DNA from: Liquorilactobacillus hordei DSM 19519
GTDB lineage: Bacteria > Bacillota > Bacilli > Lactobacillales > Lactobacillaceae
NCBI RefSeq assembly: GCF_019443985.1
Contig: NZ_CP049303.1
Location: forward strand, 620,001 to 684,000
Reading direction: 5' to 3'
DNA: 64,000 nucleotides
In this document: in pieces, positions 1 through 64,000 of the stretch
Layout of the letters: each line of letters opens with the position of its first letter
How positions within the stretch are numbered: position 1 is the first letter of the stretch
Program-made: the position numbers and the translations under genes
The notes under the pieces: model-generated
Databases searched by the model: none
Seen by the model: only the letters and a program-made list of their open reading frames with translations
What the model was told of the DNA's origin: nothing

Positions 1-90
1 AGTAAAACATAATACATTCAAATTACCACCTTTTGTCCATTTCAAGATAATTACGCAATTAAAATAAAAATGGAAAATATTGAAAAAAGA

Positions 91-120
91 TTGACAGATG
101 TCTAAATGGGATGTTATTAT
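91..120 (+). promoter_or_regulatory. Promoter of the str operon (rpsL)
   Basis: A perfect -35 TTGACA (91-96) is followed after 18 bp by a -10 TATTAT (115-120), preceded by an extended TG (112-113). It is the only strong promoter ahead of rpsL and leaves a leader of roughly 160 nt. The leader shows no structure I can assign. Function is inferred from consensus match. Confidence 0.8.
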
Positions 121-287
121 ACTCAAGGTGCTTTATGTGGACAGTTTCTCTCGTTGTCGGGACATGCTGACTGTGTTACGTTAGCATACATCGTTTCATC
201 TAGGTCTTTTTTATTTTTTTGCAAAATAATGAACCACCTGGATGTGTGTACTTAAAAAATGTAAATTTAGGAAGGAGGAAGCTTTAG

Positions 288-701
288 ATGCCAACAATTA
301 ATCAATTAATTCGTAAAGGTCGTAAATCTAAAGGTTCAAAATCTGATTCCCCAGCTTTAAACTTTGGGTATAACAGTTATAAGAAAGTTCAAACAAACAA
401 TCCTGCTCCTCAAAAACGTGGGGTTGCAACTCGTGTTGGTACAATGACACCTAAGAAGCCTAACTCAGCTTTACGTAAGTATGCTCGTGTTCGTTTGTCC
501 AACTTGATTGAAGTTACAGCGTACATTCCAGGTATCGGTCATAACTTACAAGAACATAGTGTTGTTTTGATTCGTGGAGGTCGTGTAAAGGATCTTCCTG
601 GTGTTCGTTACCATATCGTTCGTGGTGCTTTGGATACAGCCGGTGTCACTGACCGTAAGCAGAGTCGCTCGAAGTATGGTACTAAGAGACCTAAGAAATA
701 A
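288..701 (+). CDS. rpsL: 30S ribosomal protein S12
   Basis: S12 sits in the decoding centre of the small subunit. The 137-residue product has the usual Firmicutes length, with a Lys-rich insertion near residues 11-35 that E. coli lacks. The conserved PKKPNS loop (about 55-60) and [13 protein letters not shown] (about 97-109) carry lysines at the positions of E. coli K42 and K87, so no classic streptomycin-resistance substitution is visible. A strong GGAAGGAGG lies 7 nt upstream of the ATG. It is the first gene of rpsL-rpsG-fusA. Confidence 0.98.
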
Positions 702-730
702 TAATAGATCGGTTTAAGGAGGTTATTTAG

Positions 731-1201
731 ATGCCAAGAAAAGGTGCTGTTACAAAACGCGAAGTGTTCCCAGATCCAATTTACAAATCTAAATTGGTTA
801 CTCGTTTGATTAACCGTTTGATGGTTGATGGCAAGCGTGGAACTGCTTCAAGAATTTTATACGAAGCTTTTGATTCAATTAAAGAAGAAACAGGTAATGA
901 ACCATTAGAAGTGTTTGAAGAAGCAATGAAGAACATCATGCCTGTACTTGAGGTTAAGGCTCGCCGTGTTGGTGGTTCTAACTATCAGGTTCCTATTGAA
1001 GTTCGTCCAGATCGTCGTACTACATTAGGTTTGAGATGGTTAGTTAACTATTCTCGCTTACGTGGTGAACATACAATGCCAGAACGTTTGGCAAAAGAAA
1101 TTATTGATGCTGCCAATAATACTGGTGCATCTGTTAAAAAACGTGAAGATACACATAAAATGGCAGATGCAAACCGTGCATTTGCACATTATCGCTGGTA
1201 A
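731..1201 (+). CDS. rpsG: 30S ribosomal protein S7
   Basis: S7 nucleates assembly of the 30S head and contacts E-site tRNA. The 156-residue length is standard, starting [12 protein letters not shown] and containing the [11 protein letters not shown] segment that is nearly invariant in bacterial S7. It follows rpsL by 29 nt with AAGGAGG as ribosome binding site. A terminator-like hairpin immediately downstream may reduce read-through into fusA. Confidence 0.98.
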
Positions 1202-1209
1202 ATTTGGAA

Positions 1210-1255
1210 AATGGCTATTATATGATTTCCGTAATCCTATAGTAGTCATTTTTTT
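1210..1255 (+). terminator. Hairpin with U-tract between rpsG and fusA (partial terminator)
   Basis: The arm at about 1210-1222 pairs with 1238-1250 over roughly 13 positions including G-U pairs, and is followed by seven T. Because fusA has no obvious promoter of its own in the remaining 56 nt, this probably works as a leaky terminator or attenuator inside the operon. That last point is inference. Confidence 0.6.
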
Positions 1256-1311
1256 GAAATTGTTTAAAACGTTCATAATCTTAATTAGATTTGGAAGGAG
1301 AAATCTCTCAA

Positions 1312-3405
1312 ATGGCTAACAAACGTGAATTTCCGTTAGAAAAAACACGTAATATCGGAATCGTTGCTCATATTGATGCTGGTAAAACGACAACGACAGA
1401 ACGTATCTTGTATTACACTGGTAAAATCCATAAAATTGGTGAAACCCATGAAGGGGCATCACAAATGGATTGGATGGAACAAGAGCAAGAACGTGGGATT
1501 ACAATTACATCTGCTGCTACAACTGCTCAATGGAAAGATCATCGGATCAATATCATTGATACCCCAGGACACGTTGATTTCACAGTTGAAGTTGAACGAT
1601 CATTACGTGTTCTTGATGGTGCTGTAGTTGTTCTTGATGCACAATCAGGTGTTGAACCACAAACAGAAAATGTTTGGCGTCAAGCTACAACATATGCTGT
1701 TCCTAGAATTGTTTTTGCTAACAAAATGGATAAAATTGGCGCTAACTTTGACTACTCTGTAGGTACAATCAAAGATCGCCTTCAGGCAAATGCCGTAGCT
1801 ATTCAGATGCCTATTGGTGCTGAAGATGCATTCCAAGGTGTTATCGATTTAATTGAAATGAAGGCCGACATCTACGACGAAGATGAGCTTGGTTCAAAAT
1901 GGGATACAGTTGATATTCCTGATGATTACAAAGAAGAAGCACAGAATCGTAGAGATGCAATGATTGAAGCAATTGCTGATGTTGATGAAGGTGTTATGGA
2001 AAAATACCTTGAAGGTGAAGAAATTTCTGTTGAAGAATTGAAGGCTGCTATTCGTAAGGCAACATTGAACTTAGAATTATTCCCAGTATTAGCTGGTTCT
2101 GCTTTCAAAAATAAGGGTGTCCAAATGATGCTTGATGCAGTTAATGATTACTTACCTTCACCTTTGGATGTTAAACCATACAAGGCAACTGATCCTGATA
2201 CAGATGAAGAAGTTGAATTAGTTGCAGGCGATGATAAACCATTTGCTGGTTTAGCATTTAAGATTGCAACAGACCCATTCGTTGGTCGTTTAACTTTCTT
2301 CCGTGTATATGCAGGAACACTTGAAGCTGGTTCTTATGTATTAAATGCTACTAAGGACAAACGCGAACGTGTTGGTCGCTTGTTGCAAATGCATTCAAAT
2401 CATCGTAAGGAAATTGCTGAAGTATTCTCAGGTGATATTGCTGCTGCAATCGGTTTGAAAGATACAACAACAGGTGATTCTTTAACTGATATCAAACATC
2501 CATTAATTCTTGAATCAATGGAATTCCCTGATCCAGTTATCCAAGTTTCAATTGAACCAAATACAAAAGCTGACCAAGATAAGATGGATGTTGCTTTACA
2601 AAAACTTGCTGAAGAAGATCCAACTTTCAAAGCAGAAACTAACCCTGAAACTGGCGAAACATTAATTGCTGGGATGGGTGAACTTCATCTGGATATTATC
2701 GTTGATCGTATGAAACGTGAATTCAAGGTTGAAGCTAAAGTTGGTGCACCTCAAGTTGCTTATCGTGAAACATTTACAAAGCAAGTATCTGCACAAGGTA
2801 AATTTGTTCGCCAGTCTGGTGGTAAAGGTCAATATGGTGATGTTTGGGTTGAATTTACACCAAACGAAGAAGGTAAAGGCTTTGAATTTGAAAATGCTAT
2901 CGTTGGTGGGGTTGTTCCTCGTGAGTATATTCCTTCAGTAGAACAAGGTCTACGTGAGTCAATGAAGAATGGTGTTCTTGCAGGATATCCATTGATTGAT
3001 GTTAAGGCTAAGTTATATGATGGTAGTTATCATGATGTCGATTCTAGTGAAGCTGCATTTAAGGTTGCTGCATCATTGGCATTGCGCAATGCCTCAAAGA
3101 AGGCAGGTGCCGCAATTCTTGAACCAATCATGCGTGTTGAAATCGTTGCTCCTGAAGATTATTTAGGTGATGTTATGGGACACGTTAATGCTCGTCGTGG
3201 TCGTGTTGAAGGTATGGAAGCTCGTGGAAATGCACAAGTTGTTAAAGCTTTTGTTCCACTTGCAGAAATGTTTGGCTATGCTACAACGTTGCGTTCAGCA
3301 ACACAGGGTCGTGGAACATTCACAATGACAATGGATCATTACGAACCAGTTCCAAAGACTATCCAAGAAGAAATTATTAAGAAAAATGGCGGTAGCGCCG
3401 AATAA
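1312..3405 (+). CDS. fusA: Elongation factor G
   Basis: EF-G is the GTPase that drives ribosomal translocation. The product is 697 residues. The G1 loop AHIDAGKT lies at about 19-26, and the DTPGH and NKMD motifs follow near residues 84 and 138. I chose the ATG at 1312 ([16 protein letters not shown]) because GGAAGGAG at 1292-1299 is correctly spaced for it and the protein then matches family length. An upstream in-frame ATG at 1291 would place the ribosome binding site inside the gene. Confidence 0.98.
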
Positions 3406-3408
3406 TTA

Positions 3409-3450
3409 AAAAAGACGGAAGCAAAGTTAACTTTGCTTCCGCTTTTTTTA
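3409..3450. terminator. Bidirectional intrinsic terminator after fusA
   Basis: A perfect 13-bp inverted repeat (3416-3441, centred on GTTAAC) is followed on the plus strand by seven T and on the minus strand by six T. It can therefore end both fusA transcription and the convergent nicotinamidase transcript. Confidence 0.9.
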
Positions 3451-3521
3451 TACAGCAATTGTAGCTTAATTGGACAATTATGGTCAAAAGTGGATATTGT
3501 AGAGTTCAAGATAATTGAAGT

Positions 3522-4070
3522 TTAAATAATTGTAGCTCCAAGACTTTTTTTAAAATGTTCAAGTGCCCATTCATGTCCAACTTGATTAAAGCTGGCCACA
3601 GCTTTTTGAGGAATGATAATTTTAAAGTTCTTATTATATGCATCAATGGCTGTATGAAGTACACAGATATCAGTGCAGACACCGGTAAGGTAAAGTTCTT
3701 CAATATGGTGTGTACGTAAGAAATTTTCAAGATTTGTATTTACGAAAGAGGAGTATCTATTCTTGGCAAAAAAATAAACTTTATCATCATTTTGATGAAG
3801 ATTAAACCAACTACCAACATTTCCAAAAAGCTCACGACCCCAAGTGTTTTCAAGGTTATGTGGAGGGAAAAGTTTAGTTTCAGGATGATAGGGATCATTT
3901 TCTTTATGCAAGTCTGTGGGAAAAATAACATAATCGTGATTAGTTAGAAAGTCAGTTGCTAATTTTGTGATTTCAGTGTCAATAGCTTGTCCAGAAGCAC
4001 CACAGGTTAGTGAACCTTCATCAGCAACAAAATCATTTGTATAATCAATTATTAAGAGTGCTTTTTTCAT
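3522..4070 (-). CDS. pncA: Nicotinamidase (isochorismatase-like cysteine hydrolase)
   Basis: The enzyme deamidates nicotinamide to nicotinate for NAD salvage. The 182-residue protein has the family catalytic triad D9, K103 and C136 (in GVCTDICVLHTA) and a metal site D53, H55, H71, positions that match the streptococcal nicotinamidases as I know them. Its start has AGAAGGAG upstream. It is a monocistronic minus-strand gene between the str and S10 operons, sharing a terminator with fusA. Another isochorismatase-family amidase is possible but less likely, given the full set of residues. Confidence 0.88.
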   Translation of the reverse strand: MKKALLIIDYTNDFVADEGSLTCGASGQAIDTEITKLATDFLTNHDYVIFPTDLHKENDPYHPETKLFPPHNLENTWGRELFGNVGSWFNLHQNDDKVYFFAKNRYSSFVNTNLENFLRTHHIEELYLTGVCTDICVLHTAIDAYNKNFKIIIPQKAVASFNQVGHEWALEHFKKSLGATII

Positions 4071-4150
4071 TGGAATCGACTCCTTCTAGAAGTGTTTACA
4101 AAAAGAATAAGCATTTTTTTGAAAAAAAGCAAATTAAATTAAAAAAAGCC

Positions 4151-4179
4151 TTGCGTTGAAGATGCATCCAAGGTATTAT
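4151..4179 (+). promoter_or_regulatory. Promoter of the S10-spc-alpha cluster
   Basis: TTGCGT (4151-4156), a 17-bp spacer and TATTAT (4174-4179). It is the only good promoter ahead of rpsJ and would give an mRNA leader of about 150 nt. Confidence 0.7.
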
Positions 4180-4185
4180 AGAAAG

Positions 4186-4335
4186 GTACTTGTCCAAGGG
4201 ATGAGTGCGCGCATTAAAAAGAAGTTTGAGCTGTGATGTTGAAGGTTGCGACACACCCGGGAGCTTTGCCATGGGGTGGTTGGGAATTTCGACGGAGCTA
4301 GTCTTGTTTTTAAAATAGACGAAGGAGGGAACACA
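4186..4335 (+). promoter_or_regulatory. Long GC-rich 5' leader of the S10 operon
   Basis: About 150 nt without a gene, markedly more GC-rich than its surroundings. It contains a segment GCGACACACCCGGGAG (about 4248-4263) and a CACCC/GGGTG hairpin. I recall a similar GCGACAC-CCCG segment in Bacillus S10 leaders, which suggests a conserved control region, possibly for autogenous regulation. No assigned Rfam class can be claimed from reading alone. Confidence 0.45.
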
Positions 4336-4644
4336 ATGGCAAAACAAAAAATTCGTATTCGTTTAAAGGCATACGAACATCGCATTTTAGATCAGTCTGC
4401 TGATAAGATTGTTGAAACAGCAAAGAGAACTGGTGCAGCAATCGCAGGTCCTATTCCATTACCAACGGAACGTACACTTTATACGGTTATCCGTTCACCA
4501 CATAAGTATAAGGACTCACGTGAGCAATTTGAAATGCGCACACACAAGCGTTTGATTGATATTGTTAATCCAACACCAAAAACAGTTGATTCATTAATGA
4601 AATTGGATCTACCAAGTGGCGTTGATATTGAAATCAAATTATAA
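4336..4644 (+). CDS. rpsJ: 30S ribosomal protein S10
   Basis: S10 is a 30S head protein that also serves as NusE in antitermination. The 102-residue product starts [15 protein letters not shown], the family signature. I chose the ATG at 4336, seven bases after GAAGGAGG. The in-frame extension upstream to 4246 lies in the leader and is not conserved protein. It opens the S10 operon. Confidence 0.98.
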
Positions 4645-4694
4645 TTCAGTAATTACTAAAGCAATAGTAAAATAAATTAATTGGAGGTGTACTC

Positions 4695-5324
4695 ATGACC
4701 ACTAAAGGAATCTTAGGGAAAAAAGTAGGGATGACACAAGTTTTCACTGATAATGGCGAATTAGTTCCTGTAACTGTCGTTGAAGTTGGTGCTAACGTAG
4801 TAATGCAAGTCAAGACTGTTGAAAATGATGGTTACGAAGCTGTTCAGTTAGGCTTTGATGATTTGCGTGAAGTGTTGTCAAATAAACCTGCTAAAGGTCA
4901 TGCAGCAAAAGCAAAAACTGCTCCTAAGCGCTTCATTCGTGAAATTAAAGATGTTGAGCTTGGAGATTACAAAGTCGGAGATGAAGTTAAGGTAGATATC
5001 TTTGAAACAGGCGACATCGTTAATGTCACTGGTACATCAAAGGGCCATGGCTTCCAAGGAAACATCAAACGTTGGGGACAATCACGTGGACCTATGGCTC
5101 ACGGTTCTCGTTACCATCGTCGTCCTGGTTCAATGGGTGCGGTTATCAACCGTGTATTCAAAGGTAAACTTCTTCCAGGTCGTATGGGTGGAGATCGCGT
5201 TACGATTAAGAATCTTGAAATTGTAAAAGCTGATGTAGAAAATAACGTACTTTTAATTAAAGGTAATGTGCCAGGTGCTAACAAGTCATTGGTTACTATC
5301 CTTGGTACAGTTAAAACAAAATAA
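4695..5324 (+). CDS. rplC: 50S ribosomal protein L3
   Basis: L3 is an early 50S assembly protein next to the peptidyl transferase centre. It has 209 residues, with the N-terminal [13 protein letters not shown] and the central [12 protein letters not shown] and [12 protein letters not shown] loops typical of bacterial L3. TTGGAGGTG precedes the ATG. Confidence 0.98.
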
Positions 5325-5347
5325 CTCGAGGAAGGGAGGACAATTAA

Positions 5348-5971
5348 ATGCCAAAAGTTACATTATTCAAACAAGATGGTAGCAAAAATGGTGAAGTTGA
5401 GTTAAACGAAAGCATTTTTGGTATCGAACCAAATAATAATGTCGTCTTTGATGCGGTAATTATGCAACGCGCATCATTACGCCAAGGAACACATGCTGTT
5501 AAGAACAGAAGTGCAGTTTCTGGTGGTGGTAAGAAACCATGGCGTCAAAAGGGAACAGGTCGTGCTCGTCAGGGTTCTATCCGTTCACCACAATGGGTTG
5601 GTGGTGGAACAGTCTTCGGACCAACACCACGTTCATATAGCTACAAACTTCCAAAGAAGGTTCGCCGTTTAGCAATTAAGTCAGTACTTTCACAAAAAGT
5701 TGTGGATGAGAGTTTACTGATTGTTGACAAATTAAGTTTTGATCAACCAAAAACAAAGGCTTTCGCAGAAGTTTTGAATAGCTTAGATGTTAAGACAAAA
5801 GTTTTAGTAGTTCTTGAAGATGGCAATGACTTAGCTGCTCTTTCAGCTCGTAATTTACCAAATGTTACGGTCGTTGGTGCTAAAGGCGTTAATGTATTAG
5901 ACGTCATTAACAGCGACAAGTTAGTCATGACTCAAGAAGCTCTTTCTCAAGTAGAGGAGGTTCTTGCATAA
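5348..5971 (+). CDS. rplD: 50S ribosomal protein L4
   Basis: L4 lines the peptide exit tunnel through its extended loop. It is 207 residues long. The loop with [16 protein letters not shown] (about 61-76), where macrolide-resistance changes occur in other species, appears unaltered. It lies 23 nt after rplC, and its stop codon abuts the rplW start. Confidence 0.98.
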
Positions 5972-5972
5972 A

Positions 5973-6257
5973 ATGGAAGCACGTAAAATTATCTTAAAAC
6001 CAGTTATCACAGAAGCTTCAACTGAAGGATTAGATGCAAAGCGTTATACATTTGATGTTGACACTCGTGCAACTAAGATTGAAGTTAAAAAAGCTGTTGA
6101 AGAAATTTTTGACGTTAAGGTTGTTAAAGTTAACATCATGAACGTTAAAGGTAAATTAAAGCGTATGGGTCGTTATGCTGGCTACACAAAAAAGCGTAGA
6201 AAAGCAATCGTAACATTAAGCGCTGATTCAAAAGAAATCAAATTATTTGAAGAATAA
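5973..6257 (+). CDS. rplW: 50S ribosomal protein L23
   Basis: L23 forms the docking site for trigger factor and SRP at the tunnel exit. The ATG at 5973 ([14 protein letters not shown], 94 residues) is chosen because GAGGAGG near the end of rplD is properly spaced. An ATG three codons upstream overlaps rplD and is less likely. The start is translationally coupled to rplD. Confidence 0.96.
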
Positions 6258-6282
6258 AAATTTGTAATAGGAGGGAATACAC

Positions 6283-7113
6283 GTGGGGATCAAAAAATTT
6301 AAACCAACCTCTAACGGACGTCGTAATATGACTGGTTCAGATTTTTCTGAAATTACAAAAACAACTCCAGAAAAATCATTGCTTGAATCACAAAGCAAGA
6401 CAGCTGGCCGTAATAGTTATGGCCGTATTACTGTCCGTCATCGTGGTGGTGGTCACAAACGCCAATACCGTTTAATTGATTTTAAACGTATTAAAGATGA
6501 TGTACCTGCAACAGTTAAGGCAATCGAATATGATCCAAACCGTTCAGCAAATATCGCATTACTTGTTTATGCTGATGGTATTAAGTCATACATCCTTGCT
6601 CCTAAAGGTCTTGAAGTAGGCCAAACTGTTCAATCAGGAAAGGAAGCAGATATCAAGGTAGGTAATACTTTGGCATTAGCAGATATTCCTGTTGGTACAG
6701 TTATTCATAATATCGAACTTAAGCCTGGAAAAGGTGGACAATTAGTTCGTTCAGCTGGAACATCAGCACAATTACTAGGTAAGGAAGGCAAATATGTTTT
6801 AGTTCGTTTGACTTCTGGTGAGGTTCGTATGATTCTTTCAACTTGCCGTGCAACAATTGGTGCAGTTGGTAATGAACAACATGAACTTATCAAAATCGGT
6901 AAAGCTGGTCGTTCACGTTGGGCTGGCAAACGTCCTACAGTTCGTGGATCTGTAATGAACCCTAACGATCATCCACACGGTGGTGGTGAAGGTAAAGCTC
7001 CTGTCGGTCGTCCAAGTCCTATGTCACCATGGGGTAAGAAAACGATGGGTTACAAGACACGTTCTAAGAAGGCACAATCTGACAAATTTATCGTGCGTAA
7101 ACGTAACAAGTAG
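6283..7113 (+). CDS. rplB: 50S ribosomal protein L2
   Basis: L2 is needed for subunit association and peptidyl transferase activity. It has 276 residues, starts at GTG 6283 after TAGGAGGG, and carries the C-terminal [12 protein letters not shown] segment with the histidine (HPHGGG) implicated in activity. Confidence 0.98.
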
Positions 7114-7159
7114 CCAAAGGGTTGCTTAAGGATTAGATGATCCGAAAGGAGGATTCACA

Positions 7160-7441
7160 TTGAGTCGTAGTTTGAAAAAAGGACCATTTGCTGATGCTCA
7201 TTTGATGAAGAAAATCGAAGCTCAAGCAGATCAAGAAAAGAAATCTGTAATAAAAACATGGTCACGTCGTTCAACAATTTTCCCAAGTTTCATTGGTTAT
7301 ACAATCGCTGTGTATGATGGTCGTAAGCATGTACCAGTTTATATTCAAGAAGATATGGTTGGCCATAAGTTGGGTGAATTTGTACCAACACGTACGTTCC
7401 GTGGTCATGGTAGTGGCGATAAAAAAACAGGTGTTAAGTAA
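7160..7441 (+). CDS. rpsS: 30S ribosomal protein S19
   Basis: S19 is a 30S head protein that pairs with S13. The product of 93 residues reads [17 protein letters not shown] at the N-terminus and ends with [13 protein letters not shown] and a basic tail, all family hallmarks. It uses a TTG start at 7160 after AAAGGAGG. Confidence 0.97.
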
Positions 7442-7455
7442 GGGAGGGTAATAAA

Positions 7456-7803
7456 ATGGCTGAACAAGTTACATCAGCAAAAGCAACTGCCAAAACAGTT
7501 CGAATCCCTGCACGTAAAGCACGTCTAGTGATCGATCTCATCCGTGGCAAAAGCGTAGCTGAAGCATTAGGGATTTTAAAGTTCACACCAAGAGCTGGCT
7601 CTCTAATCATCGAAAAAGTATTAAAATCAGCAATTGCAAATGCAGAAAATAATTTTGACTTGGATGTTGAAGATTTAATAGTAAGTGAAGCTTTTGTTAA
7701 CGAAGGACCAACTTTAAAACGTTTCCGTCCTCGTGCAAAAGGTTCTGCTTCTCCAATCAACAAACGTACTAGTCATGTTACTGTAGTTGTATCTGTAAAA
7801 TAA
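7456..7803 (+). CDS. rplV: 50S ribosomal protein L22
   Basis: L22 spans the 50S and its beta-hairpin lines the exit tunnel with L4. It has 115 residues. The hairpin region [21 protein letters not shown] (around residues 83-103) shows no insertion or deletion of the sort linked to macrolide resistance. Start ATG 7456 follows AGGGAGGG. Confidence 0.97.
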
Positions 7804-7816
7804 GGAGGGATAATGC

Positions 7817-8473
7817 GTGGGTCAAAAAGTAAATCCAACGGGATTACGTGTAGGAATCATTCGTGATTGGGATGCAAAATGGTATGCAGAAAAAGATTTT
7901 GCTGACAATTTACATGAAGATTTACACATCCGTGAATACATTCAAAAAAAATTAGCCGATGCATCTGTCTCTACCGTTGAAATTGAACGTGCTGCAAAGC
8001 GTGTTAATGTTTCAATCCATACTGCAAAACCAGGTATGGTTATCGGTAAAGGTGGAGCAGAAGTTGAAAAGCTTCGTAAAGAATTAAATGAATTAACAGG
8101 TAAGAGAGTTCATATCAATATTGTTGAAATCAAACGACCTGATTTAGATGCTTTATTAGTAGGCGAAAGCATTGCCGTTCAATTGGAGAACCGTGTTGCA
8201 TTCCGTCGTGCTATGAAGCAAGGTATCCAACGTACAATGCGCTCAGGTGCTAAAGGAATTAAAGTTCAAGTTGCAGGCCGTCTTAATGGTGCTGATATGT
8301 CACGTGTTGAACATTTCTCAGAAGGAACTGTTCCTTTGCACACATTGCGTGCTGATATTGATTACGCATGGACAGAAGCACAAACAACTTATGGTAAGTT
8401 AGGAATTAAAGTATGGATTTACCGTGGGGAAGTTTTACCTGCTAAGAAAGATAATCGTAAAGGAGGGAAATAA
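7817..8473 (+). CDS. rpsC: 30S ribosomal protein S3
   Basis: S3 forms part of the mRNA entry channel. The 218-residue protein contains the N-terminal [18 protein letters not shown] motif and a type II KH domain with [13 protein letters not shown] at about 75-87. Start is GTG 7817 after AAGGAGGG. Confidence 0.98.
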
Positions 8474-8476
8474 CCT

Positions 8477-8911
8477 ATGTTAGTACCAAAACGTACAAAA
8501 CATCGCCGCGAATTTCGTGGTAAGATGCGTGGCGAAGCAAAGGGTGGCAAGACTGTTGCTTTTGGAGAATATGGCTTACAAGCTGTTGATTCACATTGGA
8601 TTACGAACCGCCAGATTGAGGCTGCTCGTGTTGCAATGACACGTTATATGAAACGTGGTGGGAAAGTTTGGATTAAAATTTTCCCTCATAAATCATATAC
8701 TGCTAAAGCTATTGGTGTTCGTATGGGTTCTGGGAAAGGTGCTCCTGAAGGTTGGGTAGCTCCAGTAAAACGTGGCAAGATTCTTTTTGAAATTGCCGAT
8801 GTTCCAGAAGAAGTTGCTCGTGAAGCATTGCGTTTAGCTTCCCACAAGCTCCCAGTGAAGACTAAGTTTGTAAAACGTGAGGAAGTAGGTGGCGAATCAA
8901 ATGAAGGCTAA
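8477..8911 (+). CDS. rplP: 50S ribosomal protein L16
   Basis: L16 contacts the A-site tRNA elbow and is required for late 50S maturation. It has 144 residues and begins [15 protein letters not shown], as in other Firmicutes. It starts three bases after rpsC, with its ribosome binding site within the rpsC end (AAAGGAGGG). Its last 11 nt overlap rpmC. Confidence 0.97.
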
Positions 8912-9095
8912 AGAAATTAATGAATTAACCACTGCTGAAATGCTCGATAAAGAAAAGCAATTCAAAGAGGAATTATTTAACTTGCGCTTCCAATTAGCTA
9001 CCGGTCAATTGGAAAATACAGCTCGTTTAAAAGAAGTTCGTAAGACGATTGCACGTATCAAGACTGCATTACGTCAACAAGAATTAAACAAATAG
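8901..9095 (+). CDS. rpmC: 50S ribosomal protein L29
   Basis: L29 is a small two-helix protein at the tunnel exit beside L23. The 64-residue product begins [14 protein letters not shown]. The ATG at 8901 is chosen over one four codons earlier because it matches the family start and the GTAGGTGG stretch lies ahead of it. It overlaps the end of rplP by 11 nt, implying translational coupling. Confidence 0.95.
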
Positions 9096-9120
9096 AATAC
9101 GAAGAGGAGGAAACTAAAGT

Positions 9121-9387
9121 ATGACTGAAGCTCGTAACCAACGTAAAGTCTATCAAGGACGTGTTGTTTCGGACAAAATGGATAAGACAATTGCTGTTGT
9201 TATTGAAACTTATAAGAACCATAAAGTTTATAACAAACGTGTTAAGTACTCCAAAAAGTATAAGGCACATGATGAAAACAACGAAGCAAGAGTTGGAGAC
9301 ATTGTAAAGATTATGGAAACTCGTCCGTTGTCAGCAACAAAGAGATTCCGTTTAGTTGAGATCGTTGAAAAGGCAGTTATTATCTAG
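9121..9387 (+). CDS. rpsQ: 30S ribosomal protein S17
   Basis: S17 is a primary 16S rRNA-binding OB-fold protein. The 88-residue product contains [15 protein letters not shown] and the C-terminal [16 protein letters not shown], both diagnostic. AGAGGAGG is upstream of the ATG. Confidence 0.97.
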
Positions 9388-9455
9388 AGACTATTCTAGA
9401 TTTAAATGTACTTTGATTCGTATTCTGATTCGTTAACGAAAGGAGGTCACATACC

Positions 9456-9824
9456 GTGATCCAACAAGAAAGTCGTTTAAAAGTTGCTGATAACTCTGGT
9501 GCACGTGAAATCCTTGTAATTAAGGTTTTAGGTGGCTCACGCGTTCGTACAGCAAATATTGGTGACACAATCGTTGCTACTGTTAAACAAGCAACACCAG
9601 GTGGCGTTGTCAAAAAAGGTGATGTTGTAAAAGCGGTTGTTGTTAGAACAAAGTTTGGTACACATCGTGCTGATGGTTCTTACATCAAATTTGATGAAAA
9701 TGCAGCAGTTATTATTGGTGATGATAAATCACCAAAAGGTACACGTATCTTCGGGCCAGTTGCACGTGAATTACGTGATGGAAACTTCATGAAGATTGTT
9801 TCCTTAGCACCTGAAGTATTGTAA
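9456..9824 (+). CDS. rplN: 50S ribosomal protein L14
   Basis: L14 forms an inter-subunit bridge near the GTPase centre. It has 122 residues starting at GTG 9456 ([16 protein letters not shown]) with AAAGGAGGTC upstream. The 68-nt gap from rpsQ is the widest inside this part of the cluster, but I see no promoter or terminator in it. Confidence 0.97.
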
Positions 9825-9857
9825 TAAACCGATGTTGGCAAGGAGGTGCGAAATAAA

Positions 9858-10169
9858 ATGTTCGTAAAAAAGAATGACAAAGTTAAGGTAATTGCCGGTA
9901 AAGATAAGGGAAAAGAAGGCGTCATTGAAAAAGTTTTTCCTAATAAAGACCGTGTGATTGTTAAAGGTGTAAATGTTATTAAGAAACACCAAAAGCCAAG
10001 TAACGCAAATCCTAATGGTGGAATTATTGAGGTTGAAGCACCCATTCATGTTTCCAACGTTATGTTGCTTGATCCATCAAACAATGAAACAACTCGTGTA
10101 GGTGTGAAAGTTGTTGATGGTAAAAAAGTTCGAGTTTCTAAAAAAACTGGTGAAACTTTAGATAAGTAG
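9858..10169 (+). CDS. rplX: 50S ribosomal protein L24
   Basis: L24 initiates 50S assembly. The product is 103 residues and has a KOW motif ([19 protein letters not shown], about 8-26). The ATG at 9858 is spaced 9 nt from AAGGAGGTG. A GTG-like in-frame start at 9846 lies on the ribosome binding site and is rejected. Confidence 0.96.
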
Positions 10170-10195
10170 AATAGGAAAGGAGGATTACTTTCTTC

Positions 10196-10738
10196 ATGGT
10201 TAATCGTTTAAAAGAAAAATATGATAAAGAAGTAGTTCCATCAATAATGGAAAAGTTTAGCTATACTTCAATCATGCAAGCTCCTAAAGTTGATAAAATC
10301 GTTATCAACATGGGTGTTGGTGATGCAGTTAGCAACGCTAAGAACTTGGATGAAGCTGTTGAGGAATTAACTTTAATTTCAGGTCAAAAACCTGTTATTA
10401 CAAAGGCAAAAAAATCAATCGCTGGTTTCCGTTTACGTGAAGGTATGCCTATCGGAACTAAAGTTACATTACGTGGTGAACGTATGTATGATTTCTTAGA
10501 CAAATTAGTATCTGTTTCATTACCTCGTGTTCGTGATTTTCATGGTGTTAGCAAACGTGCCTTTGATGGTCGTGGTAACTACACATTAGGTATCCGTGAA
10601 CAGTTGATTTTCCCTGAAATTGATTTTGATGATGTTAACAAAGTTCGTGGTATGGATATTGTTATTGTTACAACTGCAAATTCAGACGAAGAATCTAAGG
10701 AATTATTGTCGCAATTAGGAATGCCATTCGCTAAATAA
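10196..10738 (+). CDS. rplE: 50S ribosomal protein L5
   Basis: L5 binds 5S rRNA and contacts P-site tRNA. The 180-residue protein has the conserved [21 protein letters not shown] block (about 64-84) and PEIDFDDV near the end. The ATG at 10196 follows AAAGGAGG. Confidence 0.98.
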
Positions 10739-10751
10739 AGGGGGTTTCACA

Positions 10752-10937
10752 TTGGCAAAAAAGTCGCAAATTGCAAAGAACAAACGCGAAGCTAAGTTCT
10801 CTACGCAAGAATATACACGCTGTGAACGTTGTGGTCGTCCACATTCAGTTTATCGTAAGTTTAAGTTATGCCGTGTTTGCCTAAGAGATCTTGCCCACAA
10901 AGGTCAAATTCCTGGGATGAAAAAGGCTAGCTGGTAA
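10752..10937 (+). CDS. rpsZ: 30S ribosomal protein S14, zinc-binding type Z
   Basis: The short 61-residue form of S14 carries a zinc ribbon. Cysteines in CERCGRPH and CRVCLRD (about residues 24, 27, 40 and 43) make the C4 site, so this is the Zn-dependent paralogue and not the longer Zn-free one induced under zinc starvation in some Firmicutes. TTG start at 10752 after AAGGGGG. Confidence 0.96.
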
Positions 10938-10965
10938 TCCAATAAAGTAAAGGAGGGCAAATTTA

Positions 10966-11364
10966 ATGGTCATGACTGATCCAATCGCAGACTTCTTGAC
11001 ACGTGTTCGCAATGCTAATATGGCAAAGCACGAATCTCTTGAAGTACCTGCTTCAAAAATTAAGCACGATATTGCAGAAATCCTCAAAAATGAAGGTTTC
11101 ATTCGCAATGTTGAATATATTGATGATGACAAACAAGGAATTATCCGTGTATTCTTGAAATTCAGTAAAGATAACGAACGTGTTATTACTGGGATTAAAC
11201 GTATTTCAAAACCTGGTTTACGTTCATATGTTAAAGCAGACGCTGTTCCTAAGGTTCTAAACGGCTTAGGAATCGCTATTCTCTCAACCTCAGAAGGGGT
11301 TATGACAGATAAAGACGCCCGTGCAAAGAATATTGGCGGCGAAGTATTAGCATACGTTTGGTAG
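10966..11364 (+). CDS. rpsH: 30S ribosomal protein S8
   Basis: S8 binds the central domain of 16S rRNA. The 132-residue protein begins [16 protein letters not shown] and ends GGEVLAYVW, the family C-terminus. AAAGGAGGG lies ahead of the ATG at 10966. A second ATG two codons in is an equally workable start, so the N-terminus is uncertain by two residues. Confidence 0.97.
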
Positions 11365-11395
11365 AAATTTTCGAAAGTAAGGAGGTGTCACTACC

Positions 11396-11932
11396 GTGAG
11401 TCGTATTGGTTATAAAGAAGTTACTGTACCTGCCGGTATTGAGGTCAAGCATGATGGAAATATCGTGACTGTTAAAGGTCCTAAGGGTGAATTAACTCGT
11501 GAATTCTCTGACAAGATTTCAATGGAAATCGAAGGTAATGTTGTTAAGTTTGATCGTTCAAGCGACGATAGCAAGACAAAAGCATTACATGGGACAACAA
11601 GAGCTGTATTCCATAACATGGTATTAGGTGTTAGTGAAGGATTCAAGAAAGAATTAGAACTTCAAGGTGTTGGTTACCGTGCACAAATGAAAGGTAATAC
11701 ACTCGTACTGAATGTTGGTTATTCTCATCCAGTAGAGTTTGTTGCTGAAAATGGTATCAGCATTGAAGCACCTTCTGCAACTTCAATAATTGTTTCTGGT
11801 ATTTCAAAAGAAGCTGTTGGAGATTTTGCTGCAAAAATTCGTTTGACACGTGCTCCAGAACCTTACAAGGGCAAGGGAATTCGTTATAAAGGTGAAATTG
11901 TTCGTCGTAAGGAAGGTAAGACTGGTAAGTAA
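11396..11932 (+). CDS. rplF: 50S ribosomal protein L6
   Basis: L6 sits near the sarcin-ricin loop. It has 178 residues with two similar alpha-beta domains and the C-terminal [14 protein letters not shown] motif. GTG start at 11396 after AAGGAGGTG. Confidence 0.98.
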
Positions 11933-11978
11933 TTAGTCTAACTAAAGAAGATACAAATTAAATTAAGAGGTGAAAATT

Positions 11979-12335
11979 GTGATTTCAAAACCAGATAAAA
12001 ATAAGACACGTCAAAAGCGTCATTTACGTGTCCGTGGTAAGATCTCTGGTACAGCTAAGTGCCCACGCTTAAATGTTTATCGTTCAAACAAAAACATCTA
12101 CGCTCAAGTAATTGATGACGTAGCGGGTGTGACGCTAGTTAGTGCCTCTACATTAGATAGTGAAGTCAGTGGTAACTCTAAGACAGAACAAGCTACTTCA
12201 GTTGGTGAAGTTGTTGCAAAACGTTCTATTGAAAAGGGTATTAAAGAAGTTGTTTTTGACCGTGGTGGATACTTGTATCATGGACGTGTTGAAGCACTCG
12301 CAACTGCTGCTCGTGAAAATGGATTAGACTTTTAG
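11979..12335 (+). CDS. rplR: 50S ribosomal protein L18
   Basis: L18 binds 5S rRNA together with L5. The GTG at 11979 ([15 protein letters not shown], 118 residues) aligns with the start of other bacterial L18 proteins. An in-frame GTG at 11970 overlaps the AAGAGGTG ribosome binding site and is rejected. [14 protein letters not shown] is the family core. Confidence 0.94.
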
Positions 12336-12356
12336 GAAAGGGAGGGAAACTAATTT

Positions 12357-12857
12357 ATGACTTTTATCGATCCTGCTCAATTAGACTTAGAAGATCGCGT
12401 TGTTGCGATTAACCGTATCACAAAAGTTGTTAAAGGTGGACGTCGCTTGCGTTTTGCTGCCTTAGTTATCGTTGGAGACCACAATGGCCATGTTGGCTTT
12501 GGTACAGGTAAGGCACAAGAAGTTCCTGATGCTATCCGTAAAGCTGTTGATGATGCTCGTAAGAACCTTATCACAGTTCCAATGGTTAACGATACGCTTC
12601 CTCATGAAGTTCTAGGTGAATATAGTGGTAGTCGTATTATGTTGAAACCAGCTACAGCCGGTTCAGGTGTTGCTGCTGGTGGTGCTGTCCGTGCCGTTAT
12701 GGAATTGTCTGGCGTTGCTGATGTTACAAGTAAATCACTTGGCTCAAGTACACCAATCAATGTTGTTCGTGCAACAATGGATGGTTTAACAAAAATGAAG
12801 AGTGCTGAAGAAGTTGCCGCACTTCGCGGTGTCTCAGCTCAACACTTAGCAGAATAA
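12357..12857 (+). CDS. rpsE: 30S ribosomal protein S5
   Basis: S5 shapes the mRNA channel and affects decoding accuracy. The 166 residues include the N-terminal double-stranded RNA-binding-like domain with [17 protein letters not shown] sequence (here [13 protein letters not shown]) and the C-terminal [16 protein letters not shown]. Upstream AGGGAGGG; ATG 12357. Confidence 0.98.
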
Positions 12858-12872
12858 AGGAGGCTCAATATT

Positions 12873-13055
12873 ATGGCTAATTTAAAAGTTACTTTGGTTC
12901 GTAGTGTCATTGGGCGTCCTCAAAAACAACGCGATGTTGTTAAAGCACTTGGTTTAGGACGTATTAGTAGTTCAGTAGTACTTCCTGATAATGCTGCAAC
13001 ACGTGGTGCTGTTGCGAAAATCAACCATTTGGTTGAAGTTTCAATTGCTGAGTAA
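12873..13055 (+). CDS. rpmD: 50S ribosomal protein L30
   Basis: L30 is a small 60-residue 50S protein with [25 protein letters not shown], the family signature. Fifteen bases separate it from rpsE, with AAAGGAGG between. It is present in Firmicutes but missing in several other lineages. Confidence 0.96.
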
Positions 13056-13101
13056 TCGTTTATGACATGTTATAATTATTAATTAAGGAGGTGCCAACCT
13101 G

Positions 13102-13536
13102 ATGGAATTGCATGAGTTAAAAGCAAGTGAAGGTTCACGTCACGTACGTAATCGTGTAGGTCGCGGAACTTCATCCGGAAATGGTAAGACAGCTGGACGT
13201 GGTCAGAAAGGCCAAAAAGCTCGTAGTAAAGTACGTTTGGGCTTTGAAGGTGGACAAATGCCATTGTTCCGTCGTATGCCAAAACGTGGTTTCCAAAATA
13301 TCAATCGCAAGGAATTTGCAGTTGTTAATTTAGATACACTTAACAAATTCGATGATGGTACAGAAATTACACCAGTACTTTTAGTTGAGAATGGTGTTGT
13401 TAAAAAAGAATTGAACGGAATTAAAATTCTAGGTAATGGTGAGTTAACTAAGAAGTTAACTGTCAAAGCTAATAAATTCTCTGCTTCAGCTAAAGAAGCT
13501 ATTGAAGCAGCTGGCGGTCAAGCCGAGGTGATTTAA
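13102..13536 (+). CDS. rplO: 50S ribosomal protein L15
   Basis: L15 is a late-assembly 50S protein with a glycine- and arginine-rich N-terminus ([19 protein letters not shown], about 19-37). It has 144 residues. Its final base is the first base of the secY ATG, which points to coupled translation. Confidence 0.97.
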
Positions 13537-14831
13537 TGCTTAAAACAATGAAGAACGCCTTAGCTGTAAAAGAGATCCGTAACAAAATCTTATTTACATT
13601 AGGTGTCTTGATTGTATTTCGTTTAGGCACATATATCACAGTCCCTGGGATCAACGCTAAAGCTTTAAGTAGTGTTGCATCTTCAGGGTTAGTTAGTATC
13701 TTGAATACTTTTAGTGGTGGTGGTTTGACGAATTATTCCATCTTAGCAATGGGTGTCTCACCATATATCACTGCGCAGATTATTGTTCAACTACTTCAAA
13801 TGGATATTGTTCCACGCTTTGTTGAGTGGAGTAAGCAAGGTGAAGTTGGTCGTAGGAAGCTTAATCAAGCTACAAGATATTTAACAATAGTGCTGGCGTT
13901 TGTACAGTCAATTGGAATTACAGCTGGGTTTAATGCACTGAGCAGTTTGAATTTAGTTGAAAATCCAGGCATTAAGACTTATGTAAGTATTGGAATCATT
14001 TTAACGGGTGGTTCACTGTTTACTACATGGCTTGGTGACATGATTACCGATAGAGGTTTCGGGAACGGAATTTCAATGATAATTATGGCTGGTATTATTG
14101 CAAGAATTCCAACTGGTATTCAACAGATTTACAATGATCAATTTGCTGATGCTTCATCTAGTGATTTGTGGAAGAGTATTTTATATGTTGTTGTATTGGT
14201 ATTGGCTATTTTAATAATTGTTGCTTTTGTTACATATGTACAACAAGCCAGTTATAAAATCCCGATTCAGTATACTAGACGACTTGCAGGAGCAACTAAT
14301 AGCTCATACCTCCCATTGAAAATCAATGTGGCAGGTGTTATTCCAGTTATTTTTGCGAGTTCCTTTATTGCAACGCCACAAACTATTTTGATGGCATTCA
14401 CACAGAATTATTCTGAAGCTACATGGTATAAGGTAATGACTAATATCTTTAATATGCAGGCTACAGGTGGAATGATTCTTTATACTGTTTTGATTGTTGT
14501 ATTTACTTTCTTCTATGCGTTCGTTCAGGTTAATCCTGAAAAATTATCGGAGAATTTGCAAAAACAAGGCAGTTATATTCCAAGTGTCTGGCCAGGTAAA
14601 GAAACTGAAAAATTTGTTTCACGCCTGTTAATGCGTTTAAGTTCAGTCGGTTCACTCTTCTTAGGACTTGTTGCTTTAATACCATTGATTGCCTCAAATG
14701 TTTGGGGATTAGATGAATCAATTGGTTTAGGTGGAACAAGTTTATTGATTGTTGTGGGGGTTGCACTTGAATCAATCAGACAATTAAAGGGTATGATGAT
14801 GAAGCGTGAGTATGTTGGCTTCATCAGATAA
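13536..14831 (+). CDS. secY: Preprotein translocase subunit SecY
   Basis: SecY is the channel of the SecYEG translocon in the cytoplasmic membrane. The 431-residue protein has ten predicted membrane spans, an early PYITAQIIVQLLQ segment, and the cytoplasmic loop with YTRRLAGA. Overlap with rplO by one base keeps it in the spc operon. It is followed by a terminator-like hairpin before adk. Confidence 0.97.
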   Translation: MLKTMKNALAVKEIRNKILFTLGVLIVFRLGTYITVPGINAKALSSVASSGLVSILNTFSGGGLTNYSILAMGVSPYITAQIIVQLLQMDIVPRFVEWSKQGEVGRRKLNQATRYLTIVLAFVQSIGITAGFNALSSLNLVENPGIKTYVSIGIILTGGSLFTTWLGDMITDRGFGNGISMIIMAGIIARIPTGIQQIYNDQFADASSSDLWKSILYVVVLVLAILIIVAFVTYVQQASYKIPIQYTRRLAGATNSSYLPLKINVAGVIPVIFASSFIATPQTILMAFTQNYSEATWYKVMTNIFNMQATGGMILYTVLIVVFTFFYAFVQVNPEKLSENLQKQGSYIPSVWPGKETEKFVSRLLMRLSSVGSLFLGLVALIPLIASNVWGLDESIGLGGTSLLIVVGVALESIRQLKGMMMKREYVGFIR

Positions 14832-14847
14832 GTTAGTGATGATGAGA

Positions 14848-14886
14848 GAAAGTTCGGCTTCGCTTTAGTGGAGCCAACTTTTTAAT
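14848..14886 (+). terminator. Terminator-like hairpin between secY and adk
   Basis: AAAGTT-GGCTTC (about 14849-14860) pairs with GGAGCC-AACTTT (about 14870-14881) with one bulged base, followed by TTTTAATTT. Since the ribosomal genes continue downstream, it probably only partly terminates. Confidence 0.6.
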
Positions 14887-14921
14887 TTAAACCTAATTAC
14901 ACATTCTATGGAGGTTATTGA

Positions 14922-15587
<666 letters not shown>

Positions 15588-15603
15588 TAATGGTCGAAAT
15601 AAC

Positions 15604-15632
15604 TTGCATATAATCCTTTGAAATGATATACT
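15604..15632 (+). promoter_or_regulatory. Promoter ahead of infA with a structured leader
   Basis: TTGCAT (15604-15609), 17-bp spacer and TATACT (15627-15632) suggest independent transcription of infA and the genes after it. The roughly 130-nt leader contains an inverted repeat around 15698-15725 (ACTCCTT / AAGGAGT with further pairing). The right arm resembles a ribosome binding site, but it is far from the infA start. Confidence 0.6.
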
Positions 15633-15769
15633 GTTTCAGGTTTATCTTTTCAATAGGATTAGTCTGTCCATTTGGATGGATTAGCTTGCGTAAAGTAGTT
15701 ACTCCTTGGTTTTAAGGAGTTACCGTTTTGCGTGTAAAGTTTTAAAACCATTTAAGGAGGTACTTTTGC

Positions 15770-15988
15770 GTGGCGAAAGATGATGTGATTGAAATTGAGG
15801 GTACAATCAAAGAAACGTTACCCAATGCGATGTTCAAGGTTGAACTCGAGAACGGACACGAGATATTAGCTCATGTATCAGGAAAAATCAGAATGCATTA
15901 TATTCGCATTTTACCTGGTGATAAGGTAACTGTCGAAATGTCCCCTTACGATTTAACTAAGGGCCGCATTACCTATCGCTTTAAATAG
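15770..15988 (+). CDS. infA: Translation initiation factor IF-1
   Basis: IF-1 occupies the ribosomal A site during initiation. The 72-residue S1-type OB-fold protein reads [19 protein letters not shown] and ends RITYRFK, as in the family. GTG start after AAGGAGG. It follows its own promoter and a 180-nt gap from adk. Confidence 0.97.
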
Positions 15989-16022
15989 ATTGTACTTCAA
16001 ATACATTTGGGAGGTATAATTC

Positions 16023-16136
16023 ATGAAGGTAAGACCATCAGTAAAACCAATGTGCGAACACTGTAAAGTGATTAAGCGCAAGGGTCGTGTTATGGTGATT
16101 TGCTCAAATCCAAAACACAAACAACGTCAGGGATAA
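16023..16136 (+). CDS. rpmJ: 50S ribosomal protein L36
   Basis: A 37-residue ORF translates as [16 protein letters not shown] and continues with a basic segment to KHKQRQG. The C11, C14, C27 and H32 pattern is the zinc ribbon of L36. GGGAGG lies 10 nt upstream. Its position between infA and rpsM is the standard one. It is the Cys-containing, Zn-dependent form. Confidence 0.96.
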
Positions 16137-16161
16137 TTAAAAATTAGGAGGTGTAATTGTT

Positions 16162-16527
16162 ATGGCTCGTATTGCAGGTGTCGATTTACCACGTGACAAG
16201 CGTATCGTAATCGGATTAACTTACATTTATGGAATCGGTAATACTACAGCACAAAAAATCTTAGCAGAGGCAGAGGTGTCTGAGGATGTTCGTGTACGCG
16301 ATTTAACTTCTGATCAAGAAGATAAGATTCGTGCTGTTGCTGATAAGTACAAAGTCGAAGGTGATCTTCGTCGTGAAGTCAGCTTAGATATCAAACGTTT
16401 ATCAGAAATTGGATCATACCGAGGTCTGCGTCATCGTCGTCATTTACCAGTTCGTGGACAAAACACGAAGAATAACGCACGTACACGCAAAGGCCCAGCT
16501 ACATCAATTGCTGGTAAAAAGAAATAA
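16162..16527 (+). CDS. rpsM: 30S ribosomal protein S13
   Basis: S13 makes inter-subunit bridges and contacts P-site tRNA. The 121-residue protein begins [15 protein letters not shown] and has the [17 protein letters not shown] segment followed by a basic tail. AGGAGGTG precedes the ATG. Confidence 0.98.
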
Positions 16528-16552
16528 TTAATTAAAGGAGGTTAGCTATTTC

Positions 16553-16942
16553 ATGGCAGTTAAAAAAGGTTCACGTAAGCGTCGAGTAAAGAAAAATATT
16601 GAAGTCGGCGTAGCACATATTCACTCAACATTCAACAATACTCTTGTTATGATTACAGATGTTCACGGTAATGCTATTGCTTGGTCTTCTGCAGGCTCTC
16701 TTGGTTTCAGGGGTAGTCGTAAATCAACTCCATTTGCTGCTCAAATGGCTGCAGAAGCTGCAGCAAAGGGTTCAATGGAACATGGTATGAAGAGTGTCGA
16801 AGTTGCAGTTAAAGGCCCTGGTTCTGGTCGTGAAGCCGCTATTCGTGCTTTACAGACGACTGGTCTTGAGGTTACATCTATTCGCGATGTGACACCAGTT
16901 CCTCATAATGGATGTCGTCCTCCAAAACGCCGTCGTGTTTAA
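16553..16942 (+). CDS. rpsK: 30S ribosomal protein S11
   Basis: S11 forms the platform of the 30S subunit. The 129 residues include [15 protein letters not shown] and the C-terminal [13 protein letters not shown], which are diagnostic. AAAGGAGG lies upstream. Confidence 0.98.
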
Positions 16943-17027
16943 TATGGTTTCGTATTCATTTTGAGGTAAATCTTCATAATGTTTTCGCCAGATTACACGT
17001 CGTGTTTTGAAAGGGGTAAAGATAAGA

Positions 17028-17972
17028 ATGATTGAATTTGAAAAACCAAAAATTCATAAAATAGAAGAAAATCTTGATTATGGTAAATTTGTTATTGAAC
17101 CGCTTGAACGTGGCTATGGTACTACTTTAGGTAATTCACTTCGTCGTATTTTGCTTTCATCACTTCCTGGTGCAGCAATTACTGATATTCAAATTGATGG
17201 TGTATTGCATGAATTCTCAACTATTAAGGGTGTTCTTGAAGATGTGACACAAATTATTTTGAATCTTAAGAAAGTTGCTTTGCGAGTTGATTCAGAAGAA
17301 AATCAAACATTGGAAATCAATGTTGCCGGTCCTCTTGAAGTAACTGCAGGTGATATTCAAGGAAGTAGTGATGTCGAGGTTCTTAATCCTGATCTGTATA
17401 TCTGTACAGTTGCCGAAGGGGCATCATTCCATATTCGAATGACTGCTAACACTGGCCGTGGTTATGTTTCTGCTGATGATAACAAAGCCAGGGCTGATGA
17501 TATGCCAATTGGTGTATTACCAATTGACTCAATTTATACCCCAATTGAACGTGTAAACTATCAAGTTGAGAAAGCACGTGTTGGTCAAAGAGATGATTTT
17601 GATAAGTTGACACTTGATGTTTGGACTAACGGTGCAGTTACTCCAAGTGAAGCAATCAGCTTATCTGCGAAAATTTTAACAGAGCATTTGACTTTATTTG
17701 TTGATCTTACTGATGAGGCAAAGAATGCTGAAATCATGGTAGAAAAAGAAGAAACACATAAAGAAAAAATGCTTGAGATGACGATTGAAGAGCTTGATTT
17801 ATCAGTTCGTTCTTATAATTGCTTGAAACGTGCTGGAATCAACACAGTTCAAGAATTAACTAATAAGTCTGAAGCTGATATGATGAAGGTCCGCAATCTT
17901 GGACGTAAGTCATTAGAAGAAGTTAAGAATAAACTTGTTGACTTGGGTTTATCATTACGTCATGATGACTAA
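17028..17972 (+). CDS. rpoA: RNA polymerase subunit alpha
   Basis: The 314-residue alpha subunit has an N-terminal assembly domain ([19 protein letters not shown] near 28-46), a linker near residue 235 and the C-terminal DNA/activator-binding domain ([17 protein letters not shown]). ATG 17028 ([14 protein letters not shown]) is preferred over an upstream in-frame ATG at 17007 because AAAGGGG lies between them and family members start here. Confidence 0.98.
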
Positions 17973-17997
17973 TCTTTATTAAGGGAGGGAATACTTC

Positions 17998-18381
17998 ATG
18001 GGTTACCGTAAATTAGGACGAACAAGTTCACATCGTAAAGCTATGTTGCGTAACTTGACGACTGACTTGCTCGTTAACGAAAAAATCATAACAACTGATG
18101 CACGTGCTAAAGAAGTGCGTAAATCAGCTGAAAAGATGATTTCATTAGGTAAGAAGGGCGACTTGGCTTCTCGTCGTCGTGCTGCAGCATTTTTGATGAA
18201 TGTTGTTGCTGACGTTAAAGAAGACGGTGATAATGTTGTTGTTCAATCAGCATTACAAAAGCTTTTCTCAGAATTAGCACCACGTTTTGAAGAACGCAAT
18301 GGTGGTTACACACGTATCCTCAAGATGGATGAACGTCGTGGAGATGCAGCAAAAATGGTTGTTCTTGAATTAGTTGACTAA
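17998..18381 (+). CDS. rplQ: 50S ribosomal protein L17
   Basis: L17 sits near the tunnel exit. It has 127 residues and begins [20 protein letters not shown]. It is the last gene of the alpha operon, with AGGGAGGG ahead. A long hairpin element and a terminator follow. Confidence 0.98.
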
Positions 18382-18402
18382 TTTGAAATAGCTATCATTT
18401 TG

Positions 18403-18504
18403 TCACTTTTATAACGATAACTGGGCGTTACGATGATGGGTAGTTCCTAGTCTAGTCCTAAGTACCTTAACTGGGAAACCTTCGTTATAAAAAGTGATTT
18501 TTTT
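18403..18504 (+). ncRNA. Structured RNA element after rplQ
   Basis: Bases 18403-18417 pair with 18481-18496 in a 15-bp stem with one bulged A, closing a loop of about 63 nt, and seven T follow. The loop holds two copies of TAACTGGG (about 18418 and 18468) and a GGGTA/TACC helix. It could be a complex terminator, a 3'UTR-derived small RNA or a regulatory structure. I do not recognise a known family. Confidence 0.5.
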
Positions 18505-18543
18505 GGTTCTAAAGCATTTTTATGCTTTGGAACCTTTTTTTTA
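18505..18543 (+). terminator. Intrinsic terminator of the alpha operon
   Basis: A 13-bp stem (GGTTCTAAAGCAT with ATGCTTTGGAACC, one G-U pair) encloses a short T-rich loop and is followed by eight T. Confidence 0.92.
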
Positions 18544-18546
18544 TTT

Positions 18547-18703
18547 GAGGCTGGGTGAAAAGTTAAATTTTGATTCAGTTCCTCTATTTATTCCGTATAA
18601 ACGTGTTTCATAAGTCAAAATTCTCCGTCTAACTTCGAATTACTCATAGCAAAATACTCGCTATGTTCGTAATTTCAAGTTAGTACTCAAATTTTCTCGA
18701 CTT
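18547..18703. repeat. Intergenic repeat, copy A (left part, interrupted by the insertion sequence)
   Basis: This segment closely matches copy B at 33366-33539, sharing for instance CCGTCTAACTTCGAATTAC and CGCTATGTTCGTAATTTC. The head GAGGCTGGG...CCTC can form a hairpin. The central part folds as ATTAC-CATAGC / GCTATG-GTAAT. Its right end continues at 20177 on the far side of the insertion sequence. Confidence 0.8.
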
Positions 18704-18736
18704 TGTACTGCCTTAAAAAAGTTGGACATGTTTGTT

Positions 18737-19579
18737 TTAATTATTAGTTAGATACTGTTTACGATATTCGACTGGAGTTAATCCGTGACGCTTAAGTGAA
18801 ATTCGCTGGTTATTATACCAAGCAACATAATGTTCCACTAATGTACTTAGTTCACTGAGCGAAGTAACCTTAATGCGCCTTAAACATTCACGTTTAAGCA
18901 TACTGAAAAAGCTCTCAACTGGGGCATTGTCTAAACAATTTCCCTTACGAGACATGCTTTGAATGAAATGATGATGTCTTAGTTTAGCTTGATAATTGGT
19001 CATTTGATATTGCCATCCTTGATCAGAGTGTAGAATTGGTTTAGTTGTTGCGGGAATCTTTTTAATGACTGTCTCAAGGGTTTGATCGATTAAAACACGA
19101 TTGGGTGTTGAACTAACTTTAGCGGCTAAAACTTCATTACTAGCCTCATCAATAACTGTCGAAATATAACCCCATTTTCCACACGTAAGTTTAAACTGAC
19201 TGACGTCAGTATGCAAAACAGTATATGGTTTATGGGCCTTGAATTGTTGCTTGAGCAAGTTAGGTACCACCTGTCCAACATGACCATGATATGAGTTGTA
19301 CCGCCCAGAATGTTTTGAAAAAAGAGTAACTTTCAGACCCATAGAAAACATAATTTTACGAACAGTTTCTAGACAAAGTTTAACATGATGCTGTTTTAAA
19401 ACAAATCTCATGCGACGATAACCATAAGTTTGATGAGAGCGGGCAAATTCTTGCCGAATAATTTGTTTAACCTGACGATATTTATCAGGCCGGTTTAGAC
19501 AAGCTAAATGATAGTAATACGTCGAACGCGCAAGTCCCGCAACTTTTAAGAGCGTAATAAAGGGATAATCACGCCGCAA
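18737..19579 (-). CDS. IS150-group transposase OrfB (DDE integrase domain)
   Basis: OrfB supplies the RNase H-like catalytic domain. Visible residues are D125 (LHTDVSQF), D186 (LHSDQGWQ) and E222 (NAPVESFF), a DD(35)E triad, all intact. The TTG at 19579 is a nominal start only. The reading frame is open further upstream, and the product is expected as an OrfAB fusion made by -1 frameshifting at the A7 run (minus strand of 19636-19642) inside orfA, where the codons are CTA AAA AAA. The element looks functional from sequence. Confidence 0.93.
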   Translation of the reverse strand: MRRDYPFITLLKVAGLARSTYYYHLACLNRPDKYRQVKQIIRQEFARSHQTYGYRRMRFVLKQHHVKLCLETVRKIMFSMGLKVTLFSKHSGRYNSYHGHVGQVVPNLLKQQFKAHKPYTVLHTDVSQFKLTCGKWGYISTVIDEASNEVLAAKVSSTPNRVLIDQTLETVIKKIPATTKPILHSDQGWQYQMTNYQAKLRHHHFIQSMSRKGNCLDNAPVESFFSMLKRECLRRIKVTSLSELSTLVEHYVAWYNNQRISLKRHGLTPVEYRKQYLTNN

Positions 19580-19599
19580 TTCGTTAATTGTTTTAACTT

Positions 19600-20124
19600 T
19601 TAGTGCTGTTTTTTGTTTCGAATTACGGCATCCAATTTTTTTAGATAAACATTCTCAATTTTAGTATAGGAAAGTTCCTGTTCTAAATGTCTGATTTGTT
19701 TTTGTTGTCTCTCTATTAACTGTTGTTCGGTCTTTTTCTTGGATGTTTCTTTCTTTTTCTTAACCATCTTGGGTCGTCCTATCTTAGATGAAATTACGGC
19801 TTTAATTCCAAATTGCCGCATTAATTTAAGCCAATTATAAACGACTGTGTGGCTGATATCAAAGTGGATGGCTGTTTTTTGAATACTGGTAGAATGGTTC
19901 AAGTAATAGGTAATAACCGCTACCTTGAAATCATTAGAATAGTGCCGGCGTTTAAGCTGTTTAAGTCCGGTAGGACCAAAAGCTTTATAACGCGACACCC
20001 AAATTACTAATGGAGTATCACTCGGCATCTTATATTTCAGACACAGTGTGTGGAGTGAATTTTCACCATTTAAATATTCTTTAACTACTTTCAACTTAAA
20101 GCTGTAGGTATAATTACGTGTCAA
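19600..20124 (-). CDS. IS150-group transposase OrfA (helix-turn-helix protein)
   Basis: This DNA-binding partner has 174 residues, close to InsJ of IS150 (173). Two HTH-like segments lie in the first 110 residues, then a basic linker and a coiled-coil-like region, ending in YLKKLDAVIRNKK. The TTG at 20124 follows GGAGGTG on the minus strand. A longer ORF from 20172 starts inside the terminal repeat and is rejected. OrfA alone usually represses; the frameshifted OrfAB transposes. Confidence 0.9.
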   Translation of the reverse strand: MTRNYTYSFKLKVVKEYLNGENSLHTLCLKYKMPSDTPLVIWVSRYKAFGPTGLKQLKRRHYSNDFKVAVITYYLNHSTSIQKTAIHFDISHTVVYNWLKLMRQFGIKAVISSKIGRPKMVKKKKETSKKKTEQQLIERQQKQIRHLEQELSYTKIENVYLKKLDAVIRNKKQH

Positions 20125-20176
20125 AAAAGCACCTCCAAAACTTGATTTACATGTCCAAGTTTTGTAAGGCACTTCA

Positions 20177-20196
20177 TTTATGTCACACTCTCTTTT
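20177..20196. repeat. Intergenic repeat, copy A (right remnant)
   Basis: TTTATGTCACACTCTC matches the right end of copy B (CTTATGTCACACTCCC at about 33521-33536), so this is the piece cut off by the insertion sequence. Confidence 0.75.
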
Positions 20197-20308
20197 TTTA
20201 ATTTAACATGTTTTTCTCTCTTGATTTTGTCTAATGATTCGAATGTTAATCAGCAATTAATTATTATAAGCCAACTCTTTTTTAATAAGCTGAGTATGGT
20301 ATGATAAA

Positions 20309-20317
20309 TGTTATAAT
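20309..20317 (+). promoter_or_regulatory. Extended -10 promoter of the ecf operon
   Basis: TGTTATAAT is an extended -10 element with a consensus TATAAT at 20312-20317. The -35 region is poor. It lies 27 nt before the chosen ecfA1 start and shows that the longer ORF start at 20332 is unlikely. Confidence 0.6.
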
Positions 20318-20343
20318 ATTCTAGCTGGGGAGTGTACAGAATA

Positions 20344-21177
20344 GTGAATATAGTTGAAATCAAGAAGCTTACTTTTAAGTATCCGCAACAAGAAGCATAT
20401 AATTTCAATAATTTCGACTTGAAAATCAAAAAAGGTGAATGGCTCGCAATTATTGGACATAATGGTAGTGGTAAGAGCACATTAGTACGTTTGATAGATG
20501 GTTTACTTGCTCCTGAAAGTGGTGAAATTACAGTAAGCGGAATAAAACTTACTCCTGAGACAGTGTGGGATGTACGCAGCAAAATCGGTATGGTTTTCCA
20601 AAATCCTGACAATCAATTTGTAGGAGCTAATGTTGAAGATGATGTTGCTTTTGGATTAGAGAATGCTGCAATCCCACGTGATGAAATGTTAAAAAGGGTT
20701 AAAGAAGCGCTTAATCGTGTTGGAATGTGGAAGTTTGCAGATCATGAACCAGTTCGATTATCTGGTGGTCAGAAACAACGAGTTGCATTAGCGGGGATAA
20801 TTGCCCTAAAACCTGAGATTGTGATTCTTGATGAAGCAACAAGTATGCTTGACCCAGAAGGAAGACGGGCAGTTTTGGAGATTATTCGTGAACTGAACCA
20901 GCATGAACACTTAACGGTTATTTCGATTACACATGATATTGATGAAGCTTCTAAGGCACAGCGTGTAGTTGTGTTGGATGATGGCAAGATTGTACAAGAT
21001 GATGTTCCTGCTGAAATATTTGCACATGGGTCTAGGTTGATTAAATTGGGACTCGAGCCGCCTTTTTCTGAGAAATTAAAAAAAGAACTTGTAGAACAAG
21101 GAATTAAAGTACCTGATGAATACCTAACAAAAGAAGGAATGGTTGATTGGTTATGGCAATTATTTTCAAAGCAGTAA
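20344..21177 (+). CDS. ecfA1: ECF transporter ATPase EcfA1
   Basis: EcfA1 is one of the two ATPases of the shared energy-coupling-factor module for vitamin uptake. The 277-residue protein has Walker A GHNGSGKS (about 38-45), signature LSGGQKQR and Walker B ILDEATSMLD, where Ala replaces the usual Pro after the catalytic Glu. Start GTG 20344 is chosen for spacing from GGGGAG. It overlaps ecfA2. Confidence 0.94.
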   Translation: MNIVEIKKLTFKYPQQEAYNFNNFDLKIKKGEWLAIIGHNGSGKSTLVRLIDGLLAPESGEITVSGIKLTPETVWDVRSKIGMVFQNPDNQFVGANVEDDVAFGLENAAIPRDEMLKRVKEALNRVGMWKFADHEPVRLSGGQKQRVALAGIIALKPEIVILDEATSMLDPEGRRAVLEIIRELNQHEHLTVISITHDIDEASKAQRVVVLDDGKIVQDDVPAEIFAHGSRLIKLGLEPPFSEKLKKELVEQGIKVPDEYLTKEGMVDWLWQLFSKQ

Positions 21178-22028
21178 ATTATACGTATCAACCCAATACG
21201 CCTTTTGAGCAACAGGCACTCAGTGATGTATCAGTTGAAATCCCGAGTGGTAGTTATACTGCTTTAATCGGACATACCGGTAGTGGGAAATCGACTTTTT
21301 TGCAACATTTGAATGGGTTGTTACGACCTACAAGTGGTGAAATTCAGATAGGTAAACAAGTGATTAATGCTGAAACCAAAAATAAACAGCTAGGTGAACT
21401 TCGTAAGCATGTTGGAGTTGTATTTCAATTTCCTGAAGCTCAGTTGTTTGAAGAGACTGTAATTAAAGATATAGCATTTGCACCAAAGAATTTTGGCAAA
21501 ACTGAAGAAGAGGCAGAAGTAATTGCACGAAGAATGGCGCATCAAGTAGGGCTGGATGATGATTTATTAGTAAAGTCACCTTTTGAATTATCTGGTGGTC
21601 AAATGAGAAGAGTTGCAATCGCTGGTATTCTGGCAATGGAGCCCGAGGTCTTGGTATTAGATGAGCCTACCGCTGGATTGGATCCCAAAGGACGACTTGA
21701 AATGATGCGGATGTTTAAACGCTTGAAGGATGAACAAAACTTAACAGTGATTTTAGTTACTCATCAAATGGATGATGTTGCTAATTACGCTGATAATGTA
21801 ATTGTTTTGGAAGAAGGAAAAATGATTGCTAATGGAACTCCTAGTGAAATTTTCTCGCAGCCAGATTGGTTAGTAGCACATCATCTTGCGCTACCCAAGG
21901 CTGGTGAATTTGCTTTAGAATTTGAGCAGAAAACCGGAATTAAATTTTCAACCTTGCCTTTGACAGAATTCTCTTTAGCACAAAAAATTGCGTCCTTGTT
22001 GCATGGGGGTGATGTGAATAATGGGTAA
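21153..22028 (+). CDS. ecfA2: ECF transporter ATPase EcfA2
   Basis: The second ATPase has 291 residues with Walker A GHTGSGKS, signature LSGGQMRR and Walker B LDEPTAGLD, plus the C-terminal extension typical of CbiO proteins. ATG 21153 lies inside the end of ecfA1 (25-nt overlap), and its own end overlaps ecfT by 8 nt, so the three subunits are translationally coupled. Confidence 0.93.
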   Translation: MAIIFKAVNYTYQPNTPFEQQALSDVSVEIPSGSYTALIGHTGSGKSTFLQHLNGLLRPTSGEIQIGKQVINAETKNKQLGELRKHVGVVFQFPEAQLFEETVIKDIAFAPKNFGKTEEEAEVIARRMAHQVGLDDDLLVKSPFELSGGQMRRVAIAGILAMEPEVLVLDEPTAGLDPKGRLEMMRMFKRLKDEQNLTVILVTHQMDDVANYADNVIVLEEGKMIANGTPSEIFSQPDWLVAHHLALPKAGEFALEFEQKTGIKFSTLPLTEFSLAQKIASLLHGGDVNNG

Positions 22029-22818
22029 GATTTTGTTAGGAAGGTATGTCCCGGGTGATTCAGTTGTCCATCATATGGATTCTAGAGCAAAATTAATTCT
22101 GAGTTTCTTCTTTATCATTATTATTTTTCTAGCTAATAATTGGCAGTCATATGTTTTATTGTTTATTTTAACAATAGGAAGCATTATGGCAGCAAAGGTT
22201 AACTTTGGTTTTTTTATCAAAGGTGTTCGGCCGTTAATTTGGCTTATACTATTCACGGTTTTGTTGCAAGTCTTTTTTAGTAGTGGTGGAACTGTTTTTT
22301 GGAAATGGGGACCCTTTAATTTATCTTATTATGGCTTGGTTAATGGTGCGTATGTTTTTTGCAGATTTGTGTTAATTATTTTTATGTCAACACTACTAAC
22401 ATTAACGACTGCACCACTTGAAATTGCGGATGCACTTGAAAAATTAATGATGCCTTTGAAGAAAATCAAAGTTCCAGTTTATGAGATTTCTTTGATGCTA
22501 TCAATTGCACTACGATTTGTCCCAACTTTGATGGATGAAACTGCCAAAATTATGAATGCTCAACGTTCACGTGGAGTGAATTTCGGTGAAGGAAGTATCA
22601 TGCAACAAATCAAGTCAGTTATTCCATTACTTGTTCCGTTATTTGTTAGTTCATTCAATCGTGCTGAAGAGTTGGCAACAGCGATGGAAGCGCGTGGCTA
22701 CCGCGGTGGTGAAGGAAGAACCAAGTATCGAGTTCATTATTGGCATACAGGTGATACTGTTGGGTGTGTTATTTTCGTGGCCGTCATGATTATTTTACTA
22801 TTTGTGCGCCATTGGTGA
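22021..22818 (+). CDS. ecfT: ECF transporter transmembrane subunit EcfT
   Basis: EcfT links the ATPases to exchangeable substrate-binding S proteins in the membrane. It has 265 residues with several N-terminal membrane spans and two coupling-helix motifs, RSRG (about 181-184) and EARG (about 221-224), which fit the Ala-Arg-Gly signature. No S component is in this operon; one candidate lies at 40359-40952. Confidence 0.93.
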   Translation: MGKILLGRYVPGDSVVHHMDSRAKLILSFFFIIIIFLANNWQSYVLLFILTIGSIMAAKVNFGFFIKGVRPLIWLILFTVLLQVFFSSGGTVFWKWGPFNLSYYGLVNGAYVFCRFVLIIFMSTLLTLTTAPLEIADALEKLMMPLKKIKVPVYEISLMLSIALRFVPTLMDETAKIMNAQRSRGVNFGEGSIMQQIKSVIPLLVPLFVSSFNRAEELATAMEARGYRGGEGRTKYRVHYWHTGDTVGCVIFVAVMIILLFVRHW

Positions 22819-22842
22819 GTATAAGTGAATGTGAGGAATTAG

Positions 22843-23610
22843 ATGTCAAAAAGGTATATGATAACGTTGGCTTATGATGGAACAAACTTTGCAGGCTTTC
22901 AAAGCCAACCCAAGCAGCGAACAGTGCAAGATGTCTTAGAAAAAGCAGTTAATAAGATGAGTACAGCAAAAGAGTTTGTCCATGTTTTTGGTTCAGGGAG
23001 AACGGATGCAGGAGTCCATGCATATGGTCAGATAGTTCATTTTGATCTTGAAAATGATATTCCTGAGCAAGGAATTGTTAATGGATTAAATAGTATGTTA
23101 CCGCTAGATATGCAAGTTGTAGCTGCAAAAATTGTCCCAAAAGAATTCCATGCACGCTTCACGGCACATGGAAAGCGCTACTTGTATCGCGTAAGTCGCG
23201 GACGATTTGTTGATCCATTCAAGCGGTTCTATACAGGACATTATAAGTACCCATTAAATATTGAATTAATTAAAGAAGCAATGCCAGACGTGATTGGAAC
23301 GCATGATTACTCAAGTTTTGTGGCTTCAGGAAGTCAGACCAAGAGTCATGTGCGAACTATCTATGATGCAACTGTTATGGAAGACAAAGAAAATGATGAA
23401 GTAATTTTTGAGTTTTATGGCAACGGCTTTTTATATAATCAGGTGCGAATAATGGTAGCGGCCTTACTTGAAATCGGCAATGGTAAGCGGCCAGTTCATG
23501 ATTTTTTGCGTTTATATGAGGTTAAAGATCGTAATGAATGTCGGGCAACTGCACCAGCAAGTGGGCTGTATTTAAAAAAGGTATATTATAACGTGGAAAA
23601 TAATAAATAA
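22843..23610 (+). CDS. truA: tRNA pseudouridine(38-40) synthase TruA
   Basis: TruA makes pseudouridine at positions 38-40 of the tRNA anticodon arm. The 255-residue protein has the catalytic aspartate in [11 protein letters not shown] (about 49-59). It lies 24 nt after ecfT, as in many Firmicutes, and precedes rplM-rpsI. Confidence 0.95.
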
Positions 23611-23624
23611 TTAACTGATTTTGA

Positions 23625-23653
23625 TTGACTTTAGGCATGAAAAAAAGTATCAT
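23625..23653 (+). promoter_or_regulatory. Promoter of rplM-rpsI
   Basis: TTGACT (23625-23630), 17-bp spacer and TATCAT (23648-23653). Confidence 0.7.
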
Positions 23654-23664
23654 AATATTTGGTA

Positions 23665-23711
23665 TTGTTTGCCCCACGGTAGGCCCCGGAAACTTATTTT
23701 GTGTCAAACAA
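23665..23711 (+). ncRNA. Putative L13 leader hairpin
   Basis: TTGTTTG (23665-23671) pairs perfectly with CAAACAA (23705-23711) and encloses a GC-rich segment CCCCACGGTAGGCCCC. It lies directly between the promoter and the rplM ribosome binding site. Rfam describes a ribosomal-protein L13 leader in low-GC Gram-positives at this position. Placement and stem fit, but the covariance match was not tested. Confidence 0.6.
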
Positions 23712-23736
23712 GCATATACAAATGGAGGAAATAAAC

Positions 23737-24180
23737 GTGCGTACAACATATATAGCAAAACCAGGCGAAATCGAACGTAAATGGTACGTAGTAGATGCAA
23801 CCGATGTTCCTTTGGGACGTCTATCTTCAACTGTTGCTTCTATCTTACGTGGTAAAAATAAACCAGTATTTACACCAAATGTTGATACAGGTGACTTTGT
23901 TATTGTTATCAATGCAGAAAAGATTGCTTTAACAGGTCGTAAAGCAACAAGAAAAATTTATTATCATCATACAGACCATCCAGGTGGTTTGAAGAGCCGT
24001 ACAGCTGGTGATTACCGTGAAAAAGATCCTGAGAAGTTAATTGCTTTATCCATCAAAGGAATGCTTCCAAAGGGTACACTTGGTAAAGCTCAAGCTAAGA
24101 AGTTACATGTTTATCGTGGTGCAGATCACAAGCATGAAGCTCAACAACCAGAAGTATTGGATATCACAAACTTAATCTAG
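23737..24180 (+). CDS. rplM: 50S ribosomal protein L13
   Basis: L13 is an early 50S assembly protein. The GTG at 23737 gives 147 residues beginning [21 protein letters not shown], aligned with Bacillus L13, and sits behind TGGAGG. An in-frame GTG at 23701 falls in the leader hairpin and is rejected. It likely shares autogenous control with rpsI. Confidence 0.97.
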
Positions 24181-24192
24181 GAGGAAACTTAA

Positions 24193-24585
24193 TTGGCTCA
24201 AGTACAATATAAAGGCACTGGCCGTCGCAAGAATTCTGTTGCTCGTGTACGTTTAGTACCAGGTACAGGTAAGATTGTTATGAACGGCAAGCCTGCAGAA
24301 GAATATGTTCCATTTGCAAACTTACGCGAAGTTATGGTTCAACCATTTGACGTTACAGAAACAAAGGATTCATATGATGTTCTTGTTAACGTTGATGGTG
24401 GCGGCTTCTCTGGTCAAGCTGGTGCAACACGTCATGGTATTGCACGTGCATTGCTTGAAGTAGATCCTGATTTCCGTGGCGTCTTGAAACGTGCTGGTCT
24501 CTTGACTCGTGATGCACGTATGAAAGAACGTAAGAAACCAGGTCTTAAGAAAGCTCGTAAGGCTTCACAATTTTCAAAACGTTAA
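24193..24585 (+). CDS. rpsI: 30S ribosomal protein S9
   Basis: S9 has a long C-terminal tail that reaches P-site tRNA. It is 130 residues long and ends in QFSKR, the conserved tail. TTG start at 24193 after TAGGAGG. It is co-transcribed with rplM (12-nt gap). Confidence 0.97.
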
Positions 24586-24603
24586 TCGTTGGTATATCAA
24601 TGA

Positions 24604-24639
24604 TAAAAACACTTCTCTTTTTGGAGAGGTGTTTTTTTT
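24604..24639 (+). terminator. Intrinsic terminator after rpsI
   Basis: AAAACACTTCTC pairs with GAGAGGTGTTTT across a short T-rich loop, followed by a T run. Confidence 0.9.
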
Positions 24640-24698
24640 ATAAAAGGAGAGCTAAAAATGGAGCGCGTAAAAGAGTAAGCTACCGTGAAAAAATTTTG

Positions 24699-24728
24699 TG
24701 GACATATTTTCGTAAAATTAAGTACAAT
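24699..24728 (+). promoter_or_regulatory. Promoter of the LysR-family gene
   Basis: TGGACA (24699-24704), 18-bp spacer and TACAAT (24723-24728). Confidence 0.5.
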
Positions 24729-24792
24729 AACAATGAAAGTACTTTGTTTATTTTAACATTAAAAAGTAATGGATTATCCAAGGAAGTCTCGG

Positions 24793-25710
24793 ATGAATTT
24801 TGAACAACTACTTTATGTTGAAGTTCTGGCGCAACATGATTCCATGCAAAAAGCTGCTGAGGTACTTCACATCAGCAAGTCAGGGTTAAGCCTCGCAATT
24901 AATCAATTTGAAAGAGAATTGGGTGTGCGTCTATTTGATAAATCATCAGCTGGAACTCAGTTAACACTTGAAGGAGGGCAGTTACTTTCCTCTATTTCAG
25001 ATATTCTTAGTTTTAAAAATAATCTTGAAAATACAGCCGCTATTGTTGCTAATCCAAAAAGATATCAAAGGATTTCAATTCATTATATGAATACGATGTT
25101 AAAATCTTTTATAAATACTTTTATTGATAACTATGCAAGTAAATTCAAAAATGCGCAATTTGATATTAGCTGTCATGAATTTGAATCTATTGTCCGTTGT
25201 GTTCATAATCAAGAAATCGATGCGGGATTTATTGCTATTAATAACATTCAGGACGCAGCCATAAAGGGTCTGGTTTTTACGCCAGTCTGTGATAGCAAGT
25301 TAGTTTTATTATGTGCCCCAGATAATTTTTTGAATACTTTGGGTAGACCAATCACCTTAGAAAATTTAAAAAAGCAGCAATTTAGTATTTTCAATGATAA
25401 ATTTCATGATGAAATTTTTGAAAAGTTACAATTTCAATGTGGCCCGTTATCCTTAATTTTAAGAATAGATGATGCATGGGCGATGAACAAAGCAATAATT
25501 AAATTAAACACAGTCTGTTTTGGCCGAATACTACAGGGTGATTTATCAAGCAATCCAAATTTTTCAAACTTAAAAACAATTGACATTGGTCATATCATTG
25601 ATGATAACTTTAAACTGGGTTGGTTGACTAATCCCAATTATATGATATCTGAGAAAACACAGGAATTATTACAAGATATTACGACAGAAATTAAAAAAGA
25701 TGCCCAATGA
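24793..25710 (+). CDS. LysR-family transcriptional regulator
   Basis: A 305-residue protein with an N-terminal winged helix-turn-helix (MQKAAEVLHISKSGLSLAI near residues 17-35, then FERELGVRLFDK) and a substrate-binding-like effector domain. ATG 24793 follows AAGGAAG. The longer ORF from 24769 lacks a ribosome binding site. It is convergent with the broken Old Yellow Enzyme gene, so no target can be inferred with confidence. The effector is unknown. Confidence 0.85.
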   Translation: MNFEQLLYVEVLAQHDSMQKAAEVLHISKSGLSLAINQFERELGVRLFDKSSAGTQLTLEGGQLLSSISDILSFKNNLENTAAIVANPKRYQRISIHYMNTMLKSFINTFIDNYASKFKNAQFDISCHEFESIVRCVHNQEIDAGFIAINNIQDAAIKGLVFTPVCDSKLVLLCAPDNFLNTLGRPITLENLKKQQFSIFNDKFHDEIFEKLQFQCGPLSLILRIDDAWAMNKAIIKLNTVCFGRILQGDLSSNPNFSNLKTIDIGHIIDDNFKLGWLTNPNYMISEKTQELLQDITTEIKKDAQ

Positions 25711-25723
25711 AAGGGCATCTTCT
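25693..25723 (-). terminator. Intrinsic terminator for the minus strand
   Basis: Read on the minus strand, AAGATGCCC pairs with GGGCATCTT and is followed by six T. The hairpin lies inside the last codons of the LysR gene and ends the convergent transcript. Confidence 0.85.
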
Positions 25724-25728
25724 ATAAT

Positions 25729-26912
25729 CTATTTGGTCCCGTCATGAGTCACAACATCGTCCAGTTTAGTATTGGTAAGTGTCTTGAGATATTCTATCCC
25801 TGGCATAGCAAAATAGTCTGTGTTTGCAAGTAATTCAATCAAGCCAGGAGTTAAGTGAGATTTTTTAAAAGATTCTTCGTTAAACTCTAAGAAAATTTTG
25901 TCCGCCTGTCCAGTTTTAATTTTATAAGCAATTTGTGGATCAATTAAGCTTGGTCGACCTAAGCTTACAATATCTACATCATTTAAAGCATCTTCCATTT
26001 TTTCAACGGTATGAATACCACCAGCAATTAAAATAAGCGCGGGCTTTTTGACACCTTTTCCAAGTAATTGTGCGTAGTTTTTATCAGAGTCATTAGGAGT
26101 AGCTGTATAATCATTTGTCGAAAGATGCACATAATCGAATTCAAAATCCGTGGACAACTTATTAACCAATTGTTGAGATTCATGCCAAGTATAACCAATG
26201 TTGTCACCATGGACTTCTTCTGGACTAATTCGATAACCCACAATAAAGTCTTTTGGGGTATATTCTTCAACTACTCTGAAGACTTCTCGAGCAACCTCAA
26301 TAGCAAAATTCATACGTTTTTCAAGATTGCCACCCCAAAAATCATTTCGAACATTTGAAAAACTGGAAAAGAACTCTTGAAGTAAATAATGATTTGCTCC
26401 ATGAATTTCGACACCATCGAAACCACTATCAATGGCACGTTTGGTTGCGGTCCCAAAATCATGTACAATATCCCATACTTCCTCTTCAGTCAATTCATGT
26501 AATGGGTAATCAATCCAAGGAAAATCAATTTTTGAAGGTACCTCCACACGACCGCCAAGAGTAATTCGGTACTGTGCTTCACGACCTGAGTGAACTAACT
26601 AAAGAATTGCCTTATTTCCATCTTTTTTAAACCTTCAGCAATTTTTTTAAATCCTGGGACAAAGTTGTCATTATAAATTGCTAATTGTTCACGATTTGGG
26701 GCCCAAGAGCGTGAAGGACCACCATTTGGACTGACACTTGTATATTCAACGATAACCATACCTGCTGATTGTGAACGCATATTATAATAGTCAACTGTAT
26801 CCTGCGTTATTTTTTCATCTAAACCGCTATTTGTTAGCATAGGTGATTGAGCAGTTCTAGTGGAGATTGTCGCACCATGACGAAAGGTTACTTTATCTGT
26901 TAAATTTCTCAT
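25729..26912 (-). pseudogene. NADH:flavin oxidoreductase (Old Yellow Enzyme family), disrupted
   Basis: Two ORFs together cover a complete FMN-dependent ene-reductase. The first (26912-26595) holds the N-terminus to FKKIAEGLKK. The second (26547-25729) holds residues from the HGANHYLLQEFF region to the C-terminus. Two lesions separate them. Loss of one A in the A6 run at 26623-26628 shifts frame. In the restored frame an amber codon at 26599-26601 stands where Gln is expected just before LVHSGREAQY. With one base restored the locus is exactly 395 codons, which is normal for the family. The start has AAGGAGG and an extended -10 (TGTTATACT) upstream on the minus strand. Confidence 0.88.
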
Positions 26913-27077
26913 TATAAAAATGCCTCCTTATTTTTTATAAATCAAGTATAACATTTCACAATCTTTTAGGCGTTTCGGAAATATGAATATAACGTTGAGT
27001 TTTACTGAACATAGATACATGCTAAACTATTACAAATATATAGGTCTAATTTTGGAGGCTTACCACCAAATTGTGTT

Positions 27078-28169
27078 TTACACCTTTCGATAACGTTTGA
27101 GCCCAATAATGTTTAGAAATGTAAAAATAACTAAGAAGATTAAGAGAATTAACCAGTCGGTGACAATAATGTTCACGCCTTGACCTTTGACCATTACAGC
27201 TGTTAGTGCATTACCAGCATAACTCAAGGGCAATAAATAACTAATGAACTTAACCCAATGAGCCATGGTATCTAGTGGGATAATCCCAGAGAAAAAGACT
27301 TGTGGCACGACAATAATTGGGATGAATTGCATCATCTGAAATTCGGAATTGGCGAATGTTGATACAAATAAGCCAATCACAAGCGCTACTAAAGCAATTA
27401 AAATATTCGTCAGCAATACTAAGAAGAGATTTCCGACAATTTCAACTTTTAGAATATAGATTGCAAATAAGACGATTAAAATGGTTTGTAAGATTCCAAA
27501 AAGACCGTACCCAGCGAGATATCCTAAGACTAGCTGACTGCGACGAATCGGAGTTGCTAAAAGACGATCGAGGGTACCAGATGTACGTTCTCTGATAAGA
27601 GCGACTCCTGAGATTAAAAAGACAAAGAAGAAGACAAAGAAGCCAATTAAAATTGGAAAGATTTTATCAAAGAATGTACTGCTTGAACTACCATAAAGAT
27701 ATGAGCTGCTTAATTTAAAATTTGGAGTAGCTTGTTTTTTAGGACTCTGGAGTGATAATATCTCTAAAGTTGCGGATAATTCTTTAACTTTAGAGACCAG
27801 CAATGCATTAGTAAGAAGACTCTTAATTTGTGAGCTTTTTGTAGGATCCTCATTCTCATATGTGACCGCAAGTTTATTATTCTTACGCGTAACAAAGGCA
27901 TCAAGATCGTCAGCATTGATTTTTCTTGTATGATTGTGAGAATTTTGATAATGACGAATAGTAATTTTGGAATTAGGAAGTGCTTGAATAATTTTATTTG
28001 GAACATTGTCAGTAACACCGATCTTAATTTTTGCGTCATTATTCGAATTAAAAACCAAATTCATAAGTATCAAAATTAAGATGGGAGCCAATAACATTAA
28101 TGCTAGGGTTCTTTTATCTCGCAATATTTCCTTAATTACTCTGATTAGAACTGCCTTGAATTGAATCAT
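27078..28169 (-). CDS. ABC-2 type transporter permease
   Basis: A 363-residue membrane protein with one N-terminal span (about 19-39), an extracytoplasmic domain of about 130 residues, and five C-terminal spans starting near residue 170, the layout of ABC-2/YhgE-like exporters. Its start overlaps the stop of the ATPase gene by 4 nt. The substrate is unknown. The adjacent divergent TetR gene suggests drug or toxic-compound export, which is inference. Confidence 0.87.
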   Translation of the reverse strand: MIQFKAVLIRVIKEILRDKRTLALMLLAPILILILMNLVFNSNNDAKIKIGVTDNVPNKIIQALPNSKITIRHYQNSHNHTRKINADDLDAFVTRKNNKLAVTYENEDPTKSSQIKSLLTNALLVSKVKELSATLEILSLQSPKKQATPNFKLSSSYLYGSSSSTFFDKIFPILIGFFVFFFVFLISGVALIRERTSGTLDRLLATPIRRSQLVLGYLAGYGLFGILQTILIVLFAIYILKVEIVGNLFLVLLTNILIALVALVIGLFVSTFANSEFQMMQFIPIIVVPQVFFSGIIPLDTMAHWVKFISYLLPLSYAGNALTAVMVKGQGVNIIVTDWLILLIFLVIFTFLNIIGLKRYRKV

Positions 28170-28900
28170 TTTGAATTCACCTCTGCTTTGAGGAAGACTT
28201 CTTCAATACTGGTAGCATTGAACTTCTTTTTTAGTTCAGTTGGTGTACCTAGTGCGAAGATCTCCCCATTAATAATTAATCCAACTACATCACATTTTTC
28301 AGCTTCATCCATTACGTGAGTTGTCACAATAATTGCTTTTTGAGCAATTGCTAAGGTGCGTAATTGCGCCCAAATATCGAGCCGCAAACTTGGATCAATC
28401 CCAACGGTTGGTTCATCTAAAATAATCAGATTCGGATTAGCTAGTAGTGCAATTGCTAAAGAAAGACGGCGCTTCATTCCACCAGAAAAATCCGCAACAA
28501 TTTGATGCAACGAACTTGTAAGATTGACTAGTTCCATATTTTTGTTAATTGTTTTGTTTAGCGCCGGTCCTGTAATTCCCATCAGATTGCCAAAGAAAGT
28601 TAGATTTTCGAGTGCAGTCAAGTTCTCGTATAAAGCATCTGTTTGTCCCATGTAACCAATTTTTTCTAGGATTTGCCGATTGGGCATCTTTTTTTCAAAG
28701 ATTGTAGCAGACCCAGCTTCGAGTTTTTCCATTCCCAATAAGCATTTTATAGTTGTTGTCTTACCAGAACCACTAGGTCCGATTAGGCCCATTATCTGTC
28801 CGGCATTAATTTTTATCGTAATATCATTCAATACTTTTTTTTGACCAAATCTTTTAGAAGCGTGACTGATTGACGCAATTGGATAATCAGAATTCGCCAT
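28166..28900 (-). CDS. ABC transporter ATP-binding protein
   Basis: The 244-residue ATPase has Walker A GPSGSGKT, Q-loop region GYMGQTD, signature FSGGMKRR, Walker B LIILDEPTVGID and a switch histidine in VTTHVMDEAE. ATG 28900 follows AAAGGAG on the minus strand; an upstream ATG at 28930 lacks one. It pairs with the ABC-2 permease as a half-transporter system. Confidence 0.9.
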   Translation of the reverse strand: MANSDYPIASISHASKRFGQKKVLNDITIKINAGQIMGLIGPSGSGKTTTIKCLLGMEKLEAGSATIFEKKMPNRQILEKIGYMGQTDALYENLTALENLTFFGNLMGITGPALNKTINKNMELVNLTSSLHQIVADFSGGMKRRLSLAIALLANPNLIILDEPTVGIDPSLRLDIWAQLRTLAIAQKAIIVTTHVMDEAEKCDVVGLIINGEIFALGTPTELKKKFNATSIEEVFLKAEVNSK

Positions 28901-28954
28901 GAATGATTCTCCTTTCTTTTTAATGTACATTGTGTTTATTATATTTATATCTGA

Positions 28955-28982
28955 AGTATAGGAGTTTCTACAGATTCTACAA
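28955..28982 (-). promoter_or_regulatory. Promoter of the ABC exporter with an overlapping direct repeat
   Basis: On the minus strand TTGTAG (28982-28977), a 16-bp spacer and TATACT (28960-28955). Two 9-bp repeats, GTTTCTACA (28964-28972) and GATTCTACA (28973-28981) on the plus strand, lie within the -35/spacer region. They may be the binding site of the divergent TetR-type regulator. Confidence 0.55.
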
Positions 28983-29048
28983 GTGAAAAAATGTGATAAT
29001 GGACAGATTGATAAAATTGGTTTTTATGTTGCAAGAGGTGGAATAAAT

Positions 29049-29600
29049 ATGAAGAAGGATTTGCGATATCAAAAGACAAAGATTGCGATTTTGAGAGCAA
29101 TTGAAGTGTTGTTACAAAATAAAGACTTTGAAAAGATTTCGATTAAGGATATTTGTGAGACAGCACAAGTCAGCCGCAGTGCATTTTACCTGCATTATAC
29201 AGATAAATATGATTTAGCTAAGCAGTGCCAACTCGAATTAGTTGAAACTGGAAATCGATTTATCAAAGAACGTGTTATTACAAAACGTGATAAGTTAATG
29301 TTGACGATGTTGAATCTTCTTTTGGGAGAAGGAAAGGTGATGGCATTATTAATTTCGAGTCATGGATCAAGCGAGATCCAAGAGAGTATTCGCGCTGTAA
29401 TGCGGCAAAATATGCAAAAAAATATTTTACCGCTTACGAACATTAAATTTGCTAATTCGACTGAGGAACGGTACTTTCTTAGCTTTTTTAGCAATGCAAT
29501 TTTTGGTGTAATTCAAGAATGGATTAATTCGGGACAAAAAGAATCACCAGAAGAAATCGTGGCGCTTGTTGATAAAAACTTTTCGTTTGAGTTTAAGTAA
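29049..29600 (+). CDS. TetR/AcrR-family transcriptional regulator
   Basis: A 183-residue protein with an N-terminal TetR HTH (ISIKDICETAQVSRSAFYLHYTDKYDL, about 26-52) and a helical C-terminal domain of the kind found in the Firmicutes TetR_C_8 group. ATG 29049 follows AAGAGGTGG; the upstream ORF extension to 28983 overlaps the intergenic control region. It is divergent from the ABC exporter, the usual arrangement for a local repressor. Confidence 0.87.
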   Translation: MKKDLRYQKTKIAILRAIEVLLQNKDFEKISIKDICETAQVSRSAFYLHYTDKYDLAKQCQLELVETGNRFIKERVITKRDKLMLTMLNLLLGEGKVMALLISSHGSSEIQESIRAVMRQNMQKNILPLTNIKFANSTEERYFLSFFSNAIFGVIQEWINSGQKESPEEIVALVDKNFSFEFK

Positions 29601-29647
29601 GGACAAGAGGTTTATTCCAAAATTAATGAAGTAGAAGGAGACTGTTA

Positions 29648-30217
29648 ATGAACATTCATCTGACAGGTGACAGCTTGATGGCACGATATGAGGGCTGTAC
29701 GCAGCCAATGATTAATGAAAAGCTTAAAGAACTAGATCGTGAACTTAGTATTACCAATACAGCACATCCAGGAGATAATACAGCAGATCTTCTTGCAAGA
29801 ATAAAAATTGAGATTCTAACAGGTAAGAAAGCCGATAAGATTTTTATCTTGATTGGGACAAATGATCTAGCAATAAACAAGCAACTTACGATTGAACAAT
29901 TCAAAGATAACCTAGTTGAGAGTATCAAGTTATTATGTACGGTGTACAAGTTGAATGAGATTTATTTCATCACACCACCACCTGTCGATGAACAAAAACA
30001 ACGTTATCGAACGAATCAAATAGTTCAAGAATATACGCTAGTGATGAAGAAGGTAGTTAAAGAAGAGCATTGCAATGTTCTAGATTTGTATCAAGAATTC
30101 ATAAATTATAGTCAATTGTCGGTCAATGAATTGTTACATGGGATGTTAGATGATGGGCTTCACTTTGGACAGGTAGGCTATCTGATATTGGCAAGAACAA
30201 TTGCGGCGGTACTTTAA
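29648..30217 (+). CDS. SGNH/GDSL-family hydrolase
   Basis: A 189-residue cytoplasmic esterase or lipase-like protein. The four SGNH blocks are visible: GDSL with Ser9, a Gly in HPGDNT, Asn in GTND, and the C-terminal DGLHFGQVGY carrying catalytic Asp and His. There is no signal peptide. It lies 47 nt after the TetR gene with AGAAGGAG upstream and may be co-transcribed. The substrate is unknown. Confidence 0.85.
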   Translation: MNIHLTGDSLMARYEGCTQPMINEKLKELDRELSITNTAHPGDNTADLLARIKIEILTGKKADKIFILIGTNDLAINKQLTIEQFKDNLVESIKLLCTVYKLNEIYFITPPPVDEQKQRYRTNQIVQEYTLVMKKVVKEEHCNVLDLYQEFINYSQLSVNELLHGMLDDGLHFGQVGYLILARTIAAVL

Positions 30218-30220
30218 GAA

Positions 30221-30249
30221 TTGCTAAGACGAAGCTAAGATGATATCAT
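30221..30249 (+). promoter_or_regulatory. Promoter of the ABC-F gene with an embedded palindrome
   Basis: TTGCTA (30221-30226), 17-bp spacer and TATCAT (30244-30249). A perfect 14-bp palindrome AGATGATATCATCT (30238-30251) covers the -10. The promoter would give a leader of about 210 nt. Confidence 0.55.
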
Positions 30250-30255
30250 CTAAAT

Positions 30256-30468
30256 AACTTATTAAACAGAAAAGAGGGGACTAATATTGCGCATCTAAAT
30301 TTCTTGCTGAAGCTGCATTAAGACTAAACATAACGATTTGAATGTTTTGTGTGCAGATTTTCAAGAAAGTTTCAGAGATGTGCAATAGTGGTCTTTTTGT
30401 GTACACTTTTATTTTCTTGAAGATAGCTGAGTATTTAACTTGCATAGTTGCAAGCGAGAGGTAAAAGT
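30256..30468 (+). promoter_or_regulatory. Long leader of the ABC-F gene with a 3-codon uORF
   Basis: GAGGGGA (30274-30280) is followed after 6 nt by TTGCGCATCTAA (30287-30298), a start-Arg-Ile-stop mini-ORF. Downstream, 30303-30317 can pair with 30352-30365, and the overlapping 30360-30368 can instead pair with 30413-30421, so two exclusive folds exist. A 6-bp hairpin (30439-30454) sits just before the GAGAGG ribosome binding site of the gene. The pattern resembles attenuators of antibiotic-resistance ABC-F genes. Confidence 0.5.
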
Positions 30469-31959
30469 ATGACTAAAATAGAAATAAAGAACTTAGTTTT
30501 TGGATACGATTCACAAAATATATTGTTGTTTGATCATGCCAACTTAAATATTGATAATTCGTGGAAACTTGGGTTGATTGGTAGAAACGGACGTGGCAAG
30601 ACAACACTGCTTAGATTACTGCAAGATCAATTGGAATATCGCGGGGAGATAATTAAACAGATAAATTTTGTCTACTTTCCGCAAAAAGTTACAGAACATA
30701 ATCTGACTGTGATTGAAATGTTAAATAAACAAACTCAGTTTGAAGAGTGGCAAGTTAGAAAGGAACTTGCTTTACTAGATATTAGAGAGGATATTTTGAA
30801 TTTGTCATTTGATGATCTTTCAGGTGGAGAGCAGACTAAGATATTGTTAGCATTATTATTTGCTGATAAAAATAATTTTCCGTTAATTGATGAACCAACT
30901 AATCATTTAGATATTACAGCACGAGAAATCGTGGCCAATTATCTTAGAACAAAAAAACAGGGATTTATTTTAATCAGTCATGATAGAGCATTTATTGATG
31001 CGGTAGTTGATCATGTATTGGCGATTGAGCGCAAGAAAATATTACTTTATCAGGGTAACTACCAATCATATGAGATGCAAAAAAAGTTAGCCGATGATTT
31101 ACAGCAACAACAAAATGAAAAAGCTCAAAAAGAAGTTACACGATTAAAACAAACATATCGGGAGAAAGAAAAGTGGGCTAAAAGCAGGGAATCAGCGGGT
31201 AAAGGAAAAAATAAAAGAAAATTAAAAATTAGTTCACGACCAGATGATACGGTTGCAAAAAACCAGATGCGAAGAGCAAAAGCAATTGAAACAAGAATGG
31301 ATAAAAAAGTGAAAGAAAAAGAGCAAGTAATTAAAAATATTGATTTTGTAGAGCAATTGAATATTAATTTTAAGAGTGATCATCATAATTCGCTAATTAA
31401 AGTCAACAAATTATCGTTGACGATTGGAAACCATAAATTATTCAAACCGATCAGTTTTGAGGTTAAAAAAAACGAACAAGTTGCAATTGCTGGTAAAAAT
31501 GGTGTTGGTAAAACCTCTCTTATAAAAAGCCTGTTTGGCAAATCGAAAGTAAACTATACAGGGACAGGTGTGATTGCTAATAATATTTCAGTTAGCATTA
31601 TCAGACAGAGTTTTGATGAACGAGGGACACTAACTGATTTTGCAGATAGAAATAAAATAGATTATCAGGAATTACTGAATATTTTACGCAAATTAGGCAC
31701 AGAACGTGAAACATTTGTGAACCGTATTGAAGATATGAGTTTAGGACAAAAGAAAAGAATTGAAGTTGCAAGGGCTTTATTAATTCCTGCTACCCTCTAT
31801 GTGTGGGATGAACCCCTCAATTACTTAGATGTCTATAACCGGCAACAGCTGGAACAACTAATAAGTGTTTATAGACCGACATTACTGCTTATTGAACATG
31901 ATGAACATTTTCTCAGTAGTATCGGTGCTACGAGGATTGAATTGAGGGCAGAAGAGTAA
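30469..31959 (+). CDS. Lsa-type ABC-F ribosome protection protein
   Basis: ABC-F proteins bind the ribosomal E site and dislodge antibiotics. The 496-residue protein has two ATPase domains: Walker A GRNGRGKT with LSGGEQTK and PLIDEPTNHLD, and GKNGVGKT with MSLGQKKR and VWDEPLNYLD. A charged interdomain linker lies around residues 200-290. Length, the LGLIGRNGRGKTTLLRLL stretch and the ending resemble Lsa(A) of Enterococcus faecalis (lincosamide, streptogramin A, pleuromutilin resistance). ATG 30469 (MTKIEIKNL) follows GAGAGG. Resistance itself is inferred. Confidence 0.88.
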   Translation: MTKIEIKNLVFGYDSQNILLFDHANLNIDNSWKLGLIGRNGRGKTTLLRLLQDQLEYRGEIIKQINFVYFPQKVTEHNLTVIEMLNKQTQFEEWQVRKELALLDIREDILNLSFDDLSGGEQTKILLALLFADKNNFPLIDEPTNHLDITAREIVANYLRTKKQGFILISHDRAFIDAVVDHVLAIERKKILLYQGNYQSYEMQKKLADDLQQQQNEKAQKEVTRLKQTYREKEKWAKSRESAGKGKNKRKLKISSRPDDTVAKNQMRRAKAIETRMDKKVKEKEQVIKNIDFVEQLNINFKSDHHNSLIKVNKLSLTIGNHKLFKPISFEVKKNEQVAIAGKNGVGKTSLIKSLFGKSKVNYTGTGVIANNISVSIIRQSFDERGTLTDFADRNKIDYQELLNILRKLGTERETFVNRIEDMSLGQKKRIEVARALLIPATLYVWDEPLNYLDVYNRQQLEQLISVYRPTLLLIEHDEHFLSSIGATRIELRAEE

Positions 31960-32086
31960 AAAGAGAGTAAGATTTATTGGGCATATGTTCTATGTACTAG
32001 ATTGTCAGCAGCATGGATAGAAATAATAATTCCACTACTATGCTTTACAAACTACCTCACCTGTGATATCTTTTTATTGCGGTAGT

Positions 32087-32101
32087 TAGTATTACATACT
32101 A
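32087..32101. promoter_or_regulatory. Candidate PadR operator
   Basis: A perfect inverted repeat TAGTAT-TAC-ATACTA lies 20 nt before the PadR gene start, where autoregulatory PadR sites are usually found. A weak promoter (TTTACA at 32044, TATCTT at 32067) lies just upstream. Confidence 0.5.
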
Positions 32102-32121
32102 GTGAGAAGGGAGTTCTCCAC

Positions 32122-32436
32122 TTGAGCAAAACACAAATGCTAAAGGGTGTACTTGAAGGCTGTGTCCTACAAGTAATTTCAAAGGACGAGACCTACGGCT
32201 ATCAGTTAGTCCAAAAACTGCGAATAGCTGGATTCAATGAAGTGATTGGTGGAACTATTTATCCTATTTTACAGAAATTGGAGAAAAAAAAGCTGATTAT
32301 TGGTGTGATGAAACCTTCACCTGAAGGACCAAGCCGCAAGTATTTTAATATAACTCCGGCAGGTCAAGAAGAATTAGCAATTTTTATGCGTAGTTGGCAA
32401 GAAATTAACGAGAGTGTTACACGGATATTCAAATAG
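32122..32436 (+). CDS. PadR-family transcriptional regulator
   Basis: A 104-residue protein with the PadR winged-helix core (KGVLEGCVLQVISKDETYGYQL and GTIYPILQKLEKKKLI). It is the short PadR-s2-like form with little C-terminal domain. TTG start at 32122 after AAGGGAG. It forms an operon with the membrane protein 11 nt downstream. Confidence 0.88.
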   Translation: MSKTQMLKGVLEGCVLQVISKDETYGYQLVQKLRIAGFNEVIGGTIYPILQKLEKKKLIIGVMKPSPEGPSRKYFNITPAGQEELAIFMRSWQEINESVTRIFK

Positions 32437-32447
32437 GGGGAAATCGG

Positions 32448-33305
32448 ATGAGTGGTAAAGATAAGCGAGTTAAGGAAATCAGAAATAAGTTAAACGAGTT
32501 GGAGAAAGAATTAAAAGGTACAAATGCGACTTTTTTTGAAGATCTTAGAGGGTACTTAATTACGTCAAGTCTTTTTTATGAGGAACTTGATGTGACCGAA
32601 CAAACTTATAATGTATGTGTCGATTTGATTGAAGCGCAAGAAAATGGTCAAACAGCCCAAGAATATTTTGGAAAAGATAGCCGCAAGTTAGCAGATAGTA
32701 TGATTAAAAATTTCAAGCATGCGAGTTATAGAGAAGTTATTGAATTAATATTATTACCAGTTGGAATATATTGGGCAATAACATTTATTAGTAATTTTGC
32801 AACAAAAGGTGCATTAAAGATAAATATCCTTGAGTACCTCTTGATTGCGCTTCTTTCTGTTGGAATGATAGTAATTGTTTTTGAGGCAGTTCATAAATCA
32901 ATTTACCTGAGTGAAAATAATCTGCTTAGAAAATCAAAAGTTATTCAATTTATTATTGGAACTATCTTTTTCAGTTGTATTATTGGAACATTTGTGGCAA
33001 TCAGTGTATTTACACCACCAGTTTGGATAGTTAAGTTCCTATATCCTAGTGATGTAATCTTAATGTTAACGATTATCGCAATTTTTCTTGGTTGGATTAT
33101 TATTGGCAAAAAGAGAGAACTATATTCTATTACGCCTTTTATCATATTGATGGCAGCAGTTGGCATAGCACAAAGAATTCCTGCGGTTTTAACAATTGTA
33201 GGTGCAAATAATATCAAGTTTTTAGCAGTTGGTGCTGCCATTATTGGTTTCTTAATCAATATTGTTTGGGGAAGAATATTGATTAAGAAAATGGCGCGCA
33301 AATAA
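32448..33305 (+). CDS. Membrane protein encoded with a PadR regulator (DUF1129-like)
   Basis: The 285-residue protein has a soluble helical N-terminus of about 95 residues (including QEYFGKDSRKLADSM) and six hydrophobic segments between about 95 and 280. This resembles the DUF1129/HAAS-associated membrane proteins that pair with PadR regulators in lactobacilli, but family assignment is by appearance only. GGGGGAAA precedes the ATG. Function unknown. A repeat with a terminator-like head follows. Confidence 0.6.
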   Translation: MSGKDKRVKEIRNKLNELEKELKGTNATFFEDLRGYLITSSLFYEELDVTEQTYNVCVDLIEAQENGQTAQEYFGKDSRKLADSMIKNFKHASYREVIELILLPVGIYWAITFISNFATKGALKINILEYLLIALLSVGMIVIVFEAVHKSIYLSENNLLRKSKVIQFIIGTIFFSCIIGTFVAISVFTPPVWIVKFLYPSDVILMLTIIAIFLGWIIIGKKRELYSITPFIILMAAVGIAQRIPAVLTIVGANNIKFLAVGAAIIGFLINIVWGRILIKKMARK

Positions 33306-33365
33306 GTTTAAGAATTTCAGAATATAAGTTTGACTTATGGCGCAAGTTTATACGAAATAAAAAAA

Positions 33366-33539
33366 GAGACTGGGAAAAAAGTTAAATTTTAACCCAATCT
33401 CGCTAATTATTCCGTGTAACCGCGTTCCATAAGCCAAAATTCTCCGTCTAACTTCGAATTACTCATAGCAAAGTACTCGCTATGTTCGTAATTTCGGGTT
33501 AGTACTCAAATTTTCCCGACTTATGTCACACTCCCTTTT
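33366..33539. repeat. Intergenic repeat, copy B (intact)
   Basis: About 174 bp, closely similar to copy A at 18547-18703 plus 20177-20196. The head GAGACTGGG (33366-) and CCCAATCTC (about 33393-33401) form a terminator-like hairpin that may end the PadR transcript. The centre holds an imperfect hairpin ATTAC-CATAGC / GCTATG-GTAAT (about 33457-33508). It lies between the PadR operon and the convergent hicD gene. Confidence 0.8.
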
Positions 33540-33602
33540 GAAAATATGATGTGTAGCTAAGATTTATTGATAAAGTTCTTATAGTTACACAGTGCTGTAT
33601 TT

Positions 33603-34511
33603 TTATTTATTTAGTTTTTCTTTAATTATTTTAGCAGAGTTATCTAACTGAGCTTTTTCTTCAATTGATAGTGTAATTGAATTGACTTCAACTATACCTT
33701 TTCGTCCAATAACAGCAGGATATCCAATATAATGATCATATTCTTCGAGATAAACAGAGGTGGGGCAAGCTAGGTGAGCATCTGAGAGGACAGCTTGAGT
33801 TAATTTAATTGCACAAGTGGCAATTGCATAACATGTATAATGTTTACCAGAGAAAACTAACCATCCACCCCGGCGTGCTTGTTGATCAAGTGAAGTTAAG
33901 TCAAGTCCTTTTTCTTCCGCAAGCTTAATAATAGGATGCCCTTTGACTTCAACAGTTGACCATGCGGTATATTGGGATTCTCCATGTTCGCCTAGAACAT
34001 ATCCACTAATATTTTTGGGATCTTCGTGAAGAGCTTGACCGACTGCCCGTTGCATTCTAGCAGTATCTAGAAAGGTACCTGTTCCGAAGACTTGGTTTTT
34101 GCTAAGCCCTGTTTGCTGTTGCAACAATGTTGTAATTACATCACAGGGATTGCTAATGTTGATGAGGACACCATTGAATCCAGAAGTTCTAAGATTTGCG
34201 GCAACTTCTTCAACAGCCTCTGCATTAAAGTTGAGTTCTCCAAAACGGTCACCATCCATTTTGATGGAATCAATGTTGCCAAATGCAGTAATAACAACAT
34301 CAGCATTAGATAGTGAGTCATAATCTTGAGGAATAATTTTAGTAAATGTATCTAAGCGAGCAAGTGTGTCACGCAGATCATACTCTTCTGCTGTTGTTTT
34401 TTCATCATTAGTATCAATAATAACTAACTCATCGGCAATTCCTTTGGTAACCAAAGTATAGGCAATTGTTGCACCAACATGACCTAAACCAATTATTCCA
34501 ATTTTGCGCAT
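33603..34511 (-). CDS. hicD: L-2-hydroxyisocaproate dehydrogenase
   Basis: An NAD-dependent enzyme of the lactate/malate dehydrogenase fold that reduces branched-chain 2-oxo acids from amino-acid transamination. The 302 residues show GLGHVGA (8-14), the LDTARMQRAVG motif with R152 and the catalytic H176 in GEHGESQ, arranged as in L-HicDH of Lactobacillus confusus. Its divergent neighbours make 2-oxo acids, so a shared role in amino-acid catabolism is plausible. A general L-lactate dehydrogenase is less likely. Confidence 0.85.
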   Translation of the reverse strand: MRKIGIIGLGHVGATIAYTLVTKGIADELVIIDTNDEKTTAEEYDLRDTLARLDTFTKIIPQDYDSLSNADVVITAFGNIDSIKMDGDRFGELNFNAEAVEEVAANLRTSGFNGVLINISNPCDVITTLLQQQTGLSKNQVFGTGTFLDTARMQRAVGQALHEDPKNISGYVLGEHGESQYTAWSTVEVKGHPIIKLAEEKGLDLTSLDQQARRGGWLVFSGKHYTCYAIATCAIKLTQAVLSDAHLACPTSVYLEEYDHYIGYPAVIGRKGIVEVNSITLSIEEKAQLDNSAKIIKEKLNK

Positions 34512-34555
34512 TTTGAATCCTCCATTATCAAAAATTTTGGTAAAACACTGTCATC

Positions 34556-34584
34556 AATTTAAATTTTAAATCAATGAATGTCAA
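34556..34584 (-). promoter_or_regulatory. Promoter of hicD
   Basis: On the minus strand a perfect TTGACA (34584-34579), 17-bp spacer and TAAATT (34561-34556). Confidence 0.65.
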
Positions 34585-34603
34585 GTAAAAAAAGATTTTA
34601 ATC

Positions 34604-34631
34604 TTGACATAACCATCTTTTCAGATAGAAT
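34604..34631 (+). promoter_or_regulatory. Promoter of the T-box operon
   Basis: TTGACA (34604-34609), 16-bp spacer and TAGAAT (34626-34631). It is divergent from the hicD promoter, with only 19 bp between the two -35 elements. Confidence 0.75.
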
Positions 34632-34639
34632 AACCTTGT

Positions 34640-34907
34640 AAACACTAAATTGAGTAACATAATGAAGAGTAGAGTATATGTATGGTCTTTTGAGAGAGCT
34701 CTCGGATGGTGCAAGGGAGTAAAGAAATACATAGAAAATGAACTTGGAATGGTGCTGGCGAATAACCAGTAACGGGTTTGTGTACGTTATTAGCACAATG
34801 CTAAATATATATTTAGCTATAGAGGTGTTATCTATGAAGATGGCATAAATCAAGGTGGTAACACGGTGACTCGTCCTTATAAAATATAAAGGGATGAGTC
34901 TTTTTTT
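34640..34907 (+). ncRNA. T-box leader, methionine specifier
   Basis: The T-box sequence GGTGGTAACACGG lies at 34854-34866, followed by a terminator hairpin (34868-34900) and seven T. In stem I, AGTA on the 5' side and GAAA-ATG-A (34734-34741) on the 3' side align with the specifier loop of glyQS (GAAA-GGC-A), giving ATG at 34738-34740, hence tRNA-Met. Uncharged tRNA-Met would stabilise the antiterminator and switch on the two downstream genes. Confidence 0.9.
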
Positions 34908-34945
34908 ATGGAAAATAATGCGAATTAGCAGAAAGTAGGATAACT

Positions 34946-35737
34946 ATGAAGAAATTCAAAGTAAGTCTGTTACAGTTAGATGTAAAGTTTGGTGATCCAG
35001 AAGCTAATTACAGTAATGTTGAGAAGTATATCGAAGAAGCAGTGCAAGATAAGCCAGATGTGCTTGTGTTACCTGAAATGTGGAATACGGGATATGACTT
35101 GGAAAGATTAGAAACTATCGCAGACAAAGATGGACAAAGAACTAAGACTCTTCTCACACGACTAGCTAAACATTTTGCAGTAAATATTGTTGGTGGCTCT
35201 GTGGCAACAAAAGAGGATGGAAAGTTTTACAATACAAGTTATATTTTCGATCGTAAAGGACAGTTAATCAGCCAGTATCAAAAAGTTCATTTATTTGGTT
35301 TGATGAGCGAAGACGACTTTATTAGTGCTGGTTCAACCCTAAATCAATTCATAATAGATGGTATCAAAGCCGCTGGGGTAATCTGCTATGATATTCGTTT
35401 CCCTGAATGGGAGCGTAAGTTGATGTCAACTGGACAGCAAATCCTCTTTGTGAGTGCACAGTGGCCAACCAAACGAATTGAACAATGGAAGATGTTACTG
35501 TGCGCACGTGCAATTGAGAATCAATCATTTGTGGTGGCGGTTAACCGCGTTGGTAATGCCCCTAAGGATAGTTTTAATGGTCATTCTTTAGTGATTGATC
35601 CCTTAGGCAAGATTTTAGAAGAAGGGGCTACAGATGTAGAAGGAATTTTCACCTGCGAATTTGATTTAGATGATTTAAAAGCAGTACGTGGGAATATACC
35701 AGTCTTTGATGACCGCAGAACAGACTTATATTTTTGA
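34946..35737 (+). CDS. Carbon-nitrogen hydrolase, omega-amidase type (MtnU-like)
   Basis: Nitrilase-superfamily enzyme expected to hydrolyse the 2-oxo acid amide released by glutamine transaminase. The 263 residues carry the Glu-Lys-Cys triad E44 (LPEMW), K113 (YQKVHLF) and C147 (VICYDIRFPE). It is first in the Met T-box operon and next to an MtnE-like aminotransferase, the same pair as ykrU-ykrV of the Bacillus methionine salvage pathway. Confidence 0.85.
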   Translation: MKKFKVSLLQLDVKFGDPEANYSNVEKYIEEAVQDKPDVLVLPEMWNTGYDLERLETIADKDGQRTKTLLTRLAKHFAVNIVGGSVATKEDGKFYNTSYIFDRKGQLISQYQKVHLFGLMSEDDFISAGSTLNQFIIDGIKAAGVICYDIRFPEWERKLMSTGQQILFVSAQWPTKRIEQWKMLLCARAIENQSFVVAVNRVGNAPKDSFNGHSLVIDPLGKILEEGATDVEGIFTCEFDLDDLKAVRGNIPVFDDRRTDLYF

Positions 35738-35773
35738 TGGAGAATAATTATTTAGAAGAAGGAGAAATGCATA

Positions 35774-36949
35774 ATGTTTTTTGAAGAATCAGAGCTTTTG
35801 AAGAATTTACCAACACAATTTTTTGCAACACTTGTAGCCAAGGTCAATCAGAAAGTTGCTGCTGGAAATGATGTAATTAATCTTGGACAGGGGAATCCAG
35901 ACCAACCAACATTTGACTATATTGTTAAAGAGATGCAGAAACAAGCAACACGACCAATCAATCATAAGTATTCTCAATTTAGAGGGCTGCATGAACTTAA
36001 GGTTGCTGCAGCTAAATTCTATAAGGAAAAATATGGAGTTATTTTAGATCCTGAAACAGAAGTTGCAATCTTAGGTGGATCAAAAATTGGATTAGTTGAG
36101 TTACCATGGGCATTGATGAATCCAGGTGAACTATTGTTGCTGCCAGATCCAGGTTATCCAGATTATCTATCAGGGGTAACCTTGGGAAAAGTGAACTATG
36201 AAACTTTTCCTCTAAAAAGTGAGAACAAGTTTTTGCCGAATTATCAAGATATTAATGAAGAAACTGCCAAAAAAGCGAAATTTATTTATTTGAATTATCC
36301 GAATAATCCAACAGGGGCAGTTGCAACCAAAGAATTCTATAAAAAAACAGTCGCTTTTGCACAAAAGTATAATGTAGGAGTCGTGAGTGATTTTGCATAT
36401 GGTGCCCTAGGTTTTGATGGATATCACAATCCTAGTTTTTTAGAAGCTGAAGGAGCTAAAGAAGTTGGAATTGAAATGTATACATTTTCGAAGACTTTCA
36501 ATATGGCGGGATGGAGAATTGCATTTGCAGTGGGCAACCCTTCAATGATAGAAGCAATTAACTTAATTCAAGATCATTTATTTGTCAGTGTCTTCCCAGC
36601 TATCCAGGAAACAGCAATAACGGCATTATTAGACCCACAAGAAGATATTGAAGTAAAGAAACTCGTCAGCAAATATGAAGAAAGACGCAATGCTTTTGTT
36701 AGTGCAGCCAAGAAAATTGGGTGGAATGCATTTATTCCAGGTGGGACTTTCTATACTTGGATGCCGGTACCAAAGGGCTATACAAGTGAAAGCTTTGCAG
36801 ATCTTTTGTTAGAAAGGGCAAATGTAGCGGTAGCGCCAGGAAAAGGTTTTGGAGTTATGGGAGATGGATATGTACGAATCGGATTATTAGTTGAACCTGA
36901 GCGTTTGGTAGAAGCAGTAAAGCGTATTCAAAAGTTAAAACTTTTCTAA
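35774..36949 (+). CDS. PLP-dependent aminotransferase (MtnE-like)
   Basis: A class I/II aminotransferase of 391 residues with the PLP lysine K240 in TFSKTFNMAGWR and NYPNNPTGA at about 174-182. The whole sequence closely resembles Bacillus YkrV/MtnE, which transaminates 2-oxo-4-methylthiobutyrate with glutamine. T-box control by Met tRNA and the neighbouring amidase support a role in methionine formation or in methionine-derived oxo acid turnover. No other methionine salvage gene is in the window. Confidence 0.87.
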   Translation: MFFEESELLKNLPTQFFATLVAKVNQKVAAGNDVINLGQGNPDQPTFDYIVKEMQKQATRPINHKYSQFRGLHELKVAAAKFYKEKYGVILDPETEVAILGGSKIGLVELPWALMNPGELLLLPDPGYPDYLSGVTLGKVNYETFPLKSENKFLPNYQDINEETAKKAKFIYLNYPNNPTGAVATKEFYKKTVAFAQKYNVGVVSDFAYGALGFDGYHNPSFLEAEGAKEVGIEMYTFSKTFNMAGWRIAFAVGNPSMIEAINLIQDHLFVSVFPAIQETAITALLDPQEDIEVKKLVSKYEERRNAFVSAAKKIGWNAFIPGGTFYTWMPVPKGYTSESFADLLLERANVAVAPGKGFGVMGDGYVRIGLLVEPERLVEAVKRIQKLKLF

Positions 36950-37436
36950 AGATGCTAAAGAAACTGTTCCAGTTTTGAGAGATTAATATTATTATTTGTA
37001 TAAAATTAAGATAAAATGAACTACGAATTTGATGTTTTTATTTTATTTTGTTCATATTTTTTATATTGTATAACAGTTAATTCTCAGTGAATTGATTTAC
37101 ACCGTATTTTTTTGTTATGTTTAAATTAGTATTATTAAAAGGTATACCAATTTTTAAAAATTATAAGTTATAAGAAAAAATTTATTTTTTCAAACATTTT
37201 TAATAATATATATTGGTTAATATTAGTTCATTTTTTGAGTTCTTAGTAGTACAATAAACATGGTAGAAATTAATTTTTTTATGTAATAGTCAGTAAAAAA
37301 AGGTTGTTAGTGTTTTAAAAGCTTAATATATTATATTAAATAGGAATATTTCAGGCAGATAATTGGTCTTTTGTCTTAAAAAGAATATAATGGTAAGCAA
37401 GAATTTATATTAAGTTATGATTTTTGATGTCTTGAC
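36950..37436. other. AT-rich intergenic region without recognised genes
   Basis: Almost 490 bp, by eye about 80 percent A+T, between the aminotransferase and the MarR promoter. I see no ORF with a ribosome binding site, no clear terminator for the operon on the left and no RNA family. Several runs of T/A could give bent DNA. Confidence 0.6.
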
Positions 37437-37465
37437 TTGACAGTAGGAATTAATTCTAGTATATT
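37437..37465 (+). promoter_or_regulatory. Promoter of the MarR-family gene
   Basis: TTGACA (37437-37442), 17-bp spacer and TATATT (37460-37465). Confidence 0.75.
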
Positions 37466-37518
37466 AAGTAAGTCTAAGTTCAATATAAATAAATTTAGCA
37501 AAAAACGGAGGAAGAATA

Positions 37519-37956
37519 GTGATAACTTTACAAAAATCTTTAACTAATTTAATGCAAGTATTACGGTTACACGAACATCGCCAAAACGATCCTGACTTTG
37601 AGAAATTAGGAGCAATTGATGTTTATTATCTTGAGGCAATTTATCAATTAAAAGAACCTACTATTGGTATGATTTCAAAATTGCTTGATCAATCGACACC
37701 TAACACTAACTATCATATTAAGAAGTTAATGCGACTTAATTTAATTGAGAAACGCCTAGATGATACAGATCGTCGTGTTACTCATTTGATGGTTACAGAA
37801 AAATACCTCAAGTTGCTTGAATCAGACAATGAATTCTGGCAGAGACTAGAGAATCGTTTGGAAGATGAAGTCGCACCAAAGGACTTGGCAATCTTTAAGC
37901 GCGTTTTGCGTCAAACAATTGAGATTGTATCTGATGAAAGCTTAGACGAATTTTAA
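37519..37956 (+). CDS. MarR-family transcriptional regulator
   Basis: A 145-residue winged-helix protein. The HTH (IGMISKLLDQSTPNTNYHIKKLMRLN) lies at about 49-74 and the wing with DDTDRRVTH at about 80-88. GTG start at 37519 after CGGAGGAAG. It stands alone between an AT-rich gap and a bidirectional terminator, so its targets are not evident. Confidence 0.85.
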   Translation: MITLQKSLTNLMQVLRLHEHRQNDPDFEKLGAIDVYYLEAIYQLKEPTIGMISKLLDQSTPNTNYHIKKLMRLNLIEKRLDDTDRRVTHLMVTEKYLKLLESDNEFWQRLENRLEDEVAPKDLAIFKRVLRQTIEIVSDESLDEF

Positions 37957-37965
37957 ATAGAATAC

Positions 37966-38000
37966 AAAAAAGTTCTGGCAATTTTGTCAGAACTTTTTTT
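37966..38000. terminator. Bidirectional terminator
   Basis: AAAAAAGTTCTGGCA pairs with TGTCAGAACTTTTTTT. A T run is present on both strands, serving the MarR gene and the convergent LysR gene. Confidence 0.9.
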
Positions 38001-38883
38001 ATATATTAATTTTCTGGGGAAGAATTTCTATTAGATGCTGCTGAAGTGGGGTAAGTGTGTGTGAATGGCGATATACAATTGAAAGAAGAAATTCTGGTTG
38101 ATCTGTATCGGCAATATCCAAGACCTTAATGCCAGCTTCAGGGGGTAAGGCTAATTCTGTTAAGAAACTTATTCCCATATTTTCTTTAATCATTGCTTTT
38201 AGAATATGCACGTCATTTGAACGATGGATAATTTGTGGTCTAAATTGATTTGCATGGCACATCTTATTGAAAGCGATTGAGTGAATGAAACGATCATCTA
38301 GGATAATAAATTTTTCTTGTGCTAATTCTTTGAAGTTCACACTTTTTTGTTGTGCCAGAGGATGATTTTCACTAACTGCAATTTTAAAGTGTGTACGATC
38401 AAAAATTTTAGCATCAAGTTTGGCATCAACAATTGGCGTGATAGAACCGATTAAAGCTAAGTCAAGAGTTCCGTCAAGAATATAATTCAGCATTTCATTT
38501 GAGCCAGATTCGAAGATATCAAGTTTATCAATTAAACCTGCACGGAGTAATTCCGGGGCTACGTGTGGAAAATAATAAGTTCCAATGATAGGCGGTAAAC
38601 CAAACATTACTTTTTCACTGGAAATCCTAGAGAGCTCTTTTTTCATAACATCCAGTTCATTTAATATTTGAGTAACATGCCGATCAAGTTGCTCACCACT
38701 TGGAGTTACAACTAACTGTTTGTGAGAACGGTCGCGAACAAATAACTTAACTTCAAGTTCGTTTTCTAGACGCTTGATAGCCATTGTAATTGTAGGTTGG
38801 CTTACGTTGAAAAAGGAAGCGACTTGAGAGAAGTTTTTGTATTTTACTAGTTCATGAAAATAATGAAACTCCTTAATATTCAT
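37999..38883 (-). CDS. LysR-family regulator, MleR-like
   Basis: A 294-residue protein with the N-terminal HTH (NFSQVASFFNVSQPTITMAIKRLENEL) and an effector domain. The sequence resembles MleR, the malolactic regulator of lactic acid bacteria. It is divergent from an AEC-family carrier of the kind that transports malate, which fits, but no malolactic enzyme gene is present here. AAAGGAGG lies upstream of the start. Confidence 0.8.
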   Translation of the reverse strand: MNIKEFHYFHELVKYKNFSQVASFFNVSQPTITMAIKRLENELEVKLFVRDRSHKQLVVTPSGEQLDRHVTQILNELDVMKKELSRISSEKVMFGLPPIIGTYYFPHVAPELLRAGLIDKLDIFESGSNEMLNYILDGTLDLALIGSITPIVDAKLDAKIFDRTHFKIAVSENHPLAQQKSVNFKELAQEKFIILDDRFIHSIAFNKMCHANQFRPQIIHRSNDVHILKAMIKENMGISFLTELALPPEAGIKVLDIADTDQPEFLLSIVYRHSHTLTPLQQHLIEILPQKINI

Positions 38884-38949
38884 TATAATTCCTCCTTTAA
38901 AGAAGCTAAATATTCTTCATATAAAAACATTTGATAGTACAATGCAACT

Positions 38950-38992
38950 TTGACTATAAATTAACACAAGTTTAACATATCGTGTGAGTTTA
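38950..38992 (+). promoter_or_regulatory. Promoter of the AEC carrier with a candidate LysR site
   Basis: TTGACT (38950-38955), 17-bp spacer and TAACAT (38973-38978). An inverted repeat TAAATTAACAC (38957-38967) and GTGTGAGTTTA (38982-38992), 9 of 11 bases complementary, spans the spacer and -10, a plausible binding site for the divergent LysR protein. Confidence 0.5.
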
Positions 38993-39016
38993 GCAATGCT
39001 TTTAGAGGTGAAAATA

Positions 39017-39085
39017 ATGAGTATGTTAATTTATTTTTCAAATAAACGACTTTCCCTTTATAGGGATAATCAGATTATTCCGTAA
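39017..39085 (+). CDS. Possible 22-residue leader peptide
   Basis: ATG 39017 is preceded by AGAGGTG at 6 nt. The product MSMLIYFSNKRLSLYRDNQI-IP ends at 39085, inside the roughly 170-nt leader of the AEC carrier. It may be a real short gene or a chance ORF. The only support is its ribosome binding site and position. Confidence 0.3.
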   Translation: MSMLIYFSNKRLSLYRDNQIIP

Positions 39086-39153
39086 TTATACTGAATTTAA
39101 CGGAACAGTTTTTCATGTAGTTTATTATTAATAATTTATGGGGGTAATAAGAA

Positions 39154-40122
39154 ATGACAGTGTTTTTGACTTCAGTTTCTAGTGTGACAGTAATTGTCTT
39201 AATAATGGCTTTAGGATATATATTGAGGAGGACTGGATGGTTCTCGGATACATTTGGTAAGAATATTTCATCATTAATTACTAAAATTGCTTTGCCAGCT
39301 TCAATCTTCGTTGCTGTAATGAATAATTTAACACGAAGCAAATTATTCGGCTTATCAACAGGATTGATTTTCCCCGCAATTGCAGTAATATGTGGTTATA
39401 TAATTGCGTGGGTAACAGTTAAGGTCTTAAAAATACCAGCAGGTCGCCGTGGTATTTTCATGAATGCTGTTGTTAATGCTAATACAATCTTTATTGGAAT
39501 GCCATTGAATAATGCACTTTTTGGCCAAAAGGCAACGACTTATTTTTTAATTTATTATATTATTAATACCGTTTCTACTTGGGCTTTTGGTGTATTCTTG
39601 ATTTCTAATGATGATCCAACTATTGACAAAAGTAAGAAGAAAGCACAAAAGATAAATTGGAAGAAACTTCTTCCAATGCCACTTGTTGGATTTATTGTTG
39701 CTGTTGTTTGGATGTTGATTGGTATTCCAGTTCCATCATTTGCTGAACAAACTTTGACATATGTTGGTTCACTTGTGACACCGTTATCACTGATTTATAT
39801 CGGAATTGTACTTGCTGACGCTGGTTTAAGTAATATGAAACTTGACCGAGATACAGTCTTGGCTTTATTGGGTCGTTTTGTATTGTCACCAGTTGTTTTA
39901 ATTATATTGATCAAACTTGGTGGATCAATGGGGTTGGGGATGCCAACTCTGATGAGCCAGACATTGATTGTGCAATCAGCAACGCCGATGCTTGCCGTGC
40001 TTCCTATTTTGGCGAACGAGGCGCATGGTGATGTGAAATATGCGACTAATGTTGTAACGATTAGTACGGTATTATTTATTGTGATTGTGCCAATTCTAAT
40101 GGCAGTTATTCAATTTGTTTAA
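39154..40122 (+). CDS. Auxin efflux carrier (AEC) family transporter, malate permease-like
   Basis: A 322-residue membrane protein with about ten spans in two halves of five and a central cytoplasmic loop (residues about 150-170). It resembles MleP-type malate permeases of lactic acid bacteria. The divergent MleR-like regulator supports an organic-acid role. The substrate is inferred. Confidence 0.78.
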   Translation: MTVFLTSVSSVTVIVLIMALGYILRRTGWFSDTFGKNISSLITKIALPASIFVAVMNNLTRSKLFGLSTGLIFPAIAVICGYIIAWVTVKVLKIPAGRRGIFMNAVVNANTIFIGMPLNNALFGQKATTYFLIYYIINTVSTWAFGVFLISNDDPTIDKSKKKAQKINWKKLLPMPLVGFIVAVVWMLIGIPVPSFAEQTLTYVGSLVTPLSLIYIGIVLADAGLSNMKLDRDTVLALLGRFVLSPVVLIILIKLGGSMGLGMPTLMSQTLIVQSATPMLAVLPILANEAHGDVKYATNVVTISTVLFIVIVPILMAVIQFV

Positions 40123-40177
40123 TGAAAAACATATTTGATTAATCTGAATAAATAAAATTACAAAAATAAGAGGCTGG

Positions 40178-40212
40178 GTCATAAGTAAAAATTTGACTTA
40201 GCTTCTTTTTTG
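40178..40212 (+). terminator. Terminator after the AEC carrier
   Basis: AAGAGGCT pairs with AGCTTCTT with inner GTCA/TGAC pairing, followed by TTTT. The head GAGGCTGGGT is the same as the start of the intergenic repeats at 18547 and 33366. Confidence 0.75.
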
Positions 40213-40315
40213 TCTAATTCAAATTTGAATTTAGTATTTAAAGTTTAATGAGTTATCTTGTGATTTTACCATATTAATTAACTGAATATTTTGTGAGTAA
40301 AATAAAGTTAGACTG

Positions 40316-40324
40316 TGTTATAAT
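40316..40324 (+). promoter_or_regulatory. Extended -10 promoter of the ECF S component
   Basis: TGTTATAAT with consensus TATAAT at 40319-40324. It lies downstream of the most upstream ORF start (40293), so translation must begin later. Confidence 0.6.
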
Positions 40325-40358
40325 CGACCCTATATTAATACGAGTGGGGTTGGAGCAT

Positions 40359-40952
40359 TTGAGTAATCATCAAAAAATACGAAGGCTGGTCTTTTTGTCT
40401 TTCTTTACAGCAATTATCATTGTCCAAAATTTGGTTCCCTTCTTAGGGTATTTACCAATCGGCCCGTTAGATCTAACTCTAATTCATATTACAGTTATTG
40501 TCGCAGCTTTTGTCCTTGGCCCAGTCGATGGGGCAATTATTGGGGGAATCTGGGGGATAATAACTTTTGTAAGGGCATTTATTTGGCCGACTAGTCCTTT
40601 GGCGACAATTGTGTTTATTAATCCTCTAATTGCGATATTGCCGCGTGTTATGATAGGTATAGTAGCTGGTGGAATATTTGCATTAGCACTTAAAAAATAT
40701 AACAAACCATACAGAGTTTTACCGCTAGCTGCAATTTTAGGGGCATGCTGCAATACGCTCTTAGTATTGGGACAAATTTATTTATTTTACCAAGGAAAAT
40801 CACAAATCCTGTATCATATTGATGCCAAGGCGTTATTGCCATATCTCTTGACGGTGGTGGGAACAAATGGAATTCCAGAAGCAATTCTTGCGGGAATAGT
40901 TGCACCTTTGATTAGTGTTCCATTAATAAAAAAATGGAATTTTCACGAATGA
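40359..40952 (+). CDS. ECF transporter S component, possibly pantothenate-type
   Basis: A 197-residue membrane protein with about six spans and the conserved LGYLPIGPLDLTLIHITVI-type region near the N-terminus, as in PanT-like S components. TTG 40359 is chosen since the promoter -10 lies between it and the 40293 start. It would work with the EcfA1-EcfA2-EcfT module encoded at 20.3-22.8 kb. Vitamin specificity is a guess. Confidence 0.7.
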   Translation: MSNHQKIRRLVFLSFFTAIIIVQNLVPFLGYLPIGPLDLTLIHITVIVAAFVLGPVDGAIIGGIWGIITFVRAFIWPTSPLATIVFINPLIAILPRVMIGIVAGGIFALALKKYNKPYRVLPLAAILGACCNTLLVLGQIYLFYQGKSQILYHIDAKALLPYLLTVVGTNGIPEAILAGIVAPLISVPLIKKWNFHE

Positions 40953-40982
40953 AATTGTTCAAAAATGAAAGGTTGAGTCTTT

Positions 40983-41702
40983 GTGCCTAGAAAAAAAAGT
41001 ACAAGAACACGAATAGCCGGTAAAAGAAAAACTTCAAAAAGAAAATCAAAAGCTAAAAATAAATTTGGAATGTTTTACGTGAATGGTCATGTTCAGATTC
41101 TTAATGTTGCTGTGGCTTTATTGATTTTCGGAATCTTGAGTGTGCAAATTCTTGGATGGGCCGGTAGAGTTGGGAAACAAAACAATCAAGGTGCTCAGAC
41201 AAGTCAGATAAGTGATGCAACAAAACGTAAGTTTATTACTACAATACTTCCGGTTGCACAAAAACAACAAAAACAATATAAAGTGCTAACTAGTATAACC
41301 TTAGCCCAGGCAGCCTTAGAGTCCGATTGGGGGCAGAGCCAATTAGCTGCGCAATATCATAATTTATTTGGGGTAAAGAGTAGTACAGCTAGTGCAAAAG
41401 CTTTAACAACAAAGGAATATGTGAACGGGCAATGGATTACGGTAACTGCAAATTTTGCTGTTTATGATAGTTGGACAGAGTCAATCGAGGCACATACAAG
41501 GTTGTTTGTGCAAGGAACAGCATGGGATAGTCAGCATTATCAATCAGTTTTGAATGCCAGTAATTATCAAGAGGCAGCACAGGCACTGCAAACAAAGGGA
41601 TATGCTACTGATCCTGATTATGCTGCAAAATTAATTAGCTTAATTCAGACATACAAATTAAATAAGTATGATAACTTATCTGAGATAAACACGAACAAAT
41701 AG
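40983..41702 (+). CDS. Membrane-anchored glucosaminidase (GH73)
   Basis: A peptidoglycan hydrolase of 239 residues. A very basic cytoplasmic tail (1-30) and a membrane anchor (about 36-60) precede the GH73 domain, whose catalytic glutamate is in QAALESDWGQS (about residue 113). No C-terminal cell-wall repeats are present, so the enzyme is short. GTG start at 40983. It lies 30 nt after the ECF S gene. Confidence 0.87.
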   Translation: MPRKKSTRTRIAGKRKTSKRKSKAKNKFGMFYVNGHVQILNVAVALLIFGILSVQILGWAGRVGKQNNQGAQTSQISDATKRKFITTILPVAQKQQKQYKVLTSITLAQAALESDWGQSQLAAQYHNLFGVKSSTASAKALTTKEYVNGQWITVTANFAVYDSWTESIEAHTRLFVQGTAWDSQHYQSVLNASNYQEAAQALQTKGYATDPDYAAKLISLIQTYKLNKYDNLSEINTNK

Positions 41703-41704
41703 TG

Positions 41705-41733
41705 TTGAAAAATGAGCTATCATATGGTAATCT
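41705..41733 (+). promoter_or_regulatory. Promoter of the xpt-pbuX operon
   Basis: TTGAAA (41705-41710), 17-bp spacer with a TGG extension, and TAATCT (41728-41733). Confidence 0.5.
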
Positions 41734-41744
41734 TCAATAAGATA

Positions 41745-41813
41745 TTGCTTATATAATGTCATAATATGGTTGGCAAGTTTCTACCTAGGGCCCAAAATCC
41801 TAGACTATAAGTA
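41745..41813 (+). ncRNA. Guanine-class purine riboswitch aptamer
   Basis: The core ATATGG, GTTTCTACC and GACTATAAG with two arms joined by kissing loops follows the purine riboswitch consensus. The base that pairs with ligand is C (41805, in GACTAT), which selects guanine/hypoxanthine over adenine. AGTAAAAG (41810-41817), part of P1, can instead pair with CTTTTACT (41838-41845) as antiterminator. Confidence 0.95.
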
Positions 41814-41834
41814 AAAAGGCTGCTATTTAGGAGG

Positions 41835-41873
41835 CTTCTTTTACTGTTTTTTGACCGTAGGAGAAGTTTTTTT
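41835..41873 (+). terminator. Riboswitch-controlled terminator of xpt-pbuX
   Basis: CTTCTTTTAC (41835-41844) pairs with GTAGGAGAAG (41857-41866) with two G-U pairs, followed by seven T. It competes with the antiterminator, so guanine should switch expression off. Confidence 0.92.
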
Positions 41874-41897
41874 ATTTTGTAAAGGAGAGAAGAAAAG

Positions 41898-42485
41898 GTG
41901 AAGTTATTAGAGGATCGTATTCGTGAAGATGGACTAGTATTACCTGGAAATGTGCTCAAAGTAAATCAATTTTTAAATCATCAAATTGATCCTGACTTAA
42001 TGTACAAGTTAGGGCAGGAATTTGTGAGATTATATCAGGGTGAAAAGATTACTAAGATAGTAACGATTGAAGCGTCAGGAATTGCCCCAGCAATAATGAC
42101 TGGTTTAATTTTGCATGTTCCTGTTTTGTTTGCACGTAAACAAAAAAGCAGCACAATGAATACGGGACTTTATACTGCAGAAGTTTATTCATATACAAAA
42201 AAAGTGAAAAATACAGTCTCAGTGGACCAAAAATTTCTGAGTAAGGATGATCGTGTTTTAATTATTGACGATTTTTTGGCTAATGGACAAGCAGTGCAAG
42301 GATTGATAGATATCTGTAAAGCAGCACAAGCTGAATTAGTTGGTGTTGGGATTGCGATTGAGAAGTCTTTTCAAGATGGTGCAGGGCTAATTAAGGAACA
42401 AGGTATTCGGCTTGAATCACTTGCTCGAATCTCATCTTTTGCAGACAATCAGGTTCATTTTGTAGGAGATGAAGACAATGAATAG
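41898..42485 (+). CDS. xpt: Xanthine phosphoribosyltransferase
   Basis: Converts xanthine and PRPP to XMP in purine salvage. The 195-residue protein contains the PRPP-binding motif VLIIDDFLANGQA (about 127-139). GTG start at 41898 after AAAGGAGAG. Guanine riboswitch control and the downstream permease confirm the role. Confidence 0.95.
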   Translation: MKLLEDRIREDGLVLPGNVLKVNQFLNHQIDPDLMYKLGQEFVRLYQGEKITKIVTIEASGIAPAIMTGLILHVPVLFARKQKSSTMNTGLYTAEVYSYTKKVKNTVSVDQKFLSKDDRVLIIDDFLANGQAVQGLIDICKAAQAELVGVGIAIEKSFQDGAGLIKEQGIRLESLARISSFADNQVHFVGDEDNE

Positions 42486-43773
42486 CGATGAATTCAAAGA
42501 AGTTTCGCATGGCAAGGCGGCTATCTTAGGTATCCAACATTTACTGGCAATGTATTCTGGTGCCGTAGCCGTCCCCTTGTTAATAGGTACGGCTTTGAAT
42601 TTTAATAGTATCCAGATGACATATTTAGTTTCGATTGATATATTTATGTGTGGTTTGGCGACGTTGTTGCAATTATTAAGGAATCGTTACTTTGGAATTG
42701 GATTGCCTGTAGTTTTAGGATGTGCTATTCAAGCTGTTGAACCACTAAAAATGATTGGCAAGCAATTTTCAATTGGAACAATGTATGGTGCAATTATTGT
42801 AGCTGGAATTTTTGTGTTCTTAATTGGTGGGCAATTTGCCAGAATTAAGAAGTTTTTCCCGCCTGTAGTAACGGGAACATTGATTACTGTTATCGGATTG
42901 ACTTTAGTACCAATTGCCGTTCAAAATATTGGTGGGGGTGATGCAACAGCCAAATCTTTTGGTAATTTACAAAGCCTCTTATTAGGAGCGATTACAATTG
43001 TGGTGATACTCTTGGTACAAGTTTGGGGAAAAGGATTCATTAGTTCAATTGCAATTTTGATTGGACTTGTGGTAGGCACAATTGCAGCGGCACTTATGGG
43101 ACTCGTCTCAACTTCACCAATCACAGAAGCGACATGGTTCCATATTCCACAACCTTTTTATTTTGGTGCACCTCAATTTGAATGGTCCTCTTCGTTGACT
43201 ATGATAATTATTGCCTTGGTTTCAATGGTTGAATCAACAGGTGTATTTTTTGCATTAGGCAGTGTCTTGGACAAACAAATTAAGTCAGATGATTTGAAAA
43301 GAGGATATCGAGCTGAAGGATTAGCCGTAATTCTGGGAGGAATATTCAATACTTTTCCTTATACAACTTTTTCACAAAATGTTGGCCTTTTGCAACTTTC
43401 AGGAATCAAAACAAAACGCCCAATCTACTGGTCAGCAGTTATTTTAATGATAATGGGGCTTTTGCCAAAAATTGGAGCGGTTGCGACAATTATTCCAACG
43501 CCTGTTTTGGGTGGGGCAATGTTGGTCATGTTTGCAATGATTAGCGTTCAAGGGATGCGAATGCTTCTTAAAGTTGACTTTTCAGATGAACGTAATATTT
43601 TAATTGTAGCCTTAGCCGTAGGAATGGGATTAGGGGTTTCTGTTTATCCCGGTATCTTCCAATTTTTACCAAAGACAGCTCAATTATTTTTGGGAAATGG
43701 AATTGTGGTTGCAAGTATAACGTCTGTTTTGTTAAATATTATTTTTAAGGGAAAAGACGGACTTGTTGAATAG
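42478..43773 (+). CDS. pbuX: Xanthine permease (NCS2 family)
   Basis: A 431-residue nucleobase:cation symporter with about 12-14 spans. The family motif region ESTGVFFALG and NTFPYTTFSQNVG are visible. ATG 42478 is spaced 9 nt from GTAGGAG; the ORF start at 42469 overlaps that site. It overlaps the xpt end by 8 nt. Confidence 0.93.
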   Translation: MNSDEFKEVSHGKAAILGIQHLLAMYSGAVAVPLLIGTALNFNSIQMTYLVSIDIFMCGLATLLQLLRNRYFGIGLPVVLGCAIQAVEPLKMIGKQFSIGTMYGAIIVAGIFVFLIGGQFARIKKFFPPVVTGTLITVIGLTLVPIAVQNIGGGDATAKSFGNLQSLLLGAITIVVILLVQVWGKGFISSIAILIGLVVGTIAAALMGLVSTSPITEATWFHIPQPFYFGAPQFEWSSSLTMIIIALVSMVESTGVFFALGSVLDKQIKSDDLKRGYRAEGLAVILGGIFNTFPYTTFSQNVGLLQLSGIKTKRPIYWSAVILMIMGLLPKIGAVATIIPTPVLGGAMLVMFAMISVQGMRMLLKVDFSDERNILIVALAVGMGLGVSVYPGIFQFLPKTAQLFLGNGIVVASITSVLLNIIFKGKDGLVE

Positions 43774-43826
43774 TCAAAATAAGAACATGGAGTGCTGTTT
43801 TAAGTAAGAATTGTTGAAATAAGTTA

Positions 43827-43907
43827 AAAAAGGGTTGAGCCAAGTGAGAAATTTTGACTCAATCCTTTTATTTAGTACTCAAAGATTACCCAATTTTTGC
43901 TACACAT
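43827..43907 (+). terminator. Terminator with a truncated intergenic-repeat tail
   Basis: AAAGGGTTGAGCCAA pairs with TTGACTCAATCCTTTT (to about 43871), ending the xpt-pbuX transcript. The following TTTAGTACTCAAA...CCC...CTACAC resembles the right end of repeat copies A and B, so this looks like an internally deleted copy. Confidence 0.75.
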
Positions 43908-43948
43908 ACATATTTATAAAACTATTAAATTTTATTGCAACGTAATTA

Positions 43949-43957
43949 TGGTAAAAT
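43949..43957 (+). promoter_or_regulatory. Extended -10 promoter
   Basis: TGGTAAAAT precedes the PurK-like gene. No good -35 is present. Confidence 0.4.
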
Positions 43958-44012
43958 ATCAGTGAAAGAGCTATTAGGTACGTTTTTTAAAACGTCTAGG
44001 GTAATTATCCAT

Positions 44013-45209
44013 ATGGAAAGTAGTGATAAAATGGAAGAGAAGGCTTTGTTTCCAGGAAGTACAATTGGAATCATAGGAGAAAGTTCCAATGGAATTATGC
44101 TTGCGGAAGCAGCTAAAAAAATGGGATTTAAAGTCATTGCCTACAATAGTGATGAGGCTGCACCAACGATGCAAGAAGCAGATTTGGGAGTTGTTGGATC
44201 ATTACATAGTAAGGCAAAGCTGCAAGATTTTGCGGAGCGCTGTGATCTTGTAACTTATGAGTCAGACAAGGTATCCTCAGATGTAATTGAAGCAATTGGA
44301 CAATATACCAAAGTTCCTCAAGGAAGCGAACCATTAGAAATAACACAAGATCGCTTATTGGAACGTGCATTTTTAGAACAAATGAACATTAATATTGCAC
44401 CTTATGCCACTATTGTAAGCTTGGATGATATTTATCAAGCAATTGGTTCTATCGGTTATCCATGCGTTTTAAAACCGATCCAAAAAGGATTTGGTAGAAA
44501 ACGACAACAAGTGATCAATAGACAGTCGGATATTGCGAAATGCGCTGATATTATTGATTTGGGTACTTATGTATTGGAAGCATGGATTCCATATGAGAAA
44601 GAACTCTCAGTAATAATTGGAAAAGAATTCGATGGAAAGCTTAATTTCTTTCCAATTGTAGAAAATATTTATCGTGATCATCACTTGTTTCAGTCAATTA
44701 CAAAAAGCCAACTTGAAGCGGATGTTCAAGCAGAAGTGCATAGAATAGCAACTGAAATTGCTACTCAACTTGACTATGTTGGTGTATTGGAGATTGCGTT
44801 CTTCTTAACTAAGAGTGGTTCACTTTATGTAAAGCGAATTGTTCCAGCACTCCATAAGGCAGGATTTGTTTTTGAGAAGGCAACTAATATTTCAATGTTC
44901 GAGTTACATCTGAGGGCTCTTTCACGGATGCCAATTCCGCAGGTAAGATTTGTCCAACCTACTGTGATGGTTGCGATTAAAAATGAAGACTTAGAACCAT
45001 TGAGAACACAGTGGGTATTAAAAGATAATTGGTTTTATCGCTTTTATCGTTATCCTCAAACTAAGAGAATGGTTAATCCGGGATATCTGCTTGTTCTTGC
45101 AGAGACAACGACGGCAGCTATTCATCAAATTGAAGCAACGAATATTTGGAGTGATACAAGTACCGAAGGTGAAGAGCCAAATGAAACAGTGGATGAAGAT
45201 ACACAATGA
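44013..45209 (+). CDS. PurK-like ATP-grasp protein, probably not a functional PurK
   Basis: The 398-residue protein aligns over its length with N5-carboxyaminoimidazole ribonucleotide synthase: a Rossmann-like start (TIGIIGESSNGIM), the ADLGVVGSL and CDLVTYE segments, and FFPIVENIYRD (about 212-222). Two signature sites are changed. The first glycine-rich loop (GGGQLG in PurK) reads GESSNG. The NEIAPRPHNSGH block reads KRIVPALHKAGF (about 274-285), losing the metal-binding Glu and the Asn/His pattern. It is alone, not in a pur operon, and precedes pcrA. Start is uncertain; ATG 44031 is an alternative. Confidence 0.7.
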   Translation: MESSDKMEEKALFPGSTIGIIGESSNGIMLAEAAKKMGFKVIAYNSDEAAPTMQEADLGVVGSLHSKAKLQDFAERCDLVTYESDKVSSDVIEAIGQYTKVPQGSEPLEITQDRLLERAFLEQMNINIAPYATIVSLDDIYQAIGSIGYPCVLKPIQKGFGRKRQQVINRQSDIAKCADIIDLGTYVLEAWIPYEKELSVIIGKEFDGKLNFFPIVENIYRDHHLFQSITKSQLEADVQAEVHRIATEIATQLDYVGVLEIAFFLTKSGSLYVKRIVPALHKAGFVFEKATNISMFELHLRALSRMPIPQVRFVQPTVMVAIKNEDLEPLRTQWVLKDNWFYRFYRYPQTKRMVNPGYLLVLAETTTAAIHQIEATNIWSDTSTEGEEPNETVDEDTQ

Positions 45210-45313
45210 AAGTAAAAGCAACGGTTTAACAGACTTTGATGAAGCTTTCAAAATTTGTTATTTATTTTCATGTCTTTCAACTTTAGAAAATATTCTTGGA
45301 TTCTAACATGAAT

Positions 45314-45366
45314 AAAATACTGCAGCGGGAAAAACTTTTCAATTTTTCGCTGTGGTATTTTGTTTT
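45314..45366 (+). terminator. Intrinsic terminator before pcrA
   Basis: AAAATACTGCAGCGGGAAAAA pairs imperfectly with TTTTTCGCTGTGGTATTTT, followed by GTTTT. Confidence 0.8.
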
Positions 45367-45475
45367 AGAAACAATGTGTAGCATGGTAAAGTATTTTTTA
45401 GCCTAAGAAGTATGAAAATCTATGTGATTGAAGTCTGATTCTTTTGTCTTTTTTTAAGAAGCATAATGTTTTTTT

Positions 45476-45484
45476 TGGTATAAT
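45476..45484 (+). promoter_or_regulatory. Extended -10 promoter of pcrA
   Basis: TGGTATAAT with perfect TATAAT at 45479-45484. Transcription would begin near 45490, which argues against translation starting at the ATG there. Confidence 0.6.
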
Positions 45485-45519
45485 AAAATATGATTGGATT
45501 CAAGAGAGGATTGAAAAAA

Positions 45520-47754
45520 GTGACGGTAGAAAGACTACTAAAAGGAATGAATGATAAGCAACAAGAGGCTGTCTTATGTACTGAGGGCCCACTATTGATT
45601 ATTGCAGGAGCTGGGAGTGGGAAGACACGTGTTTTGACACATCGTGTAGCTTATCTGATTGAGGAAAAACAAGTCAATCCTTGGAATGTATTGGCAATTA
45701 CATTTACGAATAAAGCTGCGGCAGAAATGCGGGAACGAATTGGTCATTTAATGAAGGAGGGTGCAAATGATGTGTGGGTTTCAACATTTCATGCACTCTG
45801 TGTAAGAATTTTACGACGTGATATTGATAAAATTGGATACAATCGAGCTTTTACAATTACGGGAACTAGTGAACAAAAGACACTTATCAAACATATATTA
45901 GCTGATTTAAATATTGATGTTAAAAAGTTTGATCCGCGCGCAATTTTAAGTGAGATTTCAAATGCAAAGAATGCTTTAAAAACACCTGCAGATTATCGGA
46001 TGAATATTCAAGGACCATTCGAACAAGTTGTTGCGGATGTTTATCCAGAGTATCAAAGACAATTAGAAAATAATCAAGCAGTCGATTTTGATGATTTAAT
46101 TATGCTGACACACCGGCTGTTTAAAGAAGTACCAGATGTACTTGAGTTTTATCAACGCAAGTTCCAATATATTCATGTTGATGAGTATCAGGATACTAAT
46201 CAGGCTCAATATGAACTTGTTAGCTTATTGGCAAAAAAGAATCGTAATCTGTGTGTTGTGGGTGATGCAGATCAAAGTATTTATGGTTGGCGTGGAGCTA
46301 ATATGGAAAACATTATGAATTTCGAGCAAGATTATCCAGATGCGACACTGGTGAAATTGGAACAAAACTACCGCTCTACAAAAACAATTTTACAAGCAGC
46401 AAATTCAGTAATTAAAAATAATACGAACCGTAAAGCCAAAGAATTATGGACACAAAATACCGAAGGAACAAAGATCAAGTATTATCGTGGACAAAATGCA
46501 AATGATGAGGCTTTTTATGTCGTGCGTAATATTCAAAAAATGATGCGTGAAAATGGTAATCAATACAATGACTTTGCAATTTTATATCGTACGAATGCAC
46601 AGTCACGAACAATTGAAGAAACGTTCATAAAGGCTAATATTCCTTATAAGATTGTTGGAGCACATAAATTTTATGATCGCAAAGAAATTCGTGATGTTCT
46701 AGCATATATGCAGCTTGTGACCAATCCACAAGATTCATTGAGTTTTGAACGAATTGTTAATGAACCAAAGCGAGGAATTGGTGGAACAAGCCTTGAACGA
46801 TTAAATGATTTTGCACAAAGTATGGGAATGAGTCTCTTAGATGCGGCAAGTAATGCAGTTTTGGCCAATATTTCAGGGAAAGCAAGCAATGCATTAGGAA
46901 ACTTCGCCAATTTAATTAATGATTTACATGGATTACGGGACAAATTGAGTATTACAGAAATGACAGAACGTATTCTTGATAAGAGTGGCTATAAGAAAGT
47001 GTTAGAAGATTCTAAGACATTAGAAAATCAAAGCCGCCTGGAAAACTTGGAAGAATTCTTGTCTGTGACTAAACAATTTGATGATTCATGGGAACCTGAA
47101 GATGAAGATAGCGACCCATTTGTTGACTTTCTAGCAGACCTAGCATTAGTCTCAGATCAAGATAGTTTAGTTGAAGAAGCAAATGAGGTTACTTTGATGA
47201 CACTACATGCGGCTAAAGGGTTGGAATTTCCAATTGTTTTCTTGATGGGAATGGAAGAAGGAATTTTCCCACTGTCACGTTCTATGATGGATGAAAATGA
47301 ACTTGAAGAAGAACGCCGCCTTGCTTATGTTGGAATTACACGAGCAGAGAAGGAATTATTTTTGACAAACGCATTCTCAAGAATGCTATACGGCAGAAGA
47401 CAGACTAACCCGGCCTCAAGATTTATCGAGGAAATCGACTCTGAATTGTTACAAGCAGAGAATCAACAAGTTGCAAATACAAGTATAAGACGCAATGATT
47501 CTAGAAAAGAGTATCCTTTTGGACAATCTAAGACTCACTACAAGATGCCAGCAGGAACTGTTGAACAACATAAAAGTACTGGTGCTGAAAAAGTTGGCTG
47601 GAGTGTTGGAGACAAAGTCTTACATAAGGCTTGGGGTGAAGGTACAGTTGTTAAACTCTCTGGAAGCGGGGAAAATATGGAACTTGATATTGCATTTACA
47701 GGAATGGGAATCAAACGTCTATTGGCGTCCTTTGCACCAATCAAAAAGAAATAG
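45520..47754 (+). CDS. pcrA: ATP-dependent DNA helicase PcrA (UvrD/Rep family)
   Basis: An SF1A 3'-5' helicase for repair and replication restart. The 744-residue protein has motif I GAGSGKT, motif Ia ITFTNKAAAEM, motif II DEYQDTN, motif III GDADQSIYGWRGA and motif IV QNYRST, and ends in a Tudor-like domain (GDKVLHKAWGEGTVV). GTG 45520 is selected by GAGAGGA spacing and promoter position. It heads the pcrA-ligA-camS block. Confidence 0.95.
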   Translation: MTVERLLKGMNDKQQEAVLCTEGPLLIIAGAGSGKTRVLTHRVAYLIEEKQVNPWNVLAITFTNKAAAEMRERIGHLMKEGANDVWVSTFHALCVRILRRDIDKIGYNRAFTITGTSEQKTLIKHILADLNIDVKKFDPRAILSEISNAKNALKTPADYRMNIQGPFEQVVADVYPEYQRQLENNQAVDFDDLIMLTHRLFKEVPDVLEFYQRKFQYIHVDEYQDTNQAQYELVSLLAKKNRNLCVVGDADQSIYGWRGANMENIMNFEQDYPDATLVKLEQNYRSTKTILQAANSVIKNNTNRKAKELWTQNTEGTKIKYYRGQNANDEAFYVVRNIQKMMRENGNQYNDFAILYRTNAQSRTIEETFIKANIPYKIVGAHKFYDRKEIRDVLAYMQLVTNPQDSLSFERIVNEPKRGIGGTSLERLNDFAQSMGMSLLDAASNAVLANISGKASNALGNFANLINDLHGLRDKLSITEMTERILDKSGYKKVLEDSKTLENQSRLENLEEFLSVTKQFDDSWEPEDEDSDPFVDFLADLALVSDQDSLVEEANEVTLMTLHAAKGLEFPIVFLMGMEEGIFPLSRSMMDENELEEERRLAYVGITRAEKELFLTNAFSRMLYGRRQTNPASRFIEEIDSELLQAENQQVANTSIRRNDSRKEYPFGQSKTHYKMPAGTVEQHKSTGAEKVGWSVGDKVLHKAWGEGTVVKLSGSGENMELDIAFTGMGIKRLLASFAPIKKK

Positions 47755-47760
47755 GTCTAA

Positions 47761-50954
<3,194 letters not shown>

Positions 50955-50991
50955 AAAAGGTAATTCTGTTGCGCATATCATTGTTTAGTTA

Positions 50992-51000
50992 TGCTAAAAT
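50992..51000 (+). promoter_or_regulatory. Extended -10 promoter of gatCAB
   Basis: TGCTAAAAT, 34 nt before the gatC start. The -35 is weak. Confidence 0.45.
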
Positions 51001-51034
51001 GATTACTGATGAAATAGGAAAAGAGGGAGTTTGA

Positions 51035-51337
51035 ATGGCAATTAGTGCAAGTGAAGTAAAGCATGTTGCAGGTTTAGCAAAATTAGCTTTTACAGACGAA
51101 GAATTGCAGAAATTTACAGGTCAGATGGATGAGATTATCGGGATGGTCCAGCAACTCAAAGAAGTTGATACTGAAGGAATTCCTGTAACGACACATGTAA
51201 CTGATGCGATAAGCGTAATGCGTGATGATATTGCAGTTAGCGGTACACCACGTGAAGAATTGATGAAGAATGTTCCTCAGCACCAAGATGGCTATATTAA
51301 GGTACCAGCAATCATTGATGAAAGTGAGGAAGCATAG
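51035..51337 (+). CDS. gatC: Asp-tRNA(Asn)/Glu-tRNA(Gln) amidotransferase subunit C
   Basis: GatC wraps around GatA and GatB and stabilises the complex. The 100-residue protein has [16 protein letters not shown] at the N-terminus and [18 protein letters not shown] in the second half, as in the family. First gene of gatCAB. Confidence 0.95.
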
Positions 51338-51340
51338 TCC

Positions 51341-52804
51341 ATGGATTACTTTAAGCACGATCTTGCAAGTTTGCATGAATTATTGGTTAACAAAGAATTA
51401 AGTGTGACTGATCTTACGCAACAGACTTTTGATAATATTGAAAAACGAGATCAAAAAATTGGTGCGTTCTTGAGTTTAAATAAAGAAGTCGCATTAAAAC
51501 AAGCCGCACAACTTGATCAAGAAGGAGTTGCTGCAAATAATATTTTGGCAGGAATTCCGCTTGGAATTAAGGATAATATTGTAACGAAAGATTTAAAAAC
51601 AACAGCTGCTAGCAAAATTCTTGAAAATTTTAATCCAATATATGATGCAACTGTAATGGAAAAATTAAACGCACTACAAACAATTACAGTAGGAAAAACA
51701 AATATGGATGAATTTGCAATGGGTGGTTCAACTGAGAGCTCAGCATTCAAGTTGACAAAGAATGCTTGGGACCAGAATAAGGTTCCTGGAGGTTCATCTG
51801 GTGGTTCAGCAGCTGCAGTTGCTTCTGGCGAAGTGATTGCTGCACTTGGCTCAGATACGGGAGGTTCAATTCGTCAACCAGCTGCTTATAACGGAATCGT
51901 TGGGGTAAAACCAACATATGGTCGGGTTTCAAGATATGGATTGATTGCTTTTGCTTCAAGTCTTGATCAAATTGGACCATTTACTAGGACTGTCAAAGAC
52001 AATGCAATCTTGTTAAATGCAATTAGCGGTTTGGATTCACGTGACTCAACTAGTTCGAGCCATGCTATTCCAGACTTCACTTCTAAGTTGAATGGCGATA
52101 TTAAAGGAATGAAAATTGCAGTTCCTAAAGAATACATGGGCGAAGGTGTTGCTGCAGAGATTCGAGAAGGAATTAAAAATGCGATTGCAGTCTTTGAAAA
52201 GTTGGGTGCAATTATTGATGAGGTAAGTCTGCCACATAGCAAGTATGGGGTACCTGTTTATTATATTATTGCTTCATCTGAAGCAAGCTCAAACCTGCAA
52301 CGCTTCGATGGGATTCGTTATGGGCATCGCTCTTCTGATGTTAAGAACTTGGAAGATGTTTATGTGAAGTCTCGTTCTGAAGGCTTTGGTGATGAAGTTA
52401 AGCGTCGAATCATGCTTGGAACATTCTCCTTATCTGCTGGAACTTATGATGCATTCTTTAAAAAGGCAGCACAAGTACGGACCCTGATTTGTCAAGACTT
52501 TGCCAATGTATTTAATGACTATGATCTTGTTTTAGGGCCTACTTCTCCAACTACGGCATTTGGTATCGGTGAGGATATTAATGACCCAGTTACAATGTAT
52601 ATGAATGATATTTTAACAATTCCTGTAAACTTAGCGGGTCTTCCAGGAATGTCACTTCCTGCTGGTTTTGCGAATGGTCTTCCAATTGGAATGCAGTTGA
52701 TTGCCAATCGCTTTGATGAAGAGACAATGTATCGAGCAGGTTATGCATTTGAACAAGCAACTGATTTTCATAAAGAGGTTCCAACGTTTGGGGGGCAAGA
52801 TTAA
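51341..52804 (+). CDS. gatA: Asp-tRNA(Asn)/Glu-tRNA(Gln) amidotransferase subunit A
   Basis: GatA frees ammonia from glutamine for transamidation of mischarged Glu-tRNA(Gln). The 487-residue amidase-signature protein has the Lys-Ser-Ser triad K77 (GIKDN), S152 (GGSSGGS) and S176 (TGGSIRQP). It starts 3 nt after gatC and shares one base with gatB. Confidence 0.97.
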
Positions 52805-54234
52805 TGAATTTTGAAACAACGATAGGGCTAGAAGTCCATATTGAAATGAAAACAAAATCAAAGGCTTTCTCGCCCGCACCTGTTAAATATGGTGTAGAAC
52901 AAAATACAAACACTAATGTTGTTGATTGGGGCTTCCCAGGTGTATTGCCTACTATCAATAAAGGTGCATTGGAATATGGAATGCGTGCAGCTTTAGCACT
53001 TAATTGTGAAATTACAAAAGATATTCATTTTGATCGAAAGAATTACTTCTACCCTGATAATCCTAAAGCATACCAAATTACACAAGCACAGACTCCAATT
53101 GGTCGTAATGGCTGGCTTGAAATTGAAGTAGATGGTAAAAAGAAAAAAATTGGAATTGAAGAAATGCATGTGGAAGAAGATGCAGGGAAGAATACACATA
53201 ATCCAGACGGTTATTCGTATGTCGATTTGAATCGACAGGGAACACCATTAATTGAGATTGTGTCTAAACCAGATATAACTTCTGCTGATGAGGCATATGC
53301 CTACTTGGTTCGTTTGCGTCAAATTATTCAGTTTACCGGAATCTCTGATGTTAAGATGGAAGAAGGTTCCATGCGTGCAGATGTTAATGTATCGGTACGT
53401 CCAATCGGTTCTGACAAGTTTGGAACAAAGACAGAAATGAAAAACTTGAATTCATTTGAACATGTAAAAAAAGGTGCTCACTATGAATCAAAGAGGCAAC
53501 AGAGAGTACTATTATCAGGTGGAAAAATTCAACAAGAAACACGTCGCTTTGATGAACCAACAGGCGAGACAATTTTAATGCGTGTCAAAGAAGGTGCGAG
53601 TGATTATCGTTACTTCCCAGAACCAGATATTCCACCAATCCATATTTCAGATGATTGGATTAAGGAAGTTCGTGAGTCAATCCCTGAAATGCCTGATAAG
53701 CGTCGTGAAAAATATGTTTCTTCATGGGGAATTCCAGAGTATGATGCAGGAGTTCTTACACAGACTAAGGAAATGTCTGACTTCTTTGAATCAACTGTTG
53801 CTGAAGGTGCAGATGCAAAGCTTGCGGCTAACTGGTTAATGGGTGAAGTTAATGCCTACATGAATGCTAATAAGTTGGAATTACTTGAGACTAAGTTAAC
53901 ACCAGAACACTTAGCAAGTATGATTAAGTTGATTGAAGATGGAACGATTTCATCTAAGATAGCTAAGAAGGTCTTCCAAGAGATCATTACAAATGGCAGT
54001 GAACCAAAGGCTTGGGTCGAGGCTAAGGGGCTTGTCCAGTTATCAGATCCAAAAGTTCTAGAACCATTGATCGCAACGGTTTTGGATAATAATGAAAAAT
54101 CAATTGAAGATTTCAAAAACGGTAAGGGACGTGCAATTGGTTTCTTGGTTGGTCAAATCATGAAAGAAACTCATGGTAAAGCGAACCCTAAAGTTGTTAA
54201 TAAGTTATTAATGGAAAGTTTGCAGAAAAGATAA
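52804..54234 (+). CDS. gatB: Asp-tRNA(Asn)/Glu-tRNA(Gln) amidotransferase subunit B
   Basis: GatB binds and phosphorylates the mischarged tRNA. It has 476 residues, starts [19 protein letters not shown], contains [14 protein letters not shown] and ends in a YqeY-like tail domain. The stop/start overlap with gatA (TAATG) indicates coupled translation. Confidence 0.97.
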
Positions 54235-54289
54235 TGGCGTAAGGAACTGTTAACAACCTTTTTTGTGAAGATTTGAAGGAGAGGTAGCG

Positions 54290-55327
54290 ATGAAAAAGCG
54301 TTGTCGGATTATTTACAATCCAACATCTGGGCGTGAGGCAATGCGTAATGATCTTGTTGAAATTCTTGATATTCTTGAGAATGCTGGATATGAGACAAGT
54401 GCGTATCGTACAACCGCTAAGCCAAATTCGGCACGCGATGAGGCAGAACGGGTAGCGCGAGCAGGATTTAACTTAATTGTTGCGGCTGGTGGGGATGGTA
54501 CCATCAATGAAGTGGTTAATGGGATTGCACCATTGAAACACCGCCCAATGATGGGAGTTATTCCTGCAGGAACAACAAATGATTATGCAAGAGCATTGAA
54601 GATTCCACGTGAAGATCCGATAGCTGCTGCAAAGGTGATTGCTAAAGGCAAAACAGTCAGCATGGATATTGGTCAAGCTGACAAGAAGTATTTTGTAAAT
54701 ATCGCAGGTGGTGGATTGTTGACGGAATTGACTTATGGTGTTCCATCACAATATAAGTCACTCTTTGGTTATCTCGCTTACCTTGTTAAGGGTGCAGAAA
54801 TCTTACCACGCATAAAACCAATTAATATGCATCTTGAATATGATGAAGGTGTCTTTGATGGTAAAGCGTCAATGTTTTTCTTGGCATTAACTAATTCAAT
54901 TGGTGGATTTGAACAGATTGTTCCTGATGCATCACTTGATGATGGCAAATTTACATTGATTGTAGTTAAAACAAGTAATCTTGTTGAAATCTTACAGTTG
55001 ATGACAATGGTTTTAAACGGTGGTCGGCATATTAAAGATCCACGTATTTTGTATGTTAAGACTTCTAAGGTGATTGCTAAACCAGTAGATGAGAAAATGA
55101 TGATTAATATTGATGGTGAATATGGTGGAGATGCTCCAATGGTGTTCAAGGATTTAAAACAACATATCCAAATATTCGCTAATACGGACAAAATCCCAGA
55201 TACTGCAATTACATCTTCCAAGACAACTGAAGAAATTATTGCAGAGCACTTTGTAGCAGAAGTCGAGGACCTCTCAGAAAAGGATCTTGATGGTGATGGT
55301 GTAATCGGAGTACCTAGTAAAAAATAG
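54290..55327 (+). CDS. dagK: Diacylglycerol kinase, DgkB/DagK type
   Basis: A soluble lipid kinase that recycles diacylglycerol from lipoteichoic acid synthesis. The 345-residue protein has the catalytic-loop motif AAGGDGTINEVVNG (about 65-78) and GTTNDYARAL (about 96-105). The last 15 residues read DLDGDGVIGVPSKK, an EF-hand-like loop not needed for kinase activity. GGAGAGG precedes the ATG. Confidence 0.93.
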   Translation: MKKRCRIIYNPTSGREAMRNDLVEILDILENAGYETSAYRTTAKPNSARDEAERVARAGFNLIVAAGGDGTINEVVNGIAPLKHRPMMGVIPAGTTNDYARALKIPREDPIAAAKVIAKGKTVSMDIGQADKKYFVNIAGGGLLTELTYGVPSQYKSLFGYLAYLVKGAEILPRIKPINMHLEYDEGVFDGKASMFFLALTNSIGGFEQIVPDASLDDGKFTLIVVKTSNLVEILQLMTMVLNGGRHIKDPRILYVKTSKVIAKPVDEKMMINIDGEYGGDAPMVFKDLKQHIQIFANTDKIPDTAITSSKTTEEIIAEHFVAEVEDLSEKDLDGDGVIGVPSKK

Positions 55328-55352
55328 TTAGTAACATGTTGATAAGTTAAAT

Positions 55353-55388
55353 AGCCGTTTGGTTTAGACAAATCAAACGGCTGTTTTG
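55353..55388 (+). terminator. Intrinsic terminator after dagK
   Basis: AGCCGTTTG (55353-55361) pairs with CAAACGGCT (55374-55382), followed by GTTTTG. Confidence 0.85.
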
Positions 55389-55460
55389 TGTGGATAAGGA
55401 TTGCACTTATCAACAATTCAGTATAAAGTAAAACTATGATTCATAAAAAAGGAGAAATAA

Positions 55461-56837
55461 ATGAGCAAACCACCAGTAACAAAAAATCAAAAATTAACGT
55501 TGACAATTAGCGATTTAACGTACCAAGGAATGGGTGTAGGAAAAGTTGATCACTATCCATTATTCATTGAAGATGCACTTCCTGATGAGGTTGTGGATAT
55601 CACTGTGATGAAAGCAAGTAAGAACTATGGATTTGCAAAAGTTATCAACAGGCATAACGATAGTCCGCTTAGAACTGCAGGAATTAACAAAACTTATACA
55701 CAGACAGGGATTGCACCACTGCAACATCTTAAATATGATGCTCAACTCAGCTTTAAGCGTAATCAAGTTGTGGAATTGTTAAAGAAGTCCCATTTGGAAG
55801 AAATTGAGGTCGCGCCAGTCTTGGGAATGGATGAACCAGTTCATTATCGTAATAAGGCTCAAGTGCCGGTCAGAATGGTTAAAAACCAACTTGAAACTGG
55901 TTTTTTTAAGAAGAATAGCCATAATTTTGTGCCAATGGAAGACTATCTTATTCAAGATGAACGAATTGATGAAGTTATCAAGAGTGTGCGAAACATTTTG
56001 CGTAAATATATGATTAGTGCGTATGATGAGAAGACACATAAAGGTGTAGTGCGGCACATTATTGTACGTCGTGGGTACTATTCACATGAAGTAATGGTAG
56101 TGTTAGTAACACGGGCGAAGAAAATTCCAGAATCAGATGAGATTGTGGATGAAATTCTAAAGGCTTGTCCAGATGTGCGTACGGTTGTGCAAAACGTCAA
56201 TCAGGAAAAGACAAATGTTATTTTAGGAAAAACGGAAAAAATTCTTGCGGGAGACGGACGTATTACTGATAGTCTTAATGGCATTAACTTTGAGATTTCT
56301 GCACATTCATTCTATCAAGTTAACTCCATTCAGACAGAGAAAATCTATCAAAAAGTCGTTGAAGCAGCGGAATTAACCGGAAAAGAAACTGTGATTGATG
56401 CATATTGTGGAATTGGAACAATTTCTTTGAACCTTGCACAAAAAGCAGAGAAAGTCTATGGAGTTGAAATCGTTCCTGAAGCAATTGCGGATGCTAAGAA
56501 AAACGCAACTGTAAATGACATTAATAATACAACTTTTGAAGTTGGTACGGCAAGCGAATGGATGTCTAAATGGTCTGAAGATGGAATTAAGCCAGATGTT
56601 GTCGTCTTTGATCCACCACGTAAGGGGTTAGAACCAGAAGTTATCAACAGTACAGTGAAGTTATCCCCAGAAAAAATTGTTTATGTGAGTTGCAATCCAG
56701 CAACGTTGGTGCGTGATATCCAGTTATTCACAGAACAGGGTTATCAAGTAGTGAAACCAATTCAACCGGTGGATCAGTTCCCGATGACCACACACATCGA
56801 GTCAGTTACGGTTTTAAAACGGGTAGCTGGCAAGTAA
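55461..56837 (+). CDS. rlmD: 23S rRNA (uracil-C5)-methyltransferase RlmD/RlmCD
   Basis: A SAM-dependent enzyme with an N-terminal TRAM domain (1-60), and a C-terminal Rossmann domain with DAYCGIGTISL and the catalytic cysteine in YVSCNPATLVRD. In E. coli RumA the region before LQHL carries CGGC of a 4Fe-4S cluster. Here it reads TGIAPLQHL, and the other cluster cysteines are absent, so the protein should be iron-free. 458 residues. Follows a terminator, so probably separately transcribed. Confidence 0.92.
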   Translation: MSKPPVTKNQKLTLTISDLTYQGMGVGKVDHYPLFIEDALPDEVVDITVMKASKNYGFAKVINRHNDSPLRTAGINKTYTQTGIAPLQHLKYDAQLSFKRNQVVELLKKSHLEEIEVAPVLGMDEPVHYRNKAQVPVRMVKNQLETGFFKKNSHNFVPMEDYLIQDERIDEVIKSVRNILRKYMISAYDEKTHKGVVRHIIVRRGYYSHEVMVVLVTRAKKIPESDEIVDEILKACPDVRTVVQNVNQEKTNVILGKTEKILAGDGRITDSLNGINFEISAHSFYQVNSIQTEKIYQKVVEAAELTGKETVIDAYCGIGTISLNLAQKAEKVYGVEIVPEAIADAKKNATVNDINNTTFEVGTASEWMSKWSEDGIKPDVVVFDPPRKGLEPEVINSTVKLSPEKIVYVSCNPATLVRDIQLFTEQGYQVVKPIQPVDQFPMTTHIESVTVLKRVAGK

Positions 56838-56949
56838 AATGCAGTATGAAATGTTAGCGTGATATAAATCTTTAAAAATAAAATCGTTAATTTTAGCGAA
56901 GGAAATGAGCAACCATTCCTGATGGAACTTGTTTTCATTGCCAAAGGCG

Positions 56950-56995
56950 TTGACTTTTTTTATTAAGTCGGTTAACATAACCGTGATAGTATAAT
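56950..56995 (+). promoter_or_regulatory. Promoter region of the cystine-type ABC operon with palindrome
   Basis: TTGACT (56950-56955) with TAACAT (56973-56978) at 17 bp is one candidate. A consensus TATAAT at 56990-56995 is another, though with a poor -35. A perfect inverted repeat CGGTTA-ACA-TAACCG (56969-56983) covers the first -10, as an operator would. Confidence 0.6.
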
Positions 56996-57019
56996 TAATT
57001 TTTAGTGAGGAAAACATTG

Positions 57020-57097
57020 ATGAACATATTGAAATCAAAAACTCAATATATGTGTCTTTGTGGATTGTGTCTTAGACGATCCACCTTTTTGGCGTGA
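57020..57097 (+). CDS. Cys-rich leader peptide ahead of the cystine-type ABC operon
   Basis: A 25-codon ORF, ATG 57020 to TGA 57097, with GTGAGGA 7-8 nt upstream. The product is MNILKSKTQYMCLCGLCL-RRSTFLA, with Cys codons at 57053, 57059 and 57068, three in six codons. The 5' arm of a hairpin (57060-57071 with 75-84) starts at the second Cys codon, so a ribosome stalled on Cys codons would open it. An intrinsic terminator follows 33 nt after the stop. Confidence 0.6.
   Translation: MNILKSKTQYMCLCGLCLRRSTFLA
57060..57084 (+). promoter_or_regulatory. Hairpin overlapping the Cys codons of the leader
   Basis: GTGGAT (57060-57065) pairs with ATCCAC (57079-57084), then TGTC (57068-57071) with GACG (57075-57078), with a 2-nt bulge. 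Its 3' ATCC and 5' GTCT can alternatively pair with GGAT and AGAC at 57123-57131, touching the base of the terminator stem. Confidence 0.5.
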
Positions 57098-57129
57098 TGT
57101 TTTTCTAGCTAAAAAATGGAACGGATGAG

Positions 57130-57164
57130 ACGAAATCTTTTATTTTAAGATTTCGTTTTTTTTT
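57130..57164 (+). terminator. Leader terminator ahead of the cystine-type ABC operon
   Basis: ACGAAATCTT (57130-57139) pairs with AAGATTTCGT (57147-57156) in a perfect 10-bp stem, followed by a run of nine T. It lies after the leader ORF and 31 nt before the permease gene, so it must be bypassed for expression. Confidence 0.92.
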
Positions 57165-57195
57165 GTACTTTTATATACAGTAGGAGGAAGTTTAG

Positions 57196-57927
57196 ATGTG
57201 GGAAATTATTAGTAAAGCCTTACCTCAAATCTTGGAGGCAGGTTTTAAGTATACTGTGCCATTAACACTTATTTCTTTTTTTCTAGGGATAATATTGGCA
57301 CTTGCTACAGCATTAATTAGGTTATCCAGAAGAAAAGGATTCTTTTTGATAATAAAGTTAGTTTTTAGATTTTATGTGTGGTTATTTCGTTCCACGCCAT
57401 TATTAGTGCAATTATTTATTGTTTATTTTGGATTACCTTATCTAAAAATAAAAGGAATAGCTCCAGAAGGAATAAAATTAGATGCTTTTATTGCAGGAAT
57501 AATAACCTTTTCACTTAATACAGGCGCATATGCTTCTGAAACAATCAGAGCTGCAATTAGTTCAGTGCCTAAAGGACAATGGGAGGCTGCATTCTCAATT
57601 GGAATGACGAGAAATCAAACATTGAAAAGAATTATATTACCGCAAGCACTGAGAGTATCTGTGCCACCATTAGCAAATAGTTTCATAGGTTTAGTTAAAG
57701 ATACTTCTCTAGCTGCTTCGATTACTATTGTTGAGATGTTTGAGGTAAGTCAACAAATAGCAGCAGAAAATTATCAACCATTGTTAATGTATTCCTTGGT
57801 AGCCGCAGTTTATGCCATTTTCTGTACGATTCTTTCATGGGGACAAGGAAAACTTGAAGATAGGCTGGGTGTAAAAACTAGTAAGCCGAAAAAGGAGGTG
57901 GTAATTGATGAAGTTGAGAAAAATTAA
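57196..57927 (+). CDS. Amino acid ABC transporter permease, probably cystine
   Basis: A polar amino acid ABC permease (HisM/TcyB type) of 243 residues with about five spans, the FRSTPLLVQLF motif and the ATPase-contact EAA loop EAAFSIGMTRNQTLKRIILPQA. AGGAGGAAG upstream. Its last 20 nt overlap the ATPase gene. Cystine specificity is inferred from the binding protein and the leader. Confidence 0.87.
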   Translation: MWEIISKALPQILEAGFKYTVPLTLISFFLGIILALATALIRLSRRKGFFLIIKLVFRFYVWLFRSTPLLVQLFIVYFGLPYLKIKGIAPEGIKLDAFIAGIITFSLNTGAYASETIRAAISSVPKGQWEAAFSIGMTRNQTLKRIILPQALRVSVPPLANSFIGLVKDTSLAASITIVEMFEVSQQIAAENYQPLLMYSLVAAVYAIFCTILSWGQGKLEDRLGVKTSKPKKEVVIDEVEKN

Positions 57928-58645
57928 TAAATCATATGGTAATCACCTTGTTTTAAAGAATATTAACTTAGATTTTCCAGAGAAGAAAGTTACTGTTTTA
58001 GTAGGACCATCTGGTTCTGGAAAATCAACAATTTTGCGCTCATTGAATTTATTAGAAACACCAGAGAGTGGGGAATATTTGTTTGATGACTTGATAATAG
58101 ACTTTACAAAGGGTGTTGATAAAAAAGAACTATCTTATGTACGACAGAAAACGGGAATGGTTTTTCAGAATTATAATTTATTTCCGCATTTTTCAGTTTT
58201 GGGAAACATAATTGAAGGACCAACTCAGGTATTGAAGATTGATAAAAAAGCTGCAATTGAAAATGCAAAAAAAATATTAAAGAAAATTGGCTTAGAGGCT
58301 AAAATTGATAATTATCCGGAAGAACTTTCTGGTGGACAGGCTCAAAGGGTAGCAATTGCACGTTCTTTAGCTATGAATCCTGAATATATCTTACTTGATG
58401 AACCTACTTCTGCATTAGATCCTGAGTTAGAGCTTGAAGTTTTACAGGTTCTTCTACAACTTGCAAAGGACGGACAATCAATGGTCATTGTTACACATAA
58501 TATGTCTTTTGCACAACAAGTAGCTGACAAAATAGTCTTTGTAGAAGATGGAAATATTGTTTATGATGGTGCACCTGATCTTTTTTTCAAAGATAATAAA
58601 AATTTGAGGATAACGAAGTTCTTATCATCAATGGTACTAAGCTAA
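57908..58645 (+). CDS. Amino acid ABC transporter ATP-binding protein
   Basis: A 245-residue ATPase with Walker A GPSGSGKS, Q-loop VFQNYNLF, signature LSGGQAQR, Walker B ILLDEPTSALDPE and H-loop VTHNMSFA. ATG 57908 follows AGGAGGTGG; the TTG at 57905 is a less likely start. It belongs to the polar amino acid uptake group. Confidence 0.9.
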   Translation: MKLRKINKSYGNHLVLKNINLDFPEKKVTVLVGPSGSGKSTILRSLNLLETPESGEYLFDDLIIDFTKGVDKKELSYVRQKTGMVFQNYNLFPHFSVLGNIIEGPTQVLKIDKKAAIENAKKILKKIGLEAKIDNYPEELSGGQAQRVAIARSLAMNPEYILLDEPTSALDPELELEVLQVLLQLAKDGQSMVIVTHNMSFAQQVADKIVFVEDGNIVYDGAPDLFFKDNKNLRITKFLSSMVLS

Positions 58646-58669
58646 AACTAAATTAGGGAGATTTTTGAC

Positions 58670-59479
58670 ATGAGAAAACGAAACTTTATTTTAAAATTAG
58701 AATTATTGGTAGCATCAGTTGTGGTTGCTTTGGGGATTTTTACAGTTCTGCCTACGAAGACCAATGCATCCTCTTACAAAGATGATTTAATTACTAAAGA
58801 TCAGTTAACAATTGGACTAGAAGGAACATATAAACCATATTCATATCGGTCAAATGGAAAATTAACGGGATTTGAAGTGGATTTGGGTAAGGCACTTGCA
58901 AAACAGCTTGGTGTGAAAGTAAAATTTGTACCAACAAAATGGGATTCATTGATTGCAGGAGTTGGTTCTTCAAAGTATGATGTGGTTTTAAATAATATAA
59001 CCCAGACACCTGAACGAAAAAAAGTGTATATTTTCTCTAACCCTTATATCTATTCACGATATGCATTAATTTCTGCAAAAAATAATAAAATTAGCAGTTT
59101 GAAAGAAGTTAAGAATAAAAAGTTTGCAGAAGGTACTGGGACAAATAATGAAATTCTTGCTAAGAAATATAAAGCAAAAATTGTTTCTTCAGGAGATTTT
59201 GCAACGAGCTTGTCATTAATTCGTCAGGGAAGAGTTGCGGGAACAATTAACGCGGCAGAAGCATATTATGCATATGCTAAAACAAATAAAGTAAGTGATT
59301 TACATTTTAAAGATTTATCGAAACAAGTTAAACCAGTTGAGATTTCAGCACTTTTAAATAAGAAAAATAAAAAATTACAGGGACGTATTAATAAGGCACT
59401 AAAAACGCTTAGAAATGATGGGACTTTGAAAAAGCTCTCAAAGAAATACTTCGGTTCTGATATTACTAAACAGCCATAA
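58670..59479 (+). CDS. Amino acid ABC transporter substrate-binding protein, cystine type
   Basis: A 269-residue binding protein with LTIGLEGTYKPYSY, KLTGFEVDLGKALAKQLG and FVPTKWDSLIAGV, close to E. coli FliY/TcyJ (cystine). The N-terminus (MRKRNFILKLELL..., hydrophobic to about residue 28, then TNASS) has no lipobox cysteine. The mature protein contains no Cys at all. Most Gram-positive binding proteins are lipoproteins, so this one is either secreted or held by an uncleaved signal anchor. Confidence 0.88.
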   Translation: MRKRNFILKLELLVASVVVALGIFTVLPTKTNASSYKDDLITKDQLTIGLEGTYKPYSYRSNGKLTGFEVDLGKALAKQLGVKVKFVPTKWDSLIAGVGSSKYDVVLNNITQTPERKKVYIFSNPYIYSRYALISAKNNKISSLKEVKNKKFAEGTGTNNEILAKKYKAKIVSSGDFATSLSLIRQGRVAGTINAAEAYYAYAKTNKVSDLHFKDLSKQVKPVEISALLNKKNKKLQGRINKALKTLRNDGTLKKLSKKYFGSDITKQP

Positions 59480-59500
59480 TTACAAATAAACATAGATACT

Positions 59501-59544
59501 AAAAAAACAAGCATTACGCCTTATTTAGGCCAGCTTGTTTTTTT
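59501..59544. terminator. Bidirectional terminator
   Basis: AAAAAACAAGC with inner GCC pairs with GGC and AGCTTGTTTTTT. T runs occur on both strands, serving the ABC operon and the convergent DMT gene, whose last codons overlap the hairpin. Confidence 0.88.
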
Positions 59545-60441
59545 ATGTGCTTTAATAATTTTTTCGATTGGGAGTGATTGAATGATTGTTGCTATTATAA
59601 TTAATGAACCACCAATAAGTGAAAATATACTCATGGGAGTGCCTAGCAAAACAACTGTTAAAATTGTCGCAACTAAGGGTTCGAAGGCACCTAACATCCC
59701 AGTAGTGCTTACAGGGATATAGCGAATGCTTGCAAGAAAGAGAAGGTAAGCACATAGCGTTCCCCCGATGATAATGTAGCCAATCAAGCACCATTCAAAA
59801 AATGCGAGAGTAGGCCATGATGTAAGCATAAAAACAGGTGAGAGGCAAATTCCACAAAATAACATTGAAACCCCGGTTAAAGGTATGGTCTGGTAATGTT
59901 TCATCAATTTGCTGGGAATTACGACTTCCATTGCAGTACAAAACGCTGCTAGTAGTCCCCAAATAAGTGCTTGTGGTGAAAGCGACAGGTGATCCAAGTG
60001 TCCATCAGTGACTAAAATAACTGTGCCTATAATTGCTACAAAAACAGAAATTAATTCTATTCGTTTTGGGAAAATTCGTTTTATCAATAACATATAGGCA
60101 ATTATGAATAGTGGTGAAAGAAATTGAATGACAGTAGCCGTAGAAGCATTACTATATTGAACAGCAGTAAAATAAGTGAACTGTGAACCGCCAACACCAA
60201 TAATTGAGAATGGCAATAATTCTGGCCAAGATCGTTTGTCATGTAAAAGAGTTGTTATTTCACCATGATATTTATTATGAGCCCATGCTACAAGTAATAA
60301 TCCAGCACCTATTAAGCGCATAGCAACTAGCCAAGCCGATGTAATTGAAGTATGCTGATAGAGATATTGGACTGCTACACCAGACGTTCCCCAAAATGAC
60401 GCTCCAGAAATAGCTAAGATGATACCGCGACGCTTATTCAT
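59521..60441 (-). CDS. DMT-superfamily (EamA) transporter
   Basis: A 306-residue membrane protein with ten spans in two EamA repeats (first about 5-135, second about 150-290). The start ISGASFWGTSGVAVQYL is typical. The family exports amino acids and other metabolites. The adjacent cystine uptake operon is convergent and gives no direct link. Substrate unknown. Confidence 0.85.
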   Translation of the reverse strand: MNKRRGIILAISGASFWGTSGVAVQYLYQHTSITSAWLVAMRLIGAGLLLVAWAHNKYHGEITTLLHDKRSWPELLPFSIIGVGGSQFTYFTAVQYSNASTATVIQFLSPLFIIAYMLLIKRIFPKRIELISVFVAIIGTVILVTDGHLDHLSLSPQALIWGLLAAFCTAMEVVIPSKLMKHYQTIPLTGVSMLFCGICLSPVFMLTSWPTLAFFEWCLIGYIIIGGTLCAYLLFLASIRYIPVSTTGMLGAFEPLVATILTVVLLGTPMSIFSLIGGSLIIIATIIQSLPIEKIIKAHKKTSWPK

Positions 60442-60539
60442 AAATGAATCCTGATTTTATTATAAATTTTAGAGTAGCTGATTTGATAGATAGAAGTAAA
60501 AGGTTAAACATTTTTATTCCTCCAAATGATTTGTTGCTT

Positions 60540-60579
60540 AGTATATTCTATAATAAAGTCAAATGAATTTGAATATACT
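60540..60579. promoter_or_regulatory. Inverted repeat between the DMT and GNAT genes
   Basis: AGTATATTC (60540-60548) and GAATATACT (60571-60579) are perfect 9-bp arms separated by 22 bp. The repeat lies between divergent genes and 28 bp before a TATAAT at 60607-60612. A regulator site is possible. Confidence 0.4.
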
Positions 60580-60640
60580 TTTAATTAATCTATGATTTGA
60601 ATTGGTTATAATTTGATTAGCGAAAGGGTGAGGTAAAAAA

Positions 60641-61408
60641 ATGATATACCAAGTTTCAGGGACAAATAAGATTAGTAAATTATTTAATGGTTGGAATGAA
60701 ACGATTATTTGGTCTTGCCTTCAAGGTGTGATGGGGCATTTATATGCTGATTCAATTGAAAATCCACAGTCAGCAATGGCGATTTTAGGTGACTTCTGTT
60801 TTTTAGCGGGTGTTCCTAATCAAGAATTGGTTAGTTTTAAACCAGAATGGTGTATGCAGGATTTTATTATTATGTCAGCTTCATCAAATGAATGGTTCAA
60901 GGTAATTGAGGCGGTCTACGGTAAAAGATGTACGAAGGTCAGTCGCTACGCAATTAAAAAAGAGCCTAATATTTTTGACGAACGAAAATTACAGGTCTTT
61001 GCCGAAGATATACCTGATAAGATTAAATTGACAATGATCGATAAGCAAATGTTCAATTATTGTTTGCGAAATGATTGGAGTCGAGACTTTGTTTCATTAT
61101 ATAAAAACTATGAAGAATACGAGAAGCTTGGGATTGGAGTAGTTGCACTCAGTGATAATTTTCCTGTGGCTGGGGCGTCTTCATATAGCCGTTACAAAGA
61201 TGGTATAGAGATTGAAATTGATACTAAAACTGAGTTTCGCAGACGTGGACTTGCAACTGCCAGTGCAGCTAAATTAATATTAGAATGCAAAAAGAAAAAT
61301 TTGTATCCGAGTTGGGATGCGCATAATCCATGGTCAGTCGGATTAGCCGAGAAGTTAGGATATCATTTTGATAAAGAGTATCAAGTGTACGAAATTAGGG
61401 GATATTAG
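60641..61408 (+). CDS. GNAT-family N-acetyltransferase
   Basis: A 255-residue protein. The C-terminal half is a GNAT domain with the acetyl-CoA loop RRRGLATASA (about 205-214) and the NPWSVGLAEKLGYHF motif. The N-terminal half is a partner domain as in the two-domain GNAT_acetyltr_2-like proteins. AAAGGGTGAGG upstream. It precedes the AAA ATPase by 22 nt. Substrate unknown. Confidence 0.82.
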   Translation: MIYQVSGTNKISKLFNGWNETIIWSCLQGVMGHLYADSIENPQSAMAILGDFCFLAGVPNQELVSFKPEWCMQDFIIMSASSNEWFKVIEAVYGKRCTKVSRYAIKKEPNIFDERKLQVFAEDIPDKIKLTMIDKQMFNYCLRNDWSRDFVSLYKNYEEYEKLGIGVVALSDNFPVAGASSYSRYKDGIEIEIDTKTEFRRRGLATASAAKLILECKKKNLYPSWDAHNPWSVGLAEKLGYHFDKEYQVYEIRGY

Positions 61409-61430
61409 ATAAAAGAGAACATCAAGGAAG

Positions 61431-62153
61431 GTGATTGCAATAAATGCGAACTTTATTCAACGAATTACACTGGATTGGAATAAAATTGCCGAAGATAGTT
61501 ACACGAGAATGATATCTTCACTGCAAGGATTAGAACAACTAGATTTTAAACATGCAGTGACTTTTTTTGTGGGGGAAAATGGTAGTGGAAAATCAACACT
61601 CCTAGAGGCAATTGCAATTAGATATGGCTTTAATCCTGAAGGTGGAAGCCGCAATTATCAATTTTCAACATACGATACACATTCGGAACTTTTCAATGGA
61701 ATTCGTGTGGCACATGGAGTCATTCATGCTGATTGGGGATATTTTTTACGTGCAGAAAGCTTCTATAATGTGGTTACCAAGGAATTAGAGTATTCTGATT
61801 TGAAACATCCGTCTGAAAAGTATCACGAGAAATCCCATGGGGAGAGCTTTTTAGCTCTTGCACAAAAGCAATTTAAGCCAAATGGTCTCTATATTTTGGA
61901 TGAACCGGAGGCAGCATTATCACCCCAGAGACAATTAACGCTTCTAGCGGAAATTAGAAACTGTGTCGAGGCTGGATCACAATTTATTATTGTTTCGCAT
62001 TCGCCGATTATTTTGGGATATCCTGATGCAGAAATATTTGTGTTTGATGATGGCAAAGTTCATAGTTGCTTGTATGAAGAAACTAAAAGTTATCAAATAA
62101 CAGAGATGTTTATTAAAAATAGAGAACAAATTTTGAGAAATTTATTTGATTAG
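61431..62153 (+). CDS. AAA-family ATPase (ABC/SMC-like, stand-alone)
   Basis: A 240-residue P-loop ATPase with Walker A GENGSGKS (48-55), an ABC-like signature SHGES, Walker B YILDEPEAALSP and an H-loop VSHSP. It has no membrane domain and no coiled coil, and resembles the small AAA_21/AAA_15 ATPases that act alone or beside toxins and nucleases. GTG 61431 sits very close to AAGGAAGG, so the start is uncertain. Function not known. Confidence 0.75.
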   Translation: MIAINANFIQRITLDWNKIAEDSYTRMISSLQGLEQLDFKHAVTFFVGENGSGKSTLLEAIAIRYGFNPEGGSRNYQFSTYDTHSELFNGIRVAHGVIHADWGYFLRAESFYNVVTKELEYSDLKHPSEKYHEKSHGESFLALAQKQFKPNGLYILDEPEAALSPQRQLTLLAEIRNCVEAGSQFIIVSHSPIILGYPDAEIFVFDDGKVHSCLYEETKSYQITEMFIKNREQILRNLFD

Positions 62154-62173
62154 GTATTTTAGGAGGACAAGCG

Positions 62174-62476
62174 ATGAAGAAGCAGGAAGATATAGAAAAG
62201 ATGTTAGATTTGTTGAGTGTTGCATATGCGGATGAGCAAGTTAAGCAGCAAGCAGAAGCTGGTGAGATGATTTTAGCCCTCGCTAAAGAACTTGAAAAAA
62301 CTGGGAATTGTGATTTAGTGGCTAGCAAACTTTCAAAAAATATTGTTTTGTATTATTGGCAACATCAAAAGGATTTTCCTAGTGCACTAATTACATTGCA
62401 TAACCAGATAAAACAGCGGGCTGTCAAATATGACGCAACTGCACTTACAGCGATTATGCTGCCAATGTGGTTTTAA
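62174..62476 (+). CDS. Small helical protein of unknown function
   Basis: A 100-residue, largely alpha-helical, charged protein with no signal or membrane segment, ATG 62174 after TAGGAGG. The pattern (helices with LSKNIVLYYWQH near the middle) is faintly like enterocin-A-type immunity proteins, but this is weak and no bacteriocin gene is visible. It lies 20 nt after the AAA ATPase and is probably co-transcribed. Confidence 0.6.
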   Translation: MKKQEDIEKMLDLLSVAYADEQVKQQAEAGEMILALAKELEKTGNCDLVASKLSKNIVLYYWQHQKDFPSALITLHNQIKQRAVKYDATALTAIMLPMWF

Positions 62477-62521
62477 TTATCGTTTACACTGTAGGTAGAG
62501 AATGACTTATAGGAACAAAAT

Positions 62522-62566
62522 AAAGGGTTGGATCAAAAAATTATAATTTGATTCAACCCTTTTACT
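62522..62566. terminator. Bidirectional terminator
   Basis: AAAGGGTTGGATCAAA pairs with TTTGATTCAACCCTTTT. It resembles the head hairpin of the intergenic repeat family (compare 43827). It separates the small-protein operon from the convergent LacI gene. Confidence 0.88.
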
Positions 62567-62576
62567 ATATATTTTT

Positions 62577-63584
62577 TTAGTGATCAATCTTATTAAGACT
62601 TTTTACGCTTTGTCGTTGACTAATTGCGATATTTGTATAGGCATTATTTTGAGTGTTGTTAATCAGGTAAGTAGTACTCAAATATCCCATACGATAAAAA
62701 TCTTGTGTAATGCTTGATAATTGTGGGCGAACTAGTTCGCAAAGGCTAGTCCCATCCGTAGTGAGAATTGACAGTTCAGCAGGAACGTTAATTTTTAAGC
62801 GGTTGCATTCGTTTAAAATCCCAATCCCAACTAAATCACTAGCTGCAATTACAGCAGTAATATCTTTTTTCAGATAATAATTTTGCAAGGCAGTAACACC
62901 AGATTCATAACTGTAATCACCAGTTTGTAGCCAATCGGATTTGAATACTATACCTGCTTCGCGAAGTGCTTTTTGGTAGCCTTTAAAACGTAATGCGCCA
63001 GTATGGGCACTATTTTCGATATTTAATCCCGCAATTCCAATATTTTTATGTCCTTGTGAAATTAAGTAGTTGGTAGCTTGATAACCGATTTCTTGATCGT
63101 CAGAAGCAATATAATTTAACATGGTATCTTTAAACGAAATTGAAATAAAGTAAAAAGGAATATTTGAAGATGTCAAAATTGCGAGATTTGACGGAAAAAG
63201 ATCAACTGATAAAAGGAGTATTCCAAGGATAGGGCGTTCCAAAGCAGTTGACAAAGCAATTCTTTGTGAACGTTCATCACGGTCTCCAGCATATAGAATA
63301 ATGACTCTTTTCTCAGCTTCATCGGCTTTTTTTTGGATACCATTGATTATTTGATCCGAGAAGTTTGTTTTAGTAGAGTTAACAATTACAGCTACAACAT
63401 TGCTTTTTTGTGTAACTAGTTCAGTTGCAGCCATATTTTTTTTGTACCCAAGTTTTGCAGCAGTTTCATTTATAATTGCAGCAGTTTGCTGACTAAAAAA
63501 TCCTGTTTTATCAGATAACACCCGTGAAACAGTTGCAACAGAAAAACCAGTTTCTTTAGCAATATCTTTAATAGTTACACTCAT
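62577..63584 (-). CDS. LacI-family transcriptional regulator
   Basis: A 335-residue regulator with the LacI HTH and hinge (TIKDIAKETGFSVATVSRVLSDK, about 3-25) and a sugar-binding periplasmic-like domain. It is divergent from an MFS sugar transporter with two AAACGTTT operators between them, so it probably controls that gene and itself. The sugar may be a maltose-type glucoside, judged only from the transporter type. Confidence 0.88.
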   Translation of the reverse strand: MSVTIKDIAKETGFSVATVSRVLSDKTGFFSQQTAAIINETAAKLGYKKNMAATELVTQKSNVVAVIVNSTKTNFSDQIINGIQKKADEAEKRVIILYAGDRDERSQRIALSTALERPILGILLLSVDLFPSNLAILTSSNIPFYFISISFKDTMLNYIASDDQEIGYQATNYLISQGHKNIGIAGLNIENSAHTGALRFKGYQKALREAGIVFKSDWLQTGDYSYESGVTALQNYYLKKDITAVIAASDLVGIGILNECNRLKINVPAELSILTTDGTSLCELVRPQLSSITQDFYRMGYLSTTYLINNTQNNAYTNIAISQRQSVKSLNKIDH

Positions 63585-63661
63585 GAGAACTCTCCTAGTA
63601 TTTTATATGTACTATTTTAGCGCAAAATCAAGATAAAAGATATCAATGCGAAATTATTAAC

Positions 63662-63673
63662 ACAAACGTTTTC
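63662..63673. promoter_or_regulatory. Distal LacI-type operator
   Basis: ACAAACGTTTTC shares the AAACGTTT core with the proximal operator, and their centres are 32 bp apart, about three helical turns on the same DNA face. Confidence 0.55.
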
Positions 63674-63691
63674 TTTTTTTATAAATACCTA

Positions 63692-63720
63692 TTGTAAACG
63701 TTTGCTCTAAGTATTATAAT
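63692..63720 (+). promoter_or_regulatory. Promoter of the MFS gene with overlapping LacI operator
   Basis: TTGTAA (63692-63697), 17-bp spacer and TATAAT (63715-63720). A near-perfect palindrome GTAAACGTTTGC (63694-63705) covers the -35. It also resembles a CcpA cre site, so catabolite control is an alternative. Confidence 0.7.
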
Positions 63721-63765
63721 ACTTTTTGAAAGCAGTTACATAATAAAAACAAAGGAGTGATAGTT

Positions 63766-64000
63766 ATGGAGAGAAAAGTTACAGGTTCAGTTAAGCCAAA
63801 TGTAAATGTAACCGATCACAAAAAAAGTAAAACGGTTATCACGAATTCACTTCCTAAATTGCCACTTAGTACAATTTTTGCAATGACATTCGGTTTTTTC
63901 GGTGTTAATATGGCATTTTCTTTACAGTCATCACAAATGGGACGAATTTTTCAGACAATCGGTGCAGACCCAACTAAATTAGGATTCTTTTTCATACTTC
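63766..64000 (+). CDS. MFS sugar transporter, SLC45/GPH-like (partial, runs off the window)
   Basis: Only the first 78 codons are present. After a polar N-terminus of about 33 residues comes LSTIFAMTFGFFGVNMAFSLQSS, resembling the first span of SLC45-like maltose/sucrose carriers of lactobacilli. AAAGGAGTG precedes the ATG. Divergence from a LacI regulator supports a sugar substrate. Confidence 0.75.
   Translation, partial: MERKVTGSVKPNVNVTDHKKSKTVITNSLPKLPLSTIFAMTFGFFGVNMAFSLQSSQMGRIFQTIGADPTKLGFFFIL

Follow-up and report, generated by a model that had tools for sequence, protein, structure and literature searches.

A short open reading frame (ORF) with clustered Cys codons, followed by an intrinsic terminator, precedes a cystine-type import operon in Liquorilactobacillus hordei DSM 19519. 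The best explanation of this arrangement, and in our judgment a highly probable one, is a ribosome-mediated transcription attenuator that reports the charging of tRNA-Cys. The importer is probably read through its built-in stop signal only when cysteine is short. The ORF, its Shine-Dalgarno sequence, its Cys codons, the terminator, their conservation, the complementarity within the leader and the association with cysteine genes were observed here. Translation of the leader, stalling on uncharged tRNA, readthrough and the transcription start site are the parts that the model would add. The data support an amino-acid leader attenuator of a known type, found in an unexpected order on a coherent set of cysteine genes, and there is one published expression case that it would explain. 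The window, that is, the whole stretch of DNA analysed, is 64,000 nucleotides long (positions 620,001-684,000, forward strand, of NZ_CP049303.1, assembly GCF_019443985.1).

The leader and the import operon in the window

The features of the locus are as follows.

56950..56978, + strand: candidate promoter TTGACT-17-TAACAT; TTGAC is invariant in 5 close relatives
57007..57010, + strand: Shine-Dalgarno sequence GAGG of the leader ORF, 9 nt 5' of the ATG, invariant in the five-locus alignment
57020..57097, + strand: leader peptide ORF MNILKSKTQYMCLCGLCLRRSTFLA, ATG at 57020, stop at 57095-57097, 25 codons
57053, 57059 and 57068, + strand: leader Cys codons, all TGT; the first two are conserved nearby, 57068 is not
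57060..57084, + strand: hairpin 1, 9 pairs, loop of 7, proposed to keep the antiterminator strand paired in an unblocked leader
57068..57132, + strand: predicted antiterminator, UGUCUUA (57068-57074) with UGAGACG (57126-57132) plus inner helices
57127..57164, + strand: intrinsic terminator and T-run, stem 57127-57159 with 13 pairs, nine T at 57156-57164
57196..57927, + strand: ABC permease of the cystine type (CyuA/TcyL-like), by NCBIfam
57908..58645, + strand: ABC ATPase of the cystine type (CyuB/TcyN-like), ATG at 57908, with TTG 57905 as the alternative listed start
58670..59479, + strand: substrate-binding protein of the cystine type (CyuC/FliY-like), by NCBIfam and solved relatives

The first-pass annotation, made from the sequence alone, had described a short ORF with its own ribosome binding site and three Cys codons, a hairpin whose 5' arm overlaps these codons, and a perfect 10-bp terminator with nine T after the leader stop. 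All of these elements are present. The 5' arm of hairpin 1 overlaps the second Cys codon and touches the third, and the perfect 10-bp core of the terminator lies at 57130-57139/57147-57156. We thus confirmed a throw-away peptide with clustered Cys codons between a likely promoter and the cystine-type import operon. The leader region contains 2 terminator-like sites versus 0.1 per shuffle, and its fold has a z of -4.5, with 0/200 shuffles equally stable. Promoter-like sites are no commoner than chance (2 versus 1.6 in shuffles). The loci of the window, Lactobacillus sp. UCMA15818, two L. mali and Ligilactobacillus ubinensis align in TTGAC, the Shine-Dalgarno sequence, the ORF, Cys codons 12 and 14, the hairpin arms and the terminator. 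The claim of three Cys codons stands only for codons 12 and 14, kept in 5/5 of these close loci. In place of the third, the four nearest relatives have CGT or GGT, so the triple is a conserved pair with a local extra.

The operon had been described as a polar amino acid ABC operon with a FliY/TcyJ-like binding protein. By sequence similarity, it is a permease-ATPase-SBP operon nearest to cystine importers. Its top NCBIfam models are a cystine permease, TcyN and a cystine-binding protein, with all three proteins below the equivalog cut-offs. The best solved relative of the substrate-binding protein (SBP) is 2yln/3zsf, and 6a80 is the fifth; we take these to be cystine-binding. The permease shares 94% identity with its counterpart in Lactobacillus sp. 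UCMA15818 and 92-93% with the L. mali protein. Further along the window, a 255-aa protein (60641-61408, + strand) gave no NCBIfam match at E<=1e-3, and an ORF at 61431, 3' of its gene, looks by eye like an AAA-type ATPase.

Leaders and T-boxes on the orthologous operons

We defined a leader as an ORF with a Shine-Dalgarno sequence and at least two Cys within seven codons. This rule was met in 26/79 UTRs of the orthologous operon versus 16/258 other genes, 0/79 reverse strands and 156/1580 shuffles. Leaders were accepted in 22 of the 26, which leaves 58/80 named operons without a leader; the matches in L062, L067, L077 and L090 appear to be due to chance. At L049, the ORF picked by the rule is not the leader, and the actual one was found separately. 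In Limosilactobacillus, a related leader CCCGSRLMRPTFW stands 5' of either the permease gene or a preceding gene that resembles cystathionine gamma-lyase/synthase. Dissimilar leaders, with clusters of Cys or Cys+Met, were found in L. ghanensis, oeni and satsumensis, in Ligilactobacillus salivarius, agilis and hayakitensis, in L. delbrueckii and in others. In L. coleohominis An574 (L053), a stop follows right after three Cys codons, and the downstream pairing is retained; nature thus provides a test of the importance of the peptide tail. Nothing resembling the leader was found in phage records. Conservation of the elements had been proposed as a check: the ORF, Cys codons and the terminator are indeed kept while other codons drift, both in the five loci and in an alignment of 18 leaders.

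Orthologues that keep the terminator and lack the Cys ORF had been named as evidence against the attenuator. All 18 aligned leaders keep at least two Cys codons; since these rows were chosen for having the leader, they do not test this point. Of 53 named operons with neither a leader nor a T-box known at that stage, 11 lack a Cys ORF and carry a terminator within 200 nt, as judged by a finder that detects the terminator in only 15/22 leader loci. A permissive rescan of eight of the 11 revealed a T-box in 8/8, so that the terminator of these eight operons belongs to another sensor. The other three terminator-only loci are L052, where a permissive scan gave no T-box ahead of the operon, L066 and L091.

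The leader is thus patchy among the orthologous operons, and T-boxes stand on some of them instead. The window leader itself has no T-box match (RF00230) at the gathering score. T-boxes precede the operon in 17/80 named loci: five at the Rfam cut-off among 35 loci, and 12 in permissive scans of 24 leaderless loci, 11 of them below that cut-off. The count leaves aside T-boxes at L046 6354, L050 6357, L052 and L082, those on the minus strand in L055 and L073, and that of L057, which precedes another gene. The named loci therefore comprise 22 leaders, 17 T-boxes and 41 with neither assigned, 12 of the 41 having no T-box ahead in a permissive scan. An earlier label of 'neither' for 53 permeases was discarded, because 12 of the 24 rescanned leaderless loci carry a T-box; the tree labels predate the rescans. 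In the permease tree, L. uvarum, aquaticus, sucicola and capillatus form a T-box clade whose sister group is the leader-bearing L. oeni and satsumensis (99/92). This indicates that one operon exchanged sensors within one genus.

The 13 T-box specifiers examined read AUG by eye or by a simple pattern (L080 is one base off the pattern). Together with the mixed Met and Cys codons of some leaders (L056 MCACGMMCGMCFAM, L047 and L060), the T-boxes on the same operon could mean that the signal is methionine, or the two sulfur amino acids together, and not cysteine. We consider this very unlikely. The window leader has one internal Met codon versus three for Cys, and runs of Cys are what recurs among the leaders. 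Moreover, the L. paracasei operon discussed below was expressed more strongly without Cys than without Met (PMC6004538). Cysteine remains our preferred signal.

Other regulatory RNAs were seen in the same genome. It has 32 T-box matches at E<=0.01, many with AUG specifiers by eye, and some of them precede putative methionine and transsulfuration genes, as judged by eye. A rough visual reading of 30 of the 32 gave no UGY specifier. Within the window, a T-box leader (34653-34881, + strand; specifier AUG by eye) lies before a gene at 34946 whose product, by eye, resembles a carbon-nitrogen hydrolase. A purine riboswitch aptamer (RF00167; 41729-41827, + strand) and a ribosomal protein L13 leader (RF00555; 23661-23718, + strand) are also present.

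RNA pairing and the position of the ribosome

Transcription of the leader would begin near 56985. When cysteine is plentiful, the ribosome would pass the Cys codons and reach the stop at 57095, and 57068-57097 would be either covered or held in hairpin 1. The terminator at 57127-57164 would then form and the importer would be off. When Cys-tRNA is scarce, the ribosome would stall, best at codon 12, and mask the 5' arm of hairpin 1. During the stall, 57068-57097 could pair with 57104-57132 and sequester the 5' base of the terminator before its 3' arm is made. The antiterminated polymerase would continue into the permease-ATPase-SBP genes.

We assessed the pairings in the structure alignment of the 18 leaders, which had been selected for having the leader. 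In the terminator helix, 98.6% of the cells are paired, with 32 both-side changes (0/500 shuffles). In the antiterminator helix, 92.0% are paired versus 24-45% in slid controls, and 4/500 shuffles are as high. One of its pairs shows a UA/UG/CG series; there is just one both-side change, which was matched in 164/500 shuffles. Hairpin 1 is 86% paired, and its covariation does not exceed that of shuffles. RNAfold or a covariance analysis of 56985-57195 had been suggested, and the outcome of the latter is divided: the terminator covaries, and hairpin 1 does not beyond shuffles.

The covariation bears on another reading, in which the terminator hairpin is the operator of a regulator protein and the ORF is incidental. 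A palindrome before cystathionine genes in lactobacilli was read as an operator by Liu et al., as cited in PMC6004538. However, the palindrome covaries as RNA and has a T-run after it, Cys-cluster ORFs stand 5' of it, and its base is complementary to the leader. We regard an operator as having only a slight chance of being the explanation, and return to attenuation.

The complementarity was also evaluated as duplex energy between the leader after the Cys codons and the base of the terminator. L053, whose leader is truncated, and L063, whose first gene has a wrong start, were omitted. The duplex beats shuffled leaders at p<0.05 in 19/26 loci; it fails in L047 and L056, and p is 0.07-0.12 in five further loci. 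We then swapped the partners between loci. Within the window and Limosilactobacillus groups (16 loci), 0/20 swaps with other groups equal the cognate duplex. The swaps as good as the cognate (2-11/42 in the window group and 4-5/30 in the Limosilactobacillus group) are all between these two related groups. The swap test fails in L036 (13/50 as good), L047 (30/48) and L056 (11/50). Many rows of the duplex test are relatives, and the tests are therefore not independent. Among 26 cysteine synthase (cysK) leaders hand-picked for variety, 20 have a duplex p<0.05, with a mean z of -3.3. The cysK leader of the window genome has a duplex z of -3.8, and 0/25 swaps are as good. The antiterminator pairing inferred in the first-pass annotation is thus present as complementarity, in the aligned helix, in the duplex and swap tests and in the cysK leaders.

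Using a model in which the RNA is folded only up to the terminator loop, we estimated the effect of the ribosome. The 5' arm of the terminator is captured at 0.50-0.87 when the ribosome stands at the first Cys codon versus 0.00-0.48 when it stands at the stop, in 26/26 loci, a contrast that is partly trivial because less RNA is free at the stop. Compared with shuffled leaders, the stall effect is weak for the group of the window (geometric mean p 0.30), and for all nine groups together it reaches 4e-4 only by a rough Fisher combination of per-group means; this control is weaker than the duplex test. In the window leader, the antiterminator already reaches 0.64 without a ribosome. The model works if the ribosome halts at codon 12; at codon 14 it hardly does (0.21), and at codon 17 not at all (0.0). 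Full-length equilibrium folds with ribosome masks discriminate poorly, the terminator dominating almost every state (mean pair probability 0.48-1.0). On stalling its probability drops only partly, in the window from 0.81 to 0.53 at codon 12. Therefore, the switch would have to be kinetic.

The nascent peptide itself could be the sensor, its CxCxxC or CCC binding a metal or thiol or arresting the ribosome, so that the peptide sequence and not tRNA-Cys charging would be read. Indeed, the window peptide contains CLCGLC, and CCCGSRLMRPT recurs in one broad group. Against this, Cys clusters recur across groups with widely differing spacing and neighbours, and the L053 peptide ends directly after CCC with the antiterminator pairing still kept. 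In addition, TTT(T)GG persists between groups in which a difference of one base changes its reading frame, which points to a constraint on the RNA. A peptide sensor is improbable in our view, if a little less so than a methionine signal or an operator. Sensing of tRNA-Cys charging remains the better account.

Cysteine synthase operons and known systems

A covariance model (R1) was built from the 18 cystine-operon leaders and searched against 301 Lactobacillaceae genomes with stricter filters. At E<=1e-10 it found 40 places in 37/301 genomes of 7 genera. We read all 40, of which 11 are training sequences or their copies. By motif, the nearest gene among three kinds is cysK in 22, a cystathionine gene (cgl) in 10 and the permease in 6; the others are L189, where the N-terminus identifies cysK, and L153, whose permease lies 0.7 kb downstream. 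At the training leader L156, the cgl motif is 1.26 kb away. The 29 new places lie before cysK (23), before cgl (5) and with the permease (L153). One representative each was assigned by NCBIfam to cysteine synthase (cysK) and cystathionine gamma-synthase/lyase (cgl), below the cut-offs. Weak matches, which bring the total to 83/301 genomes at E<=0.01, were set aside. Eight of ten such matches (L191-L200) come with a Cys leader; the other two, L196 and L200, look spurious. At L192 (G022), a CCC leader MSNEYQVKTDICCCGLCPTPSTI stands 5' of a MetA-like acyltransferase gene. A search with the exact pattern found 10/301 genomes, and the reversed pattern none.

In the window genome, a TIGR01139 search gave one cysK, below the model cut-off, followed by a cgl-like ORF. 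A second Cys leader MVVLNFKKVNNACCCLIPRVSVDETVTLGWNLFCK (CCC) and a terminator lie ahead of this operon. Across the order, cysK matched at E<=1e-70 in 74/246 genomes. The best 30 of those loci include 27 with a Cys-cluster leader, in five families; these leaders are as unlike as MKKMNCLDVCCCLCC and NMNNACCCTCCTVYSSC. Rfam gave no match in any of the 20 scanned among the best 30; L208 and L209, also among the best 30, have a T-box-like GGTGGTA string. Judged by sequence, the window element is one of a larger group, those of cysK operons included. Outside the order, at class level, the rule fires in 7/29 cysK loci; apart from L240 we take these as chance, L240 alone having CCC and L245 having CC at the start. 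In E. faecalis (NZ_CP143580.1, L237 2274-2411), an annotated 45-aa hypothetical protein with CCC, WP_002355203.1, is encoded before a terminator-like hairpin and then the cysteine synthase gene.

In L. paracasei FAM18149, cysK2-ctl1-cysE2 was higher by a log2 of about 3 in Cys-deficient than in Met-deficient medium (PMC6004538). That paper describes high 5'-UTR coverage, a terminator and the lack of a T-box, calls the mechanism 'yet to be discovered', and mentions an antisense RNA in the 3'-UTR as a possible contributor. It turned out that two L. paracasei plasmids carry the exact published terminator motif AAGGGCGCGAAA-N16-TTTCGCGCCCTT. In both, a leader MSQSMFNAINCCCRTTRFWRCSAC with a strong Shine-Dalgarno sequence stands ~65 bases 5' of the motif. 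A variant is present in L. rhamnosus and L. casei plasmids.

We think it likely, with less confidence than for the window attenuator, that Cys-codon leader attenuation is a main mode of cysteine control in Lactobacillales. Fast-evolving leaders would stand order-wide over cysK-cgl(-cysE) and, in several genera, over cystine import. They would be swapped with Met T-boxes between sister species, sometimes be tuned to Cys+Met, and provide the missing mechanism of L. paracasei cysK2-ctl1-cysE2. In the open-access papers searched, we found no Cys leader of lactobacilli; most subscription papers lie outside this set, so this is no proof of novelty.

If this is true, lactic acid bacteria gain a cysteine control beside the usually named T-boxes and LysR regulators, the published premature termination of the L. 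paracasei cysteine operon is explained, and one operon swapping two kinds of tRNA sensor offers a natural experiment. In these species, the control of cysteine matters for cheese flavour and for the defence against oxidative stress. The data also suggest that some short 'hypothetical' proteins before cysteine genes, such as the 45-aa one of E. faecalis, are leader peptides.

Attenuators of the trp/his type combine a short ORF containing codons of the regulated amino acid, mutually exclusive pairings and an intrinsic terminator. The window has the same short ORF, regulated-amino-acid codons, alternative pairing and terminator, but its leader belongs to Lactobacillales, where T-boxes are the usual device. 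Cys leader peptides had been regarded as mainly actinobacterial. They are reported there, before the cys operons of Mycobacterium and P. acnes and cbs of B. longum (PMC1262725), but are also in print for Rhodobacterales, where the uORFC-8-2 motif before cysS has two tandem Cys codons in a uORF, a stem containing the codons and a terminator with a U-run (PMC8632094). In common with the actinobacterial leaders, the window has a short ORF with Cys codons in runs, 5' of cysteine genes. Unlike it, those leaders are reported to lack a conserved terminator, and a Rho-dependent mode was suggested (PMC1262725). With uORFC-8-2 it shares Cys codons in a short ORF, a stem at the codons and a terminator with a U-run; it differs in phylum, in its genes (cystine import and cysK/cgl, not cysS) and in Cys codons that are not adjacent.

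The His leader peptides of bacilli likewise replace a T-box in Firmicutes, but concern histidine and hisS paralogues (PMC2965389). In L. reuteri BR11, a cgl gene linked to cyuABC forms a cystine system that has been studied by experiment (PMC4383340, PMC6722424). Leaders precede a similar set, cgl with permease, ATPase and SBP genes, in the Limosilactobacillus loci analysed. A Cys T-box is reported on another transporter operon in L. paracasei (PMC6004538). Like the leader, T-boxes sense tRNA charging through transcription termination, and they occur on the same operon in other species; they bind the tRNA directly without a leader ORF, whereas the window leader has one.
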